Below are positions 1-64,000 of a DNA stretch of 64,000 bases, piece after piece. Every line of letters starts with the position of its first letter. The first letter of the stretch is position 1. Origin of the DNA: Bdellovibrionales bacterium (GTDB taxonomy: Bacteria > Bdellovibrionota > UBA1018 > CAIMNF01). The stretch lies in contig CANHQK010000008.1 in assembly GCA_947462765.1 (NCBI GenBank), forward strand, positions 1-64,000, read 5' to 3'. The translations under genes and the position numbers were made by a program. The notes under the pieces are model-generated. The model worked only from the letters and a program-made list of their open reading frames with translations, did no database searches and was not told where the DNA came from.

Positions 1-779
1 TGGGCGAAGGTCCAATTCATATCCTTCAAGTTCCCGAATGAAACCTGTTTTCCGTTATGGAATGCCTTCATCGAAAGATCGTGGCGGTCGCCGCTCGGTC
101 CGGGAATCCGGCGCGACTCGAGCTCATCCCGGGTCACGAGGTAGGGCCCGAGGCTGGTGGCGAAATCCTTTCCTTTTGCCGGACCGAGATTCAGTTTCAT
201 TTCCTGGGTCTGGAATTCGCGCGCTGACCAGTCGTTCATGATCATGTATCCGAAAATGTGCTCATCCGCGCGTGAGGCCGGGATATTGCGGCCCTCTTTG
301 CCGATGACGATCGCGACCTCGAGTTCGAAGTCGAGGCGTTCCAAGGCGCGCTCCATCACATAAACCTCCCCCGGGCCCGTGATGGCCAGGTGGTTCGTGA
401 AGTAAAATACGGGGAATTCATCGAACTCGGGAATCATGGGCAGGCCACGACCCTTGCGAGCGCTCTCCACGTGCTGCCGGAAAGCATAGCCGTCCCGGCA
501 GGAAACAGGAGAAGGAACCGGAGAGAGCAACCAGGCCTCCGACTCGGGCACGATCGCCGATCCGGGAACCAGGCCCGCTTTCGCCTTTTCCATCCATCCT
601 TTGGCCCAAGGGAGGGATTCATCCGCATTCTTGATGAAATCCAGCATATCCCGGGTCCAAGGGCGGGAATCGATGGCGTCGAAATCGAGGATGCGGCCCT
701 TTCCCGGCTCGCTTCCGGGGTCGAGCAGAGCTCCGACATGATGGGTGCGATCGGCGGCTTTCAGTGTCACGAGTTTCAT
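1..779 (-). CDS. Fumarylacetoacetate hydrolase family protein (C-terminus runs off window start)
   Basis: My own translation of the minus strand from ATG at 779 gives MKLVTLKAADRTHHVGALLDPG...LDFELEVAIVIGKEGRNIPASRADEHIFGYMIMNDWSAREFQTQEMKLNLGPAKDFATSLGPYLVT, open to base 1. The NDWSAR..Q..E..LGPAKDFATS..P pattern is typical of the FAH family. It is absent from the ORF track because it is truncated. Confidence 0.88.
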   Translation of the reverse strand, partial: MKLVTLKAADRTHHVGALLDPGSEPGKGRILDFDAIDSRPWTRDMLDFIKNADESLPWAKGWMEKAKAGLVPGSAIVPESEAWLLSPVPSPVSCRDGYAFRQHVESARKGRGLPMIPEFDEFPVFYFTNHLAITGPGEVYVMERALERLDFELEVAIVIGKEGRNIPASRADEHIFGYMIMNDWSAREFQTQEMKLNLGPAKGKDFATSLGPYLVTRDELESRRIPGPSGDRHDLSMKAFHNGKQVSFGNLKDMNWTFA

Positions 780-798
780 GATGGTCTCACTCCCTATG

Positions 799-828
799 AA
801 AAAGGGGACGGAAACTCCGTCCCCTTTT
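799..828 (-). terminator. Rho-independent terminator downstream of the HU gene
   Basis: aaaaaggggacggaaactccgtcccctttt: GGGGACGGA/TCCGTCCCC stem flanked by A/T runs, just downstream of the HU stop on the minus strand. Confidence 0.75.
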
Positions 829-851
829 CCTCGTTCAAAACTAAATTCGGA

Positions 852-1211
852 TTACCAGTTTTTCTTGTCAGCGAAGGTGTCCTTCAGGGTCTTCGGGAAG
901 GACCAGCGGGGCTTCTTGGAAGCCGGACGTGCTTTCACGTCGATGGTTTCACCGGTGAAAGGGTTGGTGCCTTTGCCGGCTTTACGGGCTTTCACTTCAC
1001 GGCGGACCAGGGCACCGATCACAGGAAAGCGGATGCGCTCGCCACCGGCAGCCAGTTTTGCGCCTTTGGTGAAAGTGGTTTCAACCAGTTCCTTGAGTTC
1101 GGAGCGTTTGATCTTGATGGAGCCGTTCTTGGACACTTCTGTAATGCTCATGACGCCTTCGTAGAGCTCATTGATGAAAGAATATTTCTTCTTAGCTGCC
1201 TTTTTAGCCAT
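852..1211 (-). CDS. HU/IHF family DNA-binding protein
   Basis: MAKKAAKKKYSFINELYEGVMSITEVSK...FPVIGALVRREVKARKAGKGTNPFTGETIDVKARPASKKPRWSFPKTLKD; the GTNPxTGExIxVxAR motif is diagnostic. Start set at 1211 with an upstream ggagac RBS. Confidence 0.93.
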   Translation of the reverse strand: MAKKAAKKKYSFINELYEGVMSITEVSKNGSIKIKRSELKELVETTFTKGAKLAAGGERIRFPVIGALVRREVKARKAGKGTNPFTGETIDVKARPASKKPRWSFPKTLKDTFADKKNW

Positions 1212-1305
1212 ATTGTCTCCTTTGTGGATCATTTTTAGAAAAGGTTCCACGGGGTGGCAAGAAAAAAAGTTCGAAAAATAGCCGGAATTTTGCAAAAATG
1301 CTTAC

Positions 1306-1986
1306 ATGAGATCCGAATCGAGCCTGGAAGTGGACCGGAGAATCCTGTTGTTCGACTTTGACGGTACCATTGTGGTGACCGAGATTCTGGCGCGTCTGGC
1401 GATCGAGTCTTACTTTTCCGACAAAGGGATCCAGGTCCCTGCGGCTTTCCCCCAAATGATCGTGGGCAAGACCTGGAAGCTGGCGGTGAGCCAAATGGCG
1501 GAGGAGGGGAGGCGCCTGGGTATCCCGCTTCCGGCTGAAGACGAGTTGAGACGAGAATTCCAGGAACGGTACCGGGCCCGGTTCTCGGAGGGGGTTCCTT
1601 TGGTGCCCGGATTCCTGGAGCGCTTTCCCGAATTGAAGTCGAGGGCCGAGTTCGTCGGGATTGTGACAGGATCGGAGCGCCACGAGGTAGAGGCCATCTT
1701 GGCGTCTTGGGGGCTGGAGAAGGAATTCGAGAGGATTTGGGCGGCGGGCGAGTATCCGGGTAGCAAGCCGGACCCGGCTCCTTATTTACGAGCCATGAGC
1801 GATCTTGGAGTGGCTCCGGAGCGCGTGATTGTTTTCGAAGATTCCTTAGCGGGCATGGAGTCGGCGCATCGGGCTGGGGTCAGTTTTGTTCAGATCTCGC
1901 ACGAGAGCCATTCACCACCGGCCGATCCCCGGGCCCTACTGACGATCAGGGACTGGTTTGAGCTTCCGGTTCAAAGGAAGCTATAG
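1306..1986 (+). CDS. HAD-superfamily hydrolase (phosphoglycolate phosphatase/beta-phosphoglucomutase-like)
   Basis: N-terminal LLFDFDGTIV, later GIVTGSERHEVEAIL, GSKPDPAPYLRAMSDLGV.PERVIVFEDSLAGMESAHRAG. Confidence 0.92.
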   Translation: MRSESSLEVDRRILLFDFDGTIVVTEILARLAIESYFSDKGIQVPAAFPQMIVGKTWKLAVSQMAEEGRRLGIPLPAEDELRREFQERYRARFSEGVPLVPGFLERFPELKSRAEFVGIVTGSERHEVEAILASWGLEKEFERIWAAGEYPGSKPDPAPYLRAMSDLGVAPERVIVFEDSLAGMESAHRAGVSFVQISHESHSPPADPRALLTIRDWFELPVQRKL

Positions 1987-2582
1987 GAGAATCCGCCCAG
2001 CATGTGGATCGATCGTGCGAAAAGCGTTTTGGTCGTGATGGTCGAGAGATCTTGGAAGCCATGCTGATACCGGGCATCGATGATGAGGCTCCACGATTCG
2101 GACAAGTGAAACCTGGCGCGGAGATCGATCAGCAGGCCGAGATCGAGGGTCTGCATTTGGGCTGTGTCATAGGGCTGGTTCACCGTACTGATCGAATCGC
2201 TCGTGCTCACCATTCCACGTGCAAAACCCGCATAGCCTCCGACGCCTAGACTCATCGACCCGTCAAAATGATAATGGAGCACAAGAGGGACTTGAATCCA
2301 CTCGGTCCGCCTCGTGCTGACCGAACCTGAAACCGTCCGCTCACTGGCCTCTTTGAGCCAAGAAACACCGCTCTCGATGCTGAAAGGGCTCTCTCCCAGT
2401 GGAAGCAGTGCGCCAAATCCGAAGCTGTTGCCTGCGCTACCCGTCCAGTCCTGATCGATCCCCTGGACCGACTCCGATGGAGCGGCATAAAGGAGGCCCC
2501 CCCAGGCAGTCAGCTCGAGTGCCGATGCAGGATGGGCGCCGCCGAGCAGGAGGAGCCAGAGGAGGTGTTTCAGGGACTTCAT
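1971..2582 (-). CDS. Outer-membrane beta-barrel-like secreted protein
   Basis: Signal peptide MKSLKHLLWLLLLGGAHPASA, alternating amphipathic strands, C-terminal aromatic (GGFSYSFL). Converges on and overlaps the HAD gene by 16 bp. Confidence 0.65.
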   Translation of the reverse strand: MKSLKHLLWLLLLGGAHPASALELTAWGGLLYAAPSESVQGIDQDWTGSAGNSFGFGALLPLGESPFSIESGVSWLKEASERTVSGSVSTRRTEWIQVPLVLHYHFDGSMSLGVGGYAGFARGMVSTSDSISTVNQPYDTAQMQTLDLGLLIDLRARFHLSESWSLIIDARYQHGFQDLSTITTKTLFARSIHMLGGFSYSFL

Positions 2583-2682
2583 GACCGTAGCTTATGACGG
2601 GCTTCCCTGTTAAGGTAAGTAAAAATTGCCTATTGGTTCTGGATGCGATCCGTCGCACAATGGAAACAGGAGTTGTTCAGCC

Positions 2683-3459
2683 ATGCAAGATCCCAATACG
2701 AACATCAATACCGGCCGTTTGGATGACCTCGTTCATGCCATTGCTGAGGCGCGCCGTTCCTTGCAGAATTGGCAGGATAAGCGGACTGAGGCGATGATTC
2801 GTCTCGACTCCTTCGCCTACGATGTCCAGAAGATCGAGGAAGACCGCTCCCGGATGGAGCAAAAGCTTCTCGACCTGAAGCACGAGGCACAGTCTCAGGC
2901 CAAGATCTACCAAAGCCACGTGGGCGAGTTGACGGACCAAATGCAGTTGCTGAAGCTCGAAACGGAGAACCTCCGGAACGAGATTCTGGACAAGAACATG
3001 GTGATCGAGTCGCTCCACAAGGAAATCGAAGCTCAGAAGGTGTTGCGTGGACAGTTGGTGCAACAGCATTCTCAGAAACAAAACGAGCTTCGTTCCGAAC
3101 TCGAGGTCAAATTCGCAAATCAGATCTGGGATCTGAAGATGAAGAACGAGAGTGTCGCAGCCCAGCTGCTCGAGTCCTCCGAGCGTTGTGCTGCAGCTGA
3201 AACCCAGGTTGAAAAACTCGAGCGCGAACTGTCGCAGATCCGCAGCCACATGATGGGCATTCTCCAGGCGGCTCCCGACACTGCTCCACGTAGGCAAGCT
3301 CCTGCGGGTGCCAGCGTTTTTGCGGGTCCGGTGGAACCTTCCAAGAAAGCCGAGCTCGAGACTCAGGCCATTCAGTCCGTGGCCGGAGCCGTGGCGGATC
3401 CAGCCAACCTGGACGGATCTCCTTCAGTGGAAGACTACCTGAAGCGCCTCGGCTATTGA
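2683..3459 (+). CDS. Coiled-coil protein of unknown function
   Basis: Long heptad-rich region (KIEEDRSRMEQKLLDLKHEAQSQAKIYQ...LEKLERELSQIRSHMM). Start at MQDPNTN (2683). Confidence 0.7.
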   Translation: MQDPNTNINTGRLDDLVHAIAEARRSLQNWQDKRTEAMIRLDSFAYDVQKIEEDRSRMEQKLLDLKHEAQSQAKIYQSHVGELTDQMQLLKLETENLRNEILDKNMVIESLHKEIEAQKVLRGQLVQQHSQKQNELRSELEVKFANQIWDLKMKNESVAAQLLESSERCAAAETQVEKLERELSQIRSHMMGILQAAPDTAPRRQAPAGASVFAGPVEPSKKAELETQAIQSVAGAVADPANLDGSPSVEDYLKRLGY

Positions 3460-3466
3460 TCCAAGA

Positions 3467-3700
3467 TTATTCGCCGTCTTTACCGATGGCTTCTACGGGA
3501 CAGGCTTCGAGTGCGGCTTGAGCGCGGGCGATCTCGTCCGGTGTCGTGGGCTGTTTGAACACGTAGGAATATCCGTGTTCGTCATTGCGGGTGAAGTGAT
3601 CCGGCGCTTCGGAGCGACAAGCATCGCAGTCGATGCACTGGTCATCCACATAAAACTTGCCTTTGGAGTTATCGGGCCACTTCTTTCCTTTTTCTGCCAT
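3467..3700 (-). CDS. Ferredoxin-like 4Fe-4S protein
   Basis: CIDCDACRSEAPDHF...AQAALEACPVEAIG: CxxCxxC plus distal CP, as in single-cluster ferredoxins. Start could be 3700 (MAEKG) or 3718 (MSKLPAM). Confidence 0.85.
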   Translation of the reverse strand: MAEKGKKWPDNSKGKFYVDDQCIDCDACRSEAPDHFTRNDEHGYSYVFKQPTTPDEIARAQAALEACPVEAIGKDGE

Positions 3701-3803
3701 GGCGGGGAGTTTACTCATTTTTGGGTCTGAAGTCAAACAAACGGGCTGATCGGGAACAATTCCGCTTGGAGGGTGGGAACCGGACGCCTTAGGATAAGGC
3801 AAA

Positions 3804-4922
3804 GTGGGCGAGCACTTCAAAATCATCATCAGTGACTGTCACCTCTCGGCGGGACGCTATTTCGAGGGAAAGTTCAATCCTCACGAGGACTTTTTCCACG
3901 ATGGGGAGATGTGCGAGTTCTTCGAGTACTTTTCGAGCGGGGCGTACGGGGAAGGTCCGGATGGCCCGGTTGAAGTCGAGTTGGTGATCAATGGAGATTT
4001 CTTCGACTTCCTGAACGTTCCCTATCTCGGTGAGTTCGAGGAGGGGATCACCGAGGAGATCGCCTTGACCAAATGCGAGGCGATCCTGGCTGGACACGGC
4101 AGGGTCATGGCAGCCCTTCGTAAATTCGTGTCAAAACCCGGAAAGCGGATCACCTACCTGATCGGGAACCATGATGCCGAGTTGTTTTTTGAGAAAGTCC
4201 GGGAGCGGATCATCCGTGAATGGGATCCCCAGGGTTTTTATCCAAGTGAAAAGGTCCGGATCATCGCTGATACCGACCGGATCCGCTATGATCACGGGCT
4301 CGAAATCCGGCACGGGAACCAGTTCGAGGCCAGTAATCAGCTCGACTTCAAGAATCCCCTGATGGAGCTCAGTAATGGGACGCGGGTTCTCAATATTCCG
4401 TGGGGAAGCATTTATATTCTCAAGATTGTGAACCGGCTCAAGTGGGAACGTGGCAATCTCGACAAGATCCGTCCCCTCAAGATCTTCGCTTTTTTCGGGG
4501 TGCTGTTCGATCCCGTGTTCACACTGAAATTCATTCTCCTTTCGATGTTTTACTTTCTGAAAACAAGGATCATGAGCCGTTCCCCGTCCTTGTTCGGGTT
4601 CAGACGGACCATGCAGACGCTCTCGCAAGAGCGCTCGCTCTTTCTCGACCTCGAGGACCAAGCGCGGGACATGCTACGGTCTGATCCCGGGCTTCATACC
4701 GTTGTGATGGGGCACACCCACTTGCCGATGCACCGCGTGTATGAGCAGGGCCGTCAATACCTGAACTGCGGGACCTGGACCAAGATGGTCTATCTGGACT
4801 GGCGTTATATCGGCGAGCCTTTTCATCCGACCTTTGTTCTGGTGCGGATTCACGAAGGAAAAATCCAGGCCGAGCTCAATCAGTGGACCGGAATCCGCAA
4901 TCCTTACCGGGCCCACGCTTGA
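3804..4922 (+). CDS. Calcineurin-like metallophosphoesterase
   Basis: SDCHLSAG, VINGDFFDF, YLIGNHDAELF, VVMGHTHLPMH metal-ligand motifs. Confidence 0.9.
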   Translation: MGEHFKIIISDCHLSAGRYFEGKFNPHEDFFHDGEMCEFFEYFSSGAYGEGPDGPVEVELVINGDFFDFLNVPYLGEFEEGITEEIALTKCEAILAGHGRVMAALRKFVSKPGKRITYLIGNHDAELFFEKVRERIIREWDPQGFYPSEKVRIIADTDRIRYDHGLEIRHGNQFEASNQLDFKNPLMELSNGTRVLNIPWGSIYILKIVNRLKWERGNLDKIRPLKIFAFFGVLFDPVFTLKFILLSMFYFLKTRIMSRSPSLFGFRRTMQTLSQERSLFLDLEDQARDMLRSDPGLHTVVMGHTHLPMHRVYEQGRQYLNCGTWTKMVYLDWRYIGEPFHPTFVLVRIHEGKIQAELNQWTGIRNPYRAHA

Positions 4923-4999
4923 TTCACGGATGTCATTGAATTAACGGCTTTGGTCGCGCACGGTGGCACAGGTTAGAATGGATTCAAGAGGGGAATCCG

Positions 5000-6784
5000 G
5001 TGAGCCGAAGAGTAAAGGTGAGGAACAGGTCCATTCATGCGTTGTCGATCGTGCTCGCTGTCCTGACGGGCGTGTTGCAATCCTGTTCCAAGAAGAGCGA
5101 TCCTCCATCCAATCGAGTGGGATCAATCGCCCCAGCGGTACTTTCCTCCGGACGCTACCTTCCCGACTCAGCGGTGGTTGGGAATTCGGTGGTCAAGGGC
5201 ACGGTGACGGTGAGCCGCTCGGAACTCTACTACACCAATGTGAGCATGGTTCAATTCAACCAGCCCTGGGGAAGCCGCGAGTTGCTGGTCAACTTGGGTA
5301 CCTATGGGGCCGGAGATTTCGGTCCTCTCGGATCCATGACCCTGGTGGCGGAAACTCAGGATTATCCGCTTGAACAAGGCGGGGCTTTTCCGGTTTTGAG
5401 CGAGTTTTACGTGGTGCCCGCCTCGGGGCCTACCGTGAACTATGTGAAGCTGAGGAGCGCATGCGTGACTGAAGGCATGTGGAGTTGTGGAGGCGGATTC
5501 TGTAATGTGAATCCGAATTGCACGACTGACACGGGCAGTTCCTTCGGAGGACGTAACGATTGGGATCAGCATCAGATTCCTCCCTACGGGTATGCCACGA
5601 CCAACGCCTTTCCTCGCTGTGACAGTAGTGTGAATGGTTGGAACTGCCCGAATTCGGGTCAGCTTCCAGCGGGGCAGTATTTTGCAAAGTACGTGTTGAT
5701 GTCGGATTCCGGTGGCTCGGTGGATGATTTGTTAGCAGGCCTGAAGGTTACGGTCATCGTCAAGAAAGACACTGCAACACGGGACAGTCTTGCCGTGAAT
5801 GGCGGGGTGAATATCAATCTGATCCTGGTCGGGGATCAGAACATCAATGATTCACTGAGTGTCCGGGGTGCGAGAAACCTCGATCTTTTGTTCAAGGAAG
5901 TCAATCGCCTGCTGAAGGTGGCAAGTGGAGCGAAGATCGGGATCAACGCGCTCAATGTCTTCGAATGGTCCGACGCAAACGGCGGAAATCAGTACTCCCA
6001 AGTCGACTACCTCGATCTCGGGAATATGTTCGAGGCCGGTTCCAAAGCCTCCTCGCTTTCCGCCAGCTCGGGGAACGCCATCAATATCTTTTTAGTGGGG
6101 GATATCACCTATTCCAATACCTCGAATCTTCGGATTCTTGGAGTTTCTGGAGGGATTCTCGGTCCACCGGTCCATGGAACCCAGACCAGCGGTTTGGCCT
6201 TCTCGAGCGGGAATGAGCTGGCCTTGTTCAATTCCAAGTGCACGGTCAACAATTGCCATGAGCGATTCCAGGAGAATGATTTCCGTGAAATGGCCGCGAC
6301 CATCGCCCATGAGCTGGGGCACTTTCTGGGTCTGAATCATCCCTCCGAAAATGCTTCATCGGCGTCGCAGTCTCATGATGCACTCAATGATACCCCGCTC
6401 TGTGTCCGCAACACGGTCGGGAATATGAGCCAGCGCACCTGTTACTACAACAACGACTCTGTGATCCAAGCATCGCCCTTAGCGGGGAATACTTGTAAAC
6501 AAGCCTGCGATAACGTGACTACCATTGATTATTATTTGGCGAATCCGACCAGTCCCGCTGTGGCGATCGATCTGGATCCCGTCAATCAGACGGGATCTTT
6601 TCAGGCCAACGATGACATGCCTCGGCAGTTCTGCCCTGCAGTCCAGGAATGCCAATTCAATCATGTCATGTGGTACACCACGAAAAACCGCCAGCTGAGT
6701 TCGGGTGGGGTCTGGTCTGTAGACGGGCATCTGTTTTCTCCCCAGTCATCCGCCATGTTGCAATGGAGCCCCTTGGTACGCTGA
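5000..6784 (+). CDS. Secreted metzincin-type zinc metalloprotease, probable lipoprotein
   Basis: Lipobox-like LTGVLQSCSKKSD and AATIAHELGHFLGLNHPSE (HExxHxxGxxH). GTG start. Confidence 0.82.
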   Translation: MSRRVKVRNRSIHALSIVLAVLTGVLQSCSKKSDPPSNRVGSIAPAVLSSGRYLPDSAVVGNSVVKGTVTVSRSELYYTNVSMVQFNQPWGSRELLVNLGTYGAGDFGPLGSMTLVAETQDYPLEQGGAFPVLSEFYVVPASGPTVNYVKLRSACVTEGMWSCGGGFCNVNPNCTTDTGSSFGGRNDWDQHQIPPYGYATTNAFPRCDSSVNGWNCPNSGQLPAGQYFAKYVLMSDSGGSVDDLLAGLKVTVIVKKDTATRDSLAVNGGVNINLILVGDQNINDSLSVRGARNLDLLFKEVNRLLKVASGAKIGINALNVFEWSDANGGNQYSQVDYLDLGNMFEAGSKASSLSASSGNAINIFLVGDITYSNTSNLRILGVSGGILGPPVHGTQTSGLAFSSGNELALFNSKCTVNNCHERFQENDFREMAATIAHELGHFLGLNHPSENASSASQSHDALNDTPLCVRNTVGNMSQRTCYYNNDSVIQASPLAGNTCKQACDNVTTIDYYLANPTSPAVAIDLDPVNQTGSFQANDDMPRQFCPAVQECQFNHVMWYTTKNRQLSSGGVWSVDGHLFSPQSSAMLQWSPLVR

Positions 6785-7674
6785 TGAATCGTGCCGGAAG
6801 ACTCTGCGTTGGGTTGTTGATCGGATGGGGTTTCGGTATGTCCGGAGCGTGGGCGCTGTCACCGGAAGAAATCCGGAATGAAATCCGGGGGCAGATGTCT
6901 TTGCGACACCCCGGACCTTCCGGACCTTTTTGGGACCGTCTCGGCGCGGAAGCGCTTCCCGTCATCCGCCAGATGTACAATGAAACCACCTCATCTTACG
7001 AAAAGAGCTGGCTCATCGACGGGTTGTCCCGCTTCAATGATCCGGCAGTGGGCGAGATCCTGCGGGCGGATGCCGAGAAGGAACAGAATGCGATTTTAAA
7101 GAAGAAACTGCTTTCGGCCTATGTCCAGTCGCAAGGAGATGCATCCCTCGAATTCGCGGAACAACATCTCTCGTCGTCTGACCCTCATATTCGTAAGGCC
7201 GTGGCCATTGCGATCCGTGATCATGTGAGTGCTGAAAAGGCGGGTCCGGTCCTGGCACGTTTCAAGTCCAATGAAAAGGAGCCCTGGGTGCTCCGTTCAC
7301 TGGACGTGAAGTCCGATCCGGGGCTCCTCAAGCTGAAAAGGCCGGGGCAGGCCGAGTTGACAGTCGAAGTGGCTTCCACCCCCCATACAGGTTCCGTGAA
7401 AGCGCTCTCGGAAAAGGAGTTGGCGGGAGAGTGGGGCGGGATTGAATCGGGGCCGAATCGGACCGGGAAGGTGAAGATCATTTTTTCACAGGTCGGAGAT
7501 TCGAATTCCAAGAAATGGAAAGTCGAACTTACCGTATCGAAAAAAGCCAAGCGCACCTATAATCACACTGATTTTGAATGGAGCTACTTTCAGACCGCCC
7601 GGGATCATTGGTTGGAGATCCGGCTCAAAAAAGAAGATACGGTGCTACTGGCGCGCAAACCGGGAAAGAAGTGA
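6784..7674 (+). CDS. Secreted HEAT-like repeat protein of unknown function
   Basis: Signal peptide MNRAGRLCVGLLIGWGFGMSGAWA; repeat-like SLEFAEQHLSSSDPHIRKAVAIAIRDHV. TGATG coupling to the upstream gene. Confidence 0.6.
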   Translation: MNRAGRLCVGLLIGWGFGMSGAWALSPEEIRNEIRGQMSLRHPGPSGPFWDRLGAEALPVIRQMYNETTSSYEKSWLIDGLSRFNDPAVGEILRADAEKEQNAILKKKLLSAYVQSQGDASLEFAEQHLSSSDPHIRKAVAIAIRDHVSAEKAGPVLARFKSNEKEPWVLRSLDVKSDPGLLKLKRPGQAELTVEVASTPHTGSVKALSEKELAGEWGGIESGPNRTGKVKIIFSQVGDSNSKKWKVELTVSKKAKRTYNHTDFEWSYFQTARDHWLEIRLKKEDTVLLARKPGKK

Positions 7675-7681
7675 GGACAAC

Positions 7682-8020
7682 ATGAACGAATACGACGATG
7701 GACGCATCTGGTTCCGGAAAAAAGGTGGATTGGTCACGATCGGACTCACCGAAAAGGGTCTCGAGGAGATCGGAGGGATCCAGTCGGTATCCCTGCCGAC
7801 GGAGGGCGAGGACCTTTTCCAGGATGATGTCATCTGCGAAATCGAGGGCGAGAAGCAGAACTTCGAACTCATCAGTCCGGTCGACGGCGGGGTTGCTGAG
7901 GTGAACGAAGCGCTCATCGAAGAACCTTCGCTTTTGAAGGAAGATCCCCTCGATGAGGGATGGATGGTCAAAATCCGTGTCCAGTCCCGCGATTCGGACG
8001 ATGGCGATTCAGAGGATTAA
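7682..8020 (+). CDS. GcvH-like lipoyl-domain protein
   Basis: GLTEKGLEEIGGIQSVSLPTEGEDLFQDDVICEIEGEKQNFELISPVDGGVAEVNEALIEEPSLLKEDPLDEGWMVKI aligns by eye with GcvH, including a Lys seven residues before the SP of SPVxG. Confidence 0.8.
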   Translation: MNEYDDGRIWFRKKGGLVTIGLTEKGLEEIGGIQSVSLPTEGEDLFQDDVICEIEGEKQNFELISPVDGGVAEVNEALIEEPSLLKEDPLDEGWMVKIRVQSRDSDDGDSED

Positions 8021-8577
8021 GGTCCAGGCTCCGGTTTTGGAACCGAAGCGGGCGAACGGTTCTCGGTCTGAATCTTCTGTACCAGGGCGCCAGTGAGACC
8101 CGCATTCAGGATGAAGACCGTGACAGCGGCCGCCACCCAGGCCGGTTGAAGAGGGGCGCACTTGACCACGCGGGTTCCGAACACGAGATCATGCAGTGCC
8201 AGCTTGTCCTTCCGGAAGGCGCTCATCACAAATCCTCCGAAGAAGAGAGCGACTGAGACCGTTTTTCCGAGGGTCTCCCGCAAGATGCTTCGGAAGAATC
8301 CCGGATGATGCCCTTGGTGCCGGACCCGGATTCCGAAGGTCCATTTGCCCGGAGTGGCTCCCTTCCGTGAATAGAAGAATCCGAAATAAATCACGGTCAG
8401 AACCAGGTTCATTGCGGTCCAGATCCAAGCTGGAGTTTGGAGACTGCGGAGTCCGAGCTGGACCAGGTTTACCGTCACCATGACGGTTGCCAGATCCACC
8501 AGGAACGCGGCTAAACGGATCCAAAAACCGGCGGGTGTGACGGGGTAGTGACGGAAAGGGGGCGGGGTGGGAATCAT
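8017..8577 (-). CDS. RDD family membrane protein
   Basis: PAGFWIRLAAFLVDLATVMVTV...YFGFFYSRKGATPGKWTFGIRV; typical RDD pattern and transmembrane segments. Confidence 0.85.
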   Translation of the reverse strand: MIPTPPPFRHYPVTPAGFWIRLAAFLVDLATVMVTVNLVQLGLRSLQTPAWIWTAMNLVLTVIYFGFFYSRKGATPGKWTFGIRVRHQGHHPGFFRSILRETLGKTVSVALFFGGFVMSAFRKDKLALHDLVFGTRVVKCAPLQPAWVAAAVTVFILNAGLTGALVQKIQTENRSPASVPKPEPGP

Positions 8578-8640
8578 GATGAGGATACTCCTTTCACTCC
8601 GTATCGGCAGGTCCAGTCAAAAGCTTGACTGAAAGGGTGA

Positions 8641-8675
8641 AAAAAAACGGGGACCCCGGAGGGCCCCCGCCTGCG
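8641..8675 (-). terminator. Rho-independent terminator after the clostripain-family gene
   Basis: Minus strand reads gcgggggccctccggggtccccgtttttttt: GC-rich stem followed by a T run, immediately downstream of the stop at 8691. Confidence 0.75.
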
Positions 8676-8690
8676 TTCCCGAAGGATCGC

Positions 8691-9872
8691 TTATTTGAGC
8701 ATGGACTTGAGAACATCTCCCCAACGGGTGGCTTGATCGAAGCTCAGTTGCGAGTAGAGGTCGGCATGCTGGGCATATTCATAGCGCGAAGTCGGGATCC
8801 AGATGGCCATGCCATAGGCTTTCGGAAACCGGTAGGTGTCATTGGCGATGATGAAGTCACCGGTCGAAGAGGCCAGGCGACTCAGGATGCCGGTATCGAG
8901 CGAGGAGATGCCAGCGTTCTTCACGTTGTTCAGGAAGTCGATGAAATCAACATAGTCTGAATTGGTGAAGCTCTGAGCATTCTCAGCCGCCTTCAAAACC
9001 TGTTTCACTGCGCTGGCATTCAGGTTTTTGAATGAGTCCGAGAACTCCCTGATATTCCGGGTCAGTGGGGCCAGGCGATCGAGATCGAAAGCCGAGAACG
9101 TCACTGCGCTCGAGGATCCCTGATAGGACTTCACGTATTCTTTGGAAAGGGCCTTGGCCACTTCCTGAGGGCTCGCCACCTGGAGGGCGTTCCAACGGGC
9201 GAGGAAGGTGTCATAGGGCCAGCCTGCACCCGGCTCGACTTCCTCAGAGCCTGCAAAAACACTGACCGAGTCTTTCATTTCATGAGCGACTTCGACCATG
9301 GCCATCAGGCAGGCGTCGGAAGCGTAGAGATCCACCTTGTGCCCGAGGATTTTGGCGGATTCGGACATGGCGAGTGCCAACTGCTTCGTGGTCATGCGAT
9401 TCCCCGAAAGGTCATCGTAGCTGATGTCCATGGGCTGGATGATGCTTCCGTCGCGTTTGCCGTGCCAACCGCTGCCATGGTTCCAGACATCGATGAACAT
9501 TTTCTGGGCCGGATACTTCTGGTTGGCCCAGCGGACGAAGTCCACCAGTGTGCGCCAGTCGCCCATGTCCACGCGCCCGAGGTTTTCTATGATCGGGGAG
9601 GTGACCTTGTTGAAGTCGTTATCCTTGCGGACCACAAGGCGCTTAACGGTCTTGGTCTGCAAGCTCGCCCACTGGACGATCACGTTCACACGGTCGGTGG
9701 ATCCGATCTTTTCCATTTGATTGATATTGAGAGCACCAAACGGGTCGAGATTGTTGAAGCCGTTCAGGTAGACGAGGAAGGTCCACTCCTTGGGTTGGCT
9801 GGAACCCTGGGCGTTGGCTTGGCCTGCGAAGCCGATGACGAGCGCGAGCAGGGCGATGAACGATCGAAGCAT
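8691..9872 (-). CDS. Clostripain-family (peptidase C11) secreted cysteine protease
   Basis: Signal peptide MLRSFIALLALVIGFAGQANAQ; WTFLVYLNGFNNLD, IDVWNHGSGWHG (His), DLYASDACLMAMVEVAHEM (Cys), VFAGSEEVEPGAGWPY. Confidence 0.9.
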   Translation of the reverse strand: MLRSFIALLALVIGFAGQANAQGSSQPKEWTFLVYLNGFNNLDPFGALNINQMEKIGSTDRVNVIVQWASLQTKTVKRLVVRKDNDFNKVTSPIIENLGRVDMGDWRTLVDFVRWANQKYPAQKMFIDVWNHGSGWHGKRDGSIIQPMDISYDDLSGNRMTTKQLALAMSESAKILGHKVDLYASDACLMAMVEVAHEMKDSVSVFAGSEEVEPGAGWPYDTFLARWNALQVASPQEVAKALSKEYVKSYQGSSSAVTFSAFDLDRLAPLTRNIREFSDSFKNLNASAVKQVLKAAENAQSFTNSDYVDFIDFLNNVKNAGISSLDTGILSRLASSTGDFIIANDTYRFPKAYGMAIWIPTSRYEYAQHADLYSQLSFDQATRWGDVLKSMLK

Positions 9873-9984
9873 GAGAATTCCTCCGTTGAATTCGTTTGGT
9901 TCGGGCATTTGGGACTCATCCTGAATCCCGGGAACAATGCGTTTCGATCAGTCTCCCACGAAGGTGGGGGCCGGTATAGGAGAA

Positions 9985-10392
9985 TCAGGACCGCTCAAGA
10001 GCGGTTCTGTCGAATCCATGAGGGAGGAGCTCGTGATGTGTGTGGGTCTTGACGGTTCCGGTCTTGTTGACGAGATGCACGTGGCAGGATTTTGCCACAA
10101 ATTCATTGATGACCTGCCGGCACAGTCCGCAGGGCGACCAGGGCGGGTCGGCATCGGTGGCCACCGCGACCTCGGTGATCTCGATCGACGGACCTTCCTC
10201 GCTCACGGCTTTCCAGACCGCAACCCGCTCAGCGCACACAGTTCCACCGAACGAGGAATTCTCGATGTTGCAGCCGGTGTAGACCTTGCCGTTTGAAAGC
10301 CGGATCGCCGCACCCACCTGCTTTTTGCTGTAAGGCGAGTAGGAGTGATCCATCGCTCGGATGGCAAGACTCTTCAGGGTCTCATCGATCAT
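9985..10392 (-). CDS. cdd: Cytidine deaminase
   Basis: YSPYSKKQVGAA, GCNIENSSFGGTVCAERVAVWKA, PPWSPCGLCRQVINEF zinc-deaminase motifs. Confidence 0.95.
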   Translation of the reverse strand: MIDETLKSLAIRAMDHSYSPYSKKQVGAAIRLSNGKVYTGCNIENSSFGGTVCAERVAVWKAVSEEGPSIEITEVAVATDADPPWSPCGLCRQVINEFVAKSCHVHLVNKTGTVKTHTHHELLPHGFDRTALERS

Positions 10393-11732
10393 TTGACGTT
10401 CGCCTCCAGGATCAGTTTCGGCGCGGTTTTCTTGGCTGCGCTGATCTTGATCATAGAGTGGATCTGGGACCCGATCAAATCGAAATCGGTCTTCTTGCTT
10501 CCGAAAACCGTGACCAGGGTATCGTCCGGCTTCACCAGGGCGCCCAGTTTTTTATGAAAAAACAGGCCAACCGAGTGATCGATGGGCTCTCCGACTCGAT
10601 TCCTGCCGGCCCCGAGTTGAATCAGCAGTCTTCCGATTTCCTCCGACTGCATCTCGGTCACATAGCCTTTTTTCCCGCAGCGGATATCGACGATCTTTTC
10701 GGACTTCATGTAACGCCAAGGCTCTTCGAGAGTGGAGGCGTCCCCCCCTTGGGCTGCGACCATTTCTTTGAACTTCTTCCAGGTCGAACCGTCCTCGAGT
10801 TTCTTTGCTGCCAGCTTTCGACCCTCGGCGTGGGATTTGACCACTTTTCCGATCTCAAGCATGTGAGCACACAGGTGCAGGGTGAGCTCCCGGAGATCCG
10901 AGGAACGGAGCTGGTAAGGATTGAGATCCTCGTTTTTCATGACCTCGATGCACTCGTAGATTTCGAGAGCGTTACCCGCTGCATATCCGAGGGGCTGGTC
11001 CATATTCGTGAGCGTGGCGCGCAATTCCACTTTGGATCGCTTGGCAACAGCTCTCAGTGTGCGCGCGAGGGTCATGGCTTCGGTCTTCTTTTTCATGAAG
11101 GCGCCATTTCCGACTTTGATATCCATGACCAGACCGTTGGCGCCCTCGGCGATTTTTTTCGACAGGATGGAAGAAGTGATGAGGGGAATGCACTCGATGG
11201 TCGCGGTCACATCCCTGAGGGCGTAGAAAATCCGGTCCGCCGGGGCGATTTTCTCACTTTGCGAAATGATGGCGCAGCCGACTTCCTGCAGGATCTTAGC
11301 GAACTCCTCGCGGGAGAGCACGGTCCGGTATCCGGGAATCGCCTCCAACTTGTCGATGGTTCCACCCGTGTGGCCGAGGCCCCGTCCGGCCATCATCGGG
11401 ACCTTGAGTCCGCAAGCAGCAGCAAGCGGGGCGAGAATGATCGAGACTTTGTCACCGATCCCGCCGGTCGAATGCTTGTCGACTTTGGCTCCCTTGATTT
11501 TTGACAGATCGACCGTTTCACCGGAATCGACCATGGACCGGGTGAGGTTGGCGGTTTCATCGAAGGTCATGCCCGTGAAATAGGTGGCCATGAGAAAAGC
11601 GCTGAGCTGGTAGTCGGGAATCTCCTTGGAAACCGCCCCTCGGATGATTTGTTCGATTTCTTGCGAATTCAGCGGAAGATTGTCGCGCTTCTTCTGGATG
11701 AGTTGTGGAATGGAAAGAGTGGAGGGAGTCAT
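10389..11732 (-). CDS. deoA: Thymidine/pyrimidine-nucleoside phosphorylase
   Basis: DKHSTGGIGDKVSIILAPLAAACGLKVPMMAGRGLGHTGGTIDKLEAIPGY is diagnostic. Overlaps cdd by 4 nt. Confidence 0.95.
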   Translation of the reverse strand: MTPSTLSIPQLIQKKRDNLPLNSQEIEQIIRGAVSKEIPDYQLSAFLMATYFTGMTFDETANLTRSMVDSGETVDLSKIKGAKVDKHSTGGIGDKVSIILAPLAAACGLKVPMMAGRGLGHTGGTIDKLEAIPGYRTVLSREEFAKILQEVGCAIISQSEKIAPADRIFYALRDVTATIECIPLITSSILSKKIAEGANGLVMDIKVGNGAFMKKKTEAMTLARTLRAVAKRSKVELRATLTNMDQPLGYAAGNALEIYECIEVMKNEDLNPYQLRSSDLRELTLHLCAHMLEIGKVVKSHAEGRKLAAKKLEDGSTWKKFKEMVAAQGGDASTLEEPWRYMKSEKIVDIRCGKKGYVTEMQSEEIGRLLIQLGAGRNRVGEPIDHSVGLFFHKKLGALVKPDDTLVTVFGSKKTDFDLIGSQIHSMIKISAAKKTAPKLILEANVK

Positions 11733-11744
11733 GCGGACCTGCTT

Positions 11745-12938
11745 TCAAAAAAGGGTGTTGAGAAATGAAGGGTTCGGTAAGGTTCTCTTCCCGGTCAGGG
11801 CTTCTTCGATGGTGGCACCCATGTCGGCGAAAGAATTGCGGATGCCGAGATCCACTGCGCGCTCCATTCTCGGGGACCAAGCGAGAACCGGTACGTATTC
11901 CCGGGTGTGGTCGGTTCCCCGGTAAGTGGGGTCGTTGCCATGGTCGGCAGTGAGGATGAAGAGATCGTCCGGAGTGGCCTGGGCCATCATGGCTCCGAGC
12001 GCGAGATCGAATTCCTCCAGAGCCACCCCAAAACCGTGGGCATCCCGACGGTGCCCGTAGAGCATGTCAAAGTCGATCAGATTCACGTACACGAGACCAG
12101 TGGGTTCTCGATCCATGCATTCAAGCATGACGCGTAAACCGTCGGTGTTTCCCTTCGTATCGATATTTCTCGGGACCCCGACACCGGCGAAGATGTTCGA
12201 GATTTTTCCGACTCCGAGAACCGGGATTCCCTCTTTAGTCAGTCGGTCGAGAACAGTGGGCCCGAAGGGGAGTTGGGCATAGTCTTTCCGGTTGTAGGTA
12301 CGCTTGAACGGTGTGCCCTTGGACGGATCTCCGATGAAGGGCCGGGCGATCACCCGGCCGAGATTCAGCTCGTCACAGATGCTCCTTGCGGATTTGCAAA
12401 CCTCGTAGAGTCGGTCGAGACCGAAGGTTTCTTCGTGGGCGGCCACCTGCCAAACGCTGTCGGCCGAGGTGTAAAGGATGGGTTTGCCCGTACGCATGTG
12501 CTCAGGGCCCAGTTTCTCGATGATTTCCGTACCACTGGCAGCGGAGTTGCAGAGAACGCCCGGAAGGCCGTTCTCACGGACCCAGCGCTCCACCACGGCA
12601 TCGGGGAAGCCTTGTTCGTAAACCGGGAAGGCTTCGCTCACCACCAGGCCCGCCATTTCCCAGTGGCCCGAGGTGGTGTCTTTTCCGGCGGATTGCTCAC
12701 GGGCTTTGCCGTAGCCACCGCGGACGCGTCCAGGTTCGACAGTGCCTGACACCGGGGAGATGCGCCCCAGGCCCATCCCGAGCAGGTGGGGAATGTGAAG
12801 AGGCGTTCCCCGTTTCTTGAGTACCGACTCGGCCAGATTCGAGAGGGTGTTCGAGCCCGTATCCCCGAACGCAGGGGCATCCGGGGCTTCGCCCACGCCA
12901 AGACCATCCATCACAATCCAAAATACACGCTTGATCAT
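11745..12938 (-). CDS. deoB: Phosphopentomutase
   Basis: [67 protein letters not shown]. Confidence 0.95.
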
Positions 12939-13637
12939 TCAGTAAACTCCCCCGGCACTCAGTCCCTTCAGGAGGGTCACCCCACTCGAGGTCCCGAGAC
13001 GGTCTGCGCCCGCCTCGATCAGAGCAAGAGCCCCGGCCAGATCCCGTATTCCCCCGGAGGCTTTGATCCGCGTGGTCGGGGCAAGTGTTTTTCGGAGCAA
13101 GCGAATATCCTCGATGGTTGCACCACTGACCGGAACTCCAGTGGCAAAGCCGGTTGAAGTCTTGACGAACGCGGCTCCCGCACGCTCGGCGGCGAGTGCG
13201 GCGGACACTTTCTCTTCACCGGTCAGGTAGGCAGTTTCGATGATCACCTTGACCGGAATTCCAGCACAAGCCCGGACGGTATCTGCGATATCCGACTCAA
13301 CCTCTTCCCACTGAGCGCTTTTGATCCGGCTCAGGTTCACCACCAGGTCGATTTCGGAGGCGCCCTCGTCTATGGCCCTACGCGCCTCGAAGGCTTTTGT
13401 TGCCGAGTGGCTGTAGCCGAGTGGGAAGCCGACGACCGTGATGGTGCCGACATCCGTACCGCGAAGCAGGGTGGCAGACTCACTGACCCAGCAAGGAGGA
13501 ATGCACACGGTGGCAAAGCGCCACTCTGCCGCTTCGCGACAATGAGCTTCCAACTCAGCCCGGGTGAGAGTGGGCTTGAGCAGGGTGTGGTCGATCTTGC
13601 GTGCGATTTCCGAATTACGACTGACGGACTGAGTCAT
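12939..13637 (-). CDS. deoC: Deoxyribose-phosphate aldolase
   Basis: IDHTLLKPTLT, EIDLVVNLSRIKS, VKVIIETAYLT, FVKTSTGFATGVPVSGATIEDIRLL, IKASGGIRD. Directly abuts deoB. Confidence 0.95.
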   Translation of the reverse strand: MTQSVSRNSEIARKIDHTLLKPTLTRAELEAHCREAAEWRFATVCIPPCWVSESATLLRGTDVGTITVVGFPLGYSHSATKAFEARRAIDEGASEIDLVVNLSRIKSAQWEEVESDIADTVRACAGIPVKVIIETAYLTGEEKVSAALAAERAGAAFVKTSTGFATGVPVSGATIEDIRLLRKTLAPTTRIKASGGIRDLAGALALIEAGADRLGTSSGVTLLKGLSAGGVY

Positions 13638-13675
13638 ACATGGTTTTTTTGGGATTGATGTTCTCCAGCCCATGC

Positions 13676-13681
13676 TATACT
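13676..13681 (+). promoter_or_regulatory. Candidate -10 element (TATACT) for the RNase E/G transcript
   Basis: TATACT between divergent deoC and rne; no convincing -35 at ideal spacing. Implies a leader of about 340 nt. Confidence 0.35.
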
Positions 13682-14028
13682 CTGTTTCCAGGCCTAAGTG
13701 AAGAATAGGCTAAAGATTTAGTGGTTTTATTGGTCCTTGTCCGGGTCCGGGAGAGCAAACACCAGCGAACGATCATCAGCTCCCGTTCGGATCAAAGACC
13801 GCAACAACAGGCAAGAAAACAAGAGTCTTCGCAACATCTTAGTGCGAATGGATTCAGGTAAAGCTTCAAGGCGACCCATTATGGAATGTCTCCGATTCAA
13901 TCAGACCGACGCTCTCCGCGAATGCAGGATTCTGCACCGGTGCGTCCTGATTCGAGGGATGGTTCCGGGGGAACCGGCCGGAAGTCTCTGAATCCGCTCT
14001 TTGGACCTTGCCACATTCGAGGTGGCCC

Positions 14029-16953
14029 ATGGCTAAAGAACTGATCATCAACGCAACACTTCCAGAGGTCCGGATCGCTCTTCTAGAGGAAGGTCGGATC
14101 CAGGAACTTCTGATCGAGCGGCAAAGTGAAAAAGGAATCGTAGGAAACATTTACAAGGGGCGGGTCACCCGGGTGCTCCCCGGCATGCAGGCTGCTTTTG
14201 TGGATGTCGGTCTCGAAAAGGCTGCTTTCCTTTATGTCGACGATATTTATGTCCATCCGGCAGTGATGGGTGAAGAAACGGAAATCGAAAACGAAGCCGA
14301 GGGCGAGGAGGAATCTTCTCAAGAGTCCGAGGGAACGATCCGTGCATTCGCCGCTCCTGAAGAGGGAGATGAAGTCGGCGCTGTGACCACAGCTGAACAG
14401 GACGAGTCGTATGGCGAAGGGGAAGGTGACACTTCATCTTTGGAATCCCACGCTTCAGAGCACGCCGAACAAGAGTTGACCCGGGACGAGATCTCCGAGG
14501 AGGTCCAGGATGCCGTGATGGATCAGGAATCCGATGAGTTCGAGGACTCAGAGGATTTTGAAGAGGACTCCGAAGACGCAGAAGAGGGTGAAGAAACCGG
14601 AGAGTTGTCTGCGGGTTCTGAAGAGGGATCGGTCGGTGGCGAAGTTTCAGCAGAAGGGGATTCTCCTGCCGGTGAAAACCCGTCTGAGTCGTCGCTTCAG
14701 GCGCTCAATGGAGAGCCTCGCCGGCGCCGTGGGCGCCGCCGCCGTCGCGGTCGTGGAAGAAACGGTGAGAACCGTGGGCGCCAGCAGTTCGCAGGGGGCG
14801 AGTCCCATGAAGACCCCAACCTGATTCCCGACTCCGTCAATGAAAACCTGAACGACTCTGCGAGCCTTCAAAGCGATCGTGCCGCCATGGCGGGTGTCGA
14901 AGAAGGTCCTCAGTCCCAGAATTCGAAATCCAAAAAGCCCCGTCCTGAGTTCCGTGAACAGCGTGGACGTGATCGTAGGATCAAGGCCAAGAATATGCGT
15001 CCTCGGACGCAGGCCAATATCGCCGATCTGCTCAAAGAGGGCCAGGAAGTGATCGTCCAGGTGGCCAAGGATCCGATCGCCACCAAGGGAGCGCGCCTCA
15101 CTTGCCACGTCAGTCTTCCCGGACGTCACCTGGTTTGCATGCCTTCCATCGATCACGTCGGCGTGAGTCGCAGGATCGAGCGCGACGACGAGCGTCGTCG
15201 GTTGCGGGATTTTGTCGAGAAAAACAGACCCCGGAAGATGGGGTTCATCGTCAGGACCGCAAGTGGCGGAAAAGACCCTGAATCCTGGATCAAGCAGGAC
15301 ATCGATTACTTGTCCAAGCTCTGGGGCGAGATTCGCACCCGTGCGGATGATGTATCGGCTCCATCCCTTGTGTACGAGGACTTGAACTCCACTCTCCGCG
15401 CGATCCGGGACTGGGTGAACGAGGACATCGACCGGATCATCGTCGATACGCGGTACCACTACAATGAGTTGCTCGCTTTTGCTGAGCGATTCATGCCTTC
15501 CTTGATCGATAAGATCGAGTTGTACCAGGGGGATATTCCTGTGTTCGACGCTTACGGTCTGTCGAGCGAGCTCACCCGTTCGCTCGAGCGTCGGGTGTGG
15601 CTGAAAAGCGGGGGTTACATCGTCATCGACCAGGCCGAGGCCTTGGTCGCAATCGACGTGAACACCGGCCGTTTCGTGGGTAAAAAGAATCTCGAGGACA
15701 CCATCCTGAAGACCAACCTCGAGGCGGCTGAGGAGATCGCTTATCAGCTCCGTCTGCGCAATTGCGGTGGCATCATCATTGTCGACTTCATTGATATGGA
15801 GCGCGAAGAGAACAAGATGCGGGTCTATCGTGCGCTCGATGAAGCGCTCAAAAAAGATCGCGCCCGTCCTTCGATCCAGAAAATCTCGGAACTCGGCCTG
15901 GTCGAGATGACCCGGAAACGGACTCGGGATACCCTGGTCCGTTCTTTGTGCGAGCCATGTTCGCATTGCGAAGGCCGTGGCTACATGAAGAGCAATTCCA
16001 CGGTGGCCTATGAGATTCTTCGCGAGATCGAACGTCTCAGCGTGGATCGCGAGGCCAAGAAGATCCTGGTTTCCGCCCATGAGGCGGTCATCAATATTCT
16101 AGCCATCGAGCTACGCGATGCGCTCGACCAACTCGAGCGTCGTTACAACAAGTCGGTTTATCTCCAGACCGTGATGGAATATCACGCCGAACAGTTCGAG
16201 GTGGTTTCCGACCGGGCTCCGAATCGCAAGCAGACCGTCGATCTGGCGCGGCAACTCCGCATGGAGCGCGAGCGCAGTGATCGTCGCGAAAAATCCAAGC
16301 GCGGTCGCGACGACAACCGTTCCGCGCGCGGTCAGGATCAAGAGAGGAACCGCGATCAGGAGCGCAGTCAGGATCGGAACCAAGATCGAAATCGTGATCG
16401 CGATCGGAATCGTGACCGGGATGGATCCGGACACCAAGGTAAGATCCAGCCCCAGCTTCCCGCAACGAAACCGAGCGGGAGCTTCATCACCACTCGTGCT
16501 GCCGCTCCGGTAGTCGAAGCGGCGCCTGCGGGGGCGAATTCGACTGATGCTGCCGACGGTGAGTTGCGCGAATCGGTGGTTCCTCAGGGAGTTCCTGCCG
16601 AACATTCTCCTGTGATTCAGGAGGTCGAGGCACGCGACTTCAACGAGATGGATGACGAAGACCAGTTGGCCTATCTCCGCGCTCAGGCCGCACAGGATGC
16701 GGCGATTGCGGGTGCCGGCGGTAAGCCACCGGTGAGTCCTGCCCAAGGGGGACAGAACGGCCCCGGGCAGCGCTGGGGAAGAAACCGTAACAGGAATCGC
16801 AATCGAGGTAGGGGTGGGAATGGTAACCAGGCGAATCCGAACGGGGGGCGGTTCCGTCCCCAAGGCGAACGCACTGGGAACAGTGAGCCTCAAGTGACCG
16901 GCGAAGCTTCCTTCGAACCTGCAGGGGGCCAAGGAGAGGGTTCAAATTCATGA
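14029..16953 (+). CDS. rne: Ribonuclease E/G family protein with large S1-region insertion and Arg/Asp/Asn-rich tail
   Basis: MAKELIINATLPEVRIALLEEGRIQELLIER, GNIYKGRVTRVLPGMQAAFVDVGLEKAAFLYVDD, VDFIDMEREENKMRVYRALDEALKKDRAR, SELGLVEMTRKRTRDTL, CEPCSHCEGRGYMKS (Zn-link). Confidence 0.95.
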   Translation: MAKELIINATLPEVRIALLEEGRIQELLIERQSEKGIVGNIYKGRVTRVLPGMQAAFVDVGLEKAAFLYVDDIYVHPAVMGEETEIENEAEGEEESSQESEGTIRAFAAPEEGDEVGAVTTAEQDESYGEGEGDTSSLESHASEHAEQELTRDEISEEVQDAVMDQESDEFEDSEDFEEDSEDAEEGEETGELSAGSEEGSVGGEVSAEGDSPAGENPSESSLQALNGEPRRRRGRRRRRGRGRNGENRGRQQFAGGESHEDPNLIPDSVNENLNDSASLQSDRAAMAGVEEGPQSQNSKSKKPRPEFREQRGRDRRIKAKNMRPRTQANIADLLKEGQEVIVQVAKDPIATKGARLTCHVSLPGRHLVCMPSIDHVGVSRRIERDDERRRLRDFVEKNRPRKMGFIVRTASGGKDPESWIKQDIDYLSKLWGEIRTRADDVSAPSLVYEDLNSTLRAIRDWVNEDIDRIIVDTRYHYNELLAFAERFMPSLIDKIELYQGDIPVFDAYGLSSELTRSLERRVWLKSGGYIVIDQAEALVAIDVNTGRFVGKKNLEDTILKTNLEAAEEIAYQLRLRNCGGIIIVDFIDMEREENKMRVYRALDEALKKDRARPSIQKISELGLVEMTRKRTRDTLVRSLCEPCSHCEGRGYMKSNSTVAYEILREIERLSVDREAKKILVSAHEAVINILAIELRDALDQLERRYNKSVYLQTVMEYHAEQFEVVSDRAPNRKQTVDLARQLRMERERSDRREKSKRGRDDNRSARGQDQERNRDQERSQDRNQDRNRDRDRNRDRDGSGHQGKIQPQLPATKPSGSFITTRAAAPVVEAAPAGANSTDAADGELRESVVPQGVPAEHSPVIQEVEARDFNEMDDEDQLAYLRAQAAQDAAIAGAGGKPPVSPAQGGQNGPGQRWGRNRNRNRNRGRGGNGNQANPNGGRFRPQGERTGNSEPQVTGEASFEPAGGQGEGSNS
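16330..16430 (+). repeat. Degenerate short in-gene repeats encoding (R/Q)DRN(Q/R)D
   Basis: gatcaagagaggaaccgcgatcaggagcgcagtcaggatcggaaccaagatcgaaatcgtgatcgcgatcggaatcgtgaccgg encodes DQERNRDQERSQDRNQDRNRDRDRNRDRD within rne. Confidence 0.75.
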
Positions 16954-17972
16954 TGTTTTCTCTCGCCTTCGAATTCGGTTCAGAGGTCCGCTTGGGCCGG
17001 GACCGGGGAGAAGGTTCGCACTCCCGGGAGGATGCGATCGCACGGTTCAATGATTTTTGTGCGGGACTCGGGTCGGCGAGCATGGAGGGAGATGGTCCCT
17101 TTCTCGGTTTGACCGAGGGGATGCTGCTGGCCGAGGAGGCGCACGAACGCGGTTATGAGACTGAGTCGTGGGTGCTGGATGAAGGGATGGCTCCGCACGA
17201 GCGGGATTGGCTCTCACAAGAAAAAGAGCTCACCCTCACCGCGTACTTCAAAGATGAAGGCTCCGCTCGCGCGGCCTTGGACTGGTTGTTACGTGAATAC
17301 CATTTCCGTTCAGTGCCTCGGTTGAAAGCCGAGGAAGAACAGGATTGGAATGCGACTTGGAAGGCGTCCTTCACCGGGATCGAAGTGGATGAGTTTTTGA
17401 AAGTTTTGCCTCCCTGGAGTGAGGAGTGGGCGGCGGCACAAAAGTCCGGAAGCACATCTGGAATTCTGGTGATCAATCCAGGTGCCGGATTCGGAACCGG
17501 CACTCATGAGACCACCCAATTGTGTTTGAAGGTCCTTCGTTCTCTCGGCAATCTCGAAGGAAAAACGGTGCTCGACTTCGGGTCTGGGTCCGGGATTCTC
17601 GGGATCCAGGCAGCCCGGCAGGGCGCCCGGGTTTATTGTGTTGAAATCGATCCGCTTGCCAATGAAAACGCCAGAGAGAACGCCGGTCTGAATGGAGTCG
17701 GAGAACGGATCCGGTTCCTCGAAGAGATCCCTGCCGAGATCAGAGGCGGCCGCGTTGACGTTCTGCTGGCTAACATTCTCCGTCCGATCCTGATCCGCTT
17801 TGCTCCGCTGATCCGGGATTGCCTGAAGCCGAAGTCCGAGCTGGTGCTTTCAGGATTGATCGAAACCGACCTAGAGGATGTCATCCGGACTTATCAGGAG
17901 GGGGGGAGTCCTTTCGTCCTCACCCGCCTCGAAAAAAATGAATGGAGAGCGCTCCGCCTCAGACGCGTTTGA
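16950..17972 (+). CDS. prmA: Ribosomal protein L11 methyltransferase
   Basis: NPGAGFGTGTHETTQLCLKVL, VLDFGSGSGILGIQAARQGA, LLANILRPILIRFAPLI. Start overlaps the rne stop. Confidence 0.93.
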   Translation: MMFSLAFEFGSEVRLGRDRGEGSHSREDAIARFNDFCAGLGSASMEGDGPFLGLTEGMLLAEEAHERGYETESWVLDEGMAPHERDWLSQEKELTLTAYFKDEGSARAALDWLLREYHFRSVPRLKAEEEQDWNATWKASFTGIEVDEFLKVLPPWSEEWAAAQKSGSTSGILVINPGAGFGTGTHETTQLCLKVLRSLGNLEGKTVLDFGSGSGILGIQAARQGARVYCVEIDPLANENARENAGLNGVGERIRFLEEIPAEIRGGRVDVLLANILRPILIRFAPLIRDCLKPKSELVLSGLIETDLEDVIRTYQEGGSPFVLTRLEKNEWRALRLRRV

Positions 17973-17977
17973 CGACC

Positions 17978-18838
17978 ATGCCGAATCAGTTCAAATTGCA
18001 TGTTGTTCCCCCCCCAGCTTCGCTCGATTGGACCCATCCCCGTCAGCTTTTGAAAAAGACGCTCTGGCATCACCTGATCCAGGATTCACATCCCATCGGA
18101 CACTTTTACATCGAGATCGAGTCCGAGGAACCCAATGCCTATGGGGTGAAACACGTGATCAGCGGAATGAGCCGGCAGCACCGGAATCGCTCCACGGTCA
18201 AAGTCGCCATGGAACAAATCGGTATGGGGACTTTCTTTTATGATTTCCCCGGTAAACTCGATGCAGGGGTCGATGCCCGTCGCGGGGTCGAGTGGGCACG
18301 CCAAAAGGGACGGCTGAAAACCGTGGTGGTACCTCTTTCTTCGGAGCGGGCGCGGTTACTCTTCGAAGAACTGCATCTGTGGATATTGAACGGTTCTTTC
18401 CGACACTACGGGGGAGGACATCAGATTTTGCTGGGTCAAGGCTCGGGGTGTGCCGAGATGGGTGCCCACTTCCTGAATCTCGCACTCGGGAAGAAGGCGA
18501 TCCCAGAGAGTTGGATCCGTAAAGTCTACGCCCCGAACCATCTCGTCGGAGGGGCTCGGACCGGAAGAAGGGTGGGGATGCTTCAGCTTTACCTTGAGGG
18601 GCTCGAGTGGGCGAAGGGGCCGGAGGATGGTCAGTTGATCGCCACCCCGGACATGGAGTTGGCATGGGACTGGCTTGAAAAGCACTATCCCGGGAAGCCG
18701 GTCGTGACCTTGACTCCCGCTGAGTTTCCGGCGGATTTGGAACCGGTTGAGCGGATCCGGTTCACCGCCGGATACCCCCTTGAGTCTGAAGAGACTTTGC
18801 ATCAGCAGTGGGCGCGACTCCGCTTGGATCCGGCCTGA
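17978..18838 (+). CDS. Conserved hypothetical protein; possible permuted NlpC/P60-like fold
   Basis: Good ORF directly after prmA. PIGHFYIEIESEE near the N-terminus and GSGCAEMGAHFLNLAL mid-protein give the His-then-Cys order of LRAT/YiiX-like enzymes. The fold assignment is weak. Confidence 0.55.
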   Translation: MPNQFKLHVVPPPASLDWTHPRQLLKKTLWHHLIQDSHPIGHFYIEIESEEPNAYGVKHVISGMSRQHRNRSTVKVAMEQIGMGTFFYDFPGKLDAGVDARRGVEWARQKGRLKTVVVPLSSERARLLFEELHLWILNGSFRHYGGGHQILLGQGSGCAEMGAHFLNLALGKKAIPESWIRKVYAPNHLVGGARTGRRVGMLQLYLEGLEWAKGPEDGQLIATPDMELAWDWLEKHYPGKPVVTLTPAEFPADLEPVERIRFTAGYPLESEETLHQQWARLRLDPA

Positions 18839-19985
18839 CCCTCTGCCACAGCGTTAAAAAATGCTCGAGGACTTTCGGCTCGTACCTGACCAGAGACGGG
18901 ATATGGGCGTACTCCGCATACCCGGGTTCGGAAGGTGCATCGCATGGGGGTGACAAACCTTGCAGAGGTGCGTTCGCATCCGATCCGAGTGCGACGCGAT
19001 GTTCTCCGAGTTCGGCTCTCAAGGAATCAAATGCCTTTCTGAAGGTGCTCACGCCGCTTCGACATCCGTTTTCCGCGGATTCGACCCGAATCATTTCCTC
19101 GCTCGGGATGAGTCCGACGATTCCGTCGGACTTTCCGCGGATTTCACGGATCAAGGTCTCAGAGAGACCGCGCTCTGCTGGGAAGGAATCCCTGCTGGCG
19201 GTGTGAGTCACCAGGATCGGAAGATTCCGCTCACGAAGAAGGGGAATCAGGCGCTCCACAGTGAGATCGTTTGCGTGCGAAAAATCGATCCAGACCTGTT
19301 TCTGGATCAGCGCCCCGATCAGTTCGAGACCGAGTTCCGAGATGCCGACCGGACTCCTGCAGATGCCCCCTGGGCAGGTCCCCCGGTGATTGAGCCAAGC
19401 GAAAAAGAGCGAGACCGGAGTGTTGAACAGGGCAGCCCAGGGTTTCATGAGGGCGACCCCGCCAAAGCGGTCTTCGGTGAGGTGAAATGGCGTCAGGATG
19501 GCCAGCCCCCGATCGACCCAGCGATCTAAATCGGCAGGCGTGCGGATCGCCCCGTAGGCGCCTTCGATCGAAAGAATCAGCACCTTCTTTCCCGATTTGA
19601 GCGCGCTACGGGCCTCACGTGGCGATCGGGCCAGGGTCCAGATGGAGCCCGGAGCATCGACAAAAGCTTTGATCTGACGGTATTCCTCTTCGAGAGCCTC
19701 TGAGACGTTGGATTCGCGTCCCGGGAGATGCATGCGGCTCAACCACGGATGGCCATAGAGAGAAACCACGATCACTTCCGGACTCTTCGGATTCAACAGA
19801 GAGGTCCGGCTCGCCTTGGTCCTGATCCGGGAGGTCCAGTCCGGACTTCGGGGGGGGGATTCGAAATCACCGATCAGTCCCGGTCCCATTCCGGGTTTCA
19901 TCACCAAATGAGCATGGAGATCGACTTGTGCTGATGCGACCGGAACCAAAGCGGAAAGAAGGGCCATGATGCGGAGCGGGAACAT
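18762..19985 (-). CDS. Membrane-dipeptidase-like (peptidase M19) secreted protein
   Basis: Signal peptide; VDLHAHL, VLILSIEGAYG, LTPFHLTEDRFGG, WIDFSHANDL, PILVTHTASR, GIVGLIPS match the M19 motif order. Converges on and overlaps the upstream gene by 77 bp. Confidence 0.78.
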   Translation of the reverse strand: MFPLRIMALLSALVPVASAQVDLHAHLVMKPGMGPGLIGDFESPPRSPDWTSRIRTKASRTSLLNPKSPEVIVVSLYGHPWLSRMHLPGRESNVSEALEEEYRQIKAFVDAPGSIWTLARSPREARSALKSGKKVLILSIEGAYGAIRTPADLDRWVDRGLAILTPFHLTEDRFGGVALMKPWAALFNTPVSLFFAWLNHRGTCPGGICRSPVGISELGLELIGALIQKQVWIDFSHANDLTVERLIPLLRERNLPILVTHTASRDSFPAERGLSETLIREIRGKSDGIVGLIPSEEMIRVESAENGCRSGVSTFRKAFDSLRAELGEHRVALGSDANAPLQGLSPPCDAPSEPGYAEYAHIPSLVRYEPKVLEHFLTLWQRVRPDPSGVAPTADAKSLQTQGGIRR

Positions 19986-20042
19986 GGCTTCATCCTAGCA
20001 TGAGGTTTGACAAAGAGGGGGGCTTTCCGATTTAATTACCCC

Positions 20043-21713
20043 ATGAAAATCAGCATCTTGATCCTGCTGTCCTGGTTCTTTGCCTCAGGGTATTCCCTTG
20101 CTTCGACTTCCTACGAAAAGTTCCCGGTTCAGAAGAAGGGCGGGACCTTCACTGATGTGCTGGGCATGACTCCCCGGACGATGGTCCCGATGCTCGCGAC
20201 CGATGTCGATTCGATGGAATTGGGAGCCTTGTTCTATCTGCCTCTGTTCGGCAAAGACGGGCAGACTTGGGAGGATTATCCTTCTCTGGCCGAGAAGCTG
20301 GATATTTCGAAGGACCGCAAGGTGTACACCTACACCTTGAATGCCAAGGCCCGTTGGTCGGACGGGAGTCCGGTCACCACCGATGACGTGGAGTATACCT
20401 TTCAAAAACTCATGGATCCCAAGACCGAGGCGGCAGCGCTACGCTCGTATTACGAGAATGTGACGTTCGAGAGAGTGGATGGTCGGACTTTCCGATTTAA
20501 AATCGAGAAGCCCAAGTTCAATACTCTGACTTTTTTAAACGAGTTCCAGACGATCCAGAAAAAACAGTTCGAAAAAGAACCTGACTTCAACAAGAGCAAG
20601 GAGGCCCTGAAACCTGTTGGGAACGGGCCTTTCCGTTTCAAGTCGCTCTCTCGCGATCAGCGGGTGGTGGTGGAGCGTGATCAGAATTGGTGGGCAAAAG
20701 ATCTACCGGTGTTCAAAGCCCGGTTCAATTTCGATGTCATCCAATTCAAAATCATCCAGGATCCGACTCTCCGGTACGAGAAACTGCTTCAAGGCGAGAT
20801 CGATCAAACCATCCTGACTTCCGATCAGTTCGTGACCCAGGTCAACGGGGTGGATCGTGAGCGCTTCGGCAAGACCTCTAATGAGGGGAAGAAGGTCTGG
20901 GCCGACAAGCTCAAGTCATCGGGGCCGATGGGTTGGCTCGGTATGGCTTTGAACCTGAAGAATCCGATGCTCGCTTCCGTGAAAACGCGCAAGGGGCTGG
21001 CTTATCTGATCGATTACGCCTCGATCACTGACAAGGCTTTTTACGGGACGATGGAACAATCGGTTTCTCCATTTAATTCAGCCTCGGACAATGTCCACCC
21101 CTCATTGAAGCAGGCCCAGAACCGTTATCGCTTCGATCCCAAGAAGGCAGCCGAATTCTTCGAACAAGATGGTTGGAAAAAGGATCCTTCCTCTCCGGTT
21201 TTGGTCAAAGAGATCAATGGAAAGAAAGTTCCTTTCAAACTCCAGTTCAAGTTCCCTCTCGGTAGCCCTGCTCAGAGCAAGGCGGCCCAGATGTTGAAAG
21301 AAGTGTTCAAAAAGCAGGGAGTGGAGCTGGAGCTCAGGGCCATGGATACCACGGCTCTTTACAAGGATTTTGAAGACTCGAACTTTGAAGCCATGTTCAT
21401 GGCATGGTCAGGTAGCATGGAACCGGACCCGAAACAGTTGTGGTCGACGGATTCCATGAAGGGCGGTTCCAACAAGGTTTCCTTTTCAAACCCCAAGGTG
21501 GACGCGCTCATCCAGAAGGCCAATTTCGAGTTCAACCGCAAGTCCAGGACCAAGATTCTCCAGGAGATCGGAAAAATCCTGTACGAGGAACTGCCTTATA
21601 TTTTCATTTGTGAGCGCCATTTCATCCTGCAGGGGACAAATTCGCGTATCAAATCCCCGGTCTGGATCGAGAAGTTCGGATCATCTTCAGCTAAGGAGTT
21701 GTTCTATGAGTAA
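20043..21713 (+). CDS. ABC-type peptide/oligopeptide substrate-binding protein (SBP_bac_5 family)
   Basis: Signal peptide; PSLAEKLDISKDRKVYTYTLNAKARWSDGSPVTTDDVEYTFQKLMDP and NGPFRFKSL are hallmark family segments. Confidence 0.9.
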   Translation: MKISILILLSWFFASGYSLASTSYEKFPVQKKGGTFTDVLGMTPRTMVPMLATDVDSMELGALFYLPLFGKDGQTWEDYPSLAEKLDISKDRKVYTYTLNAKARWSDGSPVTTDDVEYTFQKLMDPKTEAAALRSYYENVTFERVDGRTFRFKIEKPKFNTLTFLNEFQTIQKKQFEKEPDFNKSKEALKPVGNGPFRFKSLSRDQRVVVERDQNWWAKDLPVFKARFNFDVIQFKIIQDPTLRYEKLLQGEIDQTILTSDQFVTQVNGVDRERFGKTSNEGKKVWADKLKSSGPMGWLGMALNLKNPMLASVKTRKGLAYLIDYASITDKAFYGTMEQSVSPFNSASDNVHPSLKQAQNRYRFDPKKAAEFFEQDGWKKDPSSPVLVKEINGKKVPFKLQFKFPLGSPAQSKAAQMLKEVFKKQGVELELRAMDTTALYKDFEDSNFEAMFMAWSGSMEPDPKQLWSTDSMKGGSNKVSFSNPKVDALIQKANFEFNRKSRTKILQEIGKILYEELPYIFICERHFILQGTNSRIKSPVWIEKFGSSSAKELFYE

Positions 21714-23532
21714 GACAGAAGTCCTGAATGAAATCACCGAACCCACCGGGCTCAATGAGCTCGAGACCGTACGTCACTCTTGTGCGCATGTGATGGCCCA
21801 TGCCATCCAACGCCTCTGGAAGGATGCAAAATTCGGTATCGGACCGACTGTCGAGGATGGGTTTTACTATGATGTGGAACTTCCGGTTCAGCTCACCACG
21901 GATGACTTGAAGAAGATTGAGAAAGAGATGAACCGGATCATCGGAGATGGTAAAGAGTTCGTCCGCACCGAGCTACCGGTTAGTGAGGCGATCGAAAAGT
22001 TCAAAGGGATGAATCAGCCGTTCAAGGTCGAGATCATCGAGACTCTCCGCGACCAGTTCGGAGCTTCGACGGTGAGCACCTACTCAGAGGGAGACTTCAC
22101 GGATCTCTGCCGGGGGCCTCACATTGAGCGCGCTTCAAAGATCAAGGCCTTCAAGCTGATGTCACTCGCAGGGGCCTATTGGCGCGGGAGCGAGAAAAAC
22201 CCGATGCTCCAGCGGATCTACGGGACGGCATTTCTCTCTCGCGAAGCACTTGATGAGCACTTGCATCTTCTCGAGGAGGCAAAACGCCGGGATCATCGCA
22301 AGCTCGGCAAGGAACTCGATCTTTTCGCCTTCCACCCCGAGGCGCCCGCGAGTCCATTTTTCCATCCGAAGGGAACCATTGTTTACAACCGTTTGGTCCA
22401 GTATGTGCGGGACATGTACGCCTACTACGGGTATGACGAGGTGATCACCCCTCAGATCTTCGATACGGTGCTCTGGAAGACCTCTGGGCACTACGATAAC
22501 TACAAAGACGATATGTTCTTCGTGGCCAAAGGGTTGGATGCGGCCCAGGGCGCCAAAAGTACGGAGGGGGAGAGAGAGTTCGCCGTGAAGCCGATGAACT
22601 GCCCGGCTTCGACCTATATCTTCTCCGCGCACAAGCGCTCCTATCGGGATCTGCCACTTCGCTTGGCGGATTTCGGCAGGCTTCACCGGAATGAGCTCTC
22701 GGGTGTCACGGCTGGCCTGACGCGTGTCCGTACATTCTGTCAGGATGACGCTCACGTGTATTGTACTCTGGACCAGGTCGAGGCGGAGATCGGGAAGATT
22801 CTCGATATGGTCGTGAAGACTTATACCATTTTCGATTTCAAGGTCGATGATCTCGAAATTTTTCTCTCCACCCGTCCCGAAAAACGGATCGGTTCCGACG
22901 AAATCTGGGATCGTGCCGAAGGGGCTCTCCGTAAGATTCTGGACCAGACCGGGCGGTCGTACGGAATTGATGAGGGGGGTGGGGCTTTTTACGGTCCGAA
23001 GATCGATATCAAGGTCAAGGACGCACTGAAAAGAAAATGGCAGCTCGCAACCGTCCAACTCGATTTCAACCTTCCCGAACGCTTCGACTGTTCCTATGTC
23101 GGTTCGGACAATGCGGCCCACCGTCCGGTGGTGATCCACAAGGCGGTACTCGGGTCATTGGAGAGGTTTCTAGGAGTGCTGATCGAACATGTTGCGGGTG
23201 CGTTCCCGTTCTGGCTGGCTCCGGTGCAGTGCCGTCTCATCCCGATTACCGATGCTCACATTCCCTATTGCGAGGAAATGGGCAAGCGCCTCCGCGCTCT
23301 GGGTATCCGTTTTGAGATCGACTCCAGGAACGAGAAGATGGGGCTCAAAACCCGTGAAGCCCAGATGTCGAAGATCCCCCTGATGCTGGTTGCAGGCGAC
23401 ATGGAAATGCAGAATGCAACCTTCGCGGTCAGGAAGTACGGATCTCGCGACTCGGAGACTCTGGGGATCGAAGCCATTCTCGGCCAGATGGAGGAGTGGA
23501 ACGCGATTCCGAAAAAACCGTTTCAGCTGTGA
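21706..23532 (+). CDS. thrS: Threonyl-tRNA synthetase, lacking the N-terminal TGS domain
   Basis: Editing domain RHSCAHVMAHAIQRLW, FTDLCRGPHIERASKIKAFKLMSLAGAYWRGSEKNPMLQRIYGTAF; catalytic domain MNCPASTYIF, FGRLHRNELSGVTAGLTRVRTFCQDDAHVYC; anticodon-binding C-terminus. The ATG overlaps the SBP stop. Confidence 0.95.
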   Translation: MSKTEVLNEITEPTGLNELETVRHSCAHVMAHAIQRLWKDAKFGIGPTVEDGFYYDVELPVQLTTDDLKKIEKEMNRIIGDGKEFVRTELPVSEAIEKFKGMNQPFKVEIIETLRDQFGASTVSTYSEGDFTDLCRGPHIERASKIKAFKLMSLAGAYWRGSEKNPMLQRIYGTAFLSREALDEHLHLLEEAKRRDHRKLGKELDLFAFHPEAPASPFFHPKGTIVYNRLVQYVRDMYAYYGYDEVITPQIFDTVLWKTSGHYDNYKDDMFFVAKGLDAAQGAKSTEGEREFAVKPMNCPASTYIFSAHKRSYRDLPLRLADFGRLHRNELSGVTAGLTRVRTFCQDDAHVYCTLDQVEAEIGKILDMVVKTYTIFDFKVDDLEIFLSTRPEKRIGSDEIWDRAEGALRKILDQTGRSYGIDEGGGAFYGPKIDIKVKDALKRKWQLATVQLDFNLPERFDCSYVGSDNAAHRPVVIHKAVLGSLERFLGVLIEHVAGAFPFWLAPVQCRLIPITDAHIPYCEEMGKRLRALGIRFEIDSRNEKMGLKTREAQMSKIPLMLVAGDMEMQNATFAVRKYGSRDSETLGIEAILGQMEEWNAIPKKPFQL

Positions 23533-24920
23533 GGTTGATCCAGGGTTCCCGGTATCGAGGGTTCGGGAAAAAGCTGGAGCAACTGCTTCAGTAGCTCTGG
23601 ATTGTAGCGGATATTCGAGGGATCGTTCACTTGCAAGGATCTGAGGTGTGATACCGCTTGGTGCGGAGTCATGAGCGGCTGGCCCTCTTTCAGGCAGGTG
23701 AGGTAATCAAATCGATCTGCGAGAGCCAGTACTTGGGCTTCTTTGCAGATCCGGTCTCCGAAATAGCCGTTCGGATAACCGGTACCGTTATAGAGCTCGT
23801 GATGCTGGAGAATGGCTTTGGTGACAATCTCCGGGACCACGATTTTTCGCGATTTGATCAGCTCCACCGAGATCTCAGGATGCTTCTTGTAAGCCTCTAA
23901 TTGCTCAGGGCTCATCCGTTCGGGGTCGAGCACCTGGATCTCGGCCGGGAGTTCGGCAATCCCGATATCATGCAAGAGGCCTGCAAGAGCGAGTTCTTCC
24001 GGTTTCCCGATGCCGAGCCCCATGGAGAAGAGCGCGGCCAGAGTCGAAACGTTGGCCGAATGGGAGTAGCCGTCCCCGCGCTCTCCGAGAAGGGTTTGAA
24101 TCCTCGAGTACCAGTCGTTTTCAGCTCCCTGAAGGATGTAGGATTTTACGATCTCCCCGCAATCTTTCATGATGGAGGCGCCTGTCTCAAAGGAAGCCGA
24201 TTTATCGGAGAACAATCCCCCGATCAGGTCCCTGACCGCACCCGAGAGGCGTTCTTTTTTCTCGGTGACGCTCAATTGTTCCGAAGAACCGAGAGCATGG
24301 AGACGTTTTGCCGAATAGGCGTAAAATTGCTTGATCTGGTCGGTGGGAACCTGGATGTTACTGAACTTGCTGTTTTTGATCCGATCCACGCGCGACTGAT
24401 CCAAGGCGTCGCCCGGGTTGCTGAGTTTTACGTAGCGATTGTTCGCAGGGAGATAAATGCTGGTTTCGAAATCAAGTTCCTGTCCCGGCTCAAGATCGAT
24501 GATCTTCACGGCGCGATAAGATTTGAGCTTTCCTTTACTGGCTTGAGCCAGGGCGTCTGCCACTGAGGTCCTGAGGTTGGTGATGTCCATCGGCATCAGG
24601 AAGGCATCGGTGAACCCGTTTTTCAGAAAACTCTTCCGCTCGAAACCCTCTCTTTTGTCGCAAACCAGAAAAATGGCTGTTTCTGGAAATTGCATACGGA
24701 GTGATTGAGCCAACTCGTTAGCCGGGAAATCTGAAGTTGCCGGGCCGGAAATGACGAGGCAGGGTGGCGTCGGTTGCTCTTGAAGGACCGAGTCCATTTC
24801 CATCGGGATCTCGACGATGCTGACGCGAGAAAGGGAATCCGACAGGAGCTTTTTGATCTCCTCTCCGAGTCCGACCGTCAGGACGATCAATTGCCCATCT
24901 GTTGTCGGGTGACCAGCCAT
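23523..24920 (-). CDS. HD-GYP domain protein with degenerate receiver-like N-terminus
   Basis: GYSHSANVSTLAALFSMGLGIGKPEELALAGLLHDIGIAELP...HHELYNGTGYPNGYFGDRICKEAQVLALADRFDYLT. Confidence 0.88.
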   Translation of the reverse strand: MAGHPTTDGQLIVLTVGLGEEIKKLLSDSLSRVSIVEIPMEMDSVLQEQPTPPCLVISGPATSDFPANELAQSLRMQFPETAIFLVCDKREGFERKSFLKNGFTDAFLMPMDITNLRTSVADALAQASKGKLKSYRAVKIIDLEPGQELDFETSIYLPANNRYVKLSNPGDALDQSRVDRIKNSKFSNIQVPTDQIKQFYAYSAKRLHALGSSEQLSVTEKKERLSGAVRDLIGGLFSDKSASFETGASIMKDCGEIVKSYILQGAENDWYSRIQTLLGERGDGYSHSANVSTLAALFSMGLGIGKPEELALAGLLHDIGIAELPAEIQVLDPERMSPEQLEAYKKHPEISVELIKSRKIVVPEIVTKAILQHHELYNGTGYPNGYFGDRICKEAQVLALADRFDYLTCLKEGQPLMTPHQAVSHLRSLQVNDPSNIRYNPELLKQLLQLFPEPSIPGTLDQPHS

Positions 24921-24927
24921 CGGGTGA

Positions 24928-25323
24928 TCAGCCTCCGCGCTTCTTGTGGACTGCTTCGAGCTTTTCGATCAACTGCTCTTTGCCGAATGGCTTGACTACG
25001 TAGTTGTCCACGCCAGCTTTGATCGCTTCGACGACCTGGTGCTGTTCGGCTTCGGCCGTGACCATGATGAACGGGGTGGTCTTGAAACGGCTGTCAGCGC
25101 GGAGCCTTTTTACAAGATCGAGTCCTGAACAGTTCGGCATATTCCAGTCGGAAATCACCAAACCGATCGGAGGAGTGGAGTTCTGGATCGCCTCCCAGGC
25201 CAGGATGCCATCAGCCGCTTCGATGATATTTTGAAAGCCGATCTCTTTCAGGACCTTACTGACCAGTTTCCTCATGGTCATCATGTCGTCGACCACGAGA
25301 ACTTTGATCTGTGTATTGAACAT
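24928..25323 (-). CDS. cheY: CheY-type single-domain response regulator
   Basis: MFNTQIKVLVVDDMMTMRKLVSKVLKEIGFQNIIEAADG...GLVISDWNMPNCSGLDLVKRLR...PFIMVTAEAEQ...GVDNYVVKPF. Confidence 0.9.
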   Translation of the reverse strand: MFNTQIKVLVVDDMMTMRKLVSKVLKEIGFQNIIEAADGILAWEAIQNSTPPIGLVISDWNMPNCSGLDLVKRLRADSRFKTTPFIMVTAEAEQHQVVEAIKAGVDNYVVKPFGKEQLIEKLEAVHKKRGG

Positions 25324-25458
25324 TTTCCTGTCTCCTCGCCGTAGATTGTACTTTGGAACGGGTCTCACTGTCTTTTTTTTTCATCGGCATCCTGAAGCGC
25401 TCAGGAGTGTCAAAAGAATGACCTCGCGAGTCCGCATGGGGTGAGGCACACTAGATCC

Positions 25459-25953
25459 ATGCCGAAAAAAGATGAGAAGCGTAGCCGGGTCCGTGTTCCC
25501 TTGAAGAGCCGAGTGAGGCATTCCGAGTACCAGGTGCTCGGCACTCCTGTGTTCCTAGAGAATGCGGCCATTGACCTTTCAAGTGGCGGGATTTCATTCG
25601 AAGCTTCGCGGGAATACCGGGTGGGGAGTCTGGTGATTCTTGAGTTTGAGTTGAACGGTGAGAAGCTGAAGCTTCTGGTCTGTGTTGCCTGGGTGAAAAA
25701 AGTCGCAAAGGACCGTTTTCAGGTCGGGGCCGAAGTGATGGCCATGGATCCGGGAGAAAAGGAGCGCCTGAGGTCCCATCTGGGCGGGATGATTGAATCT
25801 CTCGGAAAGGCGTCCCGTTCTGGAACCCGGAAGAAGAAATCGGTCAATAAGAAAGCCGTTAAAAAGAAGAATTCTAAAAAGAAGACCGCTAAAAAGAAAC
25901 CATCAGTCCGGAAAAAACAGACCAGAAAGCCTCAGTCCCGGAAAATGAAATAG
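25459..25953 (+). CDS. PilZ-domain protein with Lys-rich histone-H1-like C-terminal tail
   Basis: KRSRVRVPLKSRVRH...AAIDLSSGGISFEASREYRVGSLVILEFELNGEKLKL matches PilZ (RxxxR, D/NxSxxG). C-terminal KKKSVNKKAVKKKNSKKKTAKKKPSVRKKQTRKPQSRKMK. Confidence 0.85.
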   Translation: MPKKDEKRSRVRVPLKSRVRHSEYQVLGTPVFLENAAIDLSSGGISFEASREYRVGSLVILEFELNGEKLKLLVCVAWVKKVAKDRFQVGAEVMAMDPGEKERLRSHLGGMIESLGKASRSGTRKKKSVNKKAVKKKNSKKKTAKKKPSVRKKQTRKPQSRKMK

Positions 25954-26276
25954 GCGGCCCCGAGCAGGCAGATCGACGCATACAGGTAGTTCCGCGTGAT
26001 CGGGGTTTTCATGTAAAACACCGCGAATCCCGCGAAAATCAACATGGTCAGGATCTCCTGGATGATCTTGAGCTGTGAAAGGGTGAAGGTCTCCGATCCC
26101 ATTCGGTTTGCAGGCACCTGGAGGCAATATTCGATGAATGCGATCGACCAGCTGCTCAAGATGGCAAGGATCAGCGGTTTTTCACGCATGTTCTTGAGGT
26201 GCCCGTACCAGGCATAGGTCATGAACAAGTTGGCCAGAGCGAGTAGCAGGATCGGATTCCAGTGTTTCAAGGACAT
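25932..26276 (-). CDS. DMT-type small membrane protein (DUF486 family)
   Basis: NLFMTYAWYGHLKNMREKPLILAILSSWSIAFIEYCLQVPANRMG...FTLSQLKIIQEILTMLIFAGFAVFYMKTPITRNY is characteristic of DUF486. Confidence 0.85.
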   Translation of the reverse strand: MSLKHWNPILLLALANLFMTYAWYGHLKNMREKPLILAILSSWSIAFIEYCLQVPANRMGSETFTLSQLKIIQEILTMLIFAGFAVFYMKTPITRNYLYASICLLGAAYFIFRD

Positions 26277-26280
26277 GGGC

Positions 26281-27216
26281 TCAGGAACTCCGGAGTTCTA
26301 AGGGGAGAGTGATCCGCGTCGTTCCCCGAGAGCGCGGAAAGCTCACGGGTGCTTCGAGCAGGATGGTCTTCAATGTTTTTCTGTCGAAGGGGTGGCCCAG
26401 GCCATCCAGCAAGTGATCGCTCAGTACCGTAATTGCCTCGGGTTGGCCGGTTGGTCCGATGAGCAGGCGGAGCGAAAGCAGGCCGGCATTTGGAAATTCC
26501 GCTAGTTTCCCGAGCACGGTCGATGCGAAAGCATCCATCGGCCGAAGGGCCTGTTTCATTCCGAGTGCGCCTTCGATCATCGGGCGAGGTTCGGTGAACC
26601 ATCCATGAATGACCAAGCGGGATTCAAGGATGGAGGAAACTCCGTCCACCCTTTCGACCCCGTGAGGAAACCGGGGATCAAAGACGGTGAGTCGGTTGAA
26701 TTCGGGAGCGATTCTCTCGATTAGGTCGGATTCCTCGTGGGACGTATTTTCGCTGGTGTCGGCCAGGCACCGGATCAGAGTCGGGCGTGCGAGCAGGGTT
26801 TCCCCTCCACGAAAGGTCCGGCGCTTCCAGTGGGTGATCGAAAAAACAAAACTGAAGGGACCATGGGGTACATCGGTGTGGAGACGTTGTTGGCAGCCAT
26901 CGACATAGGCGCTGAGCCAAGGGTGGGAAATCATCTGACATCCGAGATTCTCACGACCCCATCCGGTCAGGTGCCGGATAAAAGCCCGGTAGTTCGAATC
27001 GCTGAAAAATCCGGCAGCCGGGGTCCTGAGTAGTCTGAACTGGTCACCCCGGTTCCAAAAGTCCCAGCAGAATCTGCGCGAGTCAGCTCGGACGGAATCA
27101 CTGAAGCGGGAGTCGAATTCGTCACGAAGAGACAGGGCACCCTTGAAAAACCCCGGGTGGGTTTCAAAGGGAGAGTAGCGGGAGCGACGGAACAGGACCG
27201 GGAATCGGTTTTTCAT
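26281..27216 (-). CDS. 2OG-Fe(II) oxygenase-like domain with TonB_C/AgmX-like C-terminal tail
   Basis: QQRLHTDVPHGPFSFVFSIT (HxD), FRGGETLL, FDPRFPHGVERV (distal His), SRLVIHGWF (Arg); then LSLRLLIGPTGQPEAITVLS...ILLEAPVSFPRSRGTTRITLPLEL, resembling TonB_C. Confidence 0.7.
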   Translation of the reverse strand: MKNRFPVLFRRSRYSPFETHPGFFKGALSLRDEFDSRFSDSVRADSRRFCWDFWNRGDQFRLLRTPAAGFFSDSNYRAFIRHLTGWGRENLGCQMISHPWLSAYVDGCQQRLHTDVPHGPFSFVFSITHWKRRTFRGGETLLARPTLIRCLADTSENTSHEESDLIERIAPEFNRLTVFDPRFPHGVERVDGVSSILESRLVIHGWFTEPRPMIEGALGMKQALRPMDAFASTVLGKLAEFPNAGLLSLRLLIGPTGQPEAITVLSDHLLDGLGHPFDRKTLKTILLEAPVSFPRSRGTTRITLPLELRSS

Positions 27217-27252
27217 GGCTCGTGACGCAGGCGGAGGGTTAAGATCGGGTTC

Positions 27253-27543
27253 ATGCCAGAAGAAAAATTAACACAGCCCATCCGGAATGCATCTTGGAAA
27301 TGGTTGTTCGGTTGCTCGGTTTTCGGAATGGTGGGATCCGGTTTGGGCGTGAGCATGGTCTTGCCCCGACTTTTTTCGTGGTATTTCGAGCCCCCGGCTT
27401 CAATCGGAGTCTCTTGTTCGGGCGCCGTACGGTGGGCTGTGGAGCGAGTGCTCCAGATTCAGCTTTTGGCGCTGGTCGTCGGGAGTGCTCTTGGGTTCTT
27501 CTTGGCGCTCATGTGGCGCATGCGTCAAAAAAAACGCAGCTGA
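27253..27543 (+). CDS. Small membrane protein, two predicted TM segments, unknown function
   Basis: WLFGCSVFGMVGSGLGVSMVLPRLF and IQLLALVVGSALGFFLALMW hydrophobic segments; directly upstream of the che cluster. Confidence 0.5.
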   Translation: MPEEKLTQPIRNASWKWLFGCSVFGMVGSGLGVSMVLPRLFSWYFEPPASIGVSCSGAVRWAVERVLQIQLLALVVGSALGFFLALMWRMRQKKRS

Positions 27544-27561
27544 GAGGTTCTCCGGCTGACT

Positions 27562-27589
27562 TCAAGTTCGGAGGGGAATCGTCCGATCA
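27562..27589 (+). promoter_or_regulatory. Candidate sigma28 (FliA)-type promoter upstream of cheA
   Basis: TCAAGTTC-N12-TCCGATCA, close to the TAAAGTTT-N11-GCCGATAA consensus; same layout as the motA site at 42353. Confidence 0.55.
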
Positions 27590-27609
27590 GGGTAAGAGAG
27601 AGGACCCTC

Positions 27610-29382
27610 ATGGACGATTTCGAGAAAGAACTTAAAGTCGGATTTCTGGAAGAAGCCAGTCAGCTGCTTGCGGATGCCGAACAGTGTTTTCTGGCGTTGG
27701 AGTCGAACCCGCAAGACGGGGCCATGCTCGATAAGATTTTTAGGCTTGCACACAACTTAAAGGGAAGCTCGAAGGCGGTCGGCTTTGAAGACATCGGAGT
27801 CTTCACCCATCGCTTCGAGAGTTTCTTGCTCAAGGTGAAAAACGGAGAGATCCCTGTCAGTTCTTCTGTGATCAGCCTTTTGCTCGTGTGCAATGATCAC
27901 ATCCGTTCCATGGTCGACATCCTGAAAGCCGATCTGGATGCGAGGATTGACAGTTCAGCTTTGATGGAGCAAATCGAGAGTGCCAGTCACGGCGCCCAGG
28001 CCGAAGAGGGCGCCGAAAGTGCTGATGAGGAACCCACCGGACTCCAAGCAGTCCATGATGTGCATGAAGAGGAAGTTTTCGAGGCTCCCACGCCCGAAGA
28101 AGTCGAGCTCATCCGTCTGGTCAATCATTCCTTCGATGTCGGAGTTGCCGAGGTGGCTCCGGTAAGGGAGTCCGCGCCCGTGGTCAAGACGGTCGCCGCC
28201 CCAGCCACCGCGCCAGACGAATCGATTCGAGTTTCGCTCGCAAGATTAGAGAAATTGATCAATTCCGTGGGCGAGCTGGTGATCCTGCAGACTGTTTTGC
28301 GGGAGCAGTCCATGACTTCGAACGCACACCTTCTCAGGAAGACCATCCACCAGATGGGTAAGGTCACGAAGGAAGTGCAAGACATTTCCATGAGCCTCCG
28401 GATGGTTCCACTGAAGCAGACTTTTCAAAAGATGCAACGGATTGTCCGGGACACCTCTGGAATGCTCGGGAAGAAGGTCGGTCTGGTCACCTCCGGTGAT
28501 GACACCGAGCTCGACAAGACGGTCCTCGAAAATATCAGTGACCCGTTGGTCCATTTGATCCGCAATGCTTGCGACCACGGGATCGAATCACCGGAATCGC
28601 GTCTCGCAAGCGGAAAGCCAGAGTCGGGAACCGTGAAACTCAATGCTTATCACCAGAGTGGAAAGCTGGTCATTGAAGTCAAGGACGACGGAGGCGGCAT
28701 TGATGGTGTGAAACTCACTGCCAAAGCCATAGAAAAAGGCATACTGAAGCCGGGAACCGTGCTGCCCGAGCAAGAGGCCATTCATTTGATCTTCCATCCC
28801 GGATTCTCCACTAAATCCCAAGTTACGGAAGTATCGGGTCGGGGAGTGGGAATGGACGTGGTGAAAACCAATATCGAAGCCCTTCAAGGCGAGGTTCAGG
28901 TCGAGACTGTTCTGGGAGAGGGAACGACTTTCAAGGTCGTGTTACCTCTGACCCTCGCGATCATCGATGGTATGGTGGTACAAAACGAGGGCTGTCGATT
29001 CGTAGTTCCCCTTTCTCACGTGCATGAGACCCTGAAGCCCTCCAGTGACGATGTCAAACACACGACCACCATGGGAGAGGTCCTCCTCCTGCGCGGGGAG
29101 AACTTGCCCTTGTACCGCCTGAACACTTTGCTCGGCCACAAGAAATCTGCTTTGAAGGCTGCAAATGAACAGATTGCAATGGTGATTCGTTATGCAGGAA
29201 ATCCCTTTGCGGTCCTGGTGGACGACATCCTGGGCCAACAACAGGTGGTGATCAAAGAAGTGGGCCAGGAGATTCAGAGCCTGAAGTGGATGAGCGGAAG
29301 CGCCATCTTGGGCGATGGCAAACCGGCGATCATCATCGAAATGAATGAACTTGTGAAACCATCCAGAAAAGGAGCTGCCTGA
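27610..29382 (+). CDS. cheA: Chemotaxis histidine kinase CheA
   Basis: HPt LAHNLKGSSKAVGF; ISDPLVHLIRNACDHGIESPESR; DDGGGIDG; HLIFHPGFSTKSQVTEVSGRGVGMDVVKTNIEALQG; C-terminal CheW-like domain. Confidence 0.96.
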   Translation: MDDFEKELKVGFLEEASQLLADAEQCFLALESNPQDGAMLDKIFRLAHNLKGSSKAVGFEDIGVFTHRFESFLLKVKNGEIPVSSSVISLLLVCNDHIRSMVDILKADLDARIDSSALMEQIESASHGAQAEEGAESADEEPTGLQAVHDVHEEEVFEAPTPEEVELIRLVNHSFDVGVAEVAPVRESAPVVKTVAAPATAPDESIRVSLARLEKLINSVGELVILQTVLREQSMTSNAHLLRKTIHQMGKVTKEVQDISMSLRMVPLKQTFQKMQRIVRDTSGMLGKKVGLVTSGDDTELDKTVLENISDPLVHLIRNACDHGIESPESRLASGKPESGTVKLNAYHQSGKLVIEVKDDGGGIDGVKLTAKAIEKGILKPGTVLPEQEAIHLIFHPGFSTKSQVTEVSGRGVGMDVVKTNIEALQGEVQVETVLGEGTTFKVVLPLTLAIIDGMVVQNEGCRFVVPLSHVHETLKPSSDDVKHTTTMGEVLLLRGENLPLYRLNTLLGHKKSALKAANEQIAMVIRYAGNPFAVLVDDILGQQQVVIKEVGQEIQSLKWMSGSAILGDGKPAIIIEMNELVKPSRKGAA

Positions 29383-29383
29383 T

Positions 29384-29881
29384 ATGAATCATGCTAAAAA
29401 TACCAATTCCAACCGTGAACGTTTTCTCTCGTTTTCGCTGGGGACGGAGGAGTATGCAGTGCCTTTGCTGGCGGTACGCGAGGTGATCGCACTTCCCGAG
29501 TACACACCGGTGCCCTACACCCCGTCCTACTTCCTGGGCATCATGAATCTTCGTGGCCAGGTGATTTCAATCATGGATCTCCGGCAGAAGCTCGGAATCA
29601 AGCCGGGGGTGGATACCGAAACCGCCGTGATCATCTGTGACTTGAACGGGGCATCGATCGGGGTGGTGGTGGATTCGGTGAATACCGTATTGAACCCGGA
29701 AACCGCGGATCTCTCGGAGAAGCCGGAGATCCAATCCAACCGGCCGACCGATTATATCACGGGCGTCTACCGAAAGGATAAAAAGCTGATTCTGTTTCTC
29801 GACCTCTCCCGGTCCCTGAGTCTTGAGGATCATGCGGCGGTGCGGAAGTCGGCGGAAGTCCGCGCTCCGAAGGCAGCTTGA
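29384..29881 (+). CDS. cheW: Chemotaxis coupling protein CheW
   Basis: RFLSFSLGTEEYAVPLLAVREVIALPEYTPVPYTPSYFLGIMNLRGQVISIMDLRQKLG. Confidence 0.95.
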   Translation: MNHAKNTNSNRERFLSFSLGTEEYAVPLLAVREVIALPEYTPVPYTPSYFLGIMNLRGQVISIMDLRQKLGIKPGVDTETAVIICDLNGASIGVVVDSVNTVLNPETADLSEKPEIQSNRPTDYITGVYRKDKKLILFLDLSRSLSLEDHAAVRKSAEVRAPKAA

Positions 29882-31725
29882 GGATGGGACAGGCAGTTCG
29901 GGCCGTAAGGTACACCGACATTTATGCCCACCTTTCCGAAGAGGTGATGAAGCTCACCGGAGTCCAGCTGGGTGAAAAGCAGCGTTCAATGGTGGAGGCC
30001 CGCTTGCACAAGCGGATTCACGAACTCGGATTCAGAAACATCAACGAGTATCAAATCCACTATGAAACTCACGAGAAAGAGGAGATCCAGGCGATTGTCG
30101 GGCTTCTGACCACGCACTACACTTACTTTTTCAGGGAGTTCGCCCATTTTGAATACCTGGCCGAGAAAGTCCTTCCCGAGTTGGTGCCCTTGGTTCGTCA
30201 ACGTCCGGACAAGACCCTGCATGTGTGGTCTGCCGCCGTCTCCCGTGGTCAGGAGGCTTATTCACTGGCGATGTTCTTGCATCACCACCTGAAGAGCTAC
30301 GGGACCGACATCCGGGTCCGGATCCTCGGAACCGATGTGGATGAGCAGTCCGTCAAGGTTGCTGCAAACGGAGTCTATCCGCGCAAGGAAATCAGTGAGG
30401 CACCCCTGGCCTATCTGGCCGATCATTGGGCAAGGGGAAAAGGTGATATTTCCGAGTTTGTAAAGGCCCGTGATTCCCTTAAGAAAATGGTCGAGTTCGA
30501 GACGGCTAATCTTCTCGATTTCCGGGACCGTCTTGGAAACCGGATGTTCGATGTCATTTTTTGCAGGAATGTGTTCATTTATTTCAGTCCTGAACAAATC
30601 CGGTCTTCCACCGATCGGATGTTGAAGCATCTCCACCCGCACGGTCATTTCATCATCGGGATGTCGGAGTCACTGTCCGGACTCGGGTTTGATTTGAAGT
30701 GCAAGGGACCCTCCGTATACAGGTTTCCCGAGAAGGCCCCGGCGCCGGTTGCGGAAGTCAAAAAGACTCTTCCCCCCCTGGCATCGGCTCCGAAAGTCAT
30801 CAAAGTCTTCTGTGTGGACGACTCCTCGAGTATCCATAGCCTCATGAAACAAATCCTGAAGCCTGATCAGGGTTTCGAGATTGTGGGTCAGGCCATGAAT
30901 GGAGTCGAAGCCGCCCAAAAGCTCAAGCAGTTGAAGGGAGTCGACGTGGTCACGCTCGATATCCATATGCCGGAGATGACCGGAGTGGAGTATCTCGAGA
31001 AACATTTCGGTCCCGGACACCCGCCTGTGGTGATGGTCAGTTCGGTTTCAAGGGATCAATCGGAACTGCCTCTCCGGACACTCAAGCTCGGGGCATCGGA
31101 TTATGTCGAAAAACCGGCACTGAATGCCCTTCAACAGCGGGGTGAGGAACTCCGCGCCAAGCTCAAGACCGCGGTTCTGGGTCGGAATCAGTCAGAAAGA
31201 TCCTTGCGTTTGGAGGAGGAGTTCAAGAAGAAGATCCTGATTTCATCTCCCGAGAGGAAGGTGCGGGTACTGGCTTCTGGTCTCGGCCATCTGAAGAAGA
31301 CCGCGCAGTTCCTGAAGGATCTCGATGGCGTTCAGCCCCCGGTTCATATTCTTTTTGAAGGGGTGGACGGGAACCTGCCCGAGGTGGCGAGGGAGCTCTC
31401 GTTCTTAAGCGGTAAGAAGGTCGTTTTCTCGGAAGACTTTTCATTGAAGGCCCGTCCGGGTGAGATCCGTGTTCTGGATTTCAAAAAGGGGATCTCCTTC
31501 CTTTCCAAGGTGCATGCAGGTGACCGGATGTCGGTCTCTGTCTTCGGTGAATGGGGAAGAAGCGCGGCGCTTGAGATCAAGGGACTTCGGGCTGCTCAGC
31601 TGTTGCTCGAGGATCTGGGGCATGGCAAAGGGGCGGAACATCTGCAACATGTTGCCAGTGATGTATTTCCGAGCACGAGCTTTCCATTTCTCGGAAGTGA
31701 GTTTTTCGCCAAGGGGGATGTTTGA
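29878..31725 (+). CDS. cheR: CheR methyltransferase fused to receiver domain and degenerate CheB-like C-terminal domain
   Basis: CheR: LTTHYTYFFREFAHFEYL, VWSAAVSRGQEAYSLAMFL, FDVIFCRNVFIYF; REC: VIKVFCVDDSSSIHSLMKQIL, DVVTLDIHMPEMTGVEYLEKHF, GASDYVEKP; C-terminal ~170 aa follow CheB topology without STGG or catalytic His. Confidence 0.88.
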   Translation: MRMGQAVRAVRYTDIYAHLSEEVMKLTGVQLGEKQRSMVEARLHKRIHELGFRNINEYQIHYETHEKEEIQAIVGLLTTHYTYFFREFAHFEYLAEKVLPELVPLVRQRPDKTLHVWSAAVSRGQEAYSLAMFLHHHLKSYGTDIRVRILGTDVDEQSVKVAANGVYPRKEISEAPLAYLADHWARGKGDISEFVKARDSLKKMVEFETANLLDFRDRLGNRMFDVIFCRNVFIYFSPEQIRSSTDRMLKHLHPHGHFIIGMSESLSGLGFDLKCKGPSVYRFPEKAPAPVAEVKKTLPPLASAPKVIKVFCVDDSSSIHSLMKQILKPDQGFEIVGQAMNGVEAAQKLKQLKGVDVVTLDIHMPEMTGVEYLEKHFGPGHPPVVMVSSVSRDQSELPLRTLKLGASDYVEKPALNALQQRGEELRAKLKTAVLGRNQSERSLRLEEEFKKKILISSPERKVRVLASGLGHLKKTAQFLKDLDGVQPPVHILFEGVDGNLPEVARELSFLSGKKVVFSEDFSLKARPGEIRVLDFKKGISFLSKVHAGDRMSVSVFGEWGRSAALEIKGLRAAQLLLEDLGHGKGAEHLQHVASDVFPSTSFPFLGSEFFAKGDV

Positions 31726-33110
31726 AGCTCAAGCACCTCGAACTGATTTCGGTCAAAAGCGGACATCCAGGGGGGCTCGCTCTCTTTGACGGCGTGCTTT
31801 GGGTTGCTCATGGACCGAAGGAGTCCGCCGCAATCTGGCTGAATTCCAGATCCGCAGTACCGGCGGATTTCGATAAAGCCTTCCGAACGTTGGAGGGCGC
31901 GCTCGGAGAGATTCTCTGTTGCAAGCTTGCAGGAGAGGAGCACACCCTCCGTTCGATCGAGACTTGGATGAAGAAACAGGAACGTCCACTTGCCAATGCT
32001 GCAGTTCGCAATGGGGCATTCGAGGTTTCTTTCAATCCGAGTGAAAATCGGGTCCGGATTTCAAGGAAGCTCAGGGTATTGGTGGTCGATGACAGCAAAA
32101 CCATCCGGAATCTGCTCACCAAAATTCTGAATTCCGACACATCCGTCGAGGTGGTGGGTACCGCTGATCGCCCGTCCGAAGCCTATCGTTTGATCGAGAG
32201 CCTGAAACCAGATGTGCTGACGCTCGATCTGCACATGCCGGAGATGAACGGCCTCGAATTTCTACGGAAGTTTCTTCCGACCCACCCGATCCCCACTGTC
32301 ATGGTTTCGGCCGTCAGCCTGGAGGAGGGGTCCGAGGTGCTCCAGTGCCTGGAAGCCGGAGCGGTGGACTACATTCAAAAACCCAGCGCCACAGAAATCT
32401 CTGAGATCTCGCCCCAGTTGATTGAGAAAGTCAAGACTGCGGCCGGCGTGAAGGTGAAGGTCTCGGCTCCTTCCGGACAATCCACCCGTACCCGGCGCCG
32501 CTCCGGGGTGGCCCTTTCGATGGAGCGGGATCGTCTGTTGGTGATCGGATCATCCACGGGTGGGACTGAGGCCCTGCGCAAGATTCTCATCGAGCTCCCC
32601 GAAGCCATTCCTCCGACTTTGATTGTTCAGCACATTCCTGCGATGTTTTCCAAGGCCTTCGCGGAGCGGATGAACGATTTGTGTCCTTTCCGGGTAAAAG
32701 AGGCTGAAGACGGCGAGGAGATCCGTCCAGATCATGTTTACATTGCACCGGGTGGACGGCAGATGAAGATCCGCAAGAGGGCGGATGGTAAGAAGTTCAT
32801 TGTGATCAACGACGCTCCGCCGATGAATCGCCACAAACCCTCCGTGGATTATCTTTTCCATTCGGTGGCCGAGACTGTCGGAGGTGAGTGTGTGGGTGTC
32901 ATCCTCACGGGCATGGGGAATGACGGTGCAGCGGGTTTGAAGCGGCTCAGGGATGCCGGGGCCAGGACCATCGCGCAAGACGAAAAATCCTGTGTGGTTT
33001 TCGGCATGCCGCGTGAGGCGATTTTGCTCGGTGCCGCCCAAGAGATTCTGGCGCTCCAGGACATCCCCGGATGTTTGGTGCGCTGGTTCAGTCAGAAAAA
33101 AGCTGCTTGA
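31722..33110 (+). CDS. cheB: CheB methylesterase with receiver domain and N-terminal degenerate CheD-like domain
   Basis: REC: LRVLVVDDSKTIRNLL, DVLTLDLHMPEMNGLEFL; CheB: LLVIGSSTGGTEALRKIL, LIVQHIPAMFSKAFAERMN, GVILTGMGNDGAAGLKRLRDAGA. The N-terminal ~115 aa resemble CheD by eye. TTG start overlapping cheR by 4 nt. Confidence 0.9.
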   Translation: MKLKHLELISVKSGHPGGLALFDGVLWVAHGPKESAAIWLNSRSAVPADFDKAFRTLEGALGEILCCKLAGEEHTLRSIETWMKKQERPLANAAVRNGAFEVSFNPSENRVRISRKLRVLVVDDSKTIRNLLTKILNSDTSVEVVGTADRPSEAYRLIESLKPDVLTLDLHMPEMNGLEFLRKFLPTHPIPTVMVSAVSLEEGSEVLQCLEAGAVDYIQKPSATEISEISPQLIEKVKTAAGVKVKVSAPSGQSTRTRRRSGVALSMERDRLLVIGSSTGGTEALRKILIELPEAIPPTLIVQHIPAMFSKAFAERMNDLCPFRVKEAEDGEEIRPDHVYIAPGGRQMKIRKRADGKKFIVINDAPPMNRHKPSVDYLFHSVAETVGGECVGVILTGMGNDGAAGLKRLRDAGARTIAQDEKSCVVFGMPREAILLGAAQEILALQDIPGCLVRWFSQKKAA

Positions 33111-33181
33111 TGCCCGTTCCGGGAGCTTTCTCCTGATTCCAATTCGGTGTTTTTCAGCTTATTCTCTCGGCAGGGGGCGCC

Positions 33182-34090
33182 ATGTTGAAGAGATTCCTGA
33201 TGGAGACGGACTGGGAACAGTTGAAGACGGTGATCCGTACTCTCGATCGAATCGAGCTCCTGGAAGTTCCGGGTCTTGAGGATCGCATCGAGCGGCTCGA
33301 CATTGAACTCAACTCGGCGGGTTTTGACCGTTGGGGTCTGCATCCCGATACCCTTCGAAAGTTCGCACCCTATCTCTATTTCCTCTACAAAAAATATTTT
33401 CGCGTGGAGACTGCGGGTCTGGATCAAATCCCTGAAGGTCGCGTTCTCTTCATTGGTAATCACGGGGGGCAGGTTCCGATTGATGCGATGATGGCCGGGT
33501 TGGCCTTGTTCATCGAGGGCGAACCGCCACGGGTCGCTCGTGCGATGGTCGAACGCTGGGTGCCGACCGTACCGTTTGTCAGTTCATTATTCACACGGAT
33601 TGGTGCGATGGTGGGTGACCCGATGAATTGCCGGGAATTGCTCCAACATGGACAATCGGTACTGGTTTTTCCTGAGGGCGTCAGGGGATCTGGAAAATTA
33701 TTCAAAGACCGTTATCAGCTTCAGCGATTTGGAACCGGCTTCATGCGCCTGGCGCTCGAGACGCGCACTCCAGTCGTGCCGGTTGCGATCATTGGAACGG
33801 AGGAAACCTATCCCAGCGTATTCAACTTTGAATTGCTGGCCAAAGCGATGGGGGCTCCGTATTTTCCTGTGACGCCTTTTTTTCCGCTTCTCGGGCCTCT
33901 CGGATTATTGCCATTGCCATCGAAGATCACGGTCCGGTTCGGCAAGCCGCTGTTTTTCGAGGGCGATCCGGGTGAGTCCGAGGAGTCCATTCGGGCCAAA
34001 GTCCAGACCGTCAAGGATGCCCTCCAGGAGGAAATCCGAACCGGACTGAGCTTGAGAGGCGAGAAGATTTTCACGGGAGCAGCCAAATGA
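33182..34090 (+). CDS. PlsC/LPLAT-family acyltransferase
   Basis: FIGNHGGQVPIDAMM, VFPEGVRGSGK, PVVPVAIIGTEETYPS. Confidence 0.85.
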   Translation: MLKRFLMETDWEQLKTVIRTLDRIELLEVPGLEDRIERLDIELNSAGFDRWGLHPDTLRKFAPYLYFLYKKYFRVETAGLDQIPEGRVLFIGNHGGQVPIDAMMAGLALFIEGEPPRVARAMVERWVPTVPFVSSLFTRIGAMVGDPMNCRELLQHGQSVLVFPEGVRGSGKLFKDRYQLQRFGTGFMRLALETRTPVVPVAIIGTEETYPSVFNFELLAKAMGAPYFPVTPFFPLLGPLGLLPLPSKITVRFGKPLFFEGDPGESEESIRAKVQTVKDALQEEIRTGLSLRGEKIFTGAAK

Positions 34091-35055
34091 AGATCCTGAT
34101 CACCGGAGCTTCGGGAGCCATTGCCCGTTTGGTTGCAGGGGCCTTGTCTCCTAAATATGAATTGGTCGGCGTGGATCCGCGCCCCGCTCCGAGCGAGACC
34201 CATTTTCCAGGAGAGTTTGTGGTGGCGGATTACCACAGCCGGAAACTCGACGAGGTGTTCAAGCAGCATCGGTTCGATGCGGTCATGCATCTCGGGCGCA
34301 TCCGCGAAAGCCAGAAGTACTCACCCCAGTACCGGTTTCAGATGAATGTGGTCGGGACACAGAAGTTACTTGATTTGTGCAAGAGCGGAGGGGTGAAAAA
34401 CCTCATCATCCTGAGTACGTATCACGTTTACGGTGCCCACAAGTTGAATCCCCTCGCGCTCACCGAAGCCGCCCCTTTAAGGGCGTCCCAGAGTTTTCCT
34501 GAACTCGCGGATGCTGTGGAGCTCGATCATGCGGCTGTGAGTTTCATGTGGCGCGAGCGTGAGATCCGGACCACCATTCTCCGGCCGACCAACGTCATCG
34601 GAAAGCATGTCCGGAATACGATCTGCTCCCTGCTCCGGTCCGGAGTCTGTCCGCGTGTGTTCGGTTTTGATCCGCTCATGCAGTTCATCGATGAGAAAGA
34701 CCTCGCCCGTGCTCTGATCCTGGCGCTGGAAAATCAGACTCCCGGAGTCTTCAATGTGGGAGGCGAAGGGGTGATCGCACTTTCTCATGCCATCCGTCGG
34801 GCGGAGGCGGTTTCGGTGCCCATTCCTCCTCTGGTATCCGCATCGTTTGTCAGGGTCCTCTCCGAAGTGAGCGGAATTCCATTCCCACCGTACCTGGTGG
34901 AGTACTTCAAGTATCCCACGGTGATCAATGACGACGCTTTCCGGAAGGCCTTCGGATATGTCCCGAAGGTGAAAACCACCACCAGCCTGAGGAACCTCGG
35001 ACCGATCAGCGATCGCCCGCGCCTGGCGCTGAGTTCACAGGATGAGTCCGTGTGA
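34087..35055 (+). CDS. NAD-dependent epimerase/dehydratase (extended SDR)
   Basis: MKILITGASGAIARLVAGAL (GxxGxxG), VMHLGRI, NVVGTQKLLDLC, LSTYHVYGA, TILRPTNVIG. Overlaps the acyltransferase by 4 nt. Confidence 0.9.
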   Translation: MKILITGASGAIARLVAGALSPKYELVGVDPRPAPSETHFPGEFVVADYHSRKLDEVFKQHRFDAVMHLGRIRESQKYSPQYRFQMNVVGTQKLLDLCKSGGVKNLIILSTYHVYGAHKLNPLALTEAAPLRASQSFPELADAVELDHAAVSFMWREREIRTTILRPTNVIGKHVRNTICSLLRSGVCPRVFGFDPLMQFIDEKDLARALILALENQTPGVFNVGGEGVIALSHAIRRAEAVSVPIPPLVSASFVRVLSEVSGIPFPPYLVEYFKYPTVINDDAFRKAFGYVPKVKTTTSLRNLGPISDRPRLALSSQDESV

Positions 35056-35198
35056 GGGAAGGTTCTGCTGTCTGGCGCCTGGTCTCCTTTAAAAGTTAAT
35101 TGAATTCAATGCTTTATAAAGCAAGTCTGGGTCACCACTGCTAAAAAAGGGGTCAGTTTACAGTTTATTTATGCGGGGAGTCATGATAGAAGGAGCCA

Positions 35199-36506
35199 GT
35201 GAAACTTGGGCTGTTTTCTCTTTTCCGTCTCTGCCTCCTCCTGCCTCTTCTGGCCGGTGTCATGGCTTGTGGCCAGAAAGGGATGTTTTCGAAGGGTGTT
35301 CAACCGGTTCGGATGGACCGGATACCGGGGCCGGATCGTGCCACTCGTATTGCCAGCGCAAAGATTGCAGCTGCTGGAGGCGAGCTCCGCTGTGACTTCG
35401 GTGAGGAGTGCCATTCCGCCGTCAGCTTGATTTCGGTGGTGACCGATCAAGGACTTGCTCGTTGCAGTGGTGTTTTGATTTCCGAAGACGAGGTGCTGAC
35501 CAACGATCATTGCATCGGTATGGCTTTGAGTGTGGTCGAGCGTCCGGAGCAGGTCGAAGACATTCCCTGTTCAGGCGAGATTTATGCGCATTTTGCCGCT
35601 ATCGATGGGAAGCCTGCTGTCCGAGGGACTTGTGCCTCCATTCGTTTCAGATCCCGTGAGCGGGGGATCGAGAGCGTGGACTACGCCATTTTGAAGTTGA
35701 AAGAAAAGATCCAGGATCGCGCCCTGCTCAAGCGTGCGGAGCGTGGTCTCGAAAACGGGGAGCAGGTGGAGATTTTCCGGATCCAGATGGACGGCGGAGA
35801 GAATCAGCACGGGGGAACCCAGAGTCTGCTTTCATGCCGGGCGAGTCACGGCACTTTCTTGTACCCGCAGTTGAACCATTCGAATCTTCCGCTCATGACA
35901 TTCGGTGATTGTGGAATCCGCGTGGGCAACTCCGGGGCGCCCGTGATCACCCGTGCCGGTGAATTGGCGGGGCTCATCCAGGGCTATCTCACGGTCCGGC
36001 AGAATGAGGAAATCGACAGGGAGCTGAAACCCCATTTGCTTGAGGGTTCTTTCGGTTTGGTCGGTGTGGCCACCCAAACCCATTGCCTCTCACGAGTCTC
36101 GGGAAAACAGCTGGTCCCCTGTCGGGAACTGGAACCCTTCGAAGTTTGGCCAGTGAAGGATTATCTGAGCAGGATGAATCCGTGGAATTCTTCGCTCCTC
36201 CCCGCATTAGAATCTCCCAGGGTCTGGAGAGTTTCGGAGACGGGTGAGGGGTTCGAAAAAAAATTCTGGAGCGTCCCGGCTTGTGGAGATGATCCGGAGT
36301 TCCTGTCGACTCGAATCCAGTACCGCAGTGGGCTCAATGCCCGCTTACAGGCAGTCTGGTTGCGGGACGAGGAACAAACCCGGGATGATATCCGTTTTGT
36401 GAAGACGTCCGTTCAACCGGATGGAGGAACCCTCTATACCTCGATCGAAGAGGCTCTTTCGATTCCAGCCTGTGTTCCGAAGCCCGAGATCAGCTCTTCG
36501 TTTTGA
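35199..36506 (+). CDS. Secreted trypsin-like (S1) serine protease, probable lipoprotein
   Basis: Lipobox LLAGVMACGQKG; VLTNDHCIG (His), VDYAILKL (Asp), GDCGIRVGNSGAPVITRAGELAGLI (Ser). Confidence 0.85.
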   Translation: MKLGLFSLFRLCLLLPLLAGVMACGQKGMFSKGVQPVRMDRIPGPDRATRIASAKIAAAGGELRCDFGEECHSAVSLISVVTDQGLARCSGVLISEDEVLTNDHCIGMALSVVERPEQVEDIPCSGEIYAHFAAIDGKPAVRGTCASIRFRSRERGIESVDYAILKLKEKIQDRALLKRAERGLENGEQVEIFRIQMDGGENQHGGTQSLLSCRASHGTFLYPQLNHSNLPLMTFGDCGIRVGNSGAPVITRAGELAGLIQGYLTVRQNEEIDRELKPHLLEGSFGLVGVATQTHCLSRVSGKQLVPCRELEPFEVWPVKDYLSRMNPWNSSLLPALESPRVWRVSETGEGFEKKFWSVPACGDDPEFLSTRIQYRSGLNARLQAVWLRDEEQTRDDIRFVKTSVQPDGGTLYTSIEEALSIPACVPKPEISSSF

Positions 36507-37137
36507 CGTTCAGCCTTTTGCAAAGCGGGCAGGTTTTTCCGTCACAGGTCCGGGCACCGCAGAATTCACGTCCGTAAAAGATGATTTGCAGCGAAACCGA
36601 GTTCCACGAAGATTCAGGGAAAATGGCTTTCAGATCGGATTCGGTCTGCTCGACGTTTTTTCCGGAGGAGAGTTTCCAGCGCTTGGCCAGGCGATGAACG
36701 TGGGTATCGACCGGGAAGGCCGGGATGTTGAACATCTGGCTCATCACCACCGAGGCTGTTTTATGCCCGACTCCCGGCAAGGCTTCGAGTTCTTCGAATG
36801 TCCGTGGCACCTCGCCCCCATGTCGATCGACCAGTAATTGTGACATTTTTTTCAGATTACGGGCTTTGGTCGGGGCGAGTCCGCAGGTTTTGATACAGGA
36901 CAGGATTTGGGATTCACTCAACCGGGCCATGGCCTCCGGGGTCGAGGCGCGAGCAAAAAGTCCGGGAGTGACCAGATTCACCCGGGCATCGGTGGTCTGG
37001 GCCGAAAGTGCCACGGCCACCAGAAGAGTGTAAGCGTCGTGATGATCCAAAGGGGGTTTGGGATCAGGATAAAGCCGTTCGAGTTCCTCGAGGATCATCG
37101 AGGCCCTACGCAGGCGCTCTTTCTTGGAAAGGCTCAT
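36490..37137 (-). CDS. nth: Endonuclease III
   Basis: LLVAVALSAQTTDARVN, LPGVGHKTASVVMSQMFNIPAFPVDTHVHRLAKR, CGARTCDGKTCPLCKRL Fe-S cluster. Confidence 0.95.
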   Translation of the reverse strand: MSLSKKERLRRASMILEELERLYPDPKPPLDHHDAYTLLVAVALSAQTTDARVNLVTPGLFARASTPEAMARLSESQILSCIKTCGLAPTKARNLKKMSQLLVDRHGGEVPRTFEELEALPGVGHKTASVVMSQMFNIPAFPVDTHVHRLAKRWKLSSGKNVEQTESDLKAIFPESSWNSVSLQIIFYGREFCGARTCDGKTCPLCKRLNVKTKS

Positions 37138-38438
37138 CCTTGCGTTCCTGAACTGAGCCCGGGTTTCAGGCCCTGCCAGCATCTCCGGTAATCCGGGTCG
37201 ATCAGGTCTCCCCGCTTCAATACCTGCTCCGACGGCCAGAAGGGGTATTGGCTCTCCCACATGAAGGCCATTGTATTCTCGTATCGGACCGGTTCGAGCC
37301 TCGACTCGGACGCCTTCTTGAAGGCATCCGCATCGGGACCGTGTCCGGTGAAGGCATTGTGTAGGCTGGCACCTGCCGGCAGGAAACCCTCCTCTTTCGC
37401 ATCGTAGCGCCCTGTGATCAGGCCCATGAACTCGTTCATGACGTTCCGGTGGTAGTAGGGCGGGCGGAAGGTGTGTTCGGCGACCATCCAGCGCGGCGGA
37501 AAAATCACAAAATCGATGTTGGCTGTGCCGGGCACGGCGCTTGGCGAAGTCAAGACCGTGAAGATCGAAGGATCCGGATGATCGAAGGATACGGTGTTGA
37601 TCGTATTGAATCGTCTCAGATCATAGCGATAAGGGGTGTAGTTTCCTCTCCAAGCTACAGTGTCGAGAGGTGAGCCCTCCAGAGTCGTCCTCCAGAGCGA
37701 ACCCTGGTACCTGGCGAACAGAAGGTGCTCACCCGAGCAATCCTCGTAGCTGGCGTGGGGAATCTCGAAGTCCGAGGGGTTCGCAAGGCCGTTTGCGCCG
37801 ATCGGGCCAAGTTCCGGTAACTGGAATGGGGTACCGAAGTTTTCGCACACGTATCCGCGGGCCGAAGTGCATCCTTCAGCAAGATCGACCCTGAACTTCA
37901 TTCCCCTGGGAATGACCGCGATCCATTGCGGGGACACTTCGAGAATGCCGAGTTCTGTCCGGATCACCAAGTCTCCGCTTTCCGGTACAATCATCATTTC
38001 TCCGTCAGCATTATACAGGTGCTTACGGTCCATGCTCCGGTTGAATGAGTAGAGATGCAGGGCGCAGCCCGAGTGGTTGAATGGGCTCCCATTCATGGCA
38101 TAAGTGAACAAGGACTCCAGAAAATCCAATGATCGGGTAGGAAGCGGAAAGGGCCGGAAGCGCAGAGCCTCGGGGGTCTTGATGAAATTCCCTTGGGCCG
38201 GATCACTGATCCAAGTGGCATGACCGGTTTCCGCGAAGGCACTCTGGACCACTGAGGGGCGGATCTTGTAGAGCCAGGTCTTCAGATTTTGATGACGGGG
38301 GGCTGTGAAGGCCGAGCCGCTCAACTGCTCGGCGTAAAGGCCTCGGGCCACTTGCTGGGGGGAGTTCTGACCGACGGGAAGGATTCCGGGAAGGGCTTCC
38401 GATTCAAAATGATTACCGAAACCGGCTTGCAATTTCAT
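37134..38438 (-). CDS. hmgA: Homogentisate 1,2-dioxygenase
   Basis: GFGNHFESEALPGILPVGQNSPQQVARGLYAEQLSGSAFTAPR; VIPRGMKFRVDL; FPPRWMVAEHTFRPPYYHRNVMNEFMGLI. Confidence 0.96.
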   Translation of the reverse strand: MKLQAGFGNHFESEALPGILPVGQNSPQQVARGLYAEQLSGSAFTAPRHQNLKTWLYKIRPSVVQSAFAETGHATWISDPAQGNFIKTPEALRFRPFPLPTRSLDFLESLFTYAMNGSPFNHSGCALHLYSFNRSMDRKHLYNADGEMMIVPESGDLVIRTELGILEVSPQWIAVIPRGMKFRVDLAEGCTSARGYVCENFGTPFQLPELGPIGANGLANPSDFEIPHASYEDCSGEHLLFARYQGSLWRTTLEGSPLDTVAWRGNYTPYRYDLRRFNTINTVSFDHPDPSIFTVLTSPSAVPGTANIDFVIFPPRWMVAEHTFRPPYYHRNVMNEFMGLITGRYDAKEEGFLPAGASLHNAFTGHGPDADAFKKASESRLEPVRYENTMAFMWESQYPFWPSEQVLKRGDLIDPDYRRCWQGLKPGLSSGTQG

Positions 38439-38516
38439 GAAAAAACTCTAACGGAGTCAAAGTGTTGTCGCAACATTTTTGAGCCATTCCCGCCTCGTTT
38501 CCGGTATTCTAATGCA

Positions 38517-39032
38517 GTGAGACTGTGGAGTTTGCTCGGGATGATCTGGGGAATGAGTCAACTGGCCTTTGCCGGCGTTCAGCCGGCCGGACTCAGGCAT
38601 CTTGCGTCTGGCGGCCCGGGTTGTTTCGAATGGATCAGGAGTCGGGCATCCGGGCCGGGAGAAGTGTCGCGTCTTCCGGAAGTCTGTCGGAACCTGCGCT
38701 CGGACTACCATCAGGCTCTTGAGGTCATTCATCGCGATCGGAGCGGACTCGTCGGGCAGGTTGGAAAAACGCTGAGAACCTCACGCTCGGACCGGAGTCC
38801 GTACGAAGCGATCCTGTTTTCGGTTCTCATGGGTGAGCGAGGTCTCCTGCCTTCATTACGGGAGCGCGAGAAGGTCGAAAAGAAAAAGAAGCTGAGGCTC
38901 CAGTATGCTTCTGTGGCTGTAGCGAGATTGGAAGGGAAAGCCTGTTCGGTCACCCAGTTTTCGATGGCCGAGTTCCAGGAGCTCTGTCGGGCAAGGGATT
39001 CCGTGTTGTCCGAAGCCGGGAGGAATCGATGA
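38517..39032 (+). CDS. Secreted protein of unknown function
   Basis: GTG-start ORF with signal peptide (M/V)RLWSLLGMIWGMSQLAFAG; overlaps the next ORF by 4 nt. Confidence 0.55.
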   Translation: MRLWSLLGMIWGMSQLAFAGVQPAGLRHLASGGPGCFEWIRSRASGPGEVSRLPEVCRNLRSDYHQALEVIHRDRSGLVGQVGKTLRTSRSDRSPYEAILFSVLMGERGLLPSLREREKVEKKKKLRLQYASVAVARLEGKACSVTQFSMAEFQELCRARDSVLSEAGRNR

Positions 39033-40765
39033 GGCCGATGGTTTTGTCTGCTCTCCTGTTTATTGCGGTGCTGCCGGATGCAGGTGCGGATCCTTGTGCC
39101 GATAAATCCGCCGAGCTGGAGAAAGCTGGTATCCGGGTTCTGTCCTGTTCCCAGGTGGATTTCGGGGTCAAGGCGATCTCGGGAGATTATCAAAAACTAC
39201 AGACCCAGCCGGTCGGTGTGGCACCTTCGAAAATCCGTGAATCAAATCCTGACGGGAGCCCCGGAGCCTATGTTCATGTCAACGAGGCTCCCGGAATCAA
39301 GAACTCCACTTATTTCAATCCCGTCGTGTCCAGGGATGTCGCACCGGTTGCCGAAGGCGCAAGTCTGATCCAGAAATACACCACGGCTGTGAATTTCCGT
39401 TATCCGGAGGATCAGGATTTGGTGGCCTGGATGTCCGATCCGGACGGGATGCTGAAAGACCTCGTGCCCAAACCTGATGCGAGTGCGATGTCGGGCCGGT
39501 GTCGGGTCTGGTCGGCCTGGAGTCTTGATCCCGAGATTCAGAAATCATTGAACAGCATGTCCCGGGGAATCCTGTGTAACGAAATGATTCCCTTTACCCG
39601 TGGGGAGCTGAAGGAGTTACTCACCGTTCTTTATCCTTCCCCTCCGTTCAGTCAGAGGAAATTTCTCAGACAGATCTACTCTCATCCCATCAGGTATCCT
39701 TCGGAGGTGGAGGATGCGAATCTGACTCTGGCAAAATTGGGTGAACTCGGAGGGGGCAGTGACTTCACTCCGGATCTGGTACTCAAGATGGCCTCAGAGG
39801 CCAAGAGCCTCGGTCAGAACATGATCATCGACATAGACCCCGGTCGGGAGATCTGGAATCAACCCGTCGAGTGGGTGGTCGATATCGCTTTCGAGGATCC
39901 ATCAACGGCTCCGACCGCCCAGCAGACCGCCACCGAGCTCGTTGGATCGGCTCCTGAGGGTGCTGCATTTCTTCAAAAACTACGGAATGTGGAGCTCGAG
40001 CTGACTTCGATCGCACAGATGGATGTACCGAAGCCCCTCTCGGGCTTATGTCCGCTCAGAACATCCTTGGGGCTGGCTTGCAGTCCTGTACAGCAGACCT
40101 TGAGTGCTCAAGCAGATGCCCTGATCGAGATCCAGCGGGTAGCAATGCAGAGAGGATGGGTGCAGTCGGGCCCCGCCAAGCGAGTCCGTCATAAGTTGTT
40201 CATTTCCTATGGAGTCGAGGGTCCATTCGGAAAGTCCGAAGACCTACCCGGAGCCGTTCGGGAACTCGAGTACCTCGAAGTCGGGTCAAAAAAGGTCTGG
40301 TCGCCGGCCGCGACTCCACTCAGCCAAGTCTGTGGCAAGGGTTTCTCGCGCGAAGACCGGAACAGCATCCTGACCCGGTTTGATGTGGATTCAGAATGTG
40401 AACGGTTCAAAAAGGGAGAGATCCCGGATCGAAAAATCATCACTGGCGCATTGCCCCCGAAAAAGTTCGAGACCTATGTCGCGAAGGCGAACTTTAAGGA
40501 CGAACCTGATGCAGAATTCAAAAAGAGAGCCTACGAGCGTCTTCTTGAAATGATGAAACAGTGCGAAGTGTTCGATGACGCCGCCGCTTTTCTGGACCAA
40601 TTAAGCCTGGCGATTGCCGATAATGCTCTGGATGACAACGAGATCGGAGCCTTGAGTGTCCGGTACCGTGAGGTCTCACGTTTCCTCGATCCTGGCTTTT
40701 TGCGTTCCGAACTGGACAAATCCCAGAACGGGATCAGGATCCGTAAAGCCCTGCTCGGGGAATGA
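39029..40765 (+). CDS. Secreted protein of unknown function
   Basis: Signal peptide MRPMVLSALLFIAVLPDAGA; long ORF, no family recognised. Confidence 0.65.
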   Translation: MRPMVLSALLFIAVLPDAGADPCADKSAELEKAGIRVLSCSQVDFGVKAISGDYQKLQTQPVGVAPSKIRESNPDGSPGAYVHVNEAPGIKNSTYFNPVVSRDVAPVAEGASLIQKYTTAVNFRYPEDQDLVAWMSDPDGMLKDLVPKPDASAMSGRCRVWSAWSLDPEIQKSLNSMSRGILCNEMIPFTRGELKELLTVLYPSPPFSQRKFLRQIYSHPIRYPSEVEDANLTLAKLGELGGGSDFTPDLVLKMASEAKSLGQNMIIDIDPGREIWNQPVEWVVDIAFEDPSTAPTAQQTATELVGSAPEGAAFLQKLRNVELELTSIAQMDVPKPLSGLCPLRTSLGLACSPVQQTLSAQADALIEIQRVAMQRGWVQSGPAKRVRHKLFISYGVEGPFGKSEDLPGAVRELEYLEVGSKKVWSPAATPLSQVCGKGFSREDRNSILTRFDVDSECERFKKGEIPDRKIITGALPPKKFETYVAKANFKDEPDAEFKKRAYERLLEMMKQCEVFDDAAAFLDQLSLAIADNALDDNEIGALSVRYREVSRFLDPGFLRSELDKSQNGIRIRKALLGE

Positions 40766-40771
40766 CGGAAT

Positions 40772-41416
40772 TCAGAGGGACTCGACGACCTCATGGACCT
40801 GTTTGGCCCATTCTTTGGCGATGGGAATTAGCTCGGTTGTTCCGTAATGCACACCATCTCCTCCGGTATCCGGATACCGTGTGAACTGGAGGCTGTCGAA
40901 CCACTGGCACCGGGCGCTCACCAGTTTTTCGAGACGTGCAACCAGGGATTTCCGCTCCTCCCTATACTTTCTCGAATCGGGTGGGCTCACCCAAAGGCAT
41001 TTGGCACCGGTCGCGTCGATGTCTTTCAGGAGTTGCTCCACATCCCGGACCAAGGTTGCGTCGGGGTATCCCACCATGTAGTTCGCCCCGAGTTCGACAA
41101 TGATCAGCTCCGGCTTCTGTTCGGAAATGAGTCCTGCGAGCAAGGGGGTGGGGGCCTTACGAGCTTCGGTCACCCGACCCTTGGCATCGATTTGCAAGAA
41201 TCCGCAGGGAGTGGGGGCTCCCGTATAGAACCAACGGATGATCGATCCGCAGCTGGCAACGGTTCGAACCTCGCGTTTGGGATCTTCGCGTAGAAGGGAA
41301 TCCAGCGTCCGACCGAAGGCTCCGACCGAGTGGGAGTCCCCGATCAAGAGTGTCGAGGAAGCTCTTGCATCGAGAGAGCTTGCTAGTGTCAATGCCATCA
41401 AAAAAAGAAGCTTCAT
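40772..41416 (-). CDS. SGNH/GDSL-like secreted hydrolase
   Basis: Signal peptide then STLLIGDSHSVGAFG (block I), VASCGSII (block II), VELGANYM (block III-like), GDGVHYG (block V DxxH-like). Confidence 0.8.
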   Translation of the reverse strand: MKLLFLMALTLASSLDARASSTLLIGDSHSVGAFGRTLDSLLREDPKREVRTVASCGSIIRWFYTGAPTPCGFLQIDAKGRVTEARKAPTPLLAGLISEQKPELIIVELGANYMVGYPDATLVRDVEQLLKDIDATGAKCLWVSPPDSRKYREERKSLVARLEKLVSARCQWFDSLQFTRYPDTGGDGVHYGTTELIPIAKEWAKQVHEVVESL

Positions 41417-42300
41417 CAGGGTGTCCTCCCTTCGAGGTCCCATCTGGCCGGGACAATCGAATAATGATCGAATTGCGTATCGGTTCGTATTTCACGGATC
41501 AGGTGAGCATGGGGCGTTTTCACTGTCAGGGTGAATCCGTTGATCTCCGCGGTCCCCGTGAGAAATACTTTTTTTGAATGCCTCGCAGTCGGGGGGGTGA
41601 CTGAGAAGATCTCGAGTGTCCGCGGTTGTTGCGGATCTTGAGCACGGGCCAGCCACGAGTTGAAGAACAGGGGGGTCTCGGAGTCATAGGTGGCATCGAG
41701 CAGGATCACCCGGTCGAGCGACGAATCATCCGGATCGATGGACCGGGCGGCGATTGCGCCCCCGCCGCTGTGAGCGCTCAGGGTCCAGGGCAATCGGGAG
41801 GCGAGGATGCTCCCACTCACCACTTCTTTCCATTTGGACAGATCATCAGGGGTCTTGAAGTGAAGACGGTAATCATCCACGTGGCCTCGACTGAGAGGCA
41901 TCAAGAGGGTCCCGGATGACGGGTCACAAGTATCCCGATGCATGCCATAAGCGAGGACCATTTTGAGCACCCGCCGAGCGTCTGGAGATCGTCCAGCAGG
42001 CCAGTCAAAATCATAGGACTGATGGATCGCTTCACCGCTAGCGTGCTGGGTCCATCCGTGCAGGTGGACTCTCAGGCGGGAGGATTCTGTCCCGGGCACC
42101 CGGATCCAGGCGGTCGGACGCGGGTAGCCTCCTGTCGGACCGAGCAAACAGAGTTCAGCCGAGCATTTCGATTCAGGAATGGGAACACAGTCCGTTACCG
42201 GCGGGCTTCCATGGGCCAGAAGGGGCAAGAGAAAGAGAAATGCCAACATGCGCCCCGCAACATAACCCATATGCAGCCGGAAGAAAACCTGACAATTCAA
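41416..42300 (-). CDS. Secreted alpha/beta-hydrolase-like protein
   Basis: Signal peptide; LRVHLHGWTQHAS (oxyanion-like), TLSAHSGGGAIAARS (nucleophile-elbow-like), FDHYSIVP (late His). Confidence 0.55.
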   Translation of the reverse strand: MNCQVFFRLHMGYVAGRMLAFLFLLPLLAHGSPPVTDCVPIPESKCSAELCLLGPTGGYPRPTAWIRVPGTESSRLRVHLHGWTQHASGEAIHQSYDFDWPAGRSPDARRVLKMVLAYGMHRDTCDPSSGTLLMPLSRGHVDDYRLHFKTPDDLSKWKEVVSGSILASRLPWTLSAHSGGGAIAARSIDPDDSSLDRVILLDATYDSETPLFFNSWLARAQDPQQPRTLEIFSVTPPTARHSKKVFLTGTAEINGFTLTVKTPHAHLIREIRTDTQFDHYSIVPARWDLEGRTP

Positions 42301-42352
42301 TAATGATTACATGCAGATGAAGACTTCGATGGGTGAGGCGGGCCTGTAACTG

Positions 42353-42380
42353 TCAAGTTTTTGCACCCGGAGTCCGATAA
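42353..42380 (+). promoter_or_regulatory. Candidate sigma28 (FliA)-type promoter upstream of motA
   Basis: TCAAGTTT-N12-TCCGATAA about 17 bp before the motA ATG; near-match to the sigma28 consensus. Confidence 0.65.
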
Positions 42381-42397
42381 ACAGAAGAGGAGAAACT

Positions 42398-43255
42398 ATG
42401 GTAATCGTCGGCGGTATCATCGTGATCGGATGCGTGCTCGGGGGCTATGTGCTTCACCATGGAAACATCATGGTGTTGAACCAGCCTACCGAATTCCTCA
42501 TTATCTTCGGTGCGGCAGCGGGAGCTCTGGTGATCGGGAACTCCCCGGCCCAGATCAAGGGGATCATCCACGCCATCCTTCATGCGTTGAAGTCGAAGCC
42601 GAATACAAAAGAACAGTACCTCGAACTGCTCATGTGCCTGTATGAGCTCTGCAAAGTGGTCAAGACGAACCCGCTTTCTCTCGAACCCCACGTTGAAAAT
42701 CCGGGTTCATCCGAAATTTTCAAGCGCTACCCCGGGGTGTTGGCGAATCATCATGCGCTCCATTTCCTGTGCGATACCCTGAAGGTTCAAGTGTCGTCTC
42801 CGATGAGTCCTTATGATCTGGAAGACCTGATGGATAAGGACATCAAGTCGGCCCATGAGGAAGAGTTGCACGCCCCGACCATCATCTCCAAACTCGGGGA
42901 CGCGATGCCCGGTCTCGGGATCGTCGCTGCGGTTCTCGGGGTCGTGATCACCATGGGAGCGCTCTCGGAGGGTAAGGAAGCGATCGGTAAAAACGTTGCG
43001 GCCGCTCTCGTCGGTACCTTCATCGGGATTTTGATTTCTTACGGATTCATGCAACCACTCGCTACCAAGATCGAAGCCGACATCCATGACGCAGGCAAGT
43101 ACATCGACGTGATCAAGTCTGCGGTCCTTGCCTTGGCCAAGGAGTGCGCACCGAAGGTGTGTGTCGAGTTCGCTCGTCGGACCGTGCCTCCGGGCGTCCG
43201 CCCGAGCTTCGATGAAGTGGATAAGGCGACCTCTGGCCAGAAGGCTGCGGCGTAA
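42398..43255 (+). CDS. motA: Flagellar motor stator protein MotA
   Basis: IIVIGCVLGGYVLHHGNIMVLNQPTEFLIIFGAAAGALVIGN, DAMPGLGIVAAVLGVVITMGALSEGKEAIGKNVAAALVGTFIGILISYGFMQPLA. Confidence 0.97.
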   Translation: MVIVGGIIVIGCVLGGYVLHHGNIMVLNQPTEFLIIFGAAAGALVIGNSPAQIKGIIHAILHALKSKPNTKEQYLELLMCLYELCKVVKTNPLSLEPHVENPGSSEIFKRYPGVLANHHALHFLCDTLKVQVSSPMSPYDLEDLMDKDIKSAHEEELHAPTIISKLGDAMPGLGIVAAVLGVVITMGALSEGKEAIGKNVAAALVGTFIGILISYGFMQPLATKIEADIHDAGKYIDVIKSAVLALAKECAPKVCVEFARRTVPPGVRPSFDEVDKATSGQKAAA

Positions 43256-43269
43256 CCGGAGACTGAAGC

Positions 43270-44052
43270 GTGGCAAAAGACAAGGAAAAGGGCGTCACAA
43301 TCGTCATCAAAAAAGTCCAGGGCGGGCATGGCGGGGGCCATGGTGGTGCCTGGAAGGTGGCGTATGCGGACTTCGTGACTGCGATGATGGCCTTCTTTCT
43401 GGTTCTCTGGCTGACCAGCGCGGATGAAGAGACGAAATCCATTGTCTCGCATTACTTCAATCATCCCAACACCCCTTACAACAAGGGTCGTGACGAGAAA
43501 ACCACCGAGGCCATTCCGCTCGGTGAACGCTATGGTCAGGGTGACTCGATGAACAAGGGGGCCGAAGGGGCTGTGCCGGATGATCTCGTTCAAAAGCCAC
43601 TGAAAGACCTGAAAGATGAGGTTGAGTCCAAGCTTGGCGACATCACTTTCGGACTCGAGCTCGATTCAGATGTGGAAGTTTTGAAGTTCTCGATTCCCGG
43701 TGATGACTTGTTCGTACCCGGAGGCACGGAGCTTAAAAAGGAGGCGCACAAACGTCTCGAACAACTCGCCAAGATATTCCAGAAGGTGCAGGGGAATGTC
43801 CTGATCGAAGGACATCTCGACAAGAAGCCTCCGGTTTCTGGGGAAGACCCTTATCTTTTCTCGACCGAACGGGCGATTTCAGTCATGAATTATTTTGTCA
43901 GGAACCAGCACATGGACGAGGCCCGGTTTTGTCCGCGCGGGATCGCCTCCCGGCGTGCCTGGAGCATGAATAGCAGGGGGATCGCCTCGGATGATTCAAG
44001 GAACCGCAGGGTGGAATTTACCGTTTCCTTGCGGAATATCTGTCAGGAGTAG
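43270..44052 (+). CDS. motB: Flagellar motor stator protein MotB
   Basis: GGHGGGHGGAWKVAYADFVTAMMAFFLVLWLTSA (plug/TM with Asp) and OmpA-like C-terminus. Confidence 0.97.
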   Translation: MAKDKEKGVTIVIKKVQGGHGGGHGGAWKVAYADFVTAMMAFFLVLWLTSADEETKSIVSHYFNHPNTPYNKGRDEKTTEAIPLGERYGQGDSMNKGAEGAVPDDLVQKPLKDLKDEVESKLGDITFGLELDSDVEVLKFSIPGDDLFVPGGTELKKEAHKRLEQLAKIFQKVQGNVLIEGHLDKKPPVSGEDPYLFSTERAISVMNYFVRNQHMDEARFCPRGIASRRAWSMNSRGIASDDSRNRRVEFTVSLRNICQE

Positions 44053-44912
44053 GACTCTCCCAGTTTCAATAGCTCGTGGATGAATTTCTTATGAGGATGG
44101 CTCCTTCGCCAGGCCAGATACAGAGTCCGGCTGGATCCTTTGCCGAGTGGGGTGAACCGGAGGGCTCCGGCCTCAACGGCTTTTTTGCAGGTGTGCAAGG
44201 GGAGTACTGTGGCTGAATTCGGGTTGGCTGAGACGAAGCTGGCCAGGGCCGTTAGGTCGTTCCAGTACAAGCGATAAACAGGGGGAGCCATTTTTTGCCG
44301 CCGGACGAGCCATTCCTCCACCGGGTTGGTCTGGCTCGAGAGGGTGCACCACGACAAGCTATCCAAGGATGAGCGCCGATCGGGGCTCAAGGATGCCCCT
44401 GGATGGGAGACGATGCCCCACTGTTCGGTGAAGATCGGCTTACAGATGAAATCGCTCAAGTCTTCTTGGTGTTCAAGAATGCCGGCATCGAGACCGGCCT
44501 GCACGAGCTCGAAAGAGACTCTCGAGAGGGCCGAGACGTGGACATCGAGACACAGGCTCGGATGGGCGCGATTCCTGGAGGTCCACCAGGGAAGCAGGAC
44601 TTCGCGCATGAAGATCTGCGGTCCTACGATTCCGAAATGTTCGGGCTCATCCTGGTGCTGATGGAGCTTTCTCAGTCCCGAGTCCCACGACAGCAGCAAT
44701 TGCTCGGCCAGACGGGCCAGTTCCCTTGCTGCAGGAGTCGGTTCGAGGCCCCGGGGTCCCCGCCGGTCAAAAAGCTTCACACCCAGTTCCGATTCCAGGC
44801 TCTGGAGGCGTTTCGAGAGGGCCGACTGGGTCATCCGGAATCGGTCGGAGGTCCGGCTCATGTGGGGATCTTCCACCAGGCTTTTGAGAATCTTGAGATG
44901 ATATAATTCCAT
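44043..44912 (-). CDS. LysR-family transcriptional regulator
   Basis: MELYHLKILKSLVEDPHMSRTSDRFRMTQSALSKRLQSLESELGVKLFDRRGPRGLEPTPAARELARLAEQLL. Confidence 0.93.
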   Translation of the reverse strand: MELYHLKILKSLVEDPHMSRTSDRFRMTQSALSKRLQSLESELGVKLFDRRGPRGLEPTPAARELARLAEQLLLSWDSGLRKLHQHQDEPEHFGIVGPQIFMREVLLPWWTSRNRAHPSLCLDVHVSALSRVSFELVQAGLDAGILEHQEDLSDFICKPIFTEQWGIVSHPGASLSPDRRSSLDSLSWCTLSSQTNPVEEWLVRRQKMAPPVYRLYWNDLTALASFVSANPNSATVLPLHTCKKAVEAGALRFTPLGKGSSRTLYLAWRRSHPHKKFIHELLKLGESYS

Positions 44913-44976
44913 AATGGAATAATATTATCACATTAAATGCCTTTTGTTCATATCCAAACGGGAGTACAAGAGGGCC

Positions 44977-45450
44977 ATGAAAACTCGAATCCTGATTCTT
45001 TTCGGTTTCCTCACCCTGCTTCCCTCGCCCGTTCGTGCCGACGAATCCGGGATTTCTCCACGCATCCTCGGTTATCTGGTCGACCGGGTCCGTAATTGTG
45101 TGGTCCTTCCGTACACCCTGAACGGTCGCAACCAAAAAGTTTATCATGCCCTCCAGAGTCATTGTCCTGAGGTGAAAGTCATCGGTCCCGGCTTGGCACG
45201 GGCCCGGGTGGCGACTCACCCCTTCGAGATCCGGATCGAAGAGTCCTCGTTCTCCGACGGTGATTTTTTCGATGTGGAGTTTTCAGATCTCCGCACGGGT
45301 GAGAAGTCGAGATTCGAAGGCATTCTCGCTTTCGGAGATGTGCTTCTGGCCGTGCTCGGTGGTCGGACGGAAGGCTTGAACGAGAAGCTTGTTCAGCCAG
45401 GACCGGCTCTCGAGGCGGGGAACCGGAACCTGCTCAGATCCCGGTTTTGA
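44977..45450 (+). CDS. Secreted protein of unknown function
   Basis: Signal peptide MKTRILILFGFLTLLPSPVRA. Confidence 0.55.
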   Translation: MKTRILILFGFLTLLPSPVRADESGISPRILGYLVDRVRNCVVLPYTLNGRNQKVYHALQSHCPEVKVIGPGLARARVATHPFEIRIEESSFSDGDFFDVEFSDLRTGEKSRFEGILAFGDVLLAVLGGRTEGLNEKLVQPGPALEAGNRNLLRSRF

Positions 45451-45925
45451 ATCGCGCCAGTTGTGTAGCTGTCAGGATATGAAATATGCCCTGACAGGAG
45501 ACATAGGGAAGGCCCTCGGTGTTGTAAACCGTGGAGTGCAACTCGAGGGATCGTGAATCCACTTCGACCAGCCGGGTGAGCACTTTGGCGGGGAGACCGA
45601 TCGGTATGGCACGAGCATAATGGATCTGGAGTGACCGCGTGACACAGGCGTGCTCCCGGTCCCAAGCGAGAACTCCCATCACCTCATCCAGTAAACCCGC
45701 AGAAGCTCCGCCGTGCACATGCCCCGGAGGTCCCTCCGCGCGCGCTTTGAACCCTACTTTGGACAGGAGCCAGTCCGGCGACTCAGGGGACTTCCAGTGC
45801 GTGATTTCGTAGAGGGGACTGTCCGGGCCCGAAACAAAGCTTTTTTCCCAGTTCAAAAACCGTGGTCGGGTGTGAACGTTGAATTCAGTCTCCGGCTTGA
45901 AGGGGACCTGCCACGGGAGGCTCAC
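45434..45925 (-). CDS. PaaI-family (hotdog fold) thioesterase
   Basis: GPPGHVHGGASAGLLDEVMGVLAW and IHYARAIPIGLPAKVLTRLVEVDSRSLELHSTVYNTEG. Confidence 0.87.
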   Translation of the reverse strand: MSLPWQVPFKPETEFNVHTRPRFLNWEKSFVSGPDSPLYEITHWKSPESPDWLLSKVGFKARAEGPPGHVHGGASAGLLDEVMGVLAWDREHACVTRSLQIHYARAIPIGLPAKVLTRLVEVDSRSLELHSTVYNTEGLPYVSCQGIFHILTATQLARFKTGI

Positions 45926-46302
45926 GGGTCGTCCTGTTCGAAAGGGCTCGGACGGTAGAATTCATGGAATTCGTGGTAAAGCGTCACTTCACAGCCTTTT
46001 TCCATTTCGAATCCCTGTCCTGAATCCAGGATCGTCATCGGTACCCGTCTTTCGGCGATAGGCAGGGGGCAGGGGAAGTGACGGAGTTTCAGGATCTGGA
46101 CCTTGATCGAAGGCAGGGGTTCCGAGTGATTGATGGCAAACTTGGCCCCCTTTTCGAATCTCAAGGCAGGGTCGATGATCAGCGGGGTGGTGAGGCGGAC
46201 TAAAATCCCGGGCTCGAGATCCACCCAATTGAGGGGAGGCGTGGAGGCAAATGCTTGAGCGGAGAGGAAGACTTGAACCAGGACCATGAGTAAGCTTCGC
46301 AT
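45922..46302 (-). CDS. Secreted protein of unknown function
   Basis: Signal peptide MRSLLMVLVQVFLSAQAFA; 4-nt overlap with the downstream thioesterase. Confidence 0.55.
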   Translation of the reverse strand: MRSLLMVLVQVFLSAQAFASTPPLNWVDLEPGILVRLTTPLIIDPALRFEKGAKFAINHSEPLPSIKVQILKLRHFPCPLPIAERRVPMTILDSGQGFEMEKGCEVTLYHEFHEFYRPSPFEQDDP

Positions 46303-46540
46303 GGGATCATCTTAGGGGAAGGTTCGATTGGAAAAAAGCCCTGCCGCGTCAAGAATGCCTGTCTCTCTGGAGGAACTTTCCGTCCCGGAGGGTTCCTGGA
46401 TGCCTTCAAAACAGAAGGAATTTCAAGGGCTATAGGTTGGCATCTCCCTTGCTCTTCATTTCGGCGGCACGAGCGGCTGGAAGGCAGGTGGTGTGCTTAT
46501 GGAGAAATCCAGAGATGACTGAGTGTCTTGTTCGTGAACC

Positions 46541-46646
46541 CGCTCCCTTCGGGGAGTGTCAGTCCCGGGCCTTGAGCCCGGAACGGCGGTCGAACCAGTG
46601 ATTTGACTGCCACCCGGTCCGGAGTCCATGTGGCTTCCGGACCGGG
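46541..46646 (+). ncRNA. Candidate structured 5' leader (four consecutive hairpins)
   Basis: Hairpins CTCCC-TTCG-GGGAG (46543-46556), CCGGGC-CTTGA-GCCCGG (46565-46581), GGCGGTC/GACTGCC (46585-46611), perfect 11-bp CCCGGTCCGGA/TCCGGACCGGG (46613-46646); followed by RBS and GTG at 46681. Confidence 0.5.
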
Positions 46647-46680
46647 CTCATCCCAATTCATGTGCCAAGGAGAAAGAATC

Positions 46681-47139
46681 GTGATTCTTGAGAAAATCGC
46701 CAATCGGAAAGTCGTCACCATTGCGGGGTCGGAGAACCTGAAGGAAGCGTCGAAGCTGATGCGCGACCGGCATGTGGGGAGCCTGGTTGTGGTCAAGAAA
46801 GAGGGTCTCCGGGAGATCCCCGTGGGCGTGCTCACCGACCGTGACATCGTCGTGTCCACTTGCGCGTTCGGGATACCCCCGGACGGTGTGTTGGTCCGTG
46901 ATGTCATGTCCTCCGAATTCGTTTCGGCCAAGATCAGTGACAGTTTCTATCATGTGTTGAACCTCATGAAGGAACACGGCATCCACCGGATTCCCCTGGT
47001 GGACGGCACGGGAAGTCTTTCGGGAATCGTCACGAGTCACGAGTTGCTGGCGGTTTTGGCCGATGAACTGGAATTGGTGGTCAAAGTGGCGGATCGGCAA
47101 CACGAAGTGGAATCCGAGCGCCGTCCCCACCTCCTGTGA
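46681..47139 (+). CDS. Tandem CBS-domain protein
   Basis: SLVVVKKEGLREIPVGVLTDRDIVVS and VRDVMSSEFVSAKISDSFYHVLNLMKEHGIHRIPLVDGTGSLSGIVTSHELL. GTG start with aaggaga RBS. Confidence 0.9.
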   Translation: MILEKIANRKVVTIAGSENLKEASKLMRDRHVGSLVVVKKEGLREIPVGVLTDRDIVVSTCAFGIPPDGVLVRDVMSSEFVSAKISDSFYHVLNLMKEHGIHRIPLVDGTGSLSGIVTSHELLAVLADELELVVKVADRQHEVESERRPHLL

Positions 47140-47146
47140 GGATTCC

Positions 47147-47650
47147 ATGAGAACAGGTGCTGGAAACTATTTCAGAGACCATACGGTGAAAGAGCGAAAG
47201 TCCCGTTGGTTCGTCTTTGCCAACCGGACGGGGGCGGTGTTTTATCGGGATCTTCCGGATCACCACTTTCAGTTTGTGGACCGTCTGGAGAACCCGGCCG
47301 GGAGTCGGATGGAAAGCGATTTCGATTCCGACCGGCCCGGTTCGGGCATGTCGAGCGCCGGAGACGGAACCATCCGCCATTCGCTCGATCGGACCTTCCA
47401 TCATGCGGAACGGAACGTAGAACACTTCGCGGGTGCGGTGGCGGGCAGACTCGATGAGGCTCTCGGGCATCATGAGTTCACGGAGCTGGTGGTGGTAGCA
47501 GAGCCCCGTTTTCTGGGCTTGCTCCGGTCCAAGTTGAGCCCGGGGGTGAGGGAGCGAGTCCGGCACGAAGTTCATCGCGAACTCATCCAGGGTTCCGACG
47601 AGGAGTTGAGGGCGGCCGCCATTCGGGCCATCCGGAACTCGAGGAAGTGA
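47147..47650 (+). CDS. Host attachment protein family (baeRF/eRF1-like fold)
   Basis: RWFVFANRTGAVFYRD...HHEFTELVVVAEPRFLGLLRSKLSPGVRERVRHEVHRELIQGSDEELRAA. Confidence 0.85.
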   Translation: MRTGAGNYFRDHTVKERKSRWFVFANRTGAVFYRDLPDHHFQFVDRLENPAGSRMESDFDSDRPGSGMSSAGDGTIRHSLDRTFHHAERNVEHFAGAVAGRLDEALGHHEFTELVVVAEPRFLGLLRSKLSPGVRERVRHEVHRELIQGSDEELRAAAIRAIRNSRK

Positions 47651-47660
47651 TGGCGCACCT

Positions 47661-47676
47661 TGTAAAAACGTTTACA
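47661..47676. promoter_or_regulatory. Perfect inverted repeat TGTAAA-AACG-TTTACA, possible operator
   Basis: 6-bp arms, 4-bp spacer, in the intergenic region upstream of the M14 carboxypeptidase gene. Confidence 0.4.
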
Positions 47677-47735
47677 GAAAGCGGTTGAAACTCCGCATCC
47701 CTTCAGAGACACTCTCGCCACTGGGGGAGTTCAAT

Positions 47736-49151
47736 ATGAAATCATTCGTCGTTCTTTTGCTCGCATTCGCTTTGCTTTCCGGTCGTCCGGCAGTGGCCCA
47801 CACCACAGGAAACCGTCTGGTACGGGTCCAACTTTCCGACTATCGCAATGGAATGAAGCGCATTCAGGGGCAATCGATCGACGTGGCCGGCGTGAATCTC
47901 GATACTCGGGAGGCCGACTTATTGGTGAATGCCGCTCAGGCCGAGTGGCTTTCCAAGAACGGCTTCCGTTTTCGCGAAATCCTGGAGAAGGTCGACTCCT
48001 CAGCTCCCGATTCCCGCTATCAGAACCCGACCAAGGTCGAATCCGCTCTGAAGCAATACGCGGCCGCCTATCCTTCAATCACCAAACTCATCTCAATCGG
48101 AAAATCCCTTCAGGGCCGTGACATTTGGGCGATCCAGATCACTGAAAATGCTTCGAAGGCCTCCGCCTCCAAGCCGCACGTGTTTTTCAATTCCATGCAC
48201 CATGCCCGTGAGGTCATGACCTCCGAGGTGGGCCTCGATATCATCGATCAACTCCTTCAGGGGTATGGTAAAGATCCACAAATCACGCAGTGGCTTCGGA
48301 ACTACGTCGTCGACGTGGTGCCGATGTTCAATGTGGACGGAAACAATCTGGTTTGGACGAGCGATTCCATGTGGCGGAAGAATGCCCGTGGCGGGTACGG
48401 TGTCGATATCAACCGGAACTATCCCTATGCCTGGAACAGCTGTCGTGGATCGAGTGGATCACGCTGGGCCCAGGACTTCCGCGGAGACAGCGCCGCCTCC
48501 GAGCCGGAAACCCAGGTCATGATGAATTTTGTCTCGAACATCCGTCCGGTCTTCTCGATTTCCTATCATTCCTACAGTGAGATCGTGATCTATCCTTATG
48601 GCTGTGCAGGTCAGCGTACCGAGACGCACGAGGTGGTTGAAAAAATCGGTAAAGAGCTCGCCTCCAAGCTCGTAAAGGATGACGGGCGTGGGACTTACCG
48701 TGCCGGAACCGCTCCTGAGCTTCTCTATTCGGTCGACGGTGGCGATATCGACTGGCATTACGCCGTTGCGGGAGTGATTCCTTACGTGATCGAGGTCAAT
48801 TCGACCTCTCAGGGATTCCAGCCTTCTTATGCGCAATGGCGCGACAAGACGGTCGCCGGACAGCGTGCAGGCTGGAGGTACCTCCTGTCCCGAATGGATG
48901 GAGCCTCGCTTTACGGTCAGGTTCGGGGTCCCTCCGGAATGGGTGTACAAAATGCGACCCTCGAAGTCCGTTCGGTGGGTGGGACGTTCAAGCAAAAAGT
49001 CCGCCCCGCTGCTGAGGGTTTCTTTACGGTCATTCTCAATCCGGGACAATACGAGATCAGCGTCGAGGCGCCGGGTTTGAAGCGTTCGAGCAAGGTGGTC
49101 ACAGTGGGCGAAACCCGTCTCCGGACCGATCTTTCACTTTCGACTCTTTAA
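47736..49151 (+). CDS. Secreted zinc carboxypeptidase (peptidase M14) with carboxypeptidase-regulatory-like C-terminal domain
   Basis: FNSMHHAREVMTSEVGLDII (HxxE), GYGVDINRNYPYAW, ISYHSYSEIVIYPYG, PYVIEVNST; C-terminal GQVRGPSGMGVQNATLEVRSVGG...YEISVEAPGLK. Confidence 0.93.
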   Translation: MKSFVVLLLAFALLSGRPAVAHTTGNRLVRVQLSDYRNGMKRIQGQSIDVAGVNLDTREADLLVNAAQAEWLSKNGFRFREILEKVDSSAPDSRYQNPTKVESALKQYAAAYPSITKLISIGKSLQGRDIWAIQITENASKASASKPHVFFNSMHHAREVMTSEVGLDIIDQLLQGYGKDPQITQWLRNYVVDVVPMFNVDGNNLVWTSDSMWRKNARGGYGVDINRNYPYAWNSCRGSSGSRWAQDFRGDSAASEPETQVMMNFVSNIRPVFSISYHSYSEIVIYPYGCAGQRTETHEVVEKIGKELASKLVKDDGRGTYRAGTAPELLYSVDGGDIDWHYAVAGVIPYVIEVNSTSQGFQPSYAQWRDKTVAGQRAGWRYLLSRMDGASLYGQVRGPSGMGVQNATLEVRSVGGTFKQKVRPAAEGFFTVILNPGQYEISVEAPGLKRSSKVVTVGETRLRTDLSLSTL

Positions 49152-49462
49152 TTACCGAACGTCTGGATCAAAACAAAGGGATGGACCACGACGCACAGAA
49201 AGGTGCGCTCGGGGGTCTTTTCCCAGCTGGAGAGCATGTCGAGATCGGGTTTGGTGACGGCACCGGACCCGATCCATTCTTTCACGCGGTCTTCTTCGTT
49301 CTTGGCTACGGCAAGAGCCACTTCGATGAGCTCCAGAGCAGGGGACACGACAATCACGGTGTCCTTCGCCATTTGCTTTCTGATCAGTGACCATTCGGCA
49401 GGACCGAGTGATTTTTCAAGCTCTGCGCGCAGAGGGTCGGATTCAGGATTTTTTGGGCACAT
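49148..49462 (-). CDS. DUF2288 family protein
   Basis: GPAEWSLIRKQMAKDTVIVVSPALELIEVALAVAKNEEDRVKEWIGSGAVTKPDLDMLSSWEKTPERTFLCVVVHPFVLIQ matches the DUF2288 pattern. Confidence 0.8.
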   Translation of the reverse strand: MCPKNPESDPLRAELEKSLGPAEWSLIRKQMAKDTVIVVSPALELIEVALAVAKNEEDRVKEWIGSGAVTKPDLDMLSSWEKTPERTFLCVVVHPFVLIQTFGN

Positions 49463-51059
49463 AACGCTTCGGTAGGTTCACCACAAAAGTGGTATTGGGC
49501 TGGTTTCGGTCGAGTTTGAGCTCACCTTGATGAGATTTTACGATACCGAGTGAAATACTGAGACCGAGTCCGGTACCCTTGCCGACTTCTTTGGTGGTGA
49601 AGAACGGCTCAAGAATTTTTTTGGCGATTTCGGTTGGTATGCCCTGACCGGAATCGGAAACCCTGATTTCCAGGCGTTCTCCGACGTCTAGCACTTCGAC
49701 TCTGACCCATTTTTCTTCGAGTCCCTGTACGGCGTCGAATGCGTTATTCAACAGGTTCAGTAACACTTGAGAAATCTGGGTGGACTGGCACTCGATCATG
49801 AGACCGGCAGGGATCGGGTCGATCCGGAGTTCGGTACCATGGCTCCTGAACCGGGCATGACAGAAACTCACTGTGTCCTCGATGATGTCTTGGATGCTTT
49901 TTTGCTCGTAAGAGTCCCGGTTGCCATCCCGTGAGAAAATCTGGAGCCCCTTCACAATCCGTGCGATCCGGTTCGACGTCTGTTCGATCACCTCGACCCC
50001 CTTCGCCACGGAGTCGAGTGCGGGTCGGTCTTTGGCCAGCATCAGTTTCAAATGCTGGGCTTTGCCCAGAATGATGGCGAGCGGGTTATTGATTTCATGG
50101 GCGATGCCGGCGGACATTTCGCCCAAGCTCGACATTTTAGAGATATGTAGCATCTGGATTTCTTTTTCTCGGACCTCGGTCACATCCCAGTTCGCACCCA
50201 CCAGGCGCTCGATCGTTCCGTCTGGGGCGAAGGTGCAGCGGGCACTCGCAGCAATCCTCTTGGTTTTTCCTGAGGGGGTGACGACACGGAATTCGGCTTT
50301 GAAGTCTTTTCTGAGCCGGACAGTCTCAGCCAGTTCAAACTGGATCCGTGCGACATCGTCCGGGTGCAAGGTCTTTTCAAAAGCCTCGTAGGCGCCGCTG
50401 AATTCCCCCTCCGGGATCTCGAAGAGTTCGTACATGTACTCATCCCAGACCAGGATGTTCTTTTTCAGATTCCAATCCCAGATCCCGAATTTGAGTGATC
50501 GGACAGCCTGATCCAGTCGTTCCCTGCTTTTTTCGAGAGCCTCTTTATGGGCGATGTTCTCGTAGGTGATTGAAACCACCCGGCATATGAATTCAATATA
50601 GGCTCGGTGGTCGGAGTTGAATGCATTTTCCCGGTCTGAAACCACACCGATGGTTCCGACACACTCACCTTGATAAAGGATCGGACAATAGAGCCTGGAG
50701 GTGAGCTGGAGACGTTTCTGGAATTCCATTTGCGGTTCCGGATCAGTCCCGCTCATCCAGGTGGCTTTGTTCCGGATGACCCAACCCGGGTGACGGTCCA
50801 TTGCGGTGGCCTCGGCAGCGGCCCGTTCCTCGGGCGAGAGTCCTTCCGCATGGATCAATTCGAGGAGTCCGGTTTCCTGGTTGACGAAGTAGAACCCCGT
50901 CGATCGGAACTCGATATTCCGGCGAAGGACGTTCAGGATGGCGCTCCCGAGCTCGGTGAAGGTAGTGGTCTCGATGATCTGACTGAGCAATGGAGACAGC
51001 CGCTCAAGGGTTTGAGCCAGGGCTCCAGTGGGCAAGTGAGGGGTCGAGAAAGGGCTCAT
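49443..51059 (-). CDS. GAF-PAS sensor histidine kinase
   Basis: N-terminal GAF-like and PAS segments; [28 protein letters not shown] (H-box), [13 protein letters not shown] (N), VSDSGQGIP (G1), [22 protein letters not shown] (G2). Confidence 0.93.
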
Positions 51060-51502
51060 GCTCCGAATTCTGGATCGATCGCCTGCAAGGCCTCAAGAGC
51101 CGCCTTCACGCATTTTTCGTCCTGGGCATAATGACCGCCGCTGACTCCGATCGCACCAATGAGGGCGCCTTTGGCTTTAAGGGGTGATCCCCCTCCCAAC
51201 AGAATGAAGTCCGGCAAGTGCTGTGCCCCTTGGAGGAGGATCGGATCATCCTTGATGAACTGGTACCAGGGTTCACCCGTCGGGAGCCCGAATCCCATTG
51301 CAGTCTTGGCTTTTTTGATCGAGCCCTCGAGGCTCACATGGGCCGCATCATCCATCGACGCGAAGGCGCGAAGTCTTCCGGCATGGTCGAGCACTGCAAC
51401 CGAGATTCGCATTCCTGTTTCCGAGGCTTTGGCAACCGCTTGATCGACCAGGAATCGGGCGGCTTCGAGGGTCAGAACGGGACGCGAGGTGTTCGATTTC
51501 AT
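51056..51502 (-). CDS. GlcG/HbpS-family (heme-binding protein-like)
   Basis: LTLEAARFLVDQAVAKASETGMRISVAVLDHAGRLRAFASMDDAAHVSLEGSIKKAKTA...LGGGSPLKAKGALIGAIGVSGGHYAQDEKCVKAAL. RBS aaggag before MKSNTS. Confidence 0.92.
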   Translation of the reverse strand: MKSNTSRPVLTLEAARFLVDQAVAKASETGMRISVAVLDHAGRLRAFASMDDAAHVSLEGSIKKAKTAMGFGLPTGEPWYQFIKDDPILLQGAQHLPDFILLGGGSPLKAKGALIGAIGVSGGHYAQDEKCVKAALEALQAIDPEFGA

Positions 51503-51525
51503 TGGATTCTCCTTCAAGTAATGAT

Positions 51526-52878
51526 TCAGAGCAGGGATTGAAGCATCTCGGGATGCAATTTCTGATGGATCTCGTGCGAGGCCCTGACAGGCAGGGCGCT
51601 TTCGAAGGACCGGGTACCGTAGGTATAGCGTTTGAAGTCCTCCACGAACGACGCTTGATAGTACTCGCCCATCCAGCCGATGAATTCCTCGATGTGGAAG
51701 GGACGGAAAATCCGGGTTGCGACGAGGTGCCGCATGAAGGGCTTCAAGCCCCCTTTCGAACGGGTTTTTCCGTCGAGGTAGCTCATGAATCGCTCTCCGA
51801 AGGAATAGGCGGCGCGATCGGTCGAGCGGGTGTAGTAGGGGTGGGAGGACATCCCTGTACTTCCCGAAAGACTTCCGATGGCCTGGTACCCGTCATCACG
51901 CCAAGAGGCGAGGGCCTCATCCACCCATCCGGCATTGCCGTTAGCCGGCATCATTCCCCGCGCAAAGTAAGAATGGAACAGTTCGTGGCCCACGGCGGAC
52001 ATGTCAGTCATGGTCGCTCCGCAGTACTCCATTCCGCCCGCACCGGCCAAATAGACCGTGATCGATGGATGCGGAAAGGGACCGTAATCCCGCTCGAGCT
52101 CAGAAATGACGCTGGTAACCCGGTCCTTCAAACGTTCGAGCGAGGACGAGAACACTCCGCCATTGGTATACAGCACCACCGGGAGTTCCCGGCCGTCGAT
52201 CGAACGGAGTCCGAACCGCAGCTCCGGGTAGAGCCCTTTCGGAGCCGTATGGAAAAAGATGCTCGAGGAAGTGAAGTGGGAAGGATAGCGGATCTCGTAG
52301 GTCTGGGCATCAAAGCGGTGAACCACTCCGTTGGTGTAGAGGGTCTGCTCGGAGGTTAACCCCTTGAAGCGCAGGATCAGAGTCATCTTCACCTGATCGA
52401 ACTCGAGATTGGCCGGGAGATAACGTTCAAGAAAACGGCGTTCCTCGAGGTCAGAGGTCCAGAATGCGCTCTTCACCCCGTCCTGGCGGAACTCGACCAG
52501 ATCGGTGAGAGGAAGGGTGAGGTCAAGCTGGTGCATTCCCGGTGCGGTCAGGCGCTCGATCACCCGAACCGAAGTTTCTTGTCCCGGGGTTCGGGTCAGG
52601 GAAGCCGTGACAGGCTTTCCGTCTAGGGAGAGTGTGGTGGGATCTTTCACCGAGTCGAAAACCGGATATCCTGCTTCAATGGTCAGGAATCGAATTTGGG
52701 TTTTGGCGACGGCCTGGCGGGTATTGATGTCGTAGGTGACCTCGTACAGGGCTTCTTCAAAATCAGCGAAGACCGCCTTGGAGTCACGGAAAGCGAAGGG
52801 TTTCGGTAGGTGCTGGAGATCGTGGTCGGAAGCACGGGCACAGGTCAGGGTCAGCAACGCAAAAATAATGAAAGGCAT
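51526..52878 (-). CDS. Secreted gluzincin-type (M1-like) metallopeptidase
   Basis: Signal peptide; GGMEYCGATM, AVGHELFHSYFARGMMPANGNAGWVDEALASW (HExxH-x18-E). Confidence 0.82.
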   Translation of the reverse strand: MPFIIFALLTLTCARASDHDLQHLPKPFAFRDSKAVFADFEEALYEVTYDINTRQAVAKTQIRFLTIEAGYPVFDSVKDPTTLSLDGKPVTASLTRTPGQETSVRVIERLTAPGMHQLDLTLPLTDLVEFRQDGVKSAFWTSDLEERRFLERYLPANLEFDQVKMTLILRFKGLTSEQTLYTNGVVHRFDAQTYEIRYPSHFTSSSIFFHTAPKGLYPELRFGLRSIDGRELPVVLYTNGGVFSSSLERLKDRVTSVISELERDYGPFPHPSITVYLAGAGGMEYCGATMTDMSAVGHELFHSYFARGMMPANGNAGWVDEALASWRDDGYQAIGSLSGSTGMSSHPYYTRSTDRAAYSFGERFMSYLDGKTRSKGGLKPFMRHLVATRIFRPFHIEEFIGWMGEYYQASFVEDFKRYTYGTRSFESALPVRASHEIHQKLHPEMLQSLL

Positions 52879-52936
52879 GGGTCCCCCTTTGGATCGGTTG
52901 AATCCCGCCCATCAGACCAAAGGAAGCGCTGACTGT

Positions 52937-53146
52937 CTAGCTGTTTTGCTGGTGGGAATCGTCGTCGGACTTCTTTTTCTCGGCAATCCGGTCCTGCTCG
53001 CGGCTCGGCTCAATTCCATTGAAGGAATCCTTGAAGTTCTTGATCGATTGGCCGAGGGAGCGTCCGAGATCCGGGAGCCGTTTCGGTCCGAAAATCAGCA
53101 GGACCACTCCGATGATCAGCATGTGCTCGAATGATATTCCAAACAT
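52937..53146 (-). CDS. tatA: Twin-arginine translocase subunit TatA/TatE
   Basis: MFGISFEHMLIIGVVLLIFGPKRLPDLGRSLGQSIKNFKDSFNG. Confidence 0.93.
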   Translation of the reverse strand: MFGISFEHMLIIGVVLLIFGPKRLPDLGRSLGQSIKNFKDSFNGIEPSREQDRIAEKKKSDDDSHQQNS

Positions 53147-53182
53147 GGGCTTTTTCCCCCTTCCTTCATTCTAACACGGGCC

Positions 53183-54514
53183 TTAGCTTCCGGCCACTTG
53201 GAGTTCGCTGAAGCGGATCTCGGGCGCGAAGAATCCTTTGCCCGTGGTGGCAAGCAGGGTTTGTCCGATTCCCGAAACATTCCGGATCAGGTCGAAAAAG
53301 TTCCCGGAAAGGGTGATGCCTTTCACTCCCTGTATCGGCACCCCGTCCTCGAGAAGCTCACCGCTCGCCGCAAGGGAGAACGCCCCGGAAGAGGAATTGA
53401 CCCCGGCATGGAGTCCGTCGAGAGCAAAGATACGGAGCACTTTTCCGGATCTCAAGCGGTTGTCGGGAGTGGTGCCGGGATCCATCACCAGTTGGGTCAG
53501 TGCCGTACCCAGTTGGCCCTTCGGGCTCCGGCTTGCGTGCCCGGTGGTGCCCGTCCCGAAGTGCCGGGCGGTAGCCGAGTTGTGGTAGAGCGAGACCAGT
53601 CTGCCCTGATCAATGAGGGTGAGGTCGGTTTTCTTCACCCCTTCGGCATCGGTTAACACATGGTGAAACCCTCGCTCGAAGCGCGGTAGATCCCGAAGGC
53701 TCAGTTCCGGGTGAGCGATGATCTCTCCGAGGGAGTTCCCGAAGCGGCTGTAGCCGTCTTTCACCGCTTTGGCCGAAAAGAGTCCGGTGAAACAGGTGAA
53801 GAGCCCCTGAAAACAGTCGGGCTCGAAGATCACATCGTATTTACCAGTGGGAACCGGGCGGGCATCGAGCAAGGTTCCCGTGAGTTGAAGAGTTTCTGCG
53901 ATGGTGGTCTCAGGATCCAGCTCCTGGAAGGTGCGGCCATTGCCACCCCGGTAGAAAAGGGCTTGTTTATCGCCGTCCTTCAAGAGTGCAGACGTGTAAC
54001 AATTGAACGATTTTTCCCGCTCATAGACCCGTAGTCCGAGGTGATTGCCGTAGTAGGAGTGGGATTCGCCCTCAGAGTAGCCGTTGTAAGGAACGCCTTG
54101 GACTCTCCGGTCTCGCTGCTTGATTTCCTCTTCCAGGCGGAGGGTCAGGCGGATTTTCTCCTCGAGAGAAGTGCTGTCCTCACGGTAGGTTTTTTGATTG
54201 GTATCGACCAAGGATTCTCCACTCAGGGTGATGCTCTGACTTTCGTCCCGTTCGACCGCACGAGTGAGCCTGAGAGCGCTCTCCACCATCGAACGGAGCG
54301 AGTCCAGTGAAAGATCCTCAGAATAACTGATACCCACCCGTTGGTCCCGGATCACCCGGACTCCGATCAAGCGGGATGAGGTGACCTTGTAAGTTTCGAT
54401 ACGACCCTGTTGGGCCGACAGGGAAAGTGCGTTCCCCTCGTTCAGGATGACATCAGACTGATCGGCTCCCAGCTTTTTGGCCCACTCCAAAGTCGATTCG
54501 ATTTCCGGCCTCAT
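53183..54514 (-). CDS. pmbA: TldD/PmbA-family metalloprotease, PmbA/TldE-like
   Basis: KLGADQSDVILNEGNALSLSAQQGRIETYKVTSSRLIGVRVIRDQRVGISYSEDLS...GVKGITLSGNFFDLIRNVSGIG. Confidence 0.9.
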   Translation of the reverse strand: MRPEIESTLEWAKKLGADQSDVILNEGNALSLSAQQGRIETYKVTSSRLIGVRVIRDQRVGISYSEDLSLDSLRSMVESALRLTRAVERDESQSITLSGESLVDTNQKTYREDSTSLEEKIRLTLRLEEEIKQRDRRVQGVPYNGYSEGESHSYYGNHLGLRVYEREKSFNCYTSALLKDGDKQALFYRGGNGRTFQELDPETTIAETLQLTGTLLDARPVPTGKYDVIFEPDCFQGLFTCFTGLFSAKAVKDGYSRFGNSLGEIIAHPELSLRDLPRFERGFHHVLTDAEGVKKTDLTLIDQGRLVSLYHNSATARHFGTGTTGHASRSPKGQLGTALTQLVMDPGTTPDNRLRSGKVLRIFALDGLHAGVNSSSGAFSLAASGELLEDGVPIQGVKGITLSGNFFDLIRNVSGIGQTLLATTGKGFFAPEIRFSELQVAGS

Positions 54515-55893
54515 TTGGCACCTCCCACCAGGATCTCGTCCACTTTGAGGGCGGGTTGGCCCACACTCGCAGGGATACTCCCACTCACCGAGCCGCACAT
54601 GCCTGCCATGATCTCGAAATTATCGGCCACCATGGAGATCCGTTTCAGCGTCTCCGGACCCGTTCCGATCAGAGTCGCCCCTTTCACCGGTCGGGTGATT
54701 TTACCGTTCTCAATCAGGTAGCCTTCTTGGACGGCAAAGTTGAACTCGCCGGTTCCGGTCTTCACCGATCCTCCCCCCATGGATCTGGCGTACAGACCGC
54801 GGTCGATACTGGCGATCAGCTCTTCGAAGCGGTGGGGGCCGGGTTCGATGAATGTGTTCCGCATCCGCGAGGCAGGCGCGAATCGGTAGCTCTGCCTCCG
54901 TGCGGATCCGGTACGCGGGTGTCCCGTTTTCAGATTTCCCACGTAATCGGCCATGAAGTTCTCCAGACGTCCGTTTTTGATCAGTTGGGTTCTCTGGGTC
55001 GGCATGCCTTCGTCGTCGATCGACAAAGATCCCCAGGCCCCCGGGATGGTTCCATCGTCCACCGCATTGACAGCAGAGTGGGCGATCGGTTCCCCTTTTT
55101 TATCCCAGAACACCGAGGCTTTTTTCTCGACGGACGTGGTCTCGAGCAGGTGTCCGCAGGCTTCGTGAAAGATCACTCCACCAAAGGCATGGTCGATCAC
55201 CACGGGCATGCTTCCCGCCGGGCAAGGCTCAGCATGGAGTGAAGTCACGGCCCGCCGGGCGATCTCGTTCGCAATGAATTCAGGGTCAAGTTTCTCTGCA
55301 TATTCCCAACCCAATGCAGCCCCTGGTCCGTAAAAGGCGGAGTCCTTTTGGTCGCCATCCGTGGCTACAGCTTCCGAGCCGATCCGCGTGTACAGTCTGA
55401 GATCGGTCGCGTGAAGTCCGTGGGAGTTGAACAGTTCGATTTCCTGGTGCCGCTCGAGGGAGTGAGCCGAGACCTGGGAGATTTCCCGGCTCTGTTTCCG
55501 GGTCGATTCGTCGATTTTTCTGAGTAAGCGGATACGGGCTTCGAGGTCCGACCCGAAGGGAGAGTGAGAGGCCGATCGGGAGACTCTGCCTTCCGTTCGA
55601 AAGGAGGTTGAGCCTGAAAAAACTGGCGTCCGCTGATCCGGTGCGCAGAGTAGGCGAATGACCCGGATCAATTCGTCTTCTGCTGGAGAGTTCGTGTATC
55701 CGTAAAGGACCTTGGTTCCGAATAGAACCCGGAGACCGATTCCGAAATCGATTCCGTCAGTAATTTGATCCACCTTACTCGATTTCAGGTTTACCGATAG
55801 GGTCCGGTTCCGTTCGATGAACAGGTCTGCGAAGTCCGCTCCGAGGGAAAGGGCACAATCGATCACTTTTTTTGCAATGGCTTCATTCAGCAT
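54511..55893 (-). CDS. tldD: TldD metalloprotease
   Basis: VIDHAFGGVIFHEACGHLLETTSVEKKASVFWDKKGEPIAHSAVNAVDDGTIPGAWGSLSIDDEGMPTQRTQLIKNGRL; HExxxH motif. 4-nt overlap with pmbA. Confidence 0.95.
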   Translation of the reverse strand: MLNEAIAKKVIDCALSLGADFADLFIERNRTLSVNLKSSKVDQITDGIDFGIGLRVLFGTKVLYGYTNSPAEDELIRVIRLLCAPDQRTPVFSGSTSFRTEGRVSRSASHSPFGSDLEARIRLLRKIDESTRKQSREISQVSAHSLERHQEIELFNSHGLHATDLRLYTRIGSEAVATDGDQKDSAFYGPGAALGWEYAEKLDPEFIANEIARRAVTSLHAEPCPAGSMPVVIDHAFGGVIFHEACGHLLETTSVEKKASVFWDKKGEPIAHSAVNAVDDGTIPGAWGSLSIDDEGMPTQRTQLIKNGRLENFMADYVGNLKTGHPRTGSARRQSYRFAPASRMRNTFIEPGPHRFEELIASIDRGLYARSMGGGSVKTGTGEFNFAVQEGYLIENGKITRPVKGATLIGTGPETLKRISMVADNFEIMAGMCGSVSGSIPASVGQPALKVDEILVGGAK

Positions 55894-56019
55894 GGAGGCA
55901 GTATAGCGAGGGTGCGATGCGCCAGAAAAGGACAATACAAAAGAACCATCACGGAACCGAACTTTAGTTGAGACAAAACCATCCGGTTTCGTTAGACTTT
56001 CGCCCATGGAGAGCCAGCT

Positions 56020-57129
56020 ATGAGAATCGCGATGTTCAAGGAAACGCGCGCCGGCGAACACCGGGTCGCGCTCACTCCCCAAGTGTGTGCCCAACTGAAA
56101 AAAATGGGACACGAAATCTCGATCGAGAAAGGAGCCGGTGTTGCCGCCCATTTCTCGGATTCGAGCTATGAACAGGTCGGAGTCCGGGTGGTCGAAGGTG
56201 GAGCCGCTTTGCTGAAAGAGTCCACCGTGTTCGTTCAAATCAACATTCCCGAGGCCAACCGAGTGGTCGAATTGCCGGAAGGATCGGTCTGGATCTCCAT
56301 TCTCCAGCACCGGACTTCTCATGAGGTGGTTCAGGCTTTGAATTCGCGGAAAGTGTCAGCTTTCTCACTCGATGCCATTCCCCGTATTTCACGTGCTCAG
56401 AGCATGGACGTGTTGAGCTCCCAAGCCAATTTGGCCGGGTACCGCGCTGTGATCGAAGGCGCGTCTGTGATGGACAAGATTTTTCCGATGCTCATGACTG
56501 CGGCTGGAACCGTGACCCCTGCGAAGGTACTCGTGTTCGGAGCCGGCGTTGCCGGCCTTCAAGCGATCGCAACCGCCAAGCGCCTCGGTGCCGTCGTGGA
56601 AGCGACGGACGTTCGCCCCGAGACCAAGGAGCAAGTGCAGAGTCTCGGCGGGAAGTTCATTGAGGTCCAAGGTGCTTCGGTCGGTAGCGAAGGCGGATAC
56701 GCCAAAGAGGCGTCCGAAGAGTACCGGAAGGCTCAGCGTGCGGCCGTGAACAAGTCACTGGCCCAGGCGGATCTGGTGATCACGACAGCTCTTGTCCCGG
56801 GACGCAAGGCGCCCATTCTCGTTGACGACGAACAATTGGCCTTGATGAAGTCCGGTTCGGTCCTGGTCGACATGGCTGCCGAACAGGGTGGAAATTGTAC
56901 CAAGACCCGCCCCGGCGAGATTGCCGAGGTGAACGGGGTCCGCATTGTGGGAGCGCTCAATCTGCCTTCGCAATTGGCCAGCAACGCGAGCGAGCTTTTC
57001 GCCCGGAATCTGCTGGAGCTGTTCAAGTTGATCGCCCCGAAAGGCGAGATGATTTTTGATCTGAAGGACGAGATCGTCCAGGGATGTCTGATCTGCCACC
57101 AAGGCGGGATCCGGCACCCGTCGAATTGA
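56020..57129 (+). CDS. pntAA: NAD(P) transhydrogenase alpha subunit part 1
   Basis: MRIAMFKETRAGEHRVALTPQVCAQLKKMGHEI, VLVFGAGVAGLQAIATAKRLGAVVEATDVRPETKEQVQSLGGKF. Confidence 0.96.
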   Translation: MRIAMFKETRAGEHRVALTPQVCAQLKKMGHEISIEKGAGVAAHFSDSSYEQVGVRVVEGGAALLKESTVFVQINIPEANRVVELPEGSVWISILQHRTSHEVVQALNSRKVSAFSLDAIPRISRAQSMDVLSSQANLAGYRAVIEGASVMDKIFPMLMTAAGTVTPAKVLVFGAGVAGLQAIATAKRLGAVVEATDVRPETKEQVQSLGGKFIEVQGASVGSEGGYAKEASEEYRKAQRAAVNKSLAQADLVITTALVPGRKAPILVDDEQLALMKSGSVLVDMAAEQGGNCTKTRPGEIAEVNGVRIVGALNLPSQLASNASELFARNLLELFKLIAPKGEMIFDLKDEIVQGCLICHQGGIRHPSN

Positions 57130-57136
57130 GGTGAGC

Positions 57137-57463
57137 ATGGAACTGTTGAATTGGATCGGTGAAAATATCACCTTTGTTTATTTGATTGTGTTGATGATTT
57201 TTGTGGGGATCGAACTGATCTCCCATGTTCCGAGTGTGCTCCACACGCCGCTCATGAGTGGCGCCAACGCTATTCACGGTGTGGTTCTGATCGGGGCGAT
57301 CATTGTGCTCGGAAAAGCGGGCGAAGAAGATTGGATCAGTAAAACGGTCGGGTTCCTCGGGGTCGTCGTCGGAACGCTGAACGTGATCGGTGGCTTTGTC
57401 GTCACGGACCGGATGCTCGAAATGTTCAAAAAGAAGCCGGGCAAAGGAGGAGCTAAATCATGA
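57137..57463 (+). CDS. pntAB: NAD(P) transhydrogenase alpha subunit part 2 (membrane)
   Basis: VFVGIELISHVPSVLHTPLMSGANAIHGVVLIGAI, FVVTDRMLEMFKKKP. Confidence 0.95.
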   Translation: MELLNWIGENITFVYLIVLMIFVGIELISHVPSVLHTPLMSGANAIHGVVLIGAIIVLGKAGEEDWISKTVGFLGVVVGTLNVIGGFVVTDRMLEMFKKKPGKGGAKS

Positions 57464-58851
57464 GCCACTTACTCGAGCTGACTTACTTGTTCGGTTCCAT
57501 CGCATTCGTGGTCGGTCTCAAGATGATGGGAAAGCCCGATTCCGCCCGTAAGGGGAACCTGGTTGCCGCGGCCGGGATGGCAGTTGCCGTCTTCGGAACC
57601 TGCTTCCTGGGCCAGGAGGGGTTCCGGATCATTGGAAACATCACGTGGATCGTTCTTGCGATCGCAGTGGGTACGGTGGTGGGAACCGTGATGGCCAAGC
57701 GGGTCCAGATGACCGCAATGCCGGAGATGGTTTCGTTGTTCAACGGAATGGGCGGACTTTGTGCTGCATTGATTTCGGTGATCGAGTGGCGTGCCATTCA
57801 GGCAAGCGGGGAGGTCCTGACTCTGGGACACTACCTCCCGATCATTGCCGGCCTCATCATCGGAACCGTTTCCTTCGTGGGAAGCATGGTTGCCTGGGGC
57901 AAACTGAATGGGTCCATCGGGGACTTCCGCTTTCAGGGGCAGCAGTTCATCAACGCGATCCTTCTCGTCGGGGTGATCGCCGCATCCGTGATGACTTACC
58001 AGGGCGGGGATCAGGGCATGTTGTGGTTCCTCGTGACGATCGCGATTTCGACGGTTTACGGACTTTTCTTCGTATTCCCGATCGGTGGGGCTGACATGCC
58101 GGTCGTGATCTCGCTTCTGAACTCCTTTACGGGTGTCGCAGCTGCGTGCGGTGGTTTTCTTTACCACAACAACGTGATGCTCATGGGCGGGGTCTTGGTC
58201 GGCTCGGCCGGCACCATCCTGACCGTGGTGATGTGTAAGGCCATGAACCGTTCGCTCACCAATGTGTTGATCGGTCTCGCAGGTTCAAGCTCCTCGGGGG
58301 GTGGCAAGGCGGTTTCCGGCTCCGTCCGCGAGGTCCAGGCAACGGATGTCGCCATCATGATGAAATATGCCCAAAAGGTGATCATCGTCCCAGGCTACGG
58401 ATTGGCCGTGGCCCAAGCGCAGCATGTTTGCCATGAGCTCGAAAGCATGCTTGAGGCCGAAGGCGTGGATGTGAAGTACGCCATTCACCCGGTGGCCGGC
58501 CGGATGCCCGGACACATGAACGTCCTGCTTGCCGAGAGCAATGTCAGCTATGACAAGCTCGTCGAGATGGAGCATATCAATTCCGAATTCCCGACAACGG
58601 ATGCGGTTCTCGTCGTGGGGGCCAATGACGTCGTGAATCCGGCTGCCAAGACGGACCCGAGTAGCCCGATCTACGGAATGCCGATTCTGGATGTCGACCA
58701 GTCGAAGCAGATCATCGTGCTCAAGCGTTCCATGAAGTCCGGTTACGCGGGCATCGAGAACGAGCTCTTTTTCAATTCGAAGTGCGGCATGCTGTTCGGT
58801 GACGCCAAGGAGAGCCTCCAGAAACTGGTCAATGAGCTGAAGACCGTTTGA
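57460..58851 (+). CDS. pntB: NAD(P) transhydrogenase beta subunit
   Basis: MPEMVSLFNGMGGLCAALIS, GGADMPVVISLLNSFTGVAAACGGFLYHNNVMLMGGVLVGSAG, VIIVPGYGLAVAQAQHVCHELESMLEAEGVDVKYAIHPVAGRMPGHMNVLLAESNV. Confidence 0.97.
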   Translation: MSHLLELTYLFGSIAFVVGLKMMGKPDSARKGNLVAAAGMAVAVFGTCFLGQEGFRIIGNITWIVLAIAVGTVVGTVMAKRVQMTAMPEMVSLFNGMGGLCAALISVIEWRAIQASGEVLTLGHYLPIIAGLIIGTVSFVGSMVAWGKLNGSIGDFRFQGQQFINAILLVGVIAASVMTYQGGDQGMLWFLVTIAISTVYGLFFVFPIGGADMPVVISLLNSFTGVAAACGGFLYHNNVMLMGGVLVGSAGTILTVVMCKAMNRSLTNVLIGLAGSSSSGGGKAVSGSVREVQATDVAIMMKYAQKVIIVPGYGLAVAQAQHVCHELESMLEAEGVDVKYAIHPVAGRMPGHMNVLLAESNVSYDKLVEMEHINSEFPTTDAVLVVGANDVVNPAAKTDPSSPIYGMPILDVDQSKQIIVLKRSMKSGYAGIENELFFNSKCGMLFGDAKESLQKLVNELKTV

Positions 58852-60059
58852 TCCGGGCCCTGTTCGACCGATCCATCTTTGCGCTCTGGTTCGGACAGGT
58901 GCTGTCCGGAGTGGGGGACGAGGTTTATCGGGTTGCCTTCACCTGGATCTGTGTCCAGGAGGTGGGGAAGGACGCCGGATGGCTTTCGGTCTTGCTCGTA
59001 CTTGCCGGACTCGTAGGGGCGGGCCTCGCTTCACGTTGGTTCAGATCGATTCCGAGTGATCGAGTCTTGATTCGTCTCGATCTTTATCGTGCCGGGATCA
59101 CTCTGATTCCTGTGGTGTGCTATCCATTTCCTCAGTTCCGGTTTCCCGCCCTGGTCTTCGCCACGGTATTGTTATTCGGCCTCAGTGCCGTTTTCGAACC
59201 GGTTCTGATGGAGCTTTTGCCAAGAGTGGCTCGCACACCTGAGCTACTCCGGGGCGCTAACGGTCTCATGGCCACCACGTATCGCCTGGCCCGGGTGGTG
59301 GGGCCTTCCATAGTGGGAGTACTCACAGCCTGGGTTCCACTGGTCCACTTCTTCACGATCAATGCCCTGAGCTTCCTCGGCTCAGCGTCGAGCATACGAT
59401 CCATCGGACTTCCTCAGACTTCGGACGACAAAGATGAGCGGGGGGCCGGAGGTCTGGTCGAAGCCTGGCATTCAGTTCGCAGGGTTCCCGCGATTTATCG
59501 GAGTCTTTGGGCCAAGTGTGTGAGTGGGGGGGCCTGGAGTCTTGCTTACGGGGTGGGGCTTGCCCTGTTGGTGGAAGAGATGCGTCCTGGAGAGGTCTCG
59601 ACCTACGGGACGCTCATTGCTGCATACGGTGTGGGAAACCTCGCCGGAGCGCTCGGGATCGGGAGTCTGCGAAGATTGCATCCGGAACTCTGGATCTACG
59701 GAGGGTTGATTTGGCTCGGAATTGGATTCCTTGCTCTCAGTGGGATTCGAGAAGTCTTTTGGCTCCACTGGGCGATTGGCCTGACTGCCATGGGGGGACC
59801 GGTGAATGATCTGCCATTTGTGGATCTGGCTCAGGCCCATTTTCGACCGCTTGAGCTGTCAGACGTATTCCGGGTGAAGGTGATTCTCGATTCTTTGATC
59901 ACTCTCGTGTTCTTCGCACTCTCACCTTGGGCTTTTCAGGTCCTCGGAGTCCGAAAAGTCATGGCGGTTTGTGGAGCGATCATGCTGCTGAGCGGAATAG
60001 TGTCGGTTTTTGCCCGCAATTCGGTGATTTTCAGGCAGGGTTCCCGAGACACAGTTTGA
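58848..60059 (+). CDS. MFS transporter
   Basis: LFDRSIFALWFGQVLSGVGDEVYRVAFTWI and about 12 hydrophobic segments; TTG start overlapping pntB by 4 nt. Confidence 0.85.
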   Translation: MIRALFDRSIFALWFGQVLSGVGDEVYRVAFTWICVQEVGKDAGWLSVLLVLAGLVGAGLASRWFRSIPSDRVLIRLDLYRAGITLIPVVCYPFPQFRFPALVFATVLLFGLSAVFEPVLMELLPRVARTPELLRGANGLMATTYRLARVVGPSIVGVLTAWVPLVHFFTINALSFLGSASSIRSIGLPQTSDDKDERGAGGLVEAWHSVRRVPAIYRSLWAKCVSGGAWSLAYGVGLALLVEEMRPGEVSTYGTLIAAYGVGNLAGALGIGSLRRLHPELWIYGGLIWLGIGFLALSGIREVFWLHWAIGLTAMGGPVNDLPFVDLAQAHFRPLELSDVFRVKVILDSLITLVFFALSPWAFQVLGVRKVMAVCGAIMLLSGIVSVFARNSVIFRQGSRDTV

Positions 60060-60146
60060 TTTCGCAGGAGATTTTTTTGAGTGGATCGTTCACTTTTTTC
60101 TCGAAAATTAGTTGACCGAATCAATCAACAATGAGATTCTGAATTC

Positions 60147-60477
60147 ACGGAGGACGGTATGAGAAAAACCGCAGCACAACAGCTGTCTCATGACGCACGA
60201 GACGATAAGCACCAGTTCCACGATGCGGGGCCCCCACGGTAAGCCCAGCGTGAGATGACCACCAGACGTCGGTGGGTCTCATGGACCGCAGATTCGAACC
60301 CGGCCAGGTTCGGAGAGATGCGGCGAAAGTTCGCAAAACTGAATAATGATAGAGCGGGGATCAGTTGGAGTCGGGAGCCGGAAGAAAACTCGTAAGGCGA
60401 TGATCCACCCCACACCCCCCTGAATAGTAGTCGTGATGACTCTAAGGGCCCGAGCGAAAGCTTCGGGCCCTTTTTTT
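60147..60477 (+). ncRNA. Candidate structured RNA or small-protein transcript ending in a strong terminator
   Basis: Hairpins at 60185-60203, 60251-60281, 60286-60323 (nested), 60356-60411, then terminator. Overlaps frame 60159-60395 that is open except for TAA at 60240-60242. Confidence 0.45.
60446..60477 (+). terminator. Rho-independent terminator
   Basis: GGGCCCGAGC-GAAA-GCTTCGGGCCC followed by TTTTTTT, oriented for plus-strand transcription. Confidence 0.9.
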
Positions 60478-60480
60478 ATT

Positions 60481-61197
60481 TTAAACTGATCCGTTGATAC
60501 TGATTCGGGCCCAATCAATTGGAGTGTGCCCCAACTCTCTGAGTGCTTCGTTTGTCTTTGAGTAGATTCGGCTACCGAAGAATCCCCGGTAGGCGGAAAG
60601 GGGAGAGGGATGTGGAGCTTCGATGATACGGTGTCGGGTCGTGTCGATGCGGTGACGGAGCTTCGCCGCATGACCTCCGAGCAGGAGAAACACGAGACCC
60701 CGCTCCCGGCGGTTGAGCGCATCAAGCACGCCTGTGGTGAACTTCGCCCATCCTGAATCGGCATGTGACAGGGGCTCGCCCTGTCGGACGGTGAGCAGGG
60801 TGTTCAAAAGGAGGACTCCCTGGTGTGCCCAGCCGGTCAAATCGGAATCCTCTGCCGGGACTTCACAATCGAGATCGCTCCTGAGCTCTTTCAGGAGGTT
60901 CTTCAAGCTCGGTGGTTTTTTCCGTAGTGAGTTCGGGACCGCGAAGCTGAGTCCGATGGCCTGCGACTCACCATGGTAGGGGTCTTGACCGACCAGGACC
61001 ACCTTGACCTGTTCGAAGTCGGTCAGTTGAAAGGCTTTGAACAGGTGATCAGGCCCAGGATGGAGCAGGGCTCCCGAGCTCCACTCCTGGTACAGGAAGT
61101 CCGCGAGACTTGCGAAGTCCGGGCTCATCAGACTATCGGAAATCGCCTGTTTCCACGAGGAAGAGAGCTGGGCCGAGACCAGGGTTCTGAGGTTCAT
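60481..61197 (-). CDS. ung: Uracil-DNA glycosylase family 1
   Basis: VVLVGQDPYHGESQAIGLSFAVP, GVLLLNTLLTVRQGEPLSHADSGWAKFT, APHPSPLSAYRGFFGSRIYSKTNEAL. Confidence 0.97.
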   Translation of the reverse strand: MNLRTLVSAQLSSSWKQAISDSLMSPDFASLADFLYQEWSSGALLHPGPDHLFKAFQLTDFEQVKVVLVGQDPYHGESQAIGLSFAVPNSLRKKPPSLKNLLKELRSDLDCEVPAEDSDLTGWAHQGVLLLNTLLTVRQGEPLSHADSGWAKFTTGVLDALNRRERGLVFLLLGGHAAKLRHRIDTTRHRIIEAPHPSPLSAYRGFFGSRIYSKTNEALRELGHTPIDWARISINGSV

Positions 61198-62462
61198 GGG
61201 GAATCACCCAGCCTCAGTTGAAATCGCCGGGTCGGACCGATGGAGGTGATTCCGGGTGCGAAAAGACAGACGACTCTCCACTTCCAGATCCCGGGCCGGG
61301 GTTGAGGAATGGCAATGAAGTTTTCGGTGGTCTCGAAGGCTCCGCCTGCCGGGTTCCAAGGTGAGGAGTCCTCGGTCACATCGACCCTGAATCGGGGACA
61401 GGCCGGCATTTCCTTCCAACCGAGTAAGAATCTGTTGGCAAGGAATTGCAGCTGTCCGGTATGGAACACGCTCCCTTCCTCCGGACTCACCGGCTGAGGA
61501 GCGGGAAGACTCCAGTTGAAGCGAACGGGTTTCGAACGGAGGGTCTTGCCGTTTCTCATGTCCACCTCGATTTTGAGTTCCCATTCGCCTGATGCGATCA
61601 TCGGCACGGGGAGCTCCACCCATTCCTTCTCGGAAAGGATGAGCTGTCCCGCACCAGAATCCCCAATCAGGATCCGATAGGGGCTTTCGCGGCCAAACCC
61701 TGGGGATTTCCACTGAATCCTGAACTTTTGCTGACTGATCGGGAGTTCGTCATTCAAGGGGCCGCTTGCGGGAAAACTCATCACCCGGATTTCAGCCGAC
61801 GGTTGACTGAACGCCAGTGTCAGTCGCGAGAGAAGGGGGCGATCCGGCTCCGAAGTGTTTTCTACTGCATCCGCAGGCGATTCCTCTGTTGCGGGCAATT
61901 CCGTTGTGTCGACATCCTCGGAAAGCCTGGTCTCCACGAATCGAGCGGCCGGAGCAGGTACAGGGGAAGAAGGCAGGACCTCGAGAAGGACTTCTCCGCG
62001 GGCATTCTCAATCAACACCGGGGCGCCGTCCGGACGGACTGCCGTTTTGACAGTCCCCCTTTCGAGTGTGATCTTGATTTTCCTGATGACTCCCCCGAAT
62101 CCGAGGGTTCTGACCGGTTCGATCCGGATCAGGGATTCGGGACCGAGTTCGAGCAGACTTCCATCGGTGAGATGGATCCGGGCTGAAGCCTCTTTACCGG
62201 TCAGGATCCGGTCTCCGACAAAAATGTAGTCACCGGGGCGGAGGCCGCTGAAGGTGGCAGTCGACTCACTGCGCTTCCTTACCGTTCTTTCCTGCCGGGT
62301 GATTTCACCGATCGGACTCTGGTTCAGGATATCCTTCCCCGGGACCATCCTTTCGAAGATGCGTAACCCGGAGAACTCGACCAGGAGAGGGATGAAAATG
62401 AAGAGGAGGCCCAGAGCGAGGAAGGTCCTCTCGTCCGGTCGGATCCTGACCCGTTCAAGCAC
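61194..62462 (-). CDS. FecR-domain protein, membrane anchored
   Basis: N-terminal TM FLALGLLFIFIPLLVEFSGL; RPGDYIFVGDRILTGKEASARIHLTDGSLLELGPESLIRIEP...ITLERGTVKTAV. Confidence 0.82.
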   Translation of the reverse strand: MLERVRIRPDERTFLALGLLFIFIPLLVEFSGLRIFERMVPGKDILNQSPIGEITRQERTVRKRSESTATFSGLRPGDYIFVGDRILTGKEASARIHLTDGSLLELGPESLIRIEPVRTLGFGGVIRKIKITLERGTVKTAVRPDGAPVLIENARGEVLLEVLPSSPVPAPAARFVETRLSEDVDTTELPATEESPADAVENTSEPDRPLLSRLTLAFSQPSAEIRVMSFPASGPLNDELPISQQKFRIQWKSPGFGRESPYRILIGDSGAGQLILSEKEWVELPVPMIASGEWELKIEVDMRNGKTLRSKPVRFNWSLPAPQPVSPEEGSVFHTGQLQFLANRFLLGWKEMPACPRFRVDVTEDSSPWNPAGGAFETTENFIAIPQPRPGIWKWRVVCLFAPGITSIGPTRRFQLRLGDSP

Positions 62463-64000
62463 GGCCGCTTCCTTGGAAAAGAACGAAGGTCAGATCATCG
62501 GCGGGCATCCCGCCTCCGTAAAAATCACCGAGATCTTTCAACAGATTCCGATGACGCTCGTTCCAGTCCTTTTCCGGGGCTGAGAGCAGATCCATCACTC
62601 TTTGTTTCCCGAACGGGGTCTGGTCCTGTCCCGTATTGTCGATCAGACCGTCGGTATACAAAAACAGGGCGTCGTCCCGCCCCCAAGCGACAGTGAAATC
62701 CTTGGAGGGCTCGAAGCCGACGGCTTCTCCGAGGCGGGAGCCTCTCGCCCGCAAGGCGTCGAACCGGAGCGTCTGCCCGTTCGAGCGGATCAACCAGGGG
62801 GCATGATGGCCGGCGTTCGAGTAGGTGAGGGTCCCGTTCTCGAGGTCGATCAGAGCGATGAACATGGTCATGTTGATCTCACCCTTGCCGGAATCGACGA
62901 TGATCTGATTGACCATCCGGAGCATCGATGAAGGTGGTCCCGGCTCCGTGTGCTCTTCCAGGAATATCTGTCTCACAGCCGAGAAGCAGCCATGAGTGAC
63001 GGCGGTCAGCATGGCCGGAGGCAGTCCGTGTCCGGTCCCGTCCGAGATCATGATCATCAGATGACGGCGGGTCTCGATAAAGCCCCACCAGTCTCCACCG
63101 CATTCCGCGGCGGACTGGTAGTGACTGAGCAGGGAGTAACGGCTCTGATGGATCTCTGGAGGGGGGATCAGGCGCTGCTGTAGGTTGGCGGCGATCGCGA
63201 GTTCCTGCTCGATCTTGACTTTCTCGATGCTTTCCTGGAGCAGGACTTTGATTTTTTCGGACATGCGGTTCATCGATCGGGAGAGGTGGCCGATTTCGTC
63301 TGTGGCGGATTCACTAAGTGCAAGATTGAAGTCACCTTGCGAAATCACCTGGGTGGCCTGGGTCAGGTCTTTGAGCGGTCGGGTGATCCTGAGTGAGAAC
63401 AGCACCACAGCCACGAGCGCCATACCCAGAAGAACGAATCCCACGAGCAACATACGCTCGAGAAGCATGAAGGTTCCCCTCATGGCGTCGCGATACCTGA
63501 CCGAGTTGAGAACCATCACATTGAAGCCGGGGAGGACATAGGTACCCAGTCGGACTTCCCCGTCTTTCGGTGTGTACTCGAGAGTCCCGATAGAGACCGG
63601 TGACTGGCGGGCCGCCACAAAAAGAGGGTCGGTGGAGTCGACGGTTTTTCCGGTCAGTGTGGCATCCTTGGTGTCGATGAGGATGGTGCCGGAACGATTG
63701 ACAATCCGTGCATCCGTCCCGCCCGAGTTTTTCAAAATGGCATCGGGGTTCAGCCTGCTCCTCACAAAGGTGATACGGTTGTCGCGCTCATCGGGGTCGA
63801 GCAGGGTGTAGAGGTAAATGTCCTGGATCCCTGATTTTCTGGGGAAAGTTGCATAAGTTATTCCGCTCTCGAGAATTTCTTTGACCCATTCTGGCGAGGG
63901 TGCGGGATGATGTGGATCACCTTTCCAATCGTAGAGTTCTCTTGTCCGGAAACCGCTTTTGGAAGTTTCGAAAATCTCGAGACTCAGAATGGAGTCCTGG
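62455..64000 (-). CDS. HAMP-PP2C (SpoIIE/RsbU-type) serine phosphatase with extracytoplasmic sensor region; N-terminus runs off window
   Basis: HAMP TRPLKDLTQATQVISQGDFNLALSESATDEIGHLSRSMNRM; AANLQQRLIPPPEIHQSRYSLLSHYQSAAECGGDWWGFIETRRHLMIMISDGTGHGLPPAMLTAV; LTYSNAGHHAPWLI; LFLYTDGLIDN. The frame stays open to base 64000 upstream of the track's GTG. Confidence 0.93.
   Translation of the reverse strand, partial: QDSILSLEIFETSKSGFRTRELYDWKGDPHHPAPSPEWVKEILESGITYATFPRKSGIQDIYLYTLLDPDERDNRITFVRSRLNPDAILKNSGGTDARIVNRSGTILIDTKDATLTGKTVDSTDPLFVAARQSPVSIGTLEYTPKDGEVRLGTYVLPGFNVMVLNSVRYRDAMRGTFMLLERMLLVGFVLLGMALVAVVLFSLRITRPLKDLTQATQVISQGDFNLALSESATDEIGHLSRSMNRMSEKIKVLLQESIEKVKIEQELAIAANLQQRLIPPPEIHQSRYSLLSHYQSAAECGGDWWGFIETRRHLMIMISDGTGHGLPPAMLTAVTHGCFSAVRQIFLEEHTEPGPPSSMLRMVNQIIVDSGKGEINMTMFIALIDLENGTLTYSNAGHHAPWLIRSNGQTLRFDALRARGSRLGEAVGFEPSKDFTVAWGRDDALFLYTDGLIDNTGQDQTPFGKQRVMDLLSAPEKDWNERHRNLLKDLGDFYGGGMPADDLTFVLFQGSGRA

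Follow-up and report, generated by a model that had tools for sequence, protein, structure and literature searches.

The window analyzed here, a stretch of 64,000 nucleotides from a Bdellovibrionales bacterium (assembly GCA_947462765.1, contig CANHQK010000008.1, positions 1 to 64,000), contains a chemotaxis locus in which the genes follow each other on one strand in the order cheA, cheW and two further open reading frames, ORF1 and ORF2 (Table 1). Both reading frames were re-derived from the sequence at the positions given in an earlier note on this DNA, and the start of ORF2 overlaps the stop of ORF1 by 4 bp. The true start of ORF1 is probably not the TTG codon but the ATG at 29884, which matches the orthologues. 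A CheY-like single-receiver protein encoded nearby presumably belongs to the chemotaxis system as well, and the system served by ORF1 and ORF2 is probably flagellar. An assembly artefact or a frameshift behind ORF1 and ORF2 can be ruled out, since both are uninterrupted in dozens of genomes, named Bacteriovorax records among them.

Table 1. Features of the chemotaxis locus; positions refer to the window, residue numbers to the respective protein.
Feature	Position	Strand	Characteristics
CheY-like single-receiver protein	24928..25368	-	Pfam E 3e-27
CheA	27610..29382	+	Hpt, dimerisation, ATPase and CheW domains (Pfam); same gene run, upstream of ORF1
CheW	29384..29881	+	Pfam E 6e-35
ORF1, CheR-REC-pseudoCheB	29878..31725	+	615 aa; TTG at 29878
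CheR methyltransferase domain (ORF1)	29929..30723	+	Pfam E 5e-45; SAM-binding motifs and RGxG loop conserved
Receiver 1 (ORF1)	30793..31152	+	Pfam E 2e-19; phosphoacceptor D361
Segment X, pseudo-CheB catalytic domain (ORF1)	31195..31722	+	residues 440-615, ~170 aa; triad lost; PxTSFxY conserved near the end
ORF2, pseudoCheD-REC-CheB	31722..33110	+	462 aa; TTG start; open reading frame and Pfam
Segment Y, pseudo-CheD (ORF2)	31722..32069	+	residues 1-116; no Cys, His or IGxxN segment; profile-profile comparison, model, alignment
Receiver 2 (ORF2)	32070..32417	+	Pfam E 9e-23; phosphoacceptor D169
CheB methylesterase domain (ORF2)	32526..33107	+	Pfam E 7e-66; triad S278, H304, D401 intact

All parts of ORF1 and ORF2 derive from known families, and it is their arrangement which is apparently new. 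A search of the open-licence literature yielded no description of the CheR-REC-pseudoCheB and pseudoCheD-REC-CheB architectures. The CheR motif residues are conserved in 36 orthologues of ORF1, and the beta-subdomain retains the RGxG loop, which we take to be the pentapeptide-binding region. The receiver of ORF1 has its best NCBIfam match in the CheB-type receivers (residues 307-441), and its key residues D314, D315, D361 and K412 are present in 36 of 36 orthologues. For ORF2, the key residues of the receiver (D123, D124, D169 and K220) as well as the CheB triad are found in 34 of 34 orthologues. Thus, the phosphoacceptor aspartates that had been noticed in both receivers are invariant (D361 in 36/36, D169 in 34/34). 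The earlier description as a pseudo-methylesterase/pseudo-deamidase pair holds with respect to the homology of the degenerate parts, but it is incomplete, since CheR of ORF1 and CheB of ORF2 keep all key residues.

A Pfam search with the segments X and Y of the window gave no match for either of them, and a sequence search of the PDB using profiles of both returned nothing useful. Three of the 36 orthologues of X match the Pfam model of CheB weakly (best E 5e-5). The AF2 model of X, based on the 36 orthologues, has a pLDDT of 89.6 and a pTM of 0.87. Foldseek revealed eight matches in the PDB below an E-value of 1e-3 (2e-7 to 1.5e-4), all of which are CheB catalytic domains, with TM-scores of 0.65-0.73 by query length, and the first match following the CheB structures has an E-value of 1e-2. 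This rules out another Rossmann-like domain, and a CheD-like nature of X was ruled out by a profile-profile cross comparison (E 0.31). Furthermore, profile-profile comparisons relate X to active CheB domains (E 2e-7) and to the CheB family of ORF2 itself (E 1.7e-5). In the control, 100 column shuffles scored 19 or less, compared to 50.7 for the real alignment of X with CheB. Also BLAST with ORF2 as query extends from the receiver into X in several orthologues. The CheB-like reading of X, which had been made by eye, is confirmed by these data.

The alignment of X from the window displays a glycine at the nucleophilic serine of CheB, a glutamate at the catalytic histidine and no GMGxDG segment, in agreement with the earlier note, which had described the STGG, QH and GMGxDG segments as missing. 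This picture can be refined on the level of the orthologues: the histidine position is occupied by glutamate in 27 and by histidine in two of the 36, and the nucleophile position by glycine in 16 and by serine in 14, so that about 40% carry the nucleophile serine while the other triad residues are gone. The second half of the merged MAFFT alignment of X and CheB cannot be relied upon, and what became of the catalytic aspartate was therefore judged from the missing GMGxDG segment and the order of the segments. Like the catalytic domain of the CheB methylesterases (PF01339; 1chd, 1a2o, 3sft, 6ymz), X follows a CheB-type receiver and shares the fold; in contrast to it, X is devoid of the Ser-His-Asp triad and is joined to CheR, the complete CheB being contained in ORF2. 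It is well supported that X represents a CheB catalytic fold which has lost its catalytic residues and is kept as a folded, conserved domain.

X possesses near-invariant residues of its own that are not taken from CheB, namely R463, G557, E578, D579, P598, T600, S601 and F602, most of them at predicted strand ends. One could imagine that X is re-purposed rather than dead and that a novel active site, or a site for a ligand, is made up of E578, D579, T600 and S601 on the CheB fold, to which the near-invariant polar residues at strand ends and an invariant serine at the start of a helix would fit. This is highly improbable, since neither an invariant histidine nor another obvious general base is present, the conserved motif also resembles a helix cap, and the folds found with significance by Foldseek are solely those of CheB.

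For segment Y, a model with a pLDDT of 93.5 was obtained. Here, Foldseek against the PDB gave no significant match, the weak ones being NTAN1, CNF1 and YfiH, presumably members of the structural superfamily of CheD. X and Y are both confidently folded in the predictions and occur in dozens of genomes, and what would have spoken against the earlier note, a missing CheB-like or CheD-like fold or the absence or disorder of the segments in all close homologues, was seen for neither. Profile-profile comparison of Y with CheD resulted in an E-value of 9e-6 (110-121 columns across comparisons), and of 3e-6 over 121 columns when 62 Y and 32 CheD sequences were used, with a score of 36 versus 15 or less for 100 shuffles; when the smaller alignment was trimmed, the E-value was only 0.014, with the score remaining above those of all 100 shuffles. 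A CheB-like nature of Y was ruled out by cross comparison (E 0.41). As anticipated from the lack of a GLGSC cysteine in the window, the catalytic cysteine and histidine of CheD are each found in 0 of 33 Y orthologues of the alignment, from which also the IGxxN segment is absent. Thus, Y aligns with the CheD deamidases (PF03975) over nearly its whole length and occupies the position of CheD in CheD-REC-CheB proteins; unlike CheD, it lacks these residues and is missed by the Pfam model. That Y is a shortened CheD homologue without catalytic residues, kept as a folded and conserved domain, is well supported.

Both segments are under purifying selection of different strength. In close pairs with finite dS, dN/dS amounts to ~0.03-0.06 for X and ~0.07-0.18 for Y, which are rough values as dS is near saturation. 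Here, X is close to CheR, and Y evolves two to three times as fast as the neighbouring domains and has few conserved positions. In L166-L168, X is diverged or shortened, and what can still be matched is chiefly its terminal part containing PxTSFxY. The fast evolution of Y and the shrunken X would fit the idea that both are redundant leftovers, retained solely because their removal would destabilise the fusion proteins, with receiver 1 being a phosphate sink or inert. We consider such passive remnants unlikely, because X is under a constraint similar to that on CheR and persists across many families, has the near-invariant residues of its own, and retains the end of the domain where the remainder shrinks; also the key residues of receiver 1 do not vary.

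The conservation of the architecture in related genomes, which the earlier note had suggested to check, was found in a part of the phylum. Named relatives, from a genome-wide scan that detects close ones only, are Bdellovibrio- and Bacteriovorax-like, so that the phylum is presumably Bdellovibrionota. Of its 291 genomes, 79, about a quarter, contain a match to the profile of X, which is strong in ~70 of them, nearly all matches lying in frames of ~600-690 aa. An ORF2 lies immediately downstream of ORF1 in 61 distinct cases, and in one lineage (L041/L176) both genes are fused to a single one of 1179 aa. Next to five other ORF1 genes no ORF2 was found, but for one of them (L004) the contig ends there and only a part of ORF2 is present. 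Pairing is thus not an absolute requirement, as in four genomes ORF1 has no ORF2 beside it. Since the arrangement is kept in about a quarter of the phylum genomes, the dead domains are probably regulatory or docking parts.

Within the same phylum, intact fusions of both types are present. CheR-REC-CheB fusions with the triad kept are represented by L082-L093, and none of 13 has an ORF2-like neighbour. A further protein, L081, was grouped with these fusions by a weak score and has a neighbour as well as a degenerate third domain. CheD-REC-CheB proteins with intact cysteine and histidine are L042, L099, L111, L112 and L121, and a CheR plus an active CheD-REC-CheB occurs within the phylum, too. 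In the trees of the CheR and receiver domains L082 is placed beside ORF1, in the CheR tree together with L083, and receiver 2 clusters with those of the CheD-REC-CheB proteins; these domain trees have moderate support and contain some long branches. The intact fusions are therefore the nearest tree relatives of ORF1 and ORF2 and have the same domain order; in contrast to ORF1 and ORF2, they hold all catalytic residues. This suggests that an active CheR-REC-CheB fusion gave rise to ORF1 and an active CheD-REC-CheB fusion to ORF2, each of which then lost one enzyme half. A reciprocal loss from two adjoining bifunctional proteins fits the pairing counts, the intact fusions without such a neighbour and the trees. 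With the two genes adjoining, the CheB part of ORF1 would have become redundant, and the CheD part of ORF2 would no longer have been needed.

A parallel is found in the group g73, probably Bdellovibrio, the CheD-REC-CheB proteins of which (L104, L110, L114-L128) combine an intact CheD with a CheB that has the exchanges Ser to Asn and His to Ser, the aspartate of the triad being kept; L127 displays the same combination. As in ORF1, a receiver and a dead CheB are attached to an intact adaptation enzyme, which is CheD in g73, and the changes of the triad differ. Pfam still calls L104 a CheB at 110 bits, so that these proteins represent an annotation trap, being labeled CheB despite the broken triad. 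In the CheB tree, g73 is separated from ORF2, and the branch leading to it is very long. Since it branches elsewhere than ORF2, the dead CheB of g73 is, judged from the tree, probably an event independent of the one in ORF1. In that case, the combination of a receiver and a dead CheB would have arisen twice, each time on an intact adaptation enzyme.

The genome of the window is a 2.3 Mb MAG with a completeness of 91%, in which one CheR, one CheB, three MCPs and one FliM are found. No CheD elsewhere and no further CheR or CheB was found in it, these absences being provisional at 91% completeness. In other genomes, 27 distinct MCPs are encoded directly upstream of ORF1, and all 27 have an RFEDV/I-like tail at their C-terminus, for example PSENDPRFEDV, following a low-complexity linker. 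Of the MCPs not adjoining an ORF1-type gene, six carry such a tail and eight do not. The tailed receptor of the own genome, L132, is located on another contig and ends in VPSADDPRFEDL.

That recruitment matters is suggested by the conserved tail of the linked receptor, and CheB and CheD are both known to bind receptor helices. From this one might argue that X and Y, without any catalysis, still bind receptors and solely enrich CheR and CheB there, the receivers being of importance only for ORF2. Such pure tethers are rather unlikely, since recruitment is already served by the tail, the RGxG loop is retained in CheR, and the invariance of receiver 1 would be left unexplained.

The tail itself, a putative tether, resembles the NWETF-type pentapeptide tether (PMC7390727, PMC7698151), with which it shares a short conserved peptide on a flexible linker, an aromatic second and an acidic middle residue; it differs in the last residue, mostly V/I/L instead of F/W/Y. 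The published pentapeptide rule is xZxxZ with Z being F, W or Y (PMC7698151, PMC7390727), and nearly all of the ORF1-linked receptors, their tails reading RFEDV/I/L, deviate from it. The standard rule would therefore overlook these receptors during annotation.

Taken as a whole, X and Y are most likely phosphorylation-coupled regulatory or docking modules. The best explanation we can offer, held tentatively and slightly short of an even chance, is an adaptation module of ORF1 and ORF2 that consists of two former fusions, in which the dead domains act as phospho-coupled docking parts. Here, ORF1 would methylate the receptors via CheR and ORF2 would demethylate them via CheB, and CheA would phosphorylate both receivers. 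Phosphorylated receiver 2 would release CheB as in ordinary CheB, and receiver 1 would work against the former active-site face of X, so that its phosphorylation alters the activity of CheR or its access to the receptor. The pseudoCheB and pseudoCheD may serve as docking surfaces toward the receptors as well as between the proteins of ORF1 and ORF2. Both enzymes would then act as one complex, which is recruited by the RFEDV/I-like tail of the partner receptor, probably through the beta-subdomain of CheR.

In the textbook view, the feedback from phosphorylation acts on demethylation by CheB. A CheR with an invariant receiver and a kept dead CheB suggests that in these bacteria methylation, too, may be under control of the kinase. 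It is possible, if on balance somewhat unlikely, that receiver and dead CheB together represent a portable regulatory module which was attached more than once, to CheR here and to CheD in g73, and through which phosphorylation by CheA would control methylation or deamidation directly; for the window this would imply a two-sided feedback by one CheR-CheB complex recruited by a new type of receptor tail. With an active fusion, a dead domain, a shrunken domain and a full gene fusion, the phylum contains a natural series, which represents a setting to study the birth of pseudoenzymes.

All 27 chemotaxis receptors (MCPs) encoded upstream of ORF1 (CheR-REC-pseudoCheB) carry the tail P-S-x-[ND]-D-[PS]-R-F-[EKQ]-[DE]-[VI], located C-terminal to a low-complexity linker. 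This includes loci L061-L086, L166-L185 and others from the same phylum, and the tail is also conserved in L132 (G000:C26), an MCP of the window's own genome on another contig. The xZxxZ rule published for receptor C-terminal pentapeptides (Z = F/W/Y; PMC7698151) does not cover this tail.

ORF1 and ORF2 (pseudoCheD-REC-CheB) are naturally fused into a single frame in two loci of one lineage (table). At L062, L080, L169 and L172, CheR-REC-pseudoCheB occurs without ORF2 alongside, and these genomes harbor CheB genes at other sites. In L166-L168 the pseudoCheB is reduced, its profile match being mainly the terminal motif ATDVxPxTSFxY. The REC-CheB-REC gene lies near an active CheR-REC-CheB fusion. 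The ORF downstream of the chemotaxis cluster had no Pfam match.

Coordinates of fused and other ORFs
Feature	Location	Length (aa)
ORF1-ORF2 fusion	L041:5923-9459	1179
ORF1-ORF2 fusion	L176:5278-8817	1179
REC-CheB-REC	L082:315-2279	654
Downstream ORF	window 39029-40765	578

In the CheD-REC-CheB proteins of L104, L110 and L114-L128, mainly from group g73, the CheD half retains Cys and His; in CheB, Ser is replaced by Asn and His by Ser, while Asp is retained. This CheD-linked domain is a second pseudo-CheB, probably independent of that of ORF1.
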